A stretch of 38,888 bases of DNA. Source: Sulfobacillus sp. Its GTDB lineage: Bacteria; Bacillota; Sulfobacillia; Sulfobacillales; Sulfobacillaceae. The notes under the pieces are model-generated. The model did no database searches. It had not been told where the DNA came from and worked only from the letters and a program-made list of their open reading frames with translations. Location: contig DAIDDL010000040.1 in the NCBI GenBank assembly GCA_027309085.1, positions 1 through 38,888 on the forward strand. The letters run 5' to 3'. This document shows, piece by piece, positions 1 through 38,888 of the stretch (its first letter is position 1; each line of letters opens with the position of its first letter). The position numbers and the translations under genes are program-made.

Positions 1-91
1 TAAGAAGCGGTGACGCGATGAAGCAGGAAGATGGTCCCTACTTGATCAATTGCTCAACGATGATCATACTTGGATAAGTCCATCAGAACGG

Positions 92-1108
92 TTACCGCAC
101 AATGACCTTGGGAGGCATCGTCGACTGTCGGTAGATCAGATGGGCCTCTAAAATAATCTTGCGGAGGGGCTGTGCCATTCCCTCGATACGCTCGATGAGC
201 ATTTGTGTGCCCAAGGAGCCGTAGCTATAGGCGGGTTGGATAGCGGCGGTCAGCAGGGAATCCCCCGAGGCTAATTCGTCGGTATTGCCAAAGCCCACAA
301 TACTGAGGTCCTGGGGCATGTGCAGACCTAACTGCGCTAAACGCTGGCGGGCGTAGGCATATTGAAACACATTGGCCACGAACAGGGCCGTCGGGGGGTG
401 GGGGAGAGACAAAAAGGCATCGATAAACTTGCCGTTGGCGTTGCGCATCATGGACGATTCTTGAATGAAAGCAGGATCCACGTCCCACCCCTGGTCACGA
501 AGCGCTGTTTCGTAGCCAGCTAGTCGGTCACGGCTCGCTTGATTCTGCTGAGGGCCGGTCACGATCCCGATGTGCCGGTGACCTAATCCTATTAAATGCG
601 TCACTAAACTGATGGAGGCGTCCTTGACATTGCCTTTCACGACATCCGCCGAAACTCCTTGGACTTCACGGTCTACCATGACAAACGGCAGCTGGCGCTG
701 AATCAAAAGCACCAAACTCTCCGCCGACGAATCCCCTACGGGGCAGATTAACACGCCGTCCGCATGAAAATCGAGGCACATTTGAATCGATTCGCGTTCC
801 TTATACAGGTCTTCGTCCGTATTGGCTAAAATGACCCGATACTGGTGCTTGCGCGCGACATCTTCCATACCCCGGGCCACGAATGTGAAAAAGGGATTGG
901 TAATGTCCGGCACCACCAGAACCAAGGTGTTAATTTGTTGGTGAATGTGGTGTTTGGTGAATCCTTTGGGGACGTAATCCAGTTCCTCCATGGCCCGCAG
1001 AACCCGCTTGCGCGTGGCGTCCTTGACAGGGCCGGAGTCATTGATAATCCGCGAGACGGTCATGACCGAGACCCCAGCTTTTTTTGCTACATCGGCCATT
1101 GTTGGCAT
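92..1108 (-). CDS. LacI-family transcriptional regulator of the uronate operon
   Basis: DNA-binding repressor of the LacI/GalR family, 338 aa, the usual length. An N-terminal helix-turn-helix (about residues 4-50, with the typical MADVAKKAGVS opening and TVSRIIND recognition region) is followed by a periplasmic-binding-protein-like effector domain (about 60-335, 'VVPDITNPFF', 'VDREVQG', 'GHRHIGIVTG'). It is divergent from the uronate genes, with 169 bp between them, so it is the probable local regulator; a uronate or KDG-type effector is inferred, not seen. A perfect 13-bp palindrome overlaps the proposed -35 of the opposite operon. Start is the ATG at 1108; a second in-frame ATG three codons on (MADV) is the more family-typical start, but neither has an ideal ribosome site. 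Confidence 0.93.
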   Translation of the reverse strand: MPTMADVAKKAGVSVMTVSRIINDSGPVKDATRKRVLRAMEELDYVPKGFTKHHIHQQINTLVLVVPDITNPFFTFVARGMEDVARKHQYRVILANTDEDLYKERESIQMCLDFHADGVLICPVGDSSAESLVLLIQRQLPFVMVDREVQGVSADVVKGNVKDASISLVTHLIGLGHRHIGIVTGPQQNQASRDRLAGYETALRDQGWDVDPAFIQESSMMRNANGKFIDAFLSLPHPPTALFVANVFQYAYARQRLAQLGLHMPQDLSIVGFGNTDELASGDSLLTAAIQPAYSYGSLGTQMLIERIEGMAQPLRKIILEAHLIYRQSTMPPKVIVR

Positions 1109-1140
1109 GGCGCTATCGACATCCTTCGATCTGGCATTTT

Positions 1141-1152
1141 GTTAATTTTAAC
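1141..1152. promoter_or_regulatory. Small AT-rich palindrome in the lacI/eda divergent region
   Basis: GTTAATTTTAAC has 5-bp arms around a TT centre, about 30 bp upstream of the lacI start. It could be an autoregulatory site or simply AT-rich promoter DNA. No sharp promoter hexamers were found for lacI. Confidence 0.25.
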
Positions 1153-1207
1153 ATAGCGGGGCCTTTTGTGTTGTATCCAGAGAGCTGATGATTCTCTAGA
1201 AATATTT

Positions 1208-1220
1208 CGCAACGGTTGCG
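1208..1220. promoter_or_regulatory. Probable LacI-family operator
   Basis: CGCAACGGTTGCG is a perfect inverted repeat (6-bp arms, one central G) resembling LacI/GalR-type operators. It overlaps the TTGCGT proposed as the -35 of the uronate operon, so bound repressor would block polymerase. Assignment to the adjacent LacI protein is inferred from position. Confidence 0.6.
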
Positions 1221-1244
1221 TATTGTAAGACATAACATTAGAAT
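1215..1244 (+). promoter_or_regulatory. Candidate sigma-A promoter of the uronate operon
   Basis: TTGCGT (1215-1220) and TAGAAT (1239-1244) are separated by 18 bp. The -10 lies inside a 19-bp inverted repeat. The hexamers are recognisable but not consensus, so this is moderate evidence. Confidence 0.45.
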
Positions 1245-1251
1245 AATGTTA
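1233..1251. promoter_or_regulatory. Inverted repeat over the -10 of the uronate operon
   Basis: TAACATTA-GAA-TAATGTTA is a perfect 8-bp inverted repeat with a 3-base centre, ending 11 bases before the GGAGG ribosome site of eda. It could be a second operator or a start-proximal mRNA hairpin. It differs from the CGCAACGGTTGCG site, so a second regulator is possible. Confidence 0.4.
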
Positions 1252-1277
1252 ATTCTTTCATTGGAGGATCGAAGTCT

Positions 1278-1925
1278 ATGGACACTGCCATAAAGGGTTT
1301 AGCCGCGCACGGACTGATTGCTGTGATGCGTCATGTGCCGCTAACCGTGTTGCCTCATGTAGTTGAGGCGCTGGTGAACGGGGGAGTCCACTGTATTGAA
1401 CTCACCACGGATGGAGACAGCACCGTACCCAGAATTGCTGCCTTGCGGCAGCGTTTTGCCTCCGAGGTGGTCATCGGCGTGGGCACCGTACTCAGTGTGG
1501 ACGCCGTCCACGATGCCTGTGACGGCGGCGCGGAATTTTTGGTCTCCCCGCATTGGGATCCCCAGTTGATGGTGGCGGCCAAAAATCGAGGTGTTCCCTA
1601 CGTTCCCGGAGTCATGACGCCCACTGAAGTCTATACGGCCATCAGCCAGGGCGCTCCGATGATTAAATTATTCCCCGCGGCAATTTTGGGGCCGCGCTAT
1701 ATTCGAGAACTGCAAGGACCGTTCGGGGATCTGCCATTGATGGTGACCGGAGGGATCAACGAAGACAATTTACAGCAGTTTTTCGACGTCGGCGTGTTGG
1801 CCGTGGGCTTGGGAGGCGCGTTGGTGCCGGCGGCTGCGGTCGAACGTCGTGATTTTTTGTCCATCCAAGACAATGCCCGGAGGCTGACCGACCGCGTGGC
1901 CCAAGCCAGGACCAGGAGGATGTGA
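1278..1925 (+). CDS. eda: KDPG aldolase (2-dehydro-3-deoxy-phosphogluconate aldolase)
   Basis: Class I aldolase that splits 2-keto-3-deoxy-6-phosphogluconate into pyruvate and glyceraldehyde-3-phosphate, the last step of hexuronate breakdown. The 215-aa single TIM-barrel matches the family length. The Schiff-base lysine is K130 in 'MIKLFPA'; E41 in 'IELT', the 'GVGTV' strand (67-71) and 'SPH' (90-92) are also in place. The usual arginine after the catalytic Glu region is replaced by a 'TTDGDS' stretch, so the phosphate/4-OH specificity could differ and a KDPGal-type activity cannot be excluded. The ATG at 1278 follows a GGAGG at about 10 bases. It is the first gene of the operon; its stop is one base from the uxaA start. 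Confidence 0.93.
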   Translation: MDTAIKGLAAHGLIAVMRHVPLTVLPHVVEALVNGGVHCIELTTDGDSTVPRIAALRQRFASEVVIGVGTVLSVDAVHDACDGGAEFLVSPHWDPQLMVAAKNRGVPYVPGVMTPTEVYTAISQGAPMIKLFPAAILGPRYIRELQGPFGDLPLMVTGGINEDNLQQFFDVGVLAVGLGGALVPAAAVERRDFLSIQDNARRLTDRVAQARTRRM

Positions 1926-1926
1926 G

Positions 1927-3423
1927 ATGACCGAGGCATACGATCCGATTATGCAGTTGAATCCGATCGACACAGTCGCCGTGGCGCGAAAGACGCTGCA
2001 TCCCGGAGATATCATCCGAGGTGTGAGAGTGCAAGACGTGATTCCTGCGGGGCATAAAGTGGCATTGGCGTCGATCGCTCAGGGGCAGGCGGTCGTGAAA
2101 TATGGACATCCCATCGGTGTGGCGACCCGTCCCATTCAGCCTGGTCAGTGGGTTCACGGGCATAATGTGGCCACCAGGTTGACGGGCAAAGAGACCTACG
2201 AGTATGAACCGGCCTTGAAGGAGTCTGTGTGGCCGTCCCGCGCGGGGAACGGTCGCACCTTTTCTGGCTATGTGCGCGAGGATGGCACGGTCGGCATTCG
2301 CAACGAGATTTGGATCATTCCGACCGTCGGCTGCGTGAATAAGACAGCGGAACGATTGGCGTCGATGGCACAAGGGGCTTTTCAGGGCCGGGGCATTGAC
2401 GGGGTCTATTCTTTCCCTCACCCGTACGGGTGCTCGCAACTGGGCGAAGATCTCGCCTACACCCAAAAACTCTTGGCCGGACTGACCCGTCATCCGAATG
2501 CCGCGGCGGTATTGGTGCTGGGGCTGGGCTGTGAGACCAATCGCATTTCCGAATTTGTTCACGTGCTCGGACCTCTCGCCGATCACCGAGTGCAATTCCT
2601 CACGGTGCAAGAGGTGGAGGATGAATGGGAAACGGGGCTCAGGATCCTGGGCGAATTAGTGGCGTATGCTGAGCGCTTCCACCGGACACCGGTCCCGTTG
2701 TCGCGCCTGACCATCGGATTAAAATGCGGAGGGTCGGACGGGTTTTCCGGGATTACCGCCAATCCGTTAGTCGGCGTGGTGTCAGACCGGTTGGTCGACG
2801 CCGGGGCGACGACCTTGTTAACCGAAGTGCCGGAAATGTTTGGGGCGGAAACCCTCTTGATGGCGCGAGCGCGGGACCGCACGACGTTTGAAAACGTCGT
2901 GCGCTTAATTAATGACTTTAAGGACTATTATCTCCGTCACGGTCAAGTGATTTATGAAAACCCCTCGCCCGGAAACAAAGATGGAGGCATTACGACGCTC
3001 GAAGAAAAATCTTTGGGTTGCATTCAAAAAGGGGGCCAAAGCATCGTCGCCGACGTGGTGCCCTATGGGGAGCAGGCGAAGACACGGGGGTTGAATCTGG
3101 TCGCCGCGCCCGGCAACGATATGGTCTCTGTCACCGCTTTGGCCGCGGCAGGGGCTCAGATGGTCTTGTTCACCACGGGACGCGGCACGCCGCTAGGCGG
3201 ACCCGTACCGACCGTCAAAATTTCCACGAATTCCACACTGGCCACACGCAAACCGGGGTGGATTGACTTTGACGCTGGGCGATTACTGCAGGGGGCATCG
3301 ATGTCGGAACTCGCCGACGAACTGCTGGCGTTGGTCGTGGATATCGCCTCGGGTCGGCCCGTGGCCAATGAACGCCAGGGATTTCGTGAAATCGCCATCT
3401 TCAAAATAGGGGTCACATTGTAA
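1927..3423 (+). CDS. uxaA: Altronate dehydratase (UxaA family)
   Basis: Dehydrates D-altronate to 2-keto-3-deoxygluconate. At 498 aa it is the full-length two-part form: an N-terminal SAF domain (about residues 10-90) and the large UxaA/GarD catalytic region (about 110-490), with 'GYVREDGTVGIRNE', conserved cysteines in 'VGCVN', 'YGCSQLG' and 'GLGCETN', and the hallmark 'KCGGSDGFSG' at 266-275. Related galactarate and altronate dehydratases share these motifs, so substrate is fixed mainly by the neighbouring uxaB and eda. The ATG at 1927 is preceded by AGGAGG and follows the eda TGA directly, suggesting translational coupling. Confidence 0.93.
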   Translation: MTEAYDPIMQLNPIDTVAVARKTLHPGDIIRGVRVQDVIPAGHKVALASIAQGQAVVKYGHPIGVATRPIQPGQWVHGHNVATRLTGKETYEYEPALKESVWPSRAGNGRTFSGYVREDGTVGIRNEIWIIPTVGCVNKTAERLASMAQGAFQGRGIDGVYSFPHPYGCSQLGEDLAYTQKLLAGLTRHPNAAAVLVLGLGCETNRISEFVHVLGPLADHRVQFLTVQEVEDEWETGLRILGELVAYAERFHRTPVPLSRLTIGLKCGGSDGFSGITANPLVGVVSDRLVDAGATTLLTEVPEMFGAETLLMARARDRTTFENVVRLINDFKDYYLRHGQVIYENPSPGNKDGGITTLEEKSLGCIQKGGQSIVADVVPYGEQAKTRGLNLVAAPGNDMVSVTALAAAGAQMVLFTTGRGTPLGGPVPTVKISTNSTLATRKPGWIDFDAGRLLQGASMSELADELLALVVDIASGRPVANERQGFREIAIFKIGVTL

Positions 3424-3448
3424 CCCAAAAAATGGAGGGGGGTGCCAT

Positions 3449-4828
3449 GTGCCAGACAACGGGGAAAGGATGATACCCGGTCCGAGGATTGTCGGGGTGG
3501 AACGGGTTCTGCAAATCGGTGAAGGGAGATTTTTGCGAGGTTTTGTGGATTGGCTGTTGCAACAGTTGGATAACCAAGGCCTCTATGACGGTCGCGTGGT
3601 GGTGGCCGTCCCCCGGCCTAGTCGCCCTGGTGCATTGGATGCGTGGGAACAGCAAGGGTGTCGGTTTACGGTCGGGATTGAAGGCAGGACCGCGGGGCAG
3701 GTGGTGCGCCAGTACGAGACCGTGTCTGTCATCCGCCGCATTTTTGATCCCCATCAGCAGTGGCCGGAGTTTTTGGCCTTGGCCCGTCAGGCGGACATCG
3801 ATATCGTGGTGTCCAACACCACGGAAGCCGGGCTGGTCTACCAACCCGAACCGTTTGTCCCGGCCGTGTGTCCGCAGGCGTTTCCGGCGAAGCTGACCGC
3901 CTACCTTTATACCCGGTATCAGGCGTTTGAGGGCGCTGTGGACCGGGGGCTGGATATTGTGCCGTGCGAATTGGTGGAACAGAACGGAGACCTCTTAAAA
4001 ACCTTGGTGTTGCGCTACGCCGATTCGTGGCAGTTGCCGGAGGAATTTTCCATGTGGGTTGATGGCGCCAATCGGTTTTACAACACCCTGGTGGACAGTA
4101 TCGTGACGACTGGCGATTCATCCAGTGGCCGAGGCGATGACCGCCTCGCCGTGATTCGCGAGCCCTACTACCGCTGGGTCATTGCAGGCCCCGCGGCGCT
4201 CCGGTCGAAATGGCGGTTTGCTGCAGCGGGATTGCGGGTGGACTGGGTCTCGGACCTGACCCCGTTTCGCACCGTGAAAGTGCGGGTATTAAACGGGGCC
4301 CACACCGCGATGGCGGGATTAGGCTTATTGGCGGGACGGCATACGGTCAAGGAGGTGATGGATGACCCCACGTTAAGCCACTATGTACGCACACTGCTCA
4401 CCCAAGAAGTCCGGCCCACACTGATTGCCCGAGGAATTGACACGACAGAGATCGACACCTTTATTGCCGACGTGCTAGAGCGGTTTCAGAATCCGTTTTT
4501 GCACCATCAGCTGGCCGATATCCAGTTGAATGCCTGGTCCAAAATGCGGTATCGGTTATTGCCGACGCTGAAGGAATATGCGGAGAGATTTGGGGAGGTC
4601 CCCCCATTGTTGACGCTCGGGTGGTCCGCCCAAGTGTTGTGGAGTCTATCGTCGACCACGGGGGAGTCCCCGGAGATCGGACTACGGCGCCGGATAGAGG
4701 ATATTTTGGGGCAAGAATCGCTCTGGGGGGAAGATTTGACCACCGTGCCGGGGTGGGTGGCGACCGTGGTGGGAACGATCGAGCGCATCATCGCGGAAGG
4801 CGTGGACGCTGTGCTAGCCGAGTACTGA
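3449..4828 (+). CDS. uxaB: Tagaturonate reductase (mannitol dehydrogenase family)
   Basis: NADH-dependent reductase that turns D-tagaturonate into D-altronate, the substrate of the gene before it. The 459-aa protein begins with a Rossmann-type nucleotide fold ('VLQIGEGRFLRGFVDW', UxaB-like rather than MtlD-like). It carries the polyol-dehydrogenase catalytic set K277, N282 and H285 ('KVRVLNGAH'). The GTG at 3449 is chosen because GGAGGGGGG lies 6 bases before it; an ATG eight codons in (3470) is too close to its own purine run. The gap to uxaA is 25 bp. Fructuronate reductase (UxuB) is a relative and remains a less likely alternative. Confidence 0.9.
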   Translation: MPDNGERMIPGPRIVGVERVLQIGEGRFLRGFVDWLLQQLDNQGLYDGRVVVAVPRPSRPGALDAWEQQGCRFTVGIEGRTAGQVVRQYETVSVIRRIFDPHQQWPEFLALARQADIDIVVSNTTEAGLVYQPEPFVPAVCPQAFPAKLTAYLYTRYQAFEGAVDRGLDIVPCELVEQNGDLLKTLVLRYADSWQLPEEFSMWVDGANRFYNTLVDSIVTTGDSSSGRGDDRLAVIREPYYRWVIAGPAALRSKWRFAAAGLRVDWVSDLTPFRTVKVRVLNGAHTAMAGLGLLAGRHTVKEVMDDPTLSHYVRTLLTQEVRPTLIARGIDTTEIDTFIADVLERFQNPFLHHQLADIQLNAWSKMRYRLLPTLKEYAERFGEVPPLLTLGWSAQVLWSLSSTTGESPEIGLRRRIEDILGQESLWGEDLTTVPGWVATVVGTIERIIAEGVDAVLAEY

Positions 4829-4863
4829 CACTCGGAAAAAATACGAGGAGAAAGAGGGGATGG

Positions 4864-5661
4864 ATGATGTTGCATATGCCACATCAGGCGTATCACGGAT
4901 ACCACGGTGTTGTGGGTCCGGACAATGGCCACTTGAGATTATTAACGTTTGCTCTGCTCAAACTGGGACCCGGGGAACAGTATGACGGTGATACTGGGGA
5001 TTACGAGCAAGTCTTCGTGCTGATGTCGGGAACCATGAGGATGGAAGTCAGCGGTCAGATCTTTGAAGGACAGCGCCGCAGTATGTTTGAGGACCGAGCG
5101 ACTGCCGTCTATCTGCCGAGAGCGACGCACTTTCACGTGACGAACGGCGGGCCGGGGACCTTAGAGGCCGGAATTGCGGGCACGCCGGCGGATGTGGTGT
5201 ATGCGCCCTTTATAGTGAAACCGGACGAAATTGGGAGACGGCGCGTCGGGCAGTCCAATTGGGCCCGGACAGTGCAAGACATCGTCGTGAAAAACGGCGA
5301 CGGGCGTGTGCACCGGATTGTCGTCGGGGAAACCATCAATGACCCGGGCAATTGGTCCGGCTATCCTCCCCACAAGCATGATACCGCCATTCCGGACCTC
5401 GAGGCCGACATGGAAGAGTTGTATCATTACCGCGTGTCTCCAGCCCAGGGATTTGGGGCGCAGCTGCGGTATACGAAAGATCCGGGGCACAGCGAAGCCT
5501 ATGTGGTGCGCGATGGCGATTCCTTTTTGATTCCAGATGGGTATCACCCGGTGGCCGCCGGAGCCGGGTACCGGCTCTACTACTTGTGGATGATGGCGGG
5601 CAACATAGACCGTCAGCTCCTGCCCCATGAGGATCCTGACCATGTCTGGGTCAACGAATAA
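4864..5661 (+). CDS. IolB/KduI-fold sugar-acid isomerase
   Basis: A 265-aa double-cupin protein of the 5-deoxy-glucuronate isomerase (IolB) family. Supporting motifs are 'NWSGYPPHKHD' (metal-binding His pair), 'MEELYHYRVSPAQGFGAQ', 'DGYHPVAAGAGYRLYYL' and 'DPDHVW' near the end. IolB normally acts in inositol catabolism, but no other iol gene is present. In a uronate operon that lacks uxaC, it may perform the uronate-to-ketouronate isomerisation or process a related uronic acid; this is inference. Published work on the related KduI of E. coli shows uronate isomerisation is possible in this fold. The ATG at 4864 (or 4867) follows GGAGAAAGAGGGG; an open frame extends upstream inside uxaB but is not coding. 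Confidence 0.85.
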   Translation: MMLHMPHQAYHGYHGVVGPDNGHLRLLTFALLKLGPGEQYDGDTGDYEQVFVLMSGTMRMEVSGQIFEGQRRSMFEDRATAVYLPRATHFHVTNGGPGTLEAGIAGTPADVVYAPFIVKPDEIGRRRVGQSNWARTVQDIVVKNGDGRVHRIVVGETINDPGNWSGYPPHKHDTAIPDLEADMEELYHYRVSPAQGFGAQLRYTKDPGHSEAYVVRDGDSFLIPDGYHPVAAGAGYRLYYLWMMAGNIDRQLLPHEDPDHVWVNE

Positions 5662-6715
5662 CGGGGTATCCGGACGTCTCGCGAAACTCGTCCACCTGGT
5701 GCGCGACCAACAATGGCCGGCCTTAGCACTAAGCCGCGAGGAGAATTTGGCATGGGTGTTCGGGGGACGCTTTCATGTCAATTGCGCTACTGTGACAGGA
5801 ATCGCGAGTTTGGTGGTGACCAGCGATGGAGCCTACATGGTGGTGGATAACATCGAACAGGAGCGTCTGGTCAACGAAGAGGGTGTGGTGGGCGTGAATT
5901 GCCGAACATATCCCTGGCATGATCCGCACGGACGGGAATCGTCGTGGCCTCCGTTGGCGGTGACGGATGAGCAAGCCGAGTCACGTCTGCTATGGTTGCG
6001 CTGTCGCCTGGACGCTGATCAAGAGGCCGATGCCGAATGCGGGGGGCGTCTCTTGGCGCAAGCGCTCGAGGGGGCGTGCCGCGAGTGCCAACCTCAAGAA
6101 TCCGAATATGTGGTGGCCGCACGCTTGGCGGCACGGTGTTTAGAACGTGGAATTGAACCCGTGGTGAACTTAGTCGGCGGCGAAGATCGCGCCTTGAAGT
6201 ATCGGCACTTGATGCCCACAGACGCCAGAATGGGTCGCTATGGAATCGTGTCGATTGGAGGACGGTACCGGGGCATTGTGATCTCAGCGACGCGTATGGT
6301 GCATTTCGGGACGGTACCGGCAGGGCTGCGGGGTCGCTATGAAGCGGTGACTCGAGTTTACGGGGCCTTTCTCGATGCGTCTACGGTGGGCAATACCCTA
6401 GGGCAGACGTTGGCTGCCGGGCAGCAACACTATGGTCGGGAAGGGTACGCCGACGAATGGCGGTTTCACCATCAGGGCGGGGTGGCAGGATATCGCTCCC
6501 GAGAGATGAAGGCCAAGCCGCAGTCCACTTTTGCAATTGCAGAGCATCAGCTGTTAGCGTGGAATCCCACGATTCGCGGAGTGAAAGTGGAAGATACGGT
6601 CCTCGTTCACAAATCGTCCCGGCTGCAGTGGTTAACGCGCACCCCGGACACCCCAACGATCGAGGTGAGCACCGCGAATGGTGTCTGGGCCATCGCGGAT
6701 TGGATGATCCTCTAA
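5642..6715 (+). CDS. M24 / creatinase-like protein lacking metal ligands
   Basis: A 357-aa protein with the two-part architecture of Xaa-Pro peptidases and creatinase: a creatinase-type N-domain (about 1-140) and a pita-bread M24 domain (about 150-350). The metal-binding aspartates of peptidases are absent: 'VSIGGRYRG' and 'SATRMVHFG' occupy the places of the DxG and DxTRT motifs. The usual HGxG region reads 'HHQGGVAGY', while 'KVEDTVLV' keeps the C-terminal Glu. It is therefore probably not a metallopeptidase; a creatinase-like hydrolase or a binding protein is possible. It overlaps the previous gene by 20 bp, and TGAGGA sits 8 bases before the ATG at 5642. A diverged piece of this gene lies at 22011-22190. 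Confidence 0.8.
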   Translation: MSGSTNNGVSGRLAKLVHLVRDQQWPALALSREENLAWVFGGRFHVNCATVTGIASLVVTSDGAYMVVDNIEQERLVNEEGVVGVNCRTYPWHDPHGRESSWPPLAVTDEQAESRLLWLRCRLDADQEADAECGGRLLAQALEGACRECQPQESEYVVAARLAARCLERGIEPVVNLVGGEDRALKYRHLMPTDARMGRYGIVSIGGRYRGIVISATRMVHFGTVPAGLRGRYEAVTRVYGAFLDASTVGNTLGQTLAAGQQHYGREGYADEWRFHHQGGVAGYRSREMKAKPQSTFAIAEHQLLAWNPTIRGVKVEDTVLVHKSSRLQWLTRTPDTPTIEVSTANGVWAIADWMIL

Positions 6716-6734
6716 TCAGAAAGCGAGGATGGCC

Positions 6735-7688
6735 ATGAGTTCTAAGGATAGCGTGTTGACAACGGGCGAAATCCTGGGGGTGATGACCCCTGCGCACCGT
6801 GGTCGCCTCATGTTGCATACAACCCTGACATTAAGTATTGGCGGATCGGAATTTAATGTGGCCATGGCGCTTGCCCGTTTACAGCAGTCGGTGATGTTTA
6901 CGGGACGGGTGGGCGCCGATCCCGCGGGGCAGTTAGCCATCGATCTTTTGCGCGGGGCAGGCGTTGATATCTCCGGGATAGGGGTGGATCCCCAAGCGCA
7001 AACGGGGTGGTACATCAAAGAATTTTACGGGCTGTCGGATGAACCGCGCGTTTACTATTATCGTCGACACAGTGCGGCCCGGGATTGGATGCCGCCAGGT
7101 CTGGACGAGTTACCGACCGGGAAGGCGGTGGGGTGGGTGCATACGAGCGGCATTACGTTGATGTTGGATGCGGCGTTGAGTCAGCGCGTCCAAGATTTTG
7201 TCATGCAATGGGCGGCCCGTGACATTCCCGTATCCTTGGACATCAATTACCGCCAGGCGTTAGGGCGGCCCGACGAATGGCGGCAGGCCATCCGGGCGGT
7301 GCTGCCATTCGTGACGGTTCTGTTGGGCTCCCGTACGGAACTGGAAGTGGTGTTGGGGACGTCTCCGGGGGAAAAGATGCCGGTGGGCACGTTACCGCGG
7401 ACCGTTGTTGTCAAAGATCACCGTCAGGCTCAAGTGTATCACGGAGGCGATCTTGTGGCCGACATCCCCGCTCTCCCAGTGCCGGGAGTGGTGGATGTGG
7501 TCGGAGCTGGGGATGGATTTTCGGCAGGACTCATTGCCGGGTGGCGTGAAACTCAGAACTGGAGCGAGGCGCTGCGATGGGGTCATGTGGTGGGAGCCTT
7601 GGCAGTCCGTCATCCGGGCGATTGGGAAGGCTATCCCTGTTATGATGAACTGCAAGCGGTGTTGCACAACCAGTGGAGAGACCGGTAG
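6735..7688 (+). CDS. kdgK: 2-keto-3-deoxygluconate kinase (PfkB family)
   Basis: Phosphorylates KDG to KDPG with ATP, linking uxaA to eda. The 317-aa protein has the ribokinase/PfkB fold: 'GGSEFNVAMALARL' near the N-terminus and the C-terminal signature 'VVGAGDGFSAGL' with catalytic D260. Substrate is inferred from the operon, which has every other step around KDG. Start: two ATGs six bases apart; the second (6735) is preferred because GAGG (6725-6728) is then at a normal distance. It is the last gene of the operon, with 19 bp from the M24 gene. Confidence 0.88.
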   Translation: MSSKDSVLTTGEILGVMTPAHRGRLMLHTTLTLSIGGSEFNVAMALARLQQSVMFTGRVGADPAGQLAIDLLRGAGVDISGIGVDPQAQTGWYIKEFYGLSDEPRVYYYRRHSAARDWMPPGLDELPTGKAVGWVHTSGITLMLDAALSQRVQDFVMQWAARDIPVSLDINYRQALGRPDEWRQAIRAVLPFVTVLLGSRTELEVVLGTSPGEKMPVGTLPRTVVVKDHRQAQVYHGGDLVADIPALPVPGVVDVVGAGDGFSAGLIAGWRETQNWSEALRWGHVVGALAVRHPGDWEGYPCYDELQAVLHNQWRDR

Positions 7689-8578
7689 CGAATCAACCGA
7701 GGCTTCCATGCTGGCGCCGACCTGCGGATGTCGTCCGGGAAAATTTCTTGCGTGCGAGTCGGAACCCCATCTCCATGGCATGGCTGGTCGCCACCGGCAT
7801 CACGGTAGGATTTGATTGATGTGGTGTGAGCGTTTTCAAAACACCCTCGCGGAGATTGTCGTTTATCAGACTCCGCAGGAGGAGATGGCGCCCCCACGTC
7901 CGACGCGGGGGCCATACCATCCTACTGTCTGGGCTTCTCGTGCACCCGTCCCACCTATTAGGGTGGGACGGGTGCACGAGAAGCAAGAGGTTTTCGGGAA
8001 ACGTTTGAACAGCAAGGCCACCACCTCCAGGGGATATAGGACGAATCGATGATTCGCGATGAGCAGGCCAGTGGTCGCACGTGCTTTCGCAGTGGCCAGC
8101 AACGGGCATGTTGCAAATTGGCTAACATGAGCCCAGGCCGATGCGCAAGCCATCCGCCGTCCCAGGATGCCATTGGATTGAACCGAACGGCACGAGGCAA
8201 TCCGGGAGTTCATGATGAATCCGGTCCATCAGGGACCATCAACGCCATCCGCACGCGGCGCCAGACGGCACATTCGTGTGCGACTGCTGATCAGGAGGGG
8301 CCGGGACTGATTCCGCACCCGAGGCTCTTTCCCCAACGTATAATAACCATGTTTGGATTTGCTAGGCCGAGGGATCGCGGTATTCAAGAACCCAAACCTT
8401 TCTTCTTTTTTCGGGTAAGACATTTCGGTACGACATTGTAATCGTTTATTTCAGGACATACTGAACGAGCAGCTGTGCGGCATTAGCACAAACGCCATCC
8501 CCCCACGAGATTATGACCGTTACCCATGCTTCCAGACGCTGAGACGCAAAGCGGGATCATCATCAAGGAAATACTCCC
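7689..8578. other. 890-bp non-coding stretch between converging operons
   Basis: No reading frame here looks like a real protein; the open frames are short, overlap on both strands and lack ribosome sites. It holds an imperfect GC-rich hairpin (about 7889-7912), a perfect 23-bp inverted repeat (7933-7984), and otherwise featureless sequence that may be decayed coding DNA. Confidence 0.5.
7933..7984. repeat. Perfect 23-bp inverted repeat
   Basis: Arms 7933-7955 and 7962-7984 are exact reverse complements around a 6-base loop. The site lies between kdgK (plus) and tatC (minus), which converge, so a bidirectional terminator is plausible. There is no clear T-run on either side (only TTTT a few bases to the right). 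A small palindromic mobile element is the alternative. Confidence 0.7.
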
Positions 8579-9337
8579 TTAGGCCTTGGGGTCGCGGGTC
8601 GTCGCAGGAATTGTCACGTCACCCTGATTCGAGTAGGGTGCCCGGTAGAAAACTCGAGCGACAAACGCCGATAGTTCGTACATTAAGTAAATGGGAATGG
8701 CCATTAGTACCATAGCCGATGCTTCTGGGGGAGCAATGATGGCAGACATCAGGAACACCAAAAAGACCGCATATCGGCGATAAGTCCGAAATATGTTAGG
8801 ATTCAGGATGCCCAAGCGCGCGAGGACACCTGCAGCGAGCGGGAACTCCGCCAAGACGCCAAAAGGAACCGATAAGTCAATGATAAATCCTAGAAGACTT
8901 CCGACTCGCCACATGGGTTCGACGGTAGCGTCTGTAAAACTGAGCATGACTTTCAGCACTAATGGCACAACCCATATATATCCCGCAGCGGCACCGAGAA
9001 TAAACAAAATTAGCCCGGGCCCAGCCACCACCACAAGTACGCGGCGCTCCGCACTCGTTAAACCGGGTAGAACAAAAGCGACAACTTCGTACAAGATGAC
9101 AGGCGACGCGACAATCAGCGACAGAACCAGATCGACTTCAACGAGCGCAAAAAAGGCCTCGGTTACACCCGTGACGATAACGTGATGCACAGGCGTCGTG
9201 CGAATGACCCAATTGAGGATCGGGCGGACAAAAAAGAACCCCCCCATAAACAACACCGCTACTGTACCGATAATCACAAATAATCGGGTGCGAAGCTCTG
9301 TTAGATGTTCGGTTAAACTCATCGCGGGGTCTGTCAT
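8579..9337 (-). CDS. tatC: Twin-arginine translocase subunit TatC
   Basis: Integral membrane receptor of the Tat pathway, which exports folded proteins carrying RR signal peptides. The 252-aa protein starts with the conserved cytoplasmic 'LTEHLTELRTRL' and has about six hydrophobic segments, with 'FALVEVDLVLSLIVASPVILYEVVAFVLPGL' type helices and 'FGVLAEFPL' as in the family. The start is placed at the ATG at 9337 because GGAGG precedes it at a normal distance; the frame is open 36 codons further upstream, but the ATG at 9346 sits almost on the GGAGG. No tatA is present nearby. It lies 145 bp beyond araR in the same direction and is close to a sugar-binding protein with a Tat-type signal. Confidence 0.93.
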   Translation of the reverse strand: MTDPAMSLTEHLTELRTRLFVIIGTVAVLFMGGFFFVRPILNWVIRTTPVHHVIVTGVTEAFFALVEVDLVLSLIVASPVILYEVVAFVLPGLTSAERRVLVVVAGPGLILFILGAAAGYIWVVPLVLKVMLSFTDATVEPMWRVGSLLGFIIDLSVPFGVLAEFPLAAGVLARLGILNPNIFRTYRRYAVFLVFLMSAIIAPPEASAMVLMAIPIYLMYELSAFVARVFYRAPYSNQGDVTIPATTRDPKA

Positions 9338-9482
9338 GGAAGACATGCCTCCGAAAAACGGGCAAAAATGACTGGTGGGCAGTGCGATAATGCAAATCAT
9401 CAACAGCTGACGGTTTAGGGAATTAGCTCGGCGAATTCTGAGCACATAAATTCACTGCCGCTTTTGCGTTTGCCTCACAAAG

Positions 9483-10625
9483 TTACAGAGGTGCCGATGT
9501 GATGTCTTCCGGAATGCGCAACTTTTTAGTGGATTGTCTGATGATGAGCTCAGCAGGGAATACCATCTTCTGAGCCGGTGTGGGTGGATTTCCCGAAATT
9601 AGATTCAGAAGGACGCTAGCAGCAGCTTTTCCCATTTCTTCTTTAGGGTGTCGAATGGTGGTTAGCTCCGGGTGACTAAGTGCCGCTAACGGCGAGTCAT
9701 CAAAGCCGACCACAGACACTTGGCCGGGAACATGAAATCCCCGGGCCTCCAACTGCTTAATCACGGCAATAGCAATTTCATCATTGTAACAGACAATACC
9801 GCTGGCGTGTTGGGGCTTTCCCGCAAACATTGACCGGACATATTCTTGTGCTGCAATTCCCTTAGATTCCGTAGAATATAAAAAAATGGCCGTAGGATCG
9901 AACGGTATATGGTAGTGCTCGAGAGCCGCAATAAACCCCTTTAGTCGAAAAAGGCCCTGCTTGTCATCAATTTTAAAGACTCCTCCTATGGATTTGTGAC
10001 CTTGCATGATCAGGTGTTCGGTCAGCAGATAGGCACCCTCTTGGTCATCAAATAAGATTTTGTAGAAGGGGGGAAATCCCGGAGGATCGGCGTGAAGCAA
10101 AACGATGGGCAGTTGTCTGGAGCAGATCTCTTCGTAAATATCAAGGTTTTGGTTGGGCATTGTGCTTTTGGTGGGTTCAAGGATAATTCCTTGGCAGTTT
10201 TGGTCTAGTGCAGTCTGTAAGGCTCGTCGCTCAAGGTCAACATGATTCTGGGTGCTCAACAGGATCATGCTGTACGACGATTCCCGCAAGCGCTGCTCGA
10301 TACCACGGACTATTGAAGGGAAAATGTAGTCCGATATATAGGTCATTATGACTGCCACCAAATTCTCTGCAGGCTCATGCAGGCTGGACGTTTGAGACGT
10401 GAATGTGCCCTTGCCGGGAATTCGCACCAGCATGTTTTCGTGAGCCAGCTGGTCTAGCGCCTGCCGGATAGTGTGCCGGCTGACTCCATAGGTTTTCATC
10501 AACTGGGTTTCGGTCGGTAGCTGGTCTCCTGCAGCTGTGGCGTTGTTCTGTATTAATTGGCGCAACTCATTGGCGATTTCCATATAACGAGATAATTTGC
10601 GTGTGGTCACCGGTATCCGCTCCAC
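9483..10625 (-). CDS. araR: GntR-family regulator with LacI-type effector domain (AraR-like)
   Basis: Transcriptional repressor, 380 aa. The N-terminal GntR winged helix (about residues 10-80, 'LPTETQLMKTYGVSRHTIRQALDQL', 'GKGTFT') is joined to a LacI/periplasmic-binding-type sugar-sensing domain (about 90-370, ending 'IIRQST'). This domain pair is that of AraR of Bacillus subtilis, which senses L-arabinose. It is divergent from the arabinose operon, whose promoter region carries AraR-like TACGTACA / CGTACAAT sequences. The start shown is GTG at 10625, with a poor ribosome site; ATG at 10583 is an alternative and would still leave the DNA-binding domain complete. Confidence 0.9.
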   Translation of the reverse strand: MERIPVTTRKLSRYMEIANELRQLIQNNATAAGDQLPTETQLMKTYGVSRHTIRQALDQLAHENMLVRIPGKGTFTSQTSSLHEPAENLVAVIMTYISDYIFPSIVRGIEQRLRESSYSMILLSTQNHVDLERRALQTALDQNCQGIILEPTKSTMPNQNLDIYEEICSRQLPIVLLHADPPGFPPFYKILFDDQEGAYLLTEHLIMQGHKSIGGVFKIDDKQGLFRLKGFIAALEHYHIPFDPTAIFLYSTESKGIAAQEYVRSMFAGKPQHASGIVCYNDEIAIAVIKQLEARGFHVPGQVSVVGFDDSPLAALSHPELTTIRHPKEEMGKAAASVLLNLISGNPPTPAQKMVFPAELIIRQSTKKLRIPEDITSAPL

Positions 10626-10671
10626 TTCTAAAAGTAGTTAACCCTAATCTTAGTATACAACACATCAAAAC

Positions 10672-10683
10672 ATACGTACATTT
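10672..10683. promoter_or_regulatory. AraR-like operator, upstream site
   Basis: ATACGTACATTT closely resembles the B. subtilis AraR box (ATTTGTACGTAC and its complement). It lies 15 bp upstream of the -35 of the arabinose promoter and about 46 bp from the araR start, so it could serve both directions. Confidence 0.6.
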
Positions 10684-10698
10684 ACTCTGAGGATCTTA

Positions 10699-10728
10699 TT
10701 GACATGACCGATATCATGATCGTACAAT
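10699..10728 (+). promoter_or_regulatory. Sigma-A-type promoter of the arabinose operon
   Basis: Consensus TTGACA (10699-10704) and TACAAT (10723-10728) are separated by 18 bp. The second AraR-like half (ATCGTACAATA, 10719-10729) covers the -10, consistent with repression. The predicted transcript would have a leader of about 270 nt before the first gene. Confidence 0.7.
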
Positions 10729-10729
10729 A
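10719..10729. promoter_or_regulatory. AraR-like operator over the -10
   Basis: ATCGTACAATA shares the CGTACAA core of AraR boxes. Together with the site at 10672 it is about four helical turns away, the type of spacing used for cooperative binding and looping. A third weak GTACAAAC match occurs at 10757-10764. Confidence 0.5.
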
Positions 10730-11004
10730 CCTAAAAATCTCACTATTCCGTAGGGAGTACAAACAAGGTAAAATTGTATTGTTTTCAAAAAAGCGTGGTT
10801 TTTTGGTGTTGTTGGGGACCGGCCAGAAAATCCGCCTTGTTATGTGTCTGTGCTACGGATGGCGACATAAGGGTGGTGAAACGTTGCGAAAGTCACACTA
10901 ATCCATGCTATGGATTGGGCCCGGTGAAGGTGGTTTGGCGTTGTCAATACACATTGATAGAAGTTTGCGTTACATCACGTAAATCCATGAGGAGGACAAC
11001 CTAG

Positions 11005-12075
11005 ATGGACGAAAAAGCGGAATCTCCAGCAATGTTAGGACCTGTGACGCGCCGTGGTCTCATTAAAGGCGCTATGGTCGGCGGTGCCACGATAGTTGGG
11101 GGAGGATTATTAGCAGCTTGCGGAACGAGTACGGCGGCTGCATCCAGTGGAGTCGACTATCCCTCACATCCCAAATGGCATTTTGTTTTTGTGAATCACG
11201 TAACAACTAATCCATTTTTTGTGCCTACACAATATGGAATTCAAGATGCCTGTAAACTTACGGGGTGTTCCTACTCGTGGACGGGCTCGGAAACTAGTCA
11301 GGTGAGCGTCATGGTGAATGCTATAGAAACTGCTATTGCAGGTCACGCAGACGGAATTGCGACATCTATTATTGCTCCCAACTCTTTTGTCGGGCCAGTA
11401 AAAGCAGCGATTGCAGCCGGAATTCCTGTCATTGCATATAATGCCGTGGTCTCTCCGGATCCGGCTATGGCGTATGTTGGTCAGGATTTGTATTTGGCCG
11501 GACAAAAAATGGGAGAGAGAATTCTAAAAGAGGTGCCGCACGGGAGTCATATCGGCCTCTTTATTGCTACACCCGGCACGGCCAATATTCAGCCCCGGAT
11601 GAATGGCGCTATCGCCGCCTTGAAAGCAGCAGGGAATCCATATACCTACGATGTGGTGGCGACTGGGGCGCTGGTCTCGCAGGAATTGTCTACCGTAAAG
11701 AGTTGGTATCTTGGCCACAAATCCGCCAAAGGAATGTACGCAGTGGACGCTGGAAGCGCACAGAGTGTTGCGCAGGTGATGCAGGAAAACAATCTGCCTG
11801 CACAAGGGTGGCATGCAGGAGGATTTGACCTGTTGCCGATCACGCTCAAGTTGATTAAAGCGGGGTACCTTGACTTTACGATTGACCAACAGCCTTACGA
11901 ACAGGGCTTTTATCCACTTCTGCAACTGTATCTCTATAAACTGTCGGGCGGGTTAATGTACCCTTCCGCTATGGAAACTGGACTCAAGTTTATTACCAAA
12001 GAGAATGTTGACCCGTACTTGAAAACACCGAGTCGATTTGAAGGCAGCACTTCGAAAGAGCTTGCTTTATCGTAA
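11005..12075 (+). CDS. Sugar-binding lipoprotein of an ABC transporter, with Tat-type signal
   Basis: Extracellular substrate-binding protein (Peripla_BP_4 type, ribose/arabinose-binding fold), 356 aa, presumed to deliver L-arabinose to the permease encoded next. The N-terminus has a twin-arginine motif 'TRRGLIKG' (residues 15-22), a hydrophobic stretch and the lipobox 'LLAAC' with C39. It should therefore be exported folded by Tat and then lipid-anchored. The mature part begins with 'HFVFVNHVTTNPFF', as in this family. The ATG at 11005 follows GAGGAGG at 9 bases. First gene of the arabinose operon; its TAA overlaps the permease ATG. Substrate is inferred from the downstream ara genes. Confidence 0.9.
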   Translation: MDEKAESPAMLGPVTRRGLIKGAMVGGATIVGGGLLAACGTSTAAASSGVDYPSHPKWHFVFVNHVTTNPFFVPTQYGIQDACKLTGCSYSWTGSETSQVSVMVNAIETAIAGHADGIATSIIAPNSFVGPVKAAIAAGIPVIAYNAVVSPDPAMAYVGQDLYLAGQKMGERILKEVPHGSHIGLFIATPGTANIQPRMNGAIAALKAAGNPYTYDVVATGALVSQELSTVKSWYLGHKSAKGMYAVDAGSAQSVAQVMQENNLPAQGWHAGGFDLLPITLKLIKAGYLDFTIDQQPYEQGFYPLLQLYLYKLSGGLMYPSAMETGLKFITKENVDPYLKTPSRFEGSTSKELALS

Positions 12076-13103
12076 TGAAAGTGGGGAACAACGTGAACTC
12101 ACAAGCGGTGAATTCGGAATTGCATGCTGAGTCTAAACCGCCCGTCCCGAAATGGCAAAGAACAAAACAGATGCTGCAGTATCGTGAGGCTGGCATTGGG
12201 ATTGTGGCCGTGCTGCTAGTCGTTGTCTTTCAATTACTGGATTCGTCTTTTCTCACTGTCGCTAACCTGAAAGTCGTTTTCCAACTCAGTGCAGAGATCG
12301 CGGTCGTTGCTATCGCGGAAGTTATTGTAATGGTATTAGGCGAAATTGACTTATCGGTAGGCAACGTGTTCGCCTTCGCCCCTTTTATCATGTATTTCGC
12401 TTACGAGGCAGGCTTGCCACTGATCGTCGCCGTCGTTGTCGGGTTGCTTTCGGGTGTGGCAGTGGGGTGGGTTAACGCCATCTTGCATGTCAAATTGCAC
12501 GTGCCGTCATTTATCGCAACGCTTGCCACTTTGTACACGGTCTTGGGGATCACCCTGTTAATGTCAGGCGGGTACCCCGTGGACACACCGGGTTCAGGAT
12601 GGATCGTGGCTGTAATGGGAGGGGCTGGTTGGAGTGTTGTAGTGTGGGCCATTGTGATCGGGATAATTTGGCATTTCCTTCTCAAACGCAGCCGGTTCGG
12701 CATCTACACAGTGGCCGTGGGGAGCAATGCCGTGGGAAGCCGTGAAGTGGGGATTCCCACGGACCGTATCCGCATGCTCAATTTTGTGCTGGCAGGGTTA
12801 CTTGCTGCGACGATTGGCATTGTCGAAGGTTTTAATGTGGGTTCAATCGATCCATTGGCTGGAGGCACTAGCCTGTTGCTGGAAGGTATTGCGGCCGCTG
12901 TGATCGGCGGAACCGCAATGACGGGAGGGTCAGGAACTATCGTTGGGGCAGCGATTGGGGCTTTCGTTATAGCGGCTCTCAACGACGGAATGAACTTATT
13001 GGGAGTGAACGCATATTTGTTTGATGTGGTTTTAGGCGTAGCGATCGCGGTGGCGATGATCATCAACATTCGCGTGGTACGGCTCAGGGGGACGATACGA
13101 TGA
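12075..13103 (+). CDS. ABC sugar transporter permease (RbsC/AraH type)
   Basis: Membrane channel subunit of a monosaccharide ABC importer, 342 aa, BPD_transp_2 family. A roughly 35-residue polar N-terminus is followed by about eight to ten hydrophobic segments. Typical motifs are 'AEVIVMVLGEIDLSVGNVFAF' (the family's 'GGIDLSVG' region), 'HVPSFIATLATL' and 'AVIGGTAMTGGSGTIVGAAIGA'. A single permease gene implies a homodimer. Its ATG overlaps the stop of the binding-protein gene (TAATG), and its stop overlaps the ATPase start (ATGA), so the three transport genes are tightly coupled. Confidence 0.92.
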   Translation: MKVGNNVNSQAVNSELHAESKPPVPKWQRTKQMLQYREAGIGIVAVLLVVVFQLLDSSFLTVANLKVVFQLSAEIAVVAIAEVIVMVLGEIDLSVGNVFAFAPFIMYFAYEAGLPLIVAVVVGLLSGVAVGWVNAILHVKLHVPSFIATLATLYTVLGITLLMSGGYPVDTPGSGWIVAVMGGAGWSVVVWAIVIGIIWHFLLKRSRFGIYTVAVGSNAVGSREVGIPTDRIRMLNFVLAGLLAATIGIVEGFNVGSIDPLAGGTSLLLEGIAAAVIGGTAMTGGSGTIVGAAIGAFVIAALNDGMNLLGVNAYLFDVVLGVAIAVAMIINIRVVRLRGTIR

Positions 13104-13879
13104 GTCAGAATGATGCAGCTGCCGTTCCGATTCTGGAAGCCCGCGGCGTCCGCAAGAGTTTTGGACCAGTGCAGGCTTTGCGGAATGTGAGTTTGAGGCT
13201 CTATCCGGGAGAGGTCCTGGGTATGGTTGGAAACAACGGGGCGGGTAAATCTACCTTGATTAAAATTCTCACCGGATTTCATTCCCCTGATGCCGGGGAA
13301 CTGTTCTTGTCGGGCAAAGCCGTAAATTTTCGGTCTCCCGACGAGGCTCGAATGCATGGTATTGAAACCGTTTATCAAGATCTGGGTTTGATTAATGACC
13401 TGCCGGTGTTTCGCAACATGTTTTTACGCCGTGAGCATATGCGAAGATTTTTAGGTGTGCTGCCGGTACTCGATGATCGGCGGATGCGGAAAGAGACTCA
13501 GGATTATTTGAGAAAACTGCGTATCGAAATTCCTTCGGTTAAAGCCGATGTGGGATTGCTGTCGGGGGGGCAGCGGCAAGCCATAGCGGTGGCGCGGAGT
13601 ATTTATATGCACCCCAATGTTTTGATTCTCGACGAGCCCCTCGCTGCCATGGGGGCCAGAGAAGGCCGTATGATTCTGGACTTGGTGTTAGAACTCAAGA
13701 GAAATTATCATACGGCAATCTTGCTCATAGCCCACAATTATGCACAGGTATTTGAGGTTTGTGACCGCATAAACTGGTTGACTCGCGGTGAAATTTCGTT
13801 TGACAAATCGGTATCTGATACATCTGTAGACGAACTAACGCGCATGGTCATGGCGGATTACATGGAATCGTCCGGCTGA
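13100..13879 (+). CDS. ABC sugar transporter ATP-binding protein, single domain
   Basis: ATPase powering the sugar importer, 259 aa. All nucleotide-binding motifs are present: Walker A 'GNNGAGKST' (44-52), Q93, signature 'LSGGQRQ' (154-160), Walker B 'VLILDE' (174-179) and H212. Arabinose, ribose and galactose importers usually have a fused two-domain ATPase of about 500 aa; here only one domain is encoded, as in fructose (FrcA-type) systems, so a homodimer is expected. No second ATPase gene or remnant is visible downstream. The residue after the Walker B Glu is normal, so the sites look active. Confidence 0.92.
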   Translation: MSQNDAAAVPILEARGVRKSFGPVQALRNVSLRLYPGEVLGMVGNNGAGKSTLIKILTGFHSPDAGELFLSGKAVNFRSPDEARMHGIETVYQDLGLINDLPVFRNMFLRREHMRRFLGVLPVLDDRRMRKETQDYLRKLRIEIPSVKADVGLLSGGQRQAIAVARSIYMHPNVLILDEPLAAMGAREGRMILDLVLELKRNYHTAILLIAHNYAQVFEVCDRINWLTRGEISFDKSVSDTSVDELTRMVMADYMESSG

Positions 13880-14154
13880 GCGCCCCCCCCTCATAAGTTC
13901 TTTTGAAGTGATCTTCACCGGCATTGAATAGCTCGTAAGGGGCGCGTACGCGGCGCCCTCTCTTCGAGCTCCCATTGATTTGATGGCAAGGAGACTCTGG
14001 GTTAGGACTGCCCTGCCGTCTCTGAAGTTACAGGCGACATCAGGAAATGTCTGTAAGGCGTGAAGCCTCGTAGGACCCCCGTCGATTAATCACGGAGGAC
14101 TTCAAATGCTGTGCAATGGGTTGAAGTATTGCGAATGGAAAGAAGGCAGAGAGT
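13880..14154 (+). other. 275-bp gap inside the arabinose operon
   Basis: Separates the transporter genes from the catabolic genes. It contains a GC-rich imperfect dyad around 13938-13960 centred on GCGTACGC, whose CGTAC core recalls AraR boxes, and AGAAGG for araB. It may hold an internal promoter, operator or mRNA processing site; no hexamers stand out. Confidence 0.35.
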
Positions 14155-15819
14155 GTGTCGTATTCGATCGGGGTGGATTTTGGCACAGCATCGGCACGGA
14201 TGGTTATTTTGGATCTAAATAGCGGCGAAGAATTAGCAATAGCTGTGGTGGAGTACCCGCATGGGGTGATGGACAAGACTCTTTATCCCACAGGAGAAAT
14301 GCTTCCCCCAGATTGGGCCTTGCAGGATCCCATGGATTATCTCCGGGTTTTGGAGGAAGGCATTCCCGCCGTGGTAGCCCACGCCGGTATTCCGGCAGAA
14401 GAGGTCGTGGGGTTGGGCATTGACTTTACGGCATGCACTGTCCTGCCCGCCACCGAGGACGGTGCAGCGCTGTGCACGGTGGCTGCATGGCGTGAGCATC
14501 CGCACGCCTGGCCCAAACTGTGGAAGCACCATGCGGCCCAGGACTGGGCGGACCGCATGACGGCTGTGGCGGAGGTCCGGCACGACTCTTTCTTGTCCCG
14601 TTATGGGGGGCGTATCTCCTCGGAGTGGTACTTTCCCAAATTGCTGGAAATATTTGCGGAAGACCGTCCCGTCTACGACGCCATGCGGTGGTTTGTGGAA
14701 GCGACGGACTGGGTCGTGTGGCAACTGACCGGACAATTGCGGCGCAATGCCTGCACGGCCGGGTACAAAGCGCTGTGGTCTCCGGCAGAGGGGCTGCCCC
14801 CGGCCGAATATTTCGCGGCGGTGCGGCCCGACTTTGACGATCCGGCCGCCAAATTGGGGACCACCTTTTACCCGCTGGGCACATCGGCTGGAGATCTCCT
14901 TCCGGAGTACGCGGACCGGTGGGGCCTGTCACACCGAGTGGCAGTGGCGGTAGGCAATGTCGATGCGCACGTGTCGGTGCCGGGCGCGGGGGTGAGCGAG
15001 CCGGGCGCGCTGGTCATGGTGATTGGGACGTCGATTTGCCATTTGACGGTCGCTGACGAAGAGGTTGGCGTGCCGGGCATGACAGGGGTCGTGCGCGATG
15101 GCATTCTGCCCGGGTGGTATGGCTATGAGGCGGGACAGGTGGCGGTAGGGGATATGTATGCTTGGTTTGTGGACACCATGGTTCCGGCTGCGTATGCCCA
15201 GGCAGCCCAGGAGGCCGGAGCCTCCCTCTATGAGTACCTCGAACAATTGGCGGCCCCGCTGCGGCCGGGGCAAACCGGCATGATCGCGTTGGACTGGTGG
15301 AATGGCAACCGGAGTATTCTCGGGGACGCGGATCTGACGGGGGTATGGGTCGGTTGGCACCTGAATGCCCGGCCGGAGACCCTGTACCGGTCGTTGCTGG
15401 AGTCGACAGCGTTTGGCACACGGGTGATTGTCGACGCGTTTCAAGAGTGCGGGGTGGATTTGCGGGAAATCGTGGCGTGTGGCGGCATTGCACACAAGAG
15501 TCCCTTGCTCATGCAACTGTATGCGGACATCTGCCAGCTTCCGGTGACCGTGCGCGCGTCGGAAGAAATCCCGGCCCGCGGGGCGGCATTGTTCGGCGCG
15601 GTGGCGGCCGGGCGGCAACGGGGCGGGTACGATGCCATTGCGGAAGCCAGCGCGGCCCTGGCCTCGCCGGTGCGGCACACCTATTATCCCCGGGCAGAAA
15701 TGCAGGCGCCCTATGACGCGGTCTACCAGGTTTACCGACAGGTGTATCAAGTCTTCGGGCAATCCCAGCCGCAATGGCTGCATACGCTCAAGCACATTCG
15801 CAGGGAGGCGCTGTCATGA
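14155..15819 (+). CDS. araB: L-ribulokinase
   Basis: ATP-dependent kinase that makes L-ribulose-5-phosphate from L-ribulose. The 554-aa FGGY-family protein has the N-terminal ATPase-fold opening 'SIGVDFGTASARMVILD', 'GLGIDFTACTVLP', the AraB-type 'SEWYFPKLLEI' and 'VEATDWVVWQLTG' stretch, and the C-terminal FGGY part ('GGIAHKSPLLMQLYADICQLPV', 'ARGAALFGAVAAG'). Length is close to the E. coli enzyme. The start is GTG at 14155 with AGAAGG 8 bases upstream. It is followed by araM after 79 bp, and works with araA (before it in the pathway) and araD (after it). Confidence 0.94.
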   Translation: MSYSIGVDFGTASARMVILDLNSGEELAIAVVEYPHGVMDKTLYPTGEMLPPDWALQDPMDYLRVLEEGIPAVVAHAGIPAEEVVGLGIDFTACTVLPATEDGAALCTVAAWREHPHAWPKLWKHHAAQDWADRMTAVAEVRHDSFLSRYGGRISSEWYFPKLLEIFAEDRPVYDAMRWFVEATDWVVWQLTGQLRRNACTAGYKALWSPAEGLPPAEYFAAVRPDFDDPAAKLGTTFYPLGTSAGDLLPEYADRWGLSHRVAVAVGNVDAHVSVPGAGVSEPGALVMVIGTSICHLTVADEEVGVPGMTGVVRDGILPGWYGYEAGQVAVGDMYAWFVDTMVPAAYAQAAQEAGASLYEYLEQLAAPLRPGQTGMIALDWWNGNRSILGDADLTGVWVGWHLNARPETLYRSLLESTAFGTRVIVDAFQECGVDLREIVACGGIAHKSPLLMQLYADICQLPVTVRASEEIPARGAALFGAVAAGRQRGGYDAIAEASAALASPVRHTYYPRAEMQAPYDAVYQVYRQVYQVFGQSQPQWLHTLKHIRREALS

Positions 15820-15898
15820 TGGGGAGGGACGTCCGTGACCGGGGAGCCGGGCATCTGGGATCCTCGCCAGGGATGGGGTCGGACGGGGGCCCTGTCCG

Positions 15899-17218
15899 AT
15901 GACAATACCGGAGGCGCTATTGAATCACCCGATTGCCTGTGCATGCGGCCGCACCCATGTTGTGCCCATTGAAGCGGTGGTGGTGGCCGAGGACGCGCTG
16001 ACCCAACTGCAGCACTTTATGGAAGTGCGTGGGTTCCAGCGGATTTTGTTAGTGGCCGATGTGAACACATTCCCTGTGTTGGGCCAGGCCGCCCTGGGCG
16101 TTTTGGCGCGGGGCCGCCATAGTGTTCCGGTGCAGGTGTTTCCTGAAAGTCATGACCTTCGGCCCGATGAAGAGGCCGTGTCGACGATTCGCGCGGCGAT
16201 ACACACCGCAGACGTCGAGGTCGCGGTCGCCGTGGGGAGCGGTGTGATCAACGATGTGGTGCGGTATGCGACGGACTGCGCACAGATCCCGTACGTGGCC
16301 GTGCCGACGGCGCCTTCCATGGATGGCTACGCGTCGGCCGTCGCGGCCATGCAGTTCCAAGGGGTGAAGGTCACCTTCCCGGCGCATGCGCCGATCGGCA
16401 TTTTTGCCCAGCCCCACGTGCTGGCGGAGGCACCGGCCGCCATGGTTCGTTCAGGATTCGGGGATTTGATGGGCAAAGTGATTGCCCTCGCCGATTGGAA
16501 ACTCGCCCATCGCTTATATGGGGAATATTTTTGCGAGTTCTCGTACCAGCTCATGTACGACGCCATGCAGGCGGGTGTCCGCCAGGTCACCGGATTGCAG
16601 GCGCAGGATCCCGAGGCCATCGGCGGGTTGTTCCGCGGTCTCATTGTCTCGGGCCTGGCGATGGCCTTCGTCGGCAATTCGCGGCCCGCCAGCGGGAGTG
16701 AGCACCATTGCTCGCATTATTGGGACTTCTTGGCCTACTCAGGGCAACGTGCCCACACGGCTCATGGATTGCAAGTCGGGTATGCCACACAGTGGGTCAT
16801 GGACCTCTACCGGGTCCTCACCACTCTTCCGACCCTCCGCCGGCCTGTGATGCCGGTGCTTGACGGGTCATGGGAAGAGTCCATGGCCAAGGAATATGGG
16901 GCGGGAGCGCCGGCGGTCATCGCCCAGCAACAGGAAAAACGGCGGTGGCTCACGGAGCGCACGGCGTTCTGGGCGCCCGATATGGGCGGGCTGATCACGG
17001 CCTTGCAGCCGGAATGGCAGGCGTTTGACGAGATTGAGCAGGCGTTGGATCGTCTGGGCATGCCGCACCAGCCAGGAGCCTTCGGAATTCCTCCAGACAT
17101 GCTTGCGCAGACGCTGGAACACGCCCACGAGCTGCGGTCGCGGTATACCATTTTAGACTGTCTCAGCGGGCAAGGACGCCGCACGGAAAGTATTCAGCAA
17201 ATACTGGGGGTGTTGTAA
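15899..17218 (+). CDS. araM: sn-Glycerol-1-phosphate dehydrogenase (AraM type)
   Basis: NAD(P)H-dependent reductase of dihydroxyacetone phosphate to sn-glycerol-1-phosphate, 439 aa, iron/nickel-dependent alcohol dehydrogenase superfamily. Visible marks are '[14 protein letters not shown]' (nucleotide site), '[11 protein letters not shown]' and '[11 protein letters not shown]', with a later 'HTAHGLQVG' His supplying metal ligands. The product is used for archaeal-type ether lipids and, in Bacilli, for heptaprenylglyceryl phosphate. The gene also sits within the ara operon of B. subtilis, so this arrangement is known although its link to arabinose is unexplained. The ATG at 15899 has only a weak ribosome site. 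Its TAA overlaps the araD ATG. Confidence 0.9.
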
Positions 17219-17907
17219 TGCTGGAAGAATTAAAGCAAGAAGTATGGGAAGCCAACCGCCGCTTGCCACAGTACGGATTGGTGACGCTGACGTGGGGGAA
17301 CGTGAGTGGCCTGGACCGGTCGCGGGGACTGTGCGTGATCAAGCCGAGCGGGGTCTCTTACGAGGCTTTGCGGCCGGAGGATATGGTGGTCGTGGACCCG
17401 GATGGGGTGACGGTGGACGGGGTGTTGAATCCGTCCTCGGACACGCCGACCCACCTGGCGTTGTACAAGGCGTTTCCCGACATCGGCGGGATCGTGCATA
17501 CCCACTCCCCGTGGGCGACCAGTTGGGCGCAAGCGGGGCAGCCGATTCCCGCTCTGGGGACCACGCATGCCGATCATTTTTACGGACCCATTCGGTGTAC
17601 GCGCGCGATGACCGAGGACGAGATTCGCCATCACTATGAATGGGAAACCGGCCAAGTGATTATTGAAACCGTGGCGCAGGCGGACCCGCGACACGTGCCG
17701 GCTGTGCTCGTGCGCCAACACGGGCCGTTCTGTTGGGGGACCAGCGCGGCCGAGGCGGTAGAAAACGCCGTGGTCGTGGAGGAGGTGGCGAAGATGGCGT
17801 ACCATACGGTGCAACTGGCTCCGGAGATTGCCGCCATGCCCCAGGTTCTTTTGGATAAGCACTTTCTGCGCAAACATGGCGCGCAGGCCTATTACGGACA
17901 AAAATAA
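17218..17907 (+). CDS. araD: L-ribulose-5-phosphate 4-epimerase
   Basis: Converts L-ribulose-5-phosphate to D-xylulose-5-phosphate, feeding the pentose phosphate pathway. The 229-aa class II aldolase-fold enzyme has 'TWGNVSG', 'KPSGVSYE', '[12 protein letters not shown]', the zinc ligands in 'VHTHSPWAT' and 'RQHGPF', and the C-terminal '[10 protein letters not shown]' with the family's catalytic tyrosine. Length equals E. coli AraD within two residues. The ATG overlaps the araM stop (TAATG), and 28 bp separate it from araA. Confidence 0.95.
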
Positions 17908-17935
17908 ACTCACAGCGGAAGAAGGCACATTCACG

Positions 17936-19435
17936 ATGCATACGAGTCAAGAATCGGTGTTCTGGTTGATTACCGGCAGTCAGCACCTGTATGGGGACGA
18001 GACCTTGCGGGCGGTGGCGGACCATGCCCGCCAGATGGGAAACGAATTGAATGCGGACCCCGCCCTGCCCTATCCCATCCTGGTCAAACCCGTCGTCACG
18101 CATGCGGCCGCGATTGAGCAGGTGTGCCGCGAGGCCAATGCCGATGCGCATTGCGCGGGTGTGATCACCTGGATGCACACCTTTTCGCCGGCGAAAATGT
18201 GGATTGGGGGGCTGCTCGCCCTGCAACAGCCGCTCTTGCACTTTCACACCCAGTTCAACCGGGACATTCCGTGGGAGACCCTCGATATGGATTTTATGAA
18301 TCTCAATCAGTCGGCGCATGGGGACCGCGAGTTTGGGTTTCTGACGACCCGGATGCAGATCGCGAGAAAGGTGGTGGCAGGCCATTGGCAAGACCCGCAA
18401 ACACGCCACCGCATCGGACAGTGGATGCGCACGGCGGTGGGCTGGCAAGCCAGCCGTCACCTGAAGGTCGCGCGTTTTGGCGACAATATGCGGGAGGTGG
18501 CGGTCACCGAAGGGGATAAAGTCGAAGCGCAAATTCGCCTGGGCTGGGACGTGCAGGGGTATGGCGTCGGGGATCTGGTGCGCTCGGTGCACCGCATCAC
18601 CGAGCAGGCGGTGGACGTGCTGCTGGACGAATACGGCGGGTTATACGAGATTTCGGACGAAGCCCGTCACACGCCCGACATTTGGCATTCTATCCGGACC
18701 CAAGCGCGCCTGGAGTTAGGCATTCAGCAGTTCATGGACGCTGGCGGTTTTGAGGCCTTTACGACGACGTTCGAAGACTTGCACGGACTGGATCAGCTCC
18801 CTGGATTAGCGGCGCAGCGTCTGATGGCGGCAGGGTATGGATTCGGGGCCGAGGGGGACTGGAAAACGGCGGCTCTGCTGCGGGTCATGAAGGTCATGGC
18901 GGATAATCGCGGCACGTCGTTTATGGAGGATTACACCTATCATTGGGACGGGGACCAATCCCTAATCCTGGGGTCGCACATGCTGGAGGTCTGTCCGAGC
19001 ATCGCCGCGTCGCAACCGCGGGTGGCCGTCTACCCCTTGACGATTGGCGGAAAGGACGACCCCGCGCGGCTGATTTTTGATGGGCACAGTGGCGCCGCCG
19101 TCTGCGCCTCTCTCGTGGATTTGGGGACGCGGTTCCGCTTGGTGGTGAATGAGGTGGAGGCCGTCACTCCCCCCCATGCGATGCCGCGGCTGCCCGTGGC
19201 GCGGGTGCTGTGGAAGCCCCAGCCTTCGCTGCCGGTGGCAGCCGAATCATGGATTTACGCCGGGGGCTCTCATCATTCGGTATTTTCTTACCATGTGACA
19301 GCCGACCAGTTGCGGGATTGGGCAGACCTGTCAGGAATCGAGTGCGTGGTCATTAATCGGGAGAGTTCGGTGTTAGCGGTGCGCGATACGCTGCGCTGGA
19401 ATGATCTCTATTACCAATTTCATAGTACTCGATAA
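17936..19435 (+). CDS. araA: L-arabinose isomerase
   Basis: Mn-dependent isomerase of L-arabinose to L-ribulose, first step of the pathway, 499 aa (E. coli 500). The metal/catalytic set is intact: E306 in 'GAEGDWKTAAL', E331 in 'SFMEDYTYH', H348 in 'GSHMLEVCPS' and the histidine pair 446-447 in 'GGSHHSVFSYH'. The frame is open 36 codons further upstream into araD, but GGAAGAAGG lies 10 bases before the ATG at 17936 and the family N-terminus begins there ('VFWLITGSQHLYG'). Last gene of the arabinose operon. A damaged copy of part of its 3' end follows at about 19446. Confidence 0.96.
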   Translation: MHTSQESVFWLITGSQHLYGDETLRAVADHARQMGNELNADPALPYPILVKPVVTHAAAIEQVCREANADAHCAGVITWMHTFSPAKMWIGGLLALQQPLLHFHTQFNRDIPWETLDMDFMNLNQSAHGDREFGFLTTRMQIARKVVAGHWQDPQTRHRIGQWMRTAVGWQASRHLKVARFGDNMREVAVTEGDKVEAQIRLGWDVQGYGVGDLVRSVHRITEQAVDVLLDEYGGLYEISDEARHTPDIWHSIRTQARLELGIQQFMDAGGFEAFTTTFEDLHGLDQLPGLAAQRLMAAGYGFGAEGDWKTAALLRVMKVMADNRGTSFMEDYTYHWDGDQSLILGSHMLEVCPSIAASQPRVAVYPLTIGGKDDPARLIFDGHSGAAVCASLVDLGTRFRLVVNEVEAVTPPHAMPRLPVARVLWKPQPSLPVAAESWIYAGGSHHSVFSYHVTADQLRDWADLSGIECVVINRESSVLAVRDTLRWNDLYYQFHSTR

Positions 19436-19445
19436 GTCCGATAGG

Positions 19446-19525
19446 TGGAGGCTGTCTCTCCCCCCATGCGAGGCCGCGGGTGCTGTGGAAATCCAGCCCC
19501 CAGCTGCGCCTGTCGGTGGCCGCGC
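19446..19525 (+). pseudogene. Degenerate partial copy of the araA 3' end
   Basis: The sequence matches araA bases 19155-19244 in order: GTGGAGG, a C-run with CATGCGA, GCCGCG and then GGTGCTGTGGAA, with about 15 bases missing between the last two blocks. The later part (CAGCC... GGTGGC) is weaker. It lies just 10 bp after the araA stop. It has no intact frame. Similarity was judged by eye. Confidence 0.6.
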
Positions 19526-19533
19526 TGCTTTTT

Positions 19534-19582
19534 GCGGCGCGGGGCCCCGGGCTCGTCCGGGGAGGCCGGAGCCCCGCGCCGC
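19534..19582. repeat. Strong GC-rich nested hairpin after araA
   Basis: Arms 19534-19545 and 19571-19582 (GCGGCGCGGGGC and its complement) are perfect, and the loop contains a second stem CCCGG/CCGGG (19546-19550, 19557-19561). It sits between araA and the converging MBL gene. No T-run follows, so rho-independent termination in the classic sense is not shown. Confidence 0.6.
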
Positions 19583-19589
19583 GGTGGGG

Positions 19590-19740
19590 TCGTCGGGAAA
19601 GGGCGGCAGCTGCAGCAGACTCGTCGCCTCGCGGGAGGGCCCAAAGCGCTGCTGCTGACTGAGAATATTTTCGTGGTCGTCACCGGTATCGAAGGATATG
19701 AAAATGAAAGGCATGGGGGCTTCTTGTTCCAGGGTTTCAC
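19590..19740 (-). pseudogene. Probable IS66 tnpB/tnpC residue
   Basis: On the minus strand, after the tnpB fragment, shifted frames give 'DDHENIL' (like the tnpB D-R-x-KIL region) and then 'QQQRFGPSREATSLLQLP', resembling the N-terminal 'FGPSSEK' region of IS66 TnpC. Frames are broken, so this is a fused remnant rather than a gene. Resemblance is from memory of the family, not a search. Confidence 0.4.
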
Positions 19741-19851
19741 CTACAATTTTGAAATCGAGACGATGGCGGTCAACCCCTCGATGGACTTCCGCATGTCTGT
19801 AATCCCACAGGCCAGATATACGGGCGTGTCGCTGCGTAGAGCGAGCATCAT
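19741..19851 (-). pseudogene. IS66-family tnpB, N-terminal fragment
   Basis: A clean 36-codon frame from ATG encodes 'VYLACGITDMRKSIEGL', the conserved opening of IS66 TnpB (Orf2), and then meets a premature TAG. Full-length TnpB is about 115 aa. Its ATG overlaps the stop of the preceding tnpA-like frame, the translational coupling typical of IS66 elements. Confidence 0.8.
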
Positions 19852-20054
19852 CGTTCATCCAGAGCGTCGACAATTTCTCGGAGCAGCGCGGCATTGAACC
19901 CCGACTGCACCGCAATGACGGCGGCGCCTACGCGCACTTTGTGAAGGTGCGGTCCAAGCGGTTTCGTGTGTATTTTGGTCAAAAATCCACCGATGCGGCG
20001 CACTCGTCGTCTCCCATTATTATCGTGGATCGTGTCTTGCATCCGGCGCGTCAA
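19848..20054 (-). pseudogene. IS66-family tnpA, C-terminal fragment
   Basis: The minus-strand frame ends in 'VQSGFNAALLREIVDALDER', like the C-terminus of IS66 TnpA (Orf1), and its stop codon overlaps the start of the tnpB fragment (ATGATGA arrangement). The region upstream of about 20000 no longer reads as TnpA, so the helix-turn-helix part is lost. The apparent ATG at 20054 is probably fortuitous. Confidence 0.65.
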
Positions 20055-20237
20055 CCGCTCGACAGGGAGCGCCGATGATGCCCAGATCCCATAAGGATCC
20101 CACCGCCGCTCTACCCGCGGATAGAAATTGACCTATTTTCTTCGGAATTTCGCCCAATATCATACAGAGGAGGGGCGCCCAGACGGGACAGGTTGAAATA
20201 GCCCCGTGGGAAATATCAGGCTAATTCGGTTGTCGTG

Positions 20238-20412
20238 GCATCCTGCAATGGCCGCAATCAATCCGCAAGTCGCAGTCACTGAGAGAACAACAGCAAGCGG
20301 TTAAGTCGCCCAAGTCACTTCATCGAGAGATGAGCGACGCCAGTAAAGACGCGACCATCAAGATGCTCAGAGAGAAAAATCGCCGACTGCAAAGTGAAAA
20401 TGCACAATATTA
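20238..20412 (+). pseudogene. Remnant of a Tn554-type TnpC / DUF6262 accessory transposition protein
   Basis: One frame reads 'GILQWPQSIRKSQSLREQQQ', then 'REMSDASKDATIKMLRE' and 'NRRLQSENAQY' before a stop. This matches the end of the small helix-turn-helix plus coiled-coil proteins (DUF6262) that accompany Tn554-type tyrosine recombinases. An in-frame stop precedes it and the N-terminal half is missing. No recombinase genes are nearby, so it is a relic. Confidence 0.55.
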
Positions 20413-20458
20413 AGCCCATGCTTGAAGCAATTCGGGTTCTTGCGCTGACAGCCAAACG

Positions 20459-21307
20459 TTAGGGCGTGCGGAGACCTTTGGCGAAGAACCCTATAATCTC
20501 GACTTCCTCCTCATTCAAGGAGCGGTTCAATCCGCGGGCTACGGCGGCCTCCATGGGTTCTTGGCTGCCCGCAATTTCTGGAATAGCGTGGATGGCTTGC
20601 TTCATCACCCTCATCCACTCTTGGAAGACGGACCGCTCCCAGGGTTCGTCCTCATGGGACAAGAAACACTGGTCGACCTCCAGCCCTTTCATGGCATTCA
20701 CTAAGGCGATAGCCCCGGCCCGCGAGTATGTCCACGTCATCGTGTCGGCATAAAAGGCATCCCCCAAAAAGAGTGCGCGTTCCTCGGGCACATACAGGAG
20801 CGTGCAATCATCGGCGTGGTCGACGGCCGGGTGGATCAGGACGCAGGTGGTGTCTCCCAAGTTAAGCGTGAGGGTGTCGGTATACGTCACGGTCGGCAGC
20901 CGCAATTCCACCTTCCGATTATCTCCCCATTCTTTTTGGATATTGGCGGCGGTGAACGCCGTCTGCCGTCGCTGTGTGACTCGCTCCGTGAGCGCGTCAT
21001 CAGTCCAGGACCACGTTTGCATTTCCTCGAGATGGCGCCGCGTATTCACATGCGCCACGACCGGTATGTCATACGCCGCCAATCCGAACGTGTGGTCCCA
21101 ATGATGATGGGTCAGTACCAGTCCGTCTGGATGGATGTGTTCCGCTGCCAGCAGTCGGAGAAACGCCCGTGCATGAGCCGGCGAGTTCCCGGCATCCATC
21201 AGAATCGTTCTGCCCGTCCCCTGAATCGCCGCTAACAATGGGCGGTCGGTATTGTGGGTGGGTGGCAGCATGACGATACGTGGAGAAATTCGAGTGAGTG
21301 TCGACAA
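20459..21307 (-). CDS. MBL-fold metallo-hydrolase
   Basis: A 282-aa metallo-beta-lactamase-fold protein with the dinuclear metal motif 'THHHWDH' (H67, H69, D71, H72), followed by 'HPAVDHADD', 'LFLGDAFYAD' and 'CFLSHED', which supply the remaining ligands. The substrate cannot be told; glyoxalase II, lactonase and other hydrolases share this fold. The start is TTG at 21307, selected because AGGAGG lies 11 bases upstream. It is the only intact gene in the decayed 19.4-22.7 kb zone and lies just downstream (16 bp) of the dead cytidine deaminase gene on the same strand. Confidence 0.85.
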   Translation of the reverse strand: MSTLTRISPRIVMLPPTHNTDRPLLAAIQGTGRTILMDAGNSPAHARAFLRLLAAEHIHPDGLVLTHHHWDHTFGLAAYDIPVVAHVNTRRHLEEMQTWSWTDDALTERVTQRRQTAFTAANIQKEWGDNRKVELRLPTVTYTDTLTLNLGDTTCVLIHPAVDHADDCTLLYVPEERALFLGDAFYADTMTWTYSRAGAIALVNAMKGLEVDQCFLSHEDEPWERSVFQEWMRVMKQAIHAIPEIAGSQEPMEAAVARGLNRSLNEEEVEIIGFFAKGLRTP

Positions 21308-21322
21308 TAGAATAATTTCCTC

Positions 21323-21720
21323 CTAATCGCGCGGGGCGTAGACCCGTGACCAATGGTAATGTTGCAATTCCTTGAGACGCTTAGACGCGAGACCGCCATT
21401 GGACGAGACGGCGGCCTGGACCTCGTCGCCCCAAAACCAGAGGCGCTCCTGGCAGACGCCACACGGGCTCAGAACCTTAAAGGGATTGTTCTTGTCGTCT
21501 CGCACGACACAGAGCGAATGCGTGACGACCTCCACCAGCTCGGTTGATGCATTGATCACCTCCGGTGCTACGCTGGTGAATATCCGCCCCCGGAGGTGTA
21601 CAATGCGGCCGCTCCACCCCATCCACGCGGATATCGCCGAGAGATCAGGTCCACTGCGGCATCATAAAGCTGACTCGCCGGGATGCCGTATACATGGGAC
21701 TCAATTTGTAGCAGGACTCC
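21323..21720 (-). pseudogene. Cytidine deaminase, frameshifted and missing its active site
   Basis: The 5' part encodes 'LYDAAVDLISRRYPRGWGGAAALYT' in one frame; after a G-run (CCGGGGGCGG, about 21590) the protein continues in another frame with 'RIFTSVAPEVINASTEL', then 'VTHSLCVVRDDKN' and 'SPCGVCQERLWFWGDEVQAAV'. The C-terminal zinc motif PCGVCQ is present. The segment that should hold the catalytic C-A-E motif, about 13-14 residues between 'STEL' and 'VTHSL', is deleted. With a frameshift and loss of the catalytic Glu this cannot be an active enzyme. No clear start codon was identified. Confidence 0.8.
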
Positions 21721-21739
21721 TGGTATTATATCAGGAGGG

Positions 21740-22750
21740 AGTGTCGAGAGTTTTGTGTAAACCCGATTTAGGCTTGCTTTTCTAGCGGGCCCGTGACGCG
21801 ACGCGGTCATCGGCCGGACCCCCATGGTCAAAGATCATGGAGGCTGTGGCGGGCCATCGTCGTGCGGGCGGTGCTTCGACCGGCATGTTCCAAACGTGGT
21901 CAAATCGCTTCCGCGTCGCCGTCCGGCGACGGTTCCGTCGCAACAGGGGGAGACCCGTCCCAAGAGATGCTTATTTTCTCCCGGTTTTTCAGAAGATGCC
22001 AACGGTCGGTAAGTTTACGGGGCCTTTCTCGATGCGTTTATGGTGGTCAATACCTTAGGGCAGACCTTGGCTGCCGAGCAGCAATATTATGGTCGGGAGG
22101 GCTACGCTGACGAATGGCGGTTTCACATCAAGGGGGGTGGCGGGATATCGCTCCCGAGAGATACAGGCCGGGCCACAACCTCATTTCTTTCGATAAGGCC
22201 TGTGGAAAACCGCCTGGCAGGCGGATACTTATTCCGACAGGCTTCGGCATGAATGAGGCTCGGTCATCTGTCGAAACCGATGGGCCGAATGGTTTGTGGT
22301 ATGATAAACAGAAAAATTATATCTTTGAATCCGGCTCGGCTGGGAGAATAAAGTTAGGCTGGGAACCGTCCAGCGCGCAATGACAAACCGCGAGTGAGCT
22401 TTGACTGCCGAGGCAGCGGTGACGGCATCAGTACAGGAAACAGGCAGGGAACCGCCGTCGGTTGTAGCATTAACGTTGCTGTTGTCGGGAACAATGTGCA
22501 CACAGCCTGTCGAAAGTTACTGAGCAATTGCGCTGGATGATGTGCCGGACTGGGCACATGTCTTAGGCTCCGTCATAACATTATTTAACGAAATTCCAGC
22601 GCTTCCATAGCTTTGCGCATTCGCGGTGATTCTTTAAATCTATACAGTTAACGCAGAAGTGCAACCCACAAAATTTGAGGAGCGGCTGCTATTGGATTCA
22701 CGATATGGTTCGATTGAGCAATTTGCCCTTGATTTAAGGGGAGTGGCCCG
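21740..22750. other. Largely non-coding stretch with gene debris
   Basis: Apart from the M24 gene fragment (22011-22190) there is no credible gene. A plus-strand frame at about 22398-22520 ('TAEAAVTASVQETGREPPS' onward) has protein-like composition and ends in a stop, so it may be the tail of another lost gene I do not recognise. A possible 20-codon leader frame starting with TTG at about 22692 ends on the start codon of the next gene (ATGA). Confidence 0.4.
22011..22190 (+). pseudogene. Diverged fragment of the M24/creatinase-like gene
   Basis: About 180 bp align, with roughly 10-20% differences by eye, to bases 6354-6533 of the intact gene (for example 'NTLGQTLAA-QQ-YGREGYADEWRFH' is retained). 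A one-base shift near 22130 breaks the frame ('HIKGGGGISLPR' versus 'HHQGGVAGYRSR'). Both ends fade into unrelated sequence. Confidence 0.85.
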
Positions 22751-23665
22751 ATGAAGCCTGCCATCTTTACTTACCGCCGTCCGGCGACATTGCATGAGGC
22801 GCTGAAGTTGCTCGAGGAGACGGGGGATGAAGGCAAAGTCATCGCTGGCGGCCAGAGTTTGGTGCCTATGATGAACATGCGGCTAGCGCGTCCGGAATAT
22901 CTTGTAGACATCAATGATCTCGATGACTTGCGTTATATCCACCCATTTGAAGAGGGGATAGATATTGGCTCACTGACGCGGCACGATGAACTCGAGCGAT
23001 CGGCCATTCTCCGCCGCCTCTGCCCAATTGTGCCGACAGCGGCCCACTTCATAGGCCACTACGCCATTCGCCAGCGCGGAACGATCGGGGGCAGTATGGC
23101 GCATGCGGATCCCGCCGCCGAATTGCCGTTACTGGCCGTGCTTCTTGATGCCACTTTGACTATCGCGTCTCTGGATAACACTCGCAGCCAGACCGCACGG
23201 GAATTTTTTCTGTCGATGTACACCACAGATCTCCAGCCCAATGAAATTCTCACCGCTGTCCGGTTCCCGGTGATCCCGCCCGATTCCGGGTGGTCTTTCA
23301 AGGAGTTTTCCCGGCGTGCAGGAGACTTTGCCTTGGTTTCTGCGGCGTGTACTATGCAGCTAAACTCGAGTGGGTCTGTGGAGCAACTTCACTTGGCTTT
23401 AGGAGGAGCCGATTTGATCCCCATTAGTGTGGACGCCAGTATTGCATCCTTTATAGGGGAGCGGCCAGATGCAAGATGGCGGCAAGCGGTGGCGAAGGCA
23501 GCGTTGAACGACCTTGAGCCGATGAGCGACGTGCATGCCAGCACCCAAGACCGTTTGGACTGGCTGGCACTGACGGTGGATCAGGTGCTGACCCAGTCCA
23601 GTCTGCGGGCCAATGTGGAAATCGGTGAACAGGCAAGCCACACCCCGGAAGAGGAGAAACTATGA
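22751..23665 (+). CDS. Molybdenum hydroxylase, FAD-binding subunit (CoxM/XdhB type)
   Basis: Medium subunit of a three-subunit xanthine dehydrogenase-family enzyme, 304 aa; it passes electrons from the iron-sulfur subunit through FAD to an acceptor. Motifs are 'KVIAGGQSLVPMMNMRLARP' (FAD pyrophosphate site), 'AHFIGHYAIRQRGTIGGSMAHADPAAELP' (the TIGGS loop) and the C-terminal CO_deh_flav_C domain from about 195. The ATG at 22751 is preceded by AAGGGGA. The stop overlaps the next start (ATGA). The order M-S-L is that of cox operons, but substrate is not CO by the large-subunit motif. Confidence 0.92.
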   Translation: MKPAIFTYRRPATLHEALKLLEETGDEGKVIAGGQSLVPMMNMRLARPEYLVDINDLDDLRYIHPFEEGIDIGSLTRHDELERSAILRRLCPIVPTAAHFIGHYAIRQRGTIGGSMAHADPAAELPLLAVLLDATLTIASLDNTRSQTAREFFLSMYTTDLQPNEILTAVRFPVIPPDSGWSFKEFSRRAGDFALVSAACTMQLNSSGSVEQLHLALGGADLIPISVDASIASFIGERPDARWRQAVAKAALNDLEPMSDVHASTQDRLDWLALTVDQVLTQSSLRANVEIGEQASHTPEEEKL

Positions 23666-24207
23666 ACGAAGTACCGGTAACCCTTTGGGTCAACGGCCAA
23701 ACATACGCCGTGCGGGTGAGTCCGCGTAAACTCTTGTCTGATGTGATTCGGGAGGACATTGGGCTGACGGGCACCCATGTTGGCTGTGAACATGGGGTGT
23801 GTGGAGCTTGCACAGTGTGGGTCGATGACCGTCCTACCCGGTCCTGCCTGATGTTTGCCATACAGGCCGAGGGCCATGCCGTTACAACTATTGAAGCGTT
23901 GGCGCAACACGGCCAGTTGAACGTTTTGCAGCAGGCGTTGCACGAGGAGCACGGTCTCCAGTGCGGTTTTTGCACACCGGGGATCGTCATGACGATGGAA
24001 GCCTATTTGCATGAACACCCCAATCCTACCGTGGATGATATACGCGATGCCTTGTCAGGCAATTTATGCCGGTGCACTGGATACCAAAATATTGTCGCTG
24101 GGGTTCAAAAAGCAGCGCGGGTTTTCGCACAAAATAGCTCTGGCGCAACAAGTGCTGCTGGCAACGAGAGCACCCATCTAAGCGAGGGGGGACGGGAATA
24201 TGTCTGA
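23662..24207 (+). CDS. Molybdenum hydroxylase, [2Fe-2S] subunit (CoxS type)
   Basis: Small subunit carrying two [2Fe-2S] clusters, 181 aa. The plant-ferredoxin-type cluster is bound by C42, C47, C50 and C62 ('GCEHGVCGACTVWV...SC'), the helical-domain cluster by C101, C104, C136 and C138 ('CGFCTPG', 'CRCTGYQ'). The C-terminus has a 20-30-residue extension beyond the usual end. Its start overlaps the FAD-subunit stop and its stop overlaps the large-subunit start by 8 bases, so the three subunits are co-translated. Confidence 0.94.
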   Translation: MNEVPVTLWVNGQTYAVRVSPRKLLSDVIREDIGLTGTHVGCEHGVCGACTVWVDDRPTRSCLMFAIQAEGHAVTTIEALAQHGQLNVLQQALHEEHGLQCGFCTPGIVMTMEAYLHEHPNPTVDDIRDALSGNLCRCTGYQNIVAGVQKAARVFAQNSSGATSAAGNESTHLSEGGREYV

Positions 24208-26593
24208 TGCCGTGCTGGATAGCGCTGTTCATCACCAAACCTTCACGGCCATAGGTCAGAGCATGCCTCGTGTGGAGGACTACCGACTGTTAACGGGTAC
24301 GGCAAAATATCTGGATGATATCGAAGTTCCCCATGCTTTGCATGCGACTTTTGTTCGCAGCCCCTATGCCCACGCTCGGATCTTCAGGATCCAAACCGAC
24401 CAGGCAATGGCCGTTCCCGGGGTGGTGGCTGTGGTGACCGGGCAAGACTTAGCGCGGTGGACGCAGCCAGCACGGATGGCGCCACCAATCGAAGGCCTGT
24501 TTCCCATGGAAATGACGACACTGCCCATTGATAAAGTGCGATTTGACGGAGATCCTGTAGCGTGTGTGGTGGCTGCCGACCGGTACACGGCGGAGGATGC
24601 AGCGGAGTTGGTCATGGTGGAGTATGAGGTGCTTCCTGCCGTCACCGACATGTTCGCCGCCGCCGAAGAGGGGACGCCATTAGTGGACGAAACCCTCTCT
24701 AGTAATTTGGTGTCCCATCAAACTTACGCCAAGGGAAACGTGGCGGGGCGGTTTGCTGAAGCCGACGTCATTGTTGAAGCAACATTCTCGCAACACCGCC
24801 AGACCCATGTCCCTATGGAGACTCGGGGCTGTGTGGCCGTGTGGGACGATGGACGCCAACATTTAACCTTCTACATCGGCACGCAAGTGCCTCATCCCAT
24901 GCGCACCACACTCGCAGCCCGAATGGGTTTGAAAGAAACGCAGGTCAATGTCATCAGCCCGGATATCGGTGGGGCTTTTGGCCAGAAGATTGCGCTGTAC
25001 CGGGAGGAGCTCACAGTAGCTGCGCTGGCCCGGGAACTCCACCGGCCGATTCGATGGCGCGAAGATCGTATGGAAAATCTACGGGCTGCTAGCCACGCCC
25101 GCGAAGATTTTGTCAAAACACGGGCGGCTGTCACGAAGGACGGCCGAATTTTGGCCCTGCACGCTGATTTGTTCAGCGACTTTGGCGCCTATTCGTTTTT
25201 TCCCGCTAATTACATGATCCGGGTCGTCGCCATGCTTCTCCCTGGACCGTATAAGATTCAGGACTACTCGTACGAAGTCAAAGTGGCTTTGACCAACAAG
25301 TGTCCCGCTGGGCCGATGCGCGCCCCAATGGCTATTGCCAGTTGGGTGACTGAAGGCACGATTGACGCCGTGGCGCGCAAGCTGAAACTTGACCCTGTTG
25401 AGGTCCGCCGCATCAATATGCTCAAGCAAGACGATTTGCCTTACCTTACGGCAACGACGGAACTCTATGAGGACATCACCCCTAGGGAAACCTTGGACCG
25501 CGCCGTCCACAGTTTTGACTATCACGTTCGGCGGAAGGAACAGGAGCGTCTCCGGGTTCAGGGCAAGTACCGAGGGATTGGCATTTGTTCGGTAATTGAA
25601 TCGACGACTTACGGGTCGGAATTTTATCGAAAGGCGGGGATTTCTGGAACGGGTCACGAGGCAGCCTGGGTCCGGATCGAACCTACCGGGGTCGTGAATG
25701 CCTCGGCGGGGATAATGGGTTCGGGACAAGGCTATGAAACAGTCATGACCCAGGCGGTTGCGGACGGTTTGGGCTGCAACCCCCACGATGTGGCCATTCA
25801 TTTGGGAAACACGCTGCTAGCGCCCTATGGGATGGGAAGCCGTGGCAGCCGGGGAGCCGTGGCCGGAGTGGGAACGACGTTTCTGGCAGCCCAACAGGCC
25901 CGAATCAAGGTGCTGGCGATTGCGGCTCATTTGCTAAAGTTGCGGAGCAGTAAGGATTTGCAGTTGACTGATGGGCAGGTGGTACTGGAGACTGACGGGC
26001 AATGGAGGCCCACCGGTCTGAATTTGCGGGACATTGCTCAGACCGCCTATCTGAATCCGCTTGCGCTTCCTGACGGCATGGAACCAGGGATTGAGGCGCA
26101 TGTCGCCTATGATCCTCCCGCTATGACTTATTCCAACTCGACTCATATCTGTGAGGTAGAAGTGCATCTGGATACAGGGGTAATATCTGTCGGTCCCTAC
26201 CTTGTGGTGGAAGATGCGGGAACGATGCTAAACCCCCAGCTGGTGGAAGGGCAACTGCTCGGGGCCACGGCGCTTGGCATTGGGGGCGTGTTGTTTGAGC
26301 ACGTGGTATATGACGAAAATGGCCAAAATTTGACCGCGTCGCTAATGGATTACCTTCTGCCGACAGCGGTGGAAACTCCTGAAATTCAGATGATTCACAT
26401 GGGGACGCCGAATCATCGCACCCCGGCCGGGATAAAAGGAATGAGCGAGGGGGGCGTCATGGGGGCCATCGGCGCTGTCTGCAACGCCGTGTCCGATGCC
26501 TTAAGCCCGTTGGGGATTGTGGTTGAACAACAGCCACTAAGCCCGAGTTACATCAAGTCGCTTGTGAAAAAGGCGTCCAAGACGGCGCGGTAA
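24200..26593 (+). CDS. Molybdenum hydroxylase, Mo-cofactor large subunit (CoxL/XdhA family)
   Basis: Catalytic subunit, 797 aa, of a xanthine dehydrogenase-family hydroxylase. The aldehyde-oxidase/xanthine-dehydrogenase hammerhead domain occupies about 25-145 and the Mo-binding domain about 160-780, with 'GGAFGQK' (257-263) and the C-terminal 'GIKGMSEGGVMGAIGA' holding the catalytic Glu. The active-site loop reads 'CPAGPMRAPM' (368-377), where form I CO dehydrogenases have AYxCSFR and form II/related enzymes have AYRGAGR. CO oxidation is therefore unlikely; an N-heterocycle, aldehyde or other small organic substrate is expected but not identifiable. No maturation genes (CoxD/E/F, XdhC) lie in the window. 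Confidence 0.9.
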   Translation: MSDAVLDSAVHHQTFTAIGQSMPRVEDYRLLTGTAKYLDDIEVPHALHATFVRSPYAHARIFRIQTDQAMAVPGVVAVVTGQDLARWTQPARMAPPIEGLFPMEMTTLPIDKVRFDGDPVACVVAADRYTAEDAAELVMVEYEVLPAVTDMFAAAEEGTPLVDETLSSNLVSHQTYAKGNVAGRFAEADVIVEATFSQHRQTHVPMETRGCVAVWDDGRQHLTFYIGTQVPHPMRTTLAARMGLKETQVNVISPDIGGAFGQKIALYREELTVAALARELHRPIRWREDRMENLRAASHAREDFVKTRAAVTKDGRILALHADLFSDFGAYSFFPANYMIRVVAMLLPGPYKIQDYSYEVKVALTNKCPAGPMRAPMAIASWVTEGTIDAVARKLKLDPVEVRRINMLKQDDLPYLTATTELYEDITPRETLDRAVHSFDYHVRRKEQERLRVQGKYRGIGICSVIESTTYGSEFYRKAGISGTGHEAAWVRIEPTGVVNASAGIMGSGQGYETVMTQAVADGLGCNPHDVAIHLGNTLLAPYGMGSRGSRGAVAGVGTTFLAAQQARIKVLAIAAHLLKLRSSKDLQLTDGQVVLETDGQWRPTGLNLRDIAQTAYLNPLALPDGMEPGIEAHVAYDPPAMTYSNSTHICEVEVHLDTGVISVGPYLVVEDAGTMLNPQLVEGQLLGATALGIGGVLFEHVVYDENGQNLTASLMDYLLPTAVETPEIQMIHMGTPNHRTPAGIKGMSEGGVMGAIGAVCNAVSDALSPLGIVVEQQPLSPSYIKSLVKKASKTAR

Positions 26594-26630
26594 ACTGATG
26601 GGTGTCTTTGACTAGACAAGGGGGGGCCCA

Positions 26631-27563
26631 ATGAAGAAGGTAAAGGTTGGTTTCATAGGACTCGGGAATATGGGGCAGCCGATGGCAAAGAACTTGCTGG
26701 CTGCAGGTTATGATGTGCATGTGGTAGCACACCGGCACCGGGGACCTGCGGACCAACTAGCAGTTCTAGGAGCTACCATAGCGGAAACCCCAAAACAAGC
26801 GGCTGTTGATGCAGCGTTTGTCGTTACCATGCTTCCGGATTTACCCGAGGTGGAACAAGTTGTTGGGGGAGAGAACGGCATCATTGCCGGATCCTCACCC
26901 GGATTAGTGCTGATTAATATGAGTACCGTATCGCCATCCGGAATTCAAAAGTTAGCAGAGACTGTGGCAAATTTCGGCATCCAGATTTGTGACGCTCCCG
27001 TCAGTGGCGGACCGGTCCGCGCCGCGGAAGGCACCCTCACGATTATGGCTGGAGCCAAGGCGAAGGTGTTTGAGCATAGCCGGTCAATTCTGGAGACATT
27101 AGGCGAGAACATTTTCTACACCGGCGACACCGGCAGCGGGCAAGTCGCCAAGTTGTGCAACAATATGCTTTCTGCCACCCTCATGGCTATTAGTTCCGAG
27201 GTATTGACGTTAGGAGTAAAATCCGGGGTTGATGCAGAACTGTTGCGGAACATCATACTCAAGTCCAGCGGGGCCAACTTTCAACTCGAAAATTGGATGC
27301 CCAACAATGTATTAATTGATCAATACCAAGCGGGATTTTCGCTTAAGCTGATGTATAAGGATGTGGGGTTGGCGCAAACCCTGGGCCGCGAGCAGCGCGT
27401 TCCCTTATTTATTGGGAATTTGGTACATGAGCTCTATGGCCAGTTCATGAACAGCGAATTGCGAGATGCCGATTTCTCCGTCATCAGCACATTCTATCAA
27501 GACGCAGCCAACGTCACAATTGCCAATGGAGATCCTCGCAGGAAATCTGATGAAGAATTTTAA
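26631..27563 (+). CDS. NAD(P)-dependent beta-hydroxyacid dehydrogenase (3-hydroxyisobutyrate dehydrogenase family)
   Basis: A 310-aa dehydrogenase of the 3-hydroxyisobutyrate / tartronate-semialdehyde reductase / 2-(hydroxymethyl)glutarate dehydrogenase family. The nucleotide-binding loop is 'GFIGLGNMG' (7-15), the substrate loop 'DAPVSGGPVRAAEGTLTIMAGA' starts at 121, and the catalytic lysine is K174 in 'GQVAKLCNNM'. It lies 37 bp after the Mo subunit in the same operon, so it probably reduces or oxidises a downstream intermediate. Which hydroxyacid it uses cannot be told from sequence. Confidence 0.9.
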   Translation: MKKVKVGFIGLGNMGQPMAKNLLAAGYDVHVVAHRHRGPADQLAVLGATIAETPKQAAVDAAFVVTMLPDLPEVEQVVGGENGIIAGSSPGLVLINMSTVSPSGIQKLAETVANFGIQICDAPVSGGPVRAAEGTLTIMAGAKAKVFEHSRSILETLGENIFYTGDTGSGQVAKLCNNMLSATLMAISSEVLTLGVKSGVDAELLRNIILKSSGANFQLENWMPNNVLIDQYQAGFSLKLMYKDVGLAQTLGREQRVPLFIGNLVHELYGQFMNSELRDADFSVISTFYQDAANVTIANGDPRRKSDEEF

Positions 27564-27595
27564 GAGATATGACTGCGTCCTAGGGGGGATACCGA

Positions 27596-28924
27596 TTGCT
27601 GATTGAGGAACTGTGCCTTGACATTATCGAGTCGTGCCGCTATGACAAGCTTACCCAGGCGGAACAGGAACGGTTATATACAATTTTGTGCCATGATATC
27701 GCGATGGCCGCGGTGGGCGGCAAGACAGATTTTGCTCGGAGCCTGCTGGACCCCAATCTCCTCGTGGAAGCGGGCTCACTGAGAGGAACAGGCGACCGTT
27801 CGACTTACACTCTCATTGGCCGCGATGACCGCTCTTTGTCTTTTGACATGGCGGCCGGTTATCACAGTATGGCTATTACGGCGACATTGTGCGAGGATTT
27901 TGTTAGTGGAACCCATCCTGGTGCGATTTTATTTCCCTTGCTGATCGCGCAGACCGATGCATTCGTCATGATGCTGCCAGAGAATGACGGTCAAAGCCAT
28001 GACGGTGTTCGGCACTTGTTAGACGGGGCTGTGGTTGGCCTCAAGTTGGCCTTGTTGCTAAGTGACGTGTTTGGCGCAAAGCTGGCAGACAAGGGGTACC
28101 GTCCTACCACCGCGATTAATGTCATGGCAGGGGTGGCGGGACTGGGGATTGCCCAAGGACAGACCAGTGAACTCATATTGGGAGCTATGGCTACGGCTGC
28201 CGGGATGATTAGCGGATTGGCGTTTCCGTTTCAAGAAGGGACAGAAGAATGGCTCGTTCAGGTGCCTCTAGCGATTCAAGCAGCGTTGCTCGCCAGTCGC
28301 AACGTTGCCGCCCAATCATACCGCAACCGCCGATTTCTTAGCGGGGGACATTCCCTTGGACAATTCTTGGGAGCAGCTCGGGAGACCATGCAGGCCTGTC
28401 CGGCGTGCGACCTGAGCTTGGAGCGGATCGGAGTCAAGCGTTATCCTGTTAACAGCTTCGTTCAACCTGCCGTGGAAGCGGCGCTGCGTGTTCCCTCCCT
28501 CCCATTAACTGCGGCGGATATTGATGGGATTGTGGTGAGAGTGCCGCCCTCTTATGCGTCAATGACTGCCTTAGGGAATAAGGGGGATTTTTTTAATCCC
28601 AACCTAGGGTTGATGAGCATCCCGGTGAGCGTTGCTCTGGCGCTGTTGCACGGTAAATTGGCGTTTGCCGATTTTCGGGAGACAAATGATCCTGCTGTCA
28701 TGGAATTGACGCAGAAAATTGCAATCGAGTACGCCGATGCGCTTGCACGGTATGACGCCGAAATAGTGGTGGAAACCCGAGGCCAACGCCAAACCCAGCA
28801 TGTGGATACCGCAACCTTTTATCCGTCCATGGCAGATGAACTGGAATGGATCGGCCGTCAGTGCCCCCAACCGGTGCCATGGATTCAGATGCTCGTAGCT
28901 GCCTATGGGGTAGGAGGCCAATAA
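27596..28924 (+). CDS. MmgE/PrpD family protein
   Basis: A 442-aa member of the MmgE/PrpD family (2-methylcitrate dehydratase, iminodisuccinate epimerase and relatives). It has the all-helical N-domain ('VSGTHPGAILFPLLIAQTDAF') and the C-domain with 'KRYPVNSFVQPAVEAAL'. Length is typical. The start is TTG at 27596, with GGGGGG 7 bases upstream. It is the last gene of the Mo-hydroxylase operon, and no methylcitrate-cycle gene is nearby, so a dehydratase or isomerase role on an intermediate of that unknown pathway is inferred. Confidence 0.82.
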   Translation: MLIEELCLDIIESCRYDKLTQAEQERLYTILCHDIAMAAVGGKTDFARSLLDPNLLVEAGSLRGTGDRSTYTLIGRDDRSLSFDMAAGYHSMAITATLCEDFVSGTHPGAILFPLLIAQTDAFVMMLPENDGQSHDGVRHLLDGAVVGLKLALLLSDVFGAKLADKGYRPTTAINVMAGVAGLGIAQGQTSELILGAMATAAGMISGLAFPFQEGTEEWLVQVPLAIQAALLASRNVAAQSYRNRRFLSGGHSLGQFLGAARETMQACPACDLSLERIGVKRYPVNSFVQPAVEAALRVPSLPLTAADIDGIVVRVPPSYASMTALGNKGDFFNPNLGLMSIPVSVALALLHGKLAFADFRETNDPAVMELTQKIAIEYADALARYDAEIVVETRGQRQTQHVDTATFYPSMADELEWIGRQCPQPVPWIQMLVAAYGVGGQ

Positions 28925-29318
28925 AAAAAGGCCGCGTGATAGGGCACGACGGGCTGGCCAAAAGACTGAGGAGAAGTCCTTTGGCCAGCAATTGCCCGCG
29001 TGCCGGACCGGCGGAAATCAGATGCACCAGCCAATGAGCTCCTCTGGTCCGCTCCGCGTAACGGCGCTCTGCGGACGGCAGATCGCGGTAGGTGCGGATG
29101 AATGTCGCTGCGCCATCTCCGCCTCGCCGGCGAATACCGGTTGGAATTCAGTCAACTGGGCCGTGGGGGGAAACCGCGTGGTCTTCTGTACCGGTGCGGT
29201 TTAGGACCACGGGAATTTCGTCCAGATAGATTTCTAAATTTTTTAATGCAACCCTGGCCGCTCCCTCATAGCGGGTGGTGACCACACGACCCGGTCCCCT
29301 GTGCAGATGGGCACCGGG
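28925..29318. other. Intergenic region between convergent genes
   Basis: Contains a near-perfect hairpin (28953-28989). On the minus strand, about 29160-29300, one frame encodes roughly 45 residues ending 'ALKNLEIYLDEIPVVLNRTG', which has a D-2-hydroxyacid dehydrogenase C-terminal flavour but has no start or catalytic part; I treat it as possible debris only. Confidence 0.35.
28953..28989. terminator. Hairpin at the convergent mmgE/helicase junction
   Basis: Arms 28953-28967 and 28975-28989 pair over 15 bp with one mismatch, loop GAGGAGA, and GGGCA/TGCCC pairs lie further out. On the minus strand a run of seven T (from AAAAAAA at 28924-28930) lies about 20 bases beyond the stem. It may stop transcription from one or both sides. 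Confidence 0.5.
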
Positions 29319-32300
29319 TTAACTGACAATCATTGTATTGGCGTCTTTAAACAGCGCTGCAGGCATGGGGCGGTCGAGGCGCCAGGTGATGCTCATTGGC
29401 CGCGATCCTTCATGCGCCATATACTGTACTGTCCCCAATAAAACATATGGAAGCGTGCCAGATGCGCCGGTCTTGTACTGGCGCACAAACAGCAGGATGC
29501 GGTTTCCGGTTTCGCGGTGATGGATATACCGCTGACCAGTTCGTGAATGGGCTGAGGTGGTGCTTTGCGACTGCCAATGAAAGAGTGTCTCGCTAATTGC
29601 ATGGTCCTGGTACATCGTGGTGGGCGAATAATCCTTCTCGGATTTGTTGAGTGTCACAAAGAGCACGTCCAGGTTTTTATTGGCCAAGAAGACAACCCCT
29701 TCGCGCATCGCGGGCTTGGCATCGTCCGTGAAGAAGTCCAGCCCCGCCAAAACCTGGTCGCGGCTATAGGAACAATGGAGGTCGAGAGGCTGTTCAAACC
29801 CCAGGTGAATGGGCTCGTCGACAAAGTCCAGGTGCTCTAGGTTAAAGGTCAAAATCTCTTTGATTTCAGCGGTAAGCCGACTGTTTTTCCGTATTTGAGC
29901 GATGCTGTCTGTCAAATTGGAAAAAACGCGACCAGGCAACGTGACCGGCCACACCGTGTAGTGAAACATACGCAGCATGCGGTGTTCGAGGGCGGTGTGC
30001 GGGGCTGCCGCGGCCTCGCCGTTGAGGCAGGCCAGCAGATAAGCAATCCAGCGCCGCGAGTCTATCGCGCTTATCTTCTTGAGGGCTTGGGTGATGCTCT
30101 TCTCATCCGGTTCAGCCCACTCCTGGCCGAGCCCGGCCCGCACGCACAGCCGCGCAAAACTGGGCACGTTACTCCGGTAAAACTCGCGGGCTGTGAGATG
30201 GTAGTAATTGCAAAAGTTGGTTAAAGTGGCCTCGAGGCCGGTATCTTCCGAAAAAGACTGAATCCGATTGAGCAAGCCAGAACTGGTCTCCAAGGAATGG
30301 CGGATATTCTCAAGAATATAGGACTGGGCTTGCTTTTCCAGCTGGATGAACGACCCCCGGGGAACGTTGAGAAAGCCCTGTTCGATCTCGTGGCGGACGC
30401 TTTTTTGTGTGGTCGCCGAGAGGGCGCGAAATTTCTCCTCAAAACGGTAGCGGGCGTGGGAGCGGCCGATAAAGTCGAGGACGGTGAGACATTCTTTGGA
30501 GTCCGTCAGACGCAGCCCCCTTCCCAGCTGTTGCAGAAACACGGTCAGGCTTTCCGTTGGCCGCAAGAACAGAATGGTGTTGACTTCCGGAATGTCGACT
30601 CCTTCGTTGTAGAGGTCGACCACAAAGATGAACTTCAGGTGGCCGAGAGTCAGGTTGCGCTTGGCGTTTTGCCGGTCGTCATCAGGAGAATCGGCCGTGA
30701 GGGCGAGCGACGCTATGCCCGCTTCATTGAGGACCTGGGCCATGAACTGTGCGTGGGCCACAGACACGCAGAATCCCAGTCCAATCACTTGGTTGATGTC
30801 TGTGACGTATTTTCTCAACGACTGGATGATCAGCTCAGCCCGCCGGCGGTTTCCCGTGTAGACCCGGTCTAATTGGTCCTTGTCGTATCCCCCGCGCTGC
30901 CAGCGCAGGGTTCTCAGGTCCACCATGTCTGAAACTCCGAAGTAGTGGAAAGGGGCCAACAGACAGCGGTCAATGGCCTCGGGCAGCCGGATTTCCGCCG
31001 CGATGTGGTGGTCGAAGTACGCCGTGATATCCTGTCCGTCGAGCCGCTCGGGAGTCGCGGTCAGCCCGAGGAGCACTTGAGGCTGATAATAGCTGAGAAG
31101 GCGCTGGTAGCTCGGGGCCGCAGCGTGGTGGAACTCATCCACCACAATAAAGTCGTAATAGTCAGGACCGGTATGCCGGGGCAGATCCCGGGAATTGAAC
31201 GTCTGGATGGAGACGAAAAGATGCCCGATTTGGCTTGGCTCCTGGCCCCCGACGAAGAGGTCGCCAAAATTCTGGTCCTTCAAGACGACTCGAAATGTCG
31301 CCAAACTCTGCCGGAGAATTTCCTCCCGGTGGGCGACGAACAGCAGGCGGGGCCTTGCCTGGCTTCGGCTTGCGAAGCGCTTGTAATCGAACGCGGCCAC
31401 AACGGTTTTCCCGGTTCCTGTTGCCGCCACGACTAAGTTGCGAAAATGTCCGAGCACTTCACGCTCCGCCTCGAGCTTCTCCAGAATTTGGCGCTGGAAG
31501 CCGTATGGTGCAATGTCGAACGGCACCCATAAGGCGGCTGAATCACCGGCGCGGCGTTCAGCTTTTAAAGCCCGAAGCAATCGGGGACGCTCGTCCACCC
31601 CATAATGGAAAAAGTCGCCGTCGTTCCAGTACCCATCGAATGTGCCCGCGATCTTCTCAAAAGTCTCGGGAAGATCCTGGCGCGACACCTTCACATTCCA
31701 TTCGAGTCCGTCTAAGAGAGCCGCAGCGGAAATGTTCGAGGAGCCGATATAAGCGGTGGAGTACCCTGTGTCGCGGTGGAAGACATATGCTTTTGCATGG
31801 AGACGCGTCCGCTGGGTATCGTACGACACCCGTATCGTGGTGTTCGGAAGAGTCATGAGCTCGTCAATGGCTTTGATGTCCGTGGCTCCCATGTAGGAGG
31901 TGGTGATAACGCGAAGCGTCCTGCCCGATTCGGTCAATTGCCTGAGCTCATCCCACATCAGCCGCAATCCGCTCCACTTGATAAATGAGACCAGAAGGTC
32001 TACGCGGTCAGCACTCACTATCTCGCGTTTAAGTTCGCCGACCATATTCGGTTCGTGCCGGGCTCCAGTGAAGAGAGAGCTTTGGGATAGTGAGGTTACA
32101 GGCCGCACAGTGCGGGAACCAGGATTGGTGGAGAATGCGTGGGCGGCATTGCGCTTCTCAAGCAGCGCGAGAAGAACTCGGGCGTCTTCATGCACTTGCG
32201 CCGTGAGAATCTCCGGATCTGCCGTTTCCTCGGCAAGCTTCTTGACTAGAGCGTTGACTATTTGAATGCGCCGGCCGAGCACATTGTCTCCCCCTTGGCG

Positions 32301-32465
32301 CTTTAGGGCGACAGTGACCACTTGTTCCAAATAGAGAGAAAGCAGGCCGGGAGATTCCGCTTCGTCCATTGGGGATGTCTCGATGATGTTGCGGTCAGAA
32401 TCAAGACCATGGATCAGTGTTTGCATGAGATGATCAATCACTTGTTCATAAATGCCATAATGCAT
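29319..32465 (-). CDS. PLD-nuclease/DEAD-helicase/DUF3427 protein, SauUSI-like type IV restriction enzyme
   Basis: A 1048-aa single-chain protein with three parts. A phospholipase D-type nuclease domain (about 135-285) carries 'HAKAYVFHR' (H223, K225) and 'AYIGSSN' (238-244). A superfamily 2 helicase (about 315-720) has Walker A 'ATGTGKT' (348-354), 'VDEFHH' (442-447), 'LTATPE' (468-473) and the 'QQLGRGLRL' motif VI. The C-terminal third includes the DUF3427 region. This order is that of SauUSI of Staphylococcus aureus, an ATP-dependent enzyme that cleaves methylcytosine-containing DNA. Function here is inferred from architecture. It is monocistronic, with no methyltransferase beside it, as expected for a type IV system. 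The first 130 residues are extra helical sequence. Confidence 0.85.
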   Translation of the reverse strand: MHYGIYEQVIDHLMQTLIHGLDSDRNIIETSPMDEAESPGLLSLYLEQVVTVALKRQGGDNVLGRRIQIVNALVKKLAEETADPEILTAQVHEDARVLLALLEKRNAAHAFSTNPGSRTVRPVTSLSQSSLFTGARHEPNMVGELKREIVSADRVDLLVSFIKWSGLRLMWDELRQLTESGRTLRVITTSYMGATDIKAIDELMTLPNTTIRVSYDTQRTRLHAKAYVFHRDTGYSTAYIGSSNISAAALLDGLEWNVKVSRQDLPETFEKIAGTFDGYWNDGDFFHYGVDERPRLLRALKAERRAGDSAALWVPFDIAPYGFQRQILEKLEAEREVLGHFRNLVVAATGTGKTVVAAFDYKRFASRSQARPRLLFVAHREEILRQSLATFRVVLKDQNFGDLFVGGQEPSQIGHLFVSIQTFNSRDLPRHTGPDYYDFIVVDEFHHAAAPSYQRLLSYYQPQVLLGLTATPERLDGQDITAYFDHHIAAEIRLPEAIDRCLLAPFHYFGVSDMVDLRTLRWQRGGYDKDQLDRVYTGNRRRAELIIQSLRKYVTDINQVIGLGFCVSVAHAQFMAQVLNEAGIASLALTADSPDDDRQNAKRNLTLGHLKFIFVVDLYNEGVDIPEVNTILFLRPTESLTVFLQQLGRGLRLTDSKECLTVLDFIGRSHARYRFEEKFRALSATTQKSVRHEIEQGFLNVPRGSFIQLEKQAQSYILENIRHSLETSSGLLNRIQSFSEDTGLEATLTNFCNYYHLTAREFYRSNVPSFARLCVRAGLGQEWAEPDEKSITQALKKISAIDSRRWIAYLLACLNGEAAAAPHTALEHRMLRMFHYTVWPVTLPGRVFSNLTDSIAQIRKNSRLTAEIKEILTFNLEHLDFVDEPIHLGFEQPLDLHCSYSRDQVLAGLDFFTDDAKPAMREGVVFLANKNLDVLFVTLNKSEKDYSPTTMYQDHAISETLFHWQSQSTTSAHSRTGQRYIHHRETGNRILLFVRQYKTGASGTLPYVLLGTVQYMAHEGSRPMSITWRLDRPMPAALFKDANTMIVS

Positions 32466-32794
32466 TTCGGTTCCTCCCTATGTCACTCGAGGTTTTTAAC
32501 CGTCTCCCACGTCTAATGCCGCGCCCGGTCTCATGCGGGAGCGGATGGCAAAGGAGGCCAGGGACAGGGTATCATATCTGCTTTTCCTGAAAGGTTGCCC
32601 GCTAAAATATTTTTGTCCTGTGAATCGCGGCGCAGAGCCAGGCGTATCAGTCATGAGCCAGGAAGGGTCCGGCTTTGTCTATAGGGTGTTCTTGCCGAGA
32701 CTGTCTAGAGGTGGATTTGCTACAATTACTGGAAATATCACAAGCCGCGTGCGCCCCGAGATGGATTTGCGGCTTGTAGAGGAGCGAGGATAGG
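32466..32794. other. Divergent intergenic region
   Basis: Separates the divergent restriction-like gene and the hydrolase gene. An inverted repeat ACAAGCCGC / GCGGCTTGT (32740-32748 and 32769-32777) lies just before the hydrolase ribosome site and could be an operator or leader hairpin. TACAAT at 32721-32726 is a possible -10 without a good -35. The short frame at 32533-32793 has no family resemblance. Confidence 0.4.
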
Positions 32795-33604
32795 ATGCCG
32801 ACTTTGGAAATTGATGGATTGGGACGGATTCATTACGAGGTGTCGGGCCAGGGGCCCGCCGTATTCTTTTTGCATTCCGCTTTAACAGACAGTCGGCAAT
32901 GGGTGAAGCAGATTGCGGCACTATCTGACCGTTTCTGTTGCGTTTGTTATGATTTAATCGGGTCTGGGAAAAGTTCCGATTCCGCGAAGTTATTTGATCC
33001 CGCGGACAGTCTTTTTGCCCTGATGGATTATCTCAAGGCGTCCCGGGGCCACTTGGTCGGGTCATCGGTCGGTGGGTCCATTGCTCTGCATGCGGCCATC
33101 CGTCGTCCCGATCGAATTGCATCGCTTTTTCTGGCAGGAACGGGGATGTTTGGGTACGAACCGGACATTGAGAGTGAGGAGGAGCCGCCTGTCTACCGCG
33201 AGTATGAGAATGCCCTGTCAGCGGGGAACATCGAGGGTGTGGTTGCGGGCGCGGAAGTGATATGGTTTCAGGGACTGAACGGCTCGGTGGCGGATATGCC
33301 TGAAGGGGCCCGCCGACACTTTGCCGCCATGAACCGGGAACGTCTCGAGAACCATACGTGGCAAGGTCCAACGTATATGGACATCGACGATGCCCGAGCG
33401 GTCTCTCTCGTCACTGTTCCGACAATGGTCGTCATTGGGGAGGACGACACCGCGTACTGTCAGTCACTGGCTGACTTTCTGCAAACGAACCTGTCTCTGG
33501 AGGCATTGCACCGCATCCCCCGCACCGCACACTTTCCCAACCTCACCCATCCGGAAATGTTCAACCGCTTGCTTGGCGGATGGCTGCAACGAGTCTCGTC
33601 CTGA
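32795..33604 (+). CDS. Alpha/beta hydrolase
   Basis: A 269-aa alpha/beta-hydrolase-fold enzyme. It shows the oxyanion region 'FFLHSALTDSRQW', the nucleophile elbow 'GSSVG' with S91, an acid in 'VIGEDDTAY' and the catalytic histidine in 'PRTAHFPNLTHPE'. The layout resembles 3-oxoadipate enol-lactonase and related carboxylesterases; the substrate is not identifiable and no beta-ketoadipate genes are nearby. The ATG at 32795 is preceded by GAGGAGCGAGGATAGG. It appears to stand alone. Confidence 0.88.
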   Translation: MPTLEIDGLGRIHYEVSGQGPAVFFLHSALTDSRQWVKQIAALSDRFCCVCYDLIGSGKSSDSAKLFDPADSLFALMDYLKASRGHLVGSSVGGSIALHAAIRRPDRIASLFLAGTGMFGYEPDIESEEEPPVYREYENALSAGNIEGVVAGAEVIWFQGLNGSVADMPEGARRHFAAMNRERLENHTWQGPTYMDIDDARAVSLVTVPTMVVIGEDDTAYCQSLADFLQTNLSLEALHRIPRTAHFPNLTHPEMFNRLLGGWLQRVSS

Positions 33605-34042
33605 CCGGCCGGTCTTGCCGAGTCGCGCTGGCTCGTGCAGAGAGCAAGGCTCCGGTGCTGCTTTTGATCTATGGATCAAAGACGGGATTTAATTCTATCG
33701 CTGGAATAGGTCAGGCAATGAGAGTGTCTGCGGCCCCACCTGCAACACGCATGTGCGGATGCACCGCACATGCGGACGAGGGTAAAAATGGAGAGCGTTA
33801 TAATTATGCGGGCGGGGGTTTTCGCACTGCCACAAGTCCTCCCATCCGGAAATTCCTCGGTGTTTATACAAAGTCTTGGTAAAATTCAGTCACTAAAGCC
33901 GCATGCCTTCACAACAATTGCATGAAATGGCATTTGTGCCAGGGAATGATTCAGATGCCCCGCGAATTTATAGGTGTGCAAACCAACATTGGGTTTGAGA
34001 GTGGAGATTTCCTTGGGTGTTACAGGCAGTGATGGATCTTAG
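33605..34042. other. Intergenic region with an 11-bp perfect hairpin
   Basis: Perfect inverted repeat CGCATGTGCGG / CCGCACATGCG at 33748-33758 and 33764-33774 around a 5-base loop, possibly ending hydrolase transcription. No T-run follows. No gene is seen; frames here are short and without motifs. Confidence 0.45.
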
Positions 34043-35785
34043 GTGGGAAAGAGAGGCAATCATCATGCTAAAACAAAATGGCTGGCTGGGGCCGGAACGT
34101 TGGCGCTGGGACTGCCCATATTGGTGACAGCTCCGGCGGCAGCTGCCGCCGCGGCATCCCGGCTGCAGATGAGCTTGGCCTGGAGTCAGCAGAGTTCGGC
34201 GACCACATTAATGGCAACCATTCCAGGAAGTCAAGCGAACTTGCATCCCGTGTTTCAATTTTGGACGAATGACGGGCATGGCTGGAAGATGGTGCAGAAC
34301 TATTCGGCTAAATGGACGTATCAGTTGCCAGCAAGCCAGGCAGGGACCCTGGTGATGGTCTTTGGCTTGACGCAAGGTCAGTGGCGGGCGCGGGATTAGA
34401 GGCTGCCGTCTATGCGGTGCGCTGGGACGAGCCCAATGCTAGTGTTTCACTGACGACACCGATTTCGCCGCAGATTGGAACATCCTATACCCTTACCGCT
34501 TCGGCCACATCGCTGCCGGACCCCGTGTATCAGCTCTGGACTGAGTTGCCCAGTGGGAAATGGGTCTCCAGCGGTGCGTATCAGCCGTCAACAAAATTCA
34601 CATGGAAGCCATTGGCCAATGGGACCTACCATTTTGCGGTCTATGCTCGAGACGGCTTGCTGCCAACCTATGCTGCTGACGAGGTGTCGAGCCCAGCTAG
34701 TGTCAGCACTGCCGGCACGGCGCGCTCCGTGCTTTTCGAGAGTGCCTTGCCCTATGTGCCTGTCGGCGGAACCAAAACACTGACGGCTACAGTGCTTAAC
34801 GCCACGAATAATGTCGACTCCACGTACTCCGGACCCGTAACCTTGTCGGTGAAGTCGGGCGCTGCATTCACTGTGAAGGGGCCTGAAGGACCTGTGAGTG
34901 ACGGCACGGTCACGGTGGATGCCAAAGATGGCCGCGCCGTTTTTGCCGTGACGGGGGGGAGTGCCATCGGGGCAACAGGAACCCTGACGGCAACTTTCCC
35001 TTTTTCGAGGCTGCCAGTCACGCTGACGGATGTCAGCGACAGCGCGTTGGCCCAAGTTGGATACGGATTTTTTACGGGTGCGGGCCAGAGAATTTCTTCA
35101 GGCAATCCCCTGGACCACCGGCGGAGTGTCCTACGCGCAGGGTCCTCTCATTCCCGTGACACTGAAGCCCGTCAATGTATTTGGCAGTGCAGTCGCTGCG
35201 GGATATACGGACGACGCCACCCTTCAGCCGTATGATCCGCAAACTGACCCATCCATGGTGGTACCCGGATATCAGGGCACTGCAGTGCAAGCTACGGGCG
35301 GACCCTATCTGGGAGCGGGAACGGAGTATGTAGACGTGAAAGAGGGGACCACGGCCATCAGTTTGGATTTCCACCCCGGCCCCGGAGGACTGCAGGTCCT
35401 GTCAGCGGTGGGGAGTCCACTCGACATTTCGGCCGACATCACATCCTTGGCCCCGGCGTCCGGTGCAGTCCTCATCCCGGCCACGGTCTCGCCAGGGAAA
35501 GCATCGGTGTCCGGTATTAGGCCTGACACGCCATATCAGGTCACTGCAGTGCCGGAAGCTAATGGCAGTCCCATAGCATTGAGCGCGATGGTAAATCTCT
35601 CTGTTCCGATGGGCATTGAGATTAGCAGCAGCGGCCCGCGGAGTACGGCTTCGATGGTGTCCGTGCCGACTTGGAACGTGTCCAAAGACAGTTGGACCTT
35701 TAGGTATATATCGGGTTCGGCCGCCAACGCGTCTGACACTCTTTCGTTTTCTGGATTGGAGAGCCTTACGACCAACAGGTATTAA
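34043..35785 (+). pseudogene. Secreted Ig-like repeat protein, interrupted by two frameshifts
   Basis: Three consecutive frames join into one protein of about 580 aa. It begins with a signal peptide (hydrophobic 'WLAGAGTLALGLPILV' then 'APAAAAAAAS'), followed by two repeats sharing 'V-Q-WT...G-W....Y' and 'V-YARD/VFGLTQ' (about 34205-34395 and 34470-34680). A Big/Ig-like region ('GGTKTLTATVLNATN', 'GPVTLSV') and further beta-rich sequence come next. The first shift lies at about 34375-34395 (GCGCGGGA) and the second at about 35083-35100; together they restore the original frame. It is either a real pseudogene or a gene with two sequencing errors. The likely start is GTG at 34043, with a weak ribosome site. 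Function unknown, presumably cell-surface. Confidence 0.7.
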
Positions 35786-35814
35786 GGTGGTATTATCGAG
35801 GTCAGAATTACCTG

Positions 35815-35851
35815 AAAGGCGATTGGCCGCACGTGCGGCTCAATGGCCTTT
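35815..35851 (+). terminator. Hairpin 30 bp after the secreted-protein gene
   Basis: A 14-bp perfect palindrome GCCGCACGTGCGGC (35826-35839) lies within outer arms AAAGGC...GCCTTT, with small mismatches. It is followed by a short T/C-rich stretch rather than a proper T-run. Position suggests termination. Confidence 0.5.
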
Positions 35852-35960
35852 CACATCTGTCTAGGTAAGGAATGCGGTTGCGCGGTGCAGCAATTTGGTA
35901 GAAGGGCGATATCCGGGCTCATGTTCCGAATCCAGCGGTTCAAGGAGAGCTAATGTGAAA

Positions 35961-36013
35961 TATGCCGTGGTCTTGTGAAATACGCTGCTTCACAGGTTCA
36001 AGACCACGGCATA
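35961..36013. repeat. Perfect 15-bp inverted repeat between converging genes
   Basis: Arms 35961-35975 and 35999-36013 (TATGCCGTGGTCTTG and its complement) are exact. The loop has a further TGTGAA/TTCACA pairing. It lies between the secreted-protein gene and the converging acetyltransferase gene and may terminate both; there is no T-run. Confidence 0.65.
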
Positions 36014-36073
36014 GACCCTATCTGGCGAACAGGCAAGACTTTGCCCTTGGTCAGTCTGCATCAACACAAGGGG

Positions 36074-36667
36074 TCAGTCCGCAGCGGGGTATCCCCAGCA
36101 GCCCTCTGCCATGCGTAGTTTGGTGTAAATGCAGGTATCGCGCAGACTCCCGTCCTGGTCTGCCTTTTCGTTGACCAGTTTGGCCTCCAGGTGAAAACCC
36201 GCCCGCTCCGCTACACGGCAACTCTGTCTGTTGCGGGGGTCACAACGGATTTCCAGACGCTCGGCATGGAGATATTCGTCCGCAAAGTGGGTAATTCCTT
36301 TGACCGCCTCCGTCATGTAGCCCTTTCCGGATTCCGATGTCCGGAGCCAGTATCCAATCTCGAAACGCCCAGCATCCCAATTGATGCGGTGCAGGCCGCT
36401 GCTGCCGATAAAGTGTCGGGTGGTCTTATGAAAGAGATGCAGCCGCAAATCCTCCCGCAACAAGAATTGGGCATGGGCGCGGCGGACATTTTCCTCCGAT
36501 TGCTGTAAAGATGGCAACGGGTCTGCGAATGGCAGCCACTGTTTTAGCGATTCCTGTGATTCTATAATGGCCGCGTTGACAGCAGGTCCATCTCCCGGAA
36601 GCGGGCAGCGAATATATAGCCGTTCGGTCTCGAATTCAAGGGGGAAATCCAATAGAATGGGCTTCAT
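36074..36667 (-). CDS. GNAT-family N-acetyltransferase (RimJ/RimL type)
   Basis: A 197-aa acetyl-CoA-dependent acetyltransferase. It opens with 'FETERLYIRCPLPGDGPAVNAAI', the RimJ/RimL-type beginning, and has 'FEIGYWLRTSESGKGYMTEAVKGIT' (acetyl-CoA loop, G-K-G-Y-M) and 'RLEIRCDPRNRQSCRVAERAGF'. The acceptor (ribosomal protein, antibiotic or metabolite) is unknown. The ATG at 36667 is chosen because AAAGGAG lies about 12 bases upstream; the GTG at 36682 would overlap that site. It stands alone, convergent to the secreted-protein gene. Confidence 0.88.
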   Translation of the reverse strand: MKPILLDFPLEFETERLYIRCPLPGDGPAVNAAIIESQESLKQWLPFADPLPSLQQSEENVRRAHAQFLLREDLRLHLFHKTTRHFIGSSGLHRINWDAGRFEIGYWLRTSESGKGYMTEAVKGITHFADEYLHAERLEIRCDPRNRQSCRVAERAGFHLEAKLVNEKADQDGSLRDTCIYTKLRMAEGCWGYPAAD

Positions 36668-37166
36668 TTGGGAGAGAGTCACTCCTTTCTACCGATTATT
36701 GTTGCAAAAGTTGTATTCCTTGTCTATTCTGTGGGATGTCTTTAGAGGCCCTGAAACATGCGTGATGGGGTTTCACTGGTGCGTAGGGTACTGGGAACTG
36801 GCGGGACAGATGGGAGATGCGGAAGTGCGCATTCTCAGGTCAGTGAGGCCGCAGGGAAAATCGCTTTGCTGTGAGGAGACCTGATCCAATGAACGCTGTT
36901 TGAAGCGCGGCGGCTGCCACATTTAAGCTTGGGGGTCCCTCACATCAGTTGCTTGCGTCCGCAGTGTGCACTTTCAGGTGCATCACCCGCCTTGCAACAA
37001 CGGTTCGCACGGGAACAGCCTGGCCCGCACCGCACTCTTGTGCCCCGGGAAGATGACTTCCACACATGGATGTGGATTTCTTGTCCGAACGGGGTTGCCC
37101 TATAGATACAGGGCATGCAATAAAGCCGTGCCGGACATCGCCCGCACAAGAAGCAGGAGGTTTGTC
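36668..37166. other. Intergenic region, no gene seen
   Basis: Divergent region between the acetyltransferase and the DUF7309/DUF6930 gene. AGCAGGAGG just before 37167 is a strong ribosome site. No credible protein frame, RNA gene or repeat was recognised in the rest. Confidence 0.4.
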
Positions 37167-38192
37167 ATGGAATCTATTTCACCGACAGTATCCGAATGGC
37201 AAGCGCTGCATGCTGCTGCAGATGGATTTTACCAATTACGGCCATGGCGCTGGTTTAACGATAATTGCACATTTGGTGTGGAAAACCCTGAAACCCATGA
37301 AGTGGGCTATTGCTCAGTTCTGGGGGCCTTGGGAGACGTGCTGGCCCTCTCTGTCTATTTGGGCGACGCTGGCTATGACGGATTGCAGCACATGATTCAG
37401 AGCACTCACTATGCCGGACATCGATGATTTGACTTCTTGACAGTACTGTTTAATGGCGAGTTTTGAAAGCCGTGGGGAATTAAATGCAGAAGATCTCGCC
37501 GTCATCAAGACTCTTGGATTAAAATTTCGGGGAAAGCAGCGGTGGCCCCTGTTCCGCCTCTTTGAGCCGGGATTTCCTCCGTGGGCCGTTGATGGCGCCC
37601 AGACGCGGTTTTTGACGGCAGCATTGGAACACGCTGCGGTGATCACTCAGGCATTCGAAGACCGCCCGGAAAAACTGATTGAACAGCCCGGGAAAGTTCT
37701 GGTTCGGGTGCATCAGGCCATGAACAGGAATGCGCGGTGGGTAGGCCAGTGGCGGCCGGCGCCGCAGCCGCCGGAGGGGCCTCCGGTGCCTGTTCCTGAC
37801 ACCGCTTTCCTGAAGCAGTTAGCGAACCAGGTAACACAGGGTGAAGGCATTGTAGAGACCGACTTTTTTTACATGCCAGCCGCGGTGCAGAGGTCAAGGG
37901 GAAACGTCCGTATGGGCCGCGCGTGAATGTATGGATTGAATCCCACAGCGGCTTTGTGTTGGACGTGGTCATGGAAGACACGGAATTTTACCAGCAGATC
38001 CAGGACGCGCTCATCCGGCAAGTGCAGCAATTAAGGCAACGCCCGCGTATAATACTGGTTACAAAACCGGAGCTTGCGCAGGTTTTACACCCGGTCACCG
38101 ATTTATTGCATATCGGCATTGCAGTGATGCCCTATCTGCCCACCGTAGCAGAAGTCCGGCAAGGATTGACTGAGTTCATGAAAAACAAATGA
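37167..38192 (+). pseudogene. DUF7309/DUF6930-type protein gene, frameshifted twice with one stop
   Basis: The N-terminal part ('WQALHAAADGFYQLRPWRWF', 'VGYCSVLGALGDVLALSVYLG') resembles DUF7309. The middle frame continues with 'QYCLMASFESRGEL' and 'LGLKFRGKQRWPLFRLFEPG'. The last frame, from about 37903, ('RPYGPRVNVWIESHSGFVLDVV', 'PRIILVTKPELAQVL') resembles the DUF6930 end. In related proteins these are one chain of about 340 aa. The first frame shift is near 37405-37415, an in-frame TGA lies at 37438-37440, and the second shift is at the AAGGGGAAA run (about 37893-37902), restoring the first frame. Family names are from memory. Function unknown; a strong ribosome site remains at the ATG at 37167. 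Confidence 0.7.
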
Positions 38193-38321
38193 TGCCCTCT
38201 TCCGGGGAATCTTGCAATGGACGGAGAGCAAAGGACATCTGGAAACGGCACAGCGAAACGAGAAAAATTTCTTGCTTCCAGACGATGAAATGGGTGATGG
38301 CAGCGTTCCGACACGTCAAGT

Positions 38322-38341
38322 CCCGGCGAGCGGAAGCCGGG
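38322..38341. repeat. Small GC hairpin after the DUF gene
   Basis: CCCGGC-GAGCGGAA-GCCGGG, a 6-bp perfect stem, lies 130 bp after the broken DUF gene and 126 bp before the next gene. It has no T-run, so termination is only a possibility. Confidence 0.3.
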
Positions 38342-38466
38342 CTGAGCGGGGTTATCTTGCAGGTTGCGCTCGTGCCTGACTAACCTCACCGCTCGCGCTC
38401 CCGGGCTGCTTTCTGTCTGCTGGGAGGCATGGGGTATGCCAGCGGAGATAGAGGGAGGAAAAATTG

Positions 38467-38888
38467 GTGAAACTGTCGAATCCCGGGGAAATTTTGTTCT
38501 TCGTGCCTGACGTCCGAAAGGCTCACGGATGGTACAGTGATCTCCTTGATTCCCCGCTGATTTTCGAGGATGACGGGTACTGCAGCTTTTTGGTAGATAC
38601 CACCCGGGTGGGCCTGCACCCAGCGGATGAAAAGAGCCCGAACGGTGCTGGCAGTGAGGTCGCCTATTGGCGGGTTCAGCATTTGCAGGAGGCGATTGTC
38701 TATTTTCAAGATCACGGCTGCCGGTTGTACCGTGGTCCTATATGCGGCATTGACGGGATCTATGTTTGTCAGATGAAGGACCCGTTTGGTAATGTGTGGG
38801 GTATGATGGAACAAGAGTTCCCCATGCCGCGCTACACCCGGCAACCTGCGCGCATGAAAATGGGCCTTTTCTGCCCGTTCACCGTGGC
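38467..38888 (+). CDS. VOC-family (glyoxalase/bleomycin-resistance-like) protein, cut by window end
   Basis: An open frame of 140 complete codons runs off the end of the window. It encodes a vicinal-oxygen-chelate fold: 'ILFFVPDVRKAHGWYSDLLDSPL' is the usual opening strand and helix, then 'SFLVDTTRVGLHP', 'VAYWRVQHLQEAIVYFQDHGC' starts the second half, and 'VCQMKDPFGNVWGMME' is the classic end of a VOC module with the metal-ligand Glu. Because the frame continues beyond 'PRYTRQPARMKMG', the protein is longer than one VOC unit or has a tail. GTG at 38467 (or TTG at 38464) follows GGGAGG. Confidence 0.8.
   Translation, partial: MKLSNPGEILFFVPDVRKAHGWYSDLLDSPLIFEDDGYCSFLVDTTRVGLHPADEKSPNGAGSEVAYWRVQHLQEAIVYFQDHGCRLYRGPICGIDGIYVCQMKDPFGNVWGMMEQEFPMPRYTRQPARMKMGLFCPFTV

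Follow-up and report, generated by a model that had tools for sequence, protein, structure and literature searches.

A bicupin of the IolB/KduI superfamily as a candidate substitute for the uronate isomerase UxaC in a Sulfobacillus operon

Results

Gene content of the operon

The window, the whole 38,888-nucleotide stretch of Sulfobacillus sp. DNA analyzed here, contains a uronate operon whose gene order, according to profile matches, is eda-uxaA-uxaB-cupin-M24-kdgK, with lacI on the opposite strand. The LacI-family regulator (92..1108, minus strand; PF00356/PF13377) is divergent from the operon, and its orthologues, which are 49-68% identical, adjoin uxaA/uxaB operons both of the type that encodes the cupin and of the type that encodes UxaC. 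All of the remaining genes are on the plus strand: eda, encoding KDPG aldolase (1278..1925; TIGR01182, 177 bits with a cut-off of 156); uxaA, encoding an altronate dehydratase with SAF and GD_AH domains (1927..3423; PF08666, PF04295, PF20629); and uxaB, encoding tagaturonate reductase (3449..4828; NF002969, 461 bits with a cut-off of 359). The UxaA orthologues found in the same slot of UxaC- and cupin-type operons are 59-66% identical. Following uxaB are genes for a bicupin of 265 amino acids with the IolB/KduI fold (4864..5661; PF04962, 240.9 bits), a metal-less M24 (pita-bread) protein with an HHQGG motif (5642..6715; PF00557, 41 bits, over the gathering score), and a PfkB-family kinase that is probably KdgK, 2-keto-3-deoxygluconate kinase (6729..7688; PF00294). 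The best NCBIfam match of this kinase is to the KDG/KDGal kinase model NF040938, at 132 bits, which is below that model's cut-off. UxaA, UxaB, Eda and the PfkB kinase make up a complete route from tagaturonate to pyruvate and GAP.

The earlier note described the cupin and M24 genes as translationally overlapping between uxaB and kdgK. They do overlap, but probably by a shorter stretch than the full open frame would give: the M24 reading frame is open from 5627, and the ATG at 5642 is preceded, eight bases upstream, by an AGGA at a suitable distance, making it the likelier start and the overlap 20 nt instead of 35.

Downstream of the operon are a TatC gene, a GntR-type regulator, a sugar ABC transporter, and an araB-araM-araD-araA cluster; these surroundings suit an organism that uses pectin sugars. 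The uxaB-cupin neighborhood recurs in the Sulfobacillia, the Alicyclobacillales and the Bacillaceae, and given this recurrence across three groups the layout is far beyond chance. Elsewhere in the genome, a second gene of the UxaB/mannitol-dehydrogenase type (33% identical; contig C132, 17225-18478, locus L093) has genes for a sugar ABC transporter and an alcohol dehydrogenase in its vicinity.

Absence of UxaC and features of the cupin

That the entry isomerase gene uxaC is missing from this uronate operon had been noticed earlier, with the reservation that a copy might be encoded elsewhere in the genome. Neither the operon nor the rest of the genome, which is 99% complete, contains a match to UxaC (PF02614), and the control search was positive in seven named genomes; PF02614 was likewise without a match in 60 relatives. 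BH0493 is known as a 'family 2' uronate isomerase. A 4i6v-like amidohydrolase, from a branch related to UxaC, was also searched for in the window's genome, with the 390 residues of PDB 4i6v as the query, and gave no match. These two whole-genome searches rule out a hidden UxaC in this genome.

The only family that the cupin matches is PF04962, which places it outside PF02614, the amidohydrolase family of UxaC. Its metal site, formed by H170, H172, E184 (or E185), and H228, is kept and is invariant in the alignment. The predicted structure (pLDDT 93) most closely resembles the IolB-like protein 2qjv (Z 35.5), followed by KduI (1xru, Z 25.7).

Exchange of the cupin and UxaC across genomes

The comparison as a whole took in about 100 genomes, among them 59 of the Alicyclobacillales, the order of Alicyclobacillus pomorum, in which scores against the cupin A1 model are bimodal (286-400 vs 174-219 bits). 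Within this order we found a strong UxaB in 37 genomes, a cupin of the clade in 27, and UxaC in 11. The cupin genomes are all UxaB-positive (27 of 27; Fisher p = 8e-9), and the 37 UxaB genomes divide into 25 with the cupin only, eight with UxaC only, two with both, and two with neither (Fisher p = 5e-5), although just two label changes suffice in the trees, so that both p values imply more independent events than there were. Of the two cases with neither isomerase, one is a 5.2 kb contig end, and in the other UxaB is matched in two pieces with no UxaA nearby. The cupin adjoins uxaA or uxaB in 26 of the 27 genomes that encode it, and in many other relatives the cupin adjoins UxaB as well.

Six genomes (G075, G078, G081, G082, G088, and G103; loci L249-L254) contain the same operon with UxaC and without the cupin, together with UxaA, UxaB, a similar sugar porter, and an orthologous LacI that is ~60-62% identical to that of the window; in a seventh UxaC-type operon (G112; L255), the LacI is more distant (49%). 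UxaC or the cupin, therefore, fills the same slot in operons that share these partners. In the UxaA and LacI trees the UxaC-type operons nest within the cupin-type operons, indicating that at least one exchange of the isomerase happened in place. The cupin resembles UxaC in its slot, its partners, and its predicted reaction but has an unrelated fold. Because the two exchange slots, we propose, on the basis of gene context, that the cupin has uronate isomerase activity (EC 5.3.1.12); it is very probably a non-orthologous isomerase that replaces UxaC and converts D-galacturonate to D-tagaturonate. The earlier note had proposed that this IolB homolog may replace UxaC, and both the swap within orthologous operons and the near-exclusive co-occurrence strongly support this.

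A scan of named genomes placed six uxa-linked loci at the top: uxaA-uxaB-cupin-M24-lacI and kdgK-eda-uxaA-uxaB-cupin-M24-lacI in two Bacillota MAGs (L096 and L097, respectively), uxaA-cupin-uxaB in A. pomorum and A. contaminans, cupin-M24-lacI-uxaA-uxaB in Bacillus taeanensis, and lacI-cupin-uxaA-uxaB in Bacillus sp. OV166. The cupin/M24 pair thus passes the conservation check set out in the earlier note, being found in other uxa operons. The other check named there, for a uxaC elsewhere in the genome, is likewise passed by the window's genome. Two Bacillus genomes do encode UxaC at another place: OV166 contains, besides its cupin cluster, a full uxaC-uxaB-uxaA-eda-kdgK-kduI-kduD cluster, and B. 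taeanensis encodes UxaC in another setting.

The presence of both isomerases in these two species suggests that the cupin may favor another uronate there. More generally, the cupin could be a uronate isomerase that acts mainly on a different aldose uronate (taluronate, glucuronate, or mannuronate), yielding tagaturonate or fructuronate. In keeping with this, uxuA is found within some cupin operons (L098, L244, L245, and L266), such that glucuronate may be a substrate too, and distant cupins of the family adjoin UxuB with eda, enolase-family, and PfkB genes (L113 and L115) or KduD-like SDRs (L107, L108, and L118), suggesting that the family at large may act on several uronates. However, the window and most of the operons encode tagaturonate reductase and altronate dehydratase without uxuA, and UxaC occupies the same position in operons with an orthologous regulator; for the window we consider a different main substrate improbable. 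The two Alicyclobacillales genomes that encode both isomerases (G117 and G119) divide the partners between them, UxaC being found with UxuA, an SDR, Eda, and a GH2 glycosidase and the cupin with UxaA, UxaB, and M24, which points to galacturonate as the substrate of the cupin.

Distinction from IolB and KduI

IolB carries out, on 5-deoxyglucuronate, the kind of aldose-ketose shift adjoining a carboxylate-bearing sugar that is predicted for the cupin. In one rival reading, the cupin is an ordinary IolB, a 5-deoxyglucuronate isomerase of inositol catabolism that is located by chance in a uronate operon. The two share a superfamily (the same Pfam family), a fold, metal ligands, and equivalent chemistry on a uronate-like sugar, and 2qjv is the closest solved structure. 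Moreover, the score of the cupin against the IolB equivalog model TIGR04378, 200.5, is just below the cut-off of 205, and two orthologues in Alicyclobacillales uxa operons pass it with 228 and 231 bits (L236:8192-8989 and L233:8375-9178, respectively). The model, therefore, does not separate the two clades, and public annotation will name such uxa-operon cupins 5-deoxyglucuronate isomerase.

In a tree of 116 sequences, the window cupin falls within a clade of 22 rows (support 99/99) that consists mostly of proteins adjoining uxaA/uxaB, while the IolBs of inositol operons form a separate clade (100/99) and KduI is far off on its own long branch. Residues W242, T157, N159, G155, V128, and M183 differ from IolB across the whole clade; at the positions of the pocket-type residues W242 and T157, IolB has N and V, respectively. 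The cupins of relatives form three groups, 64-67%, 38-47%, and 31-36% identical, and only the last is found in iol clusters. Relatives with a true inositol pathway have a second, distinct IolB within the iol cluster. The window operon is linked to uxaA/uxaB and contains no iol genes, and the best IolD match in the genome scores 210 bits against a cut-off of 715, indicating that there is no inositol pathway; IolD exceeds this cut-off in all eight relatives with a canonical IolB, and only in those. The lack of the pathway and the separate clade rule against an ordinary IolB, which we regard as very improbable, and they further strengthen the proposal that the cupin replaces UxaC.

We also considered whether the window cupin is a KduI that acts as the partner of KduD. 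KduI (1xru, 1x8m) has the bicupin fold, the HxH/E/H metal site, and a tryptophan at the position of W242, but it is only ~16% identical over the fold alignment; this candidate was rejected, as there is no kduD in the operon and KduI is distant in the tree.

On the megaplasmid of Lachnospira (Eubacterium) eligens ATCC 27750, a 44% identical 'iolB' (L095:11968-12783) has no iol genes nearby; its neighbors are a YhcH-family gene and an SLC13 permease. The uxaB-cupin pairs of the 38-47% group are repeatedly accompanied by a Gfo/Idh/MocA oxidoreductase into which a CxxC...C segment is inserted (L050:4355-5689; L054:1771-3081; L056:11732-13093; L059:7266-8600; L100:14648-15952; L090:5644-6954). In G014 and G022 (L050:9247-14476 and L052:229-7356), uxaB-cupin is followed by a TtuC/isocitrate-dehydrogenase-like gene and by an altronate/galactarate dehydratase that is split and carries a fused FAH-like domain; these loci may serve another branch of sugar-acid catabolism.

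The M24 protein

The M24 protein was described in the earlier note as metal-less, and our alignment agrees: in the window protein the five positions of the metal set D-D-H-E-E are occupied by S-S-G-A-E, a loss of four of the five ligands that is common to its relatives, while the HHQGG motif is kept (24-row alignment). H276, H277, Q278, R183, H189, E155, R287, K315, and E317 are invariant in the same alignment and suggest a putative active site. The predicted structure (pLDDT 88) has the prolidase/DoeA/creatinase fold, with prolidases matched by Foldseek at E 2e-19. The protein shares the pita-bread fold and a Creatinase_N-type first domain with prolidase/aminopeptidase P, creatinase (1chm), and DoeA (6twk); unlike these canonical enzymes it has lost the metal ligands, is linked to sugar catabolism, and contains HHQGG and AWNP..KxED motifs that canonical members lack.

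M24 accompanies the cupin in 15 of the 27 Alicyclobacillales cupin genomes and in none of the seven UxaC-type operons (p = 0.011, subject to the kinship of the genomes). A strict partnership was rejected, since the other 12 cupin genomes are without M24 and relatives of M24 also occur without the cupin; M24 is a frequent but dispensable partner of the cupin. Two observations concern the integrity of the gene. A 168-bp piece of the window (22012-22177), 15 kb downstream and 88% identical to 6355-6522 in the M24 gene, has a frame break and is a recent partial copy of that gene. In G011 the M24 gene (L024:9642-10733) is in three frames with two frameshifts, due to either sequence error or decay, and the other genes of that operon are intact.

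Relatives of M24 are found in Thermus xylose operons (xylA-xylB-M24-Gfo/Idh(-SDR); L184:8022-8987 and L185:7959-8960), in a GMC oxidoreductase-M24-SDR cluster in Pantoea, in an aldehyde dehydrogenase-M24 pair in Deinococcus, and in haloarchaeal arabinofuranosidase and cyanobacterial malQ/glucosidase loci. The Thermus, haloarchaeal, and cyanobacterial proteins are 29-36% identical to that of the window and belong to the same metal-less HHQGG family, but the partners differ, being xylA/xylB/Gfo-Idh or arabinofuranosidases in Thermus and the haloarchaea and uxaAB with the cupin in the window. Metal-less HHQGG proteins that recur in sugar loci (L182-L185, L192-L200) are annotated as metallopeptidases.

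The common theme of these contexts is reducing sugars, or their oxidation, and not nitrogen compounds, and for this reason we prefer ring opening or lactone clearing over C-N hydrolysis. M24 could be a metal-free sugar mutarotase or sugar-lactone hydrolase that serves many aldose pathways, with the invariant residues as its active site. This is possible, though on balance unlikely: the link is one of gene neighborhood, the G011 copy is frameshifted, and to our knowledge no M24-fold mutarotase or lactonase has been described.

The earlier note had instead suggested that M24, as a creatinase-like C-N hydrolase, and the cupin jointly free and isomerize a modified (amide or N-linked) uronate, in line with the pair overlapping in the window and adjoining in many operons and with a fold that includes two C-N hydrolases, creatinase and the ectoine hydrolase DoeA; this we consider highly unlikely, because about half of the cupin operons are without M24, its relatives are found in neutral-sugar loci (xylose, arabinan, alpha-glucan) in which an amidated uronate is implausible, and creatinase is one among many equally distant folds (1chm, a marginal sequence match at E = 1e-4 compared with 3e-23 for prolidase, and Foldseek rank 28).

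Discussion

In the pathway that we propose, the cupin would convert D-galacturonate, an aldose, to D-tagaturonate, a ketose, probably by way of a metal-bound open-chain form of the sugar. UxaB would then convert tagaturonate to D-altronate and UxaA would convert altronate to KDG, which KdgK would phosphorylate, leaving Eda to cleave the product to pyruvate and GAP. M24 is probably a metal-free enzyme that acts on reducing sugars or lactones; our best guess, a tentative one, is that it would take the ring or lactone form of the sugar and thereby feed the isomerase.

A cupin- or IolB-type uronate isomerase was not found in the open-access literature; the nearest precedent is KduI of E. coli, a related cupin that speeds the conversion of galacturonate and glucuronate in extracts (PMC3578941). 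What we rate as new is the pairing of a known reaction, uronate isomerization, with a known superfamily, the IolB/KduI cupins. We suggest, tentatively, that two new families could be represented here: a second, cupin-type family of uronate isomerases across the Firmicutes and beyond, and, in the HHQGG M24 proteins, a metal-free family of sugar catabolism in bacteria and haloarchaea (xylose, arabinose, glucan, and uronate) with a new pita-bread chemistry, for example mutarotation or lactone hydrolysis.

The cupin is a candidate for the first enzyme of galacturonate catabolism in bacteria with uxaAB but without uxaC. Recognizing it corrects an annotation trap, as current models label uxa-linked cupins as inositol IolB, and draws attention to a metal-free M24 family that recurs in bacterial and archaeal sugar operons. 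Since the hosts are acidophiles, thermophiles, or their relatives, a stable galacturonate isomerase from these organisms could serve the conversion of pectin waste.
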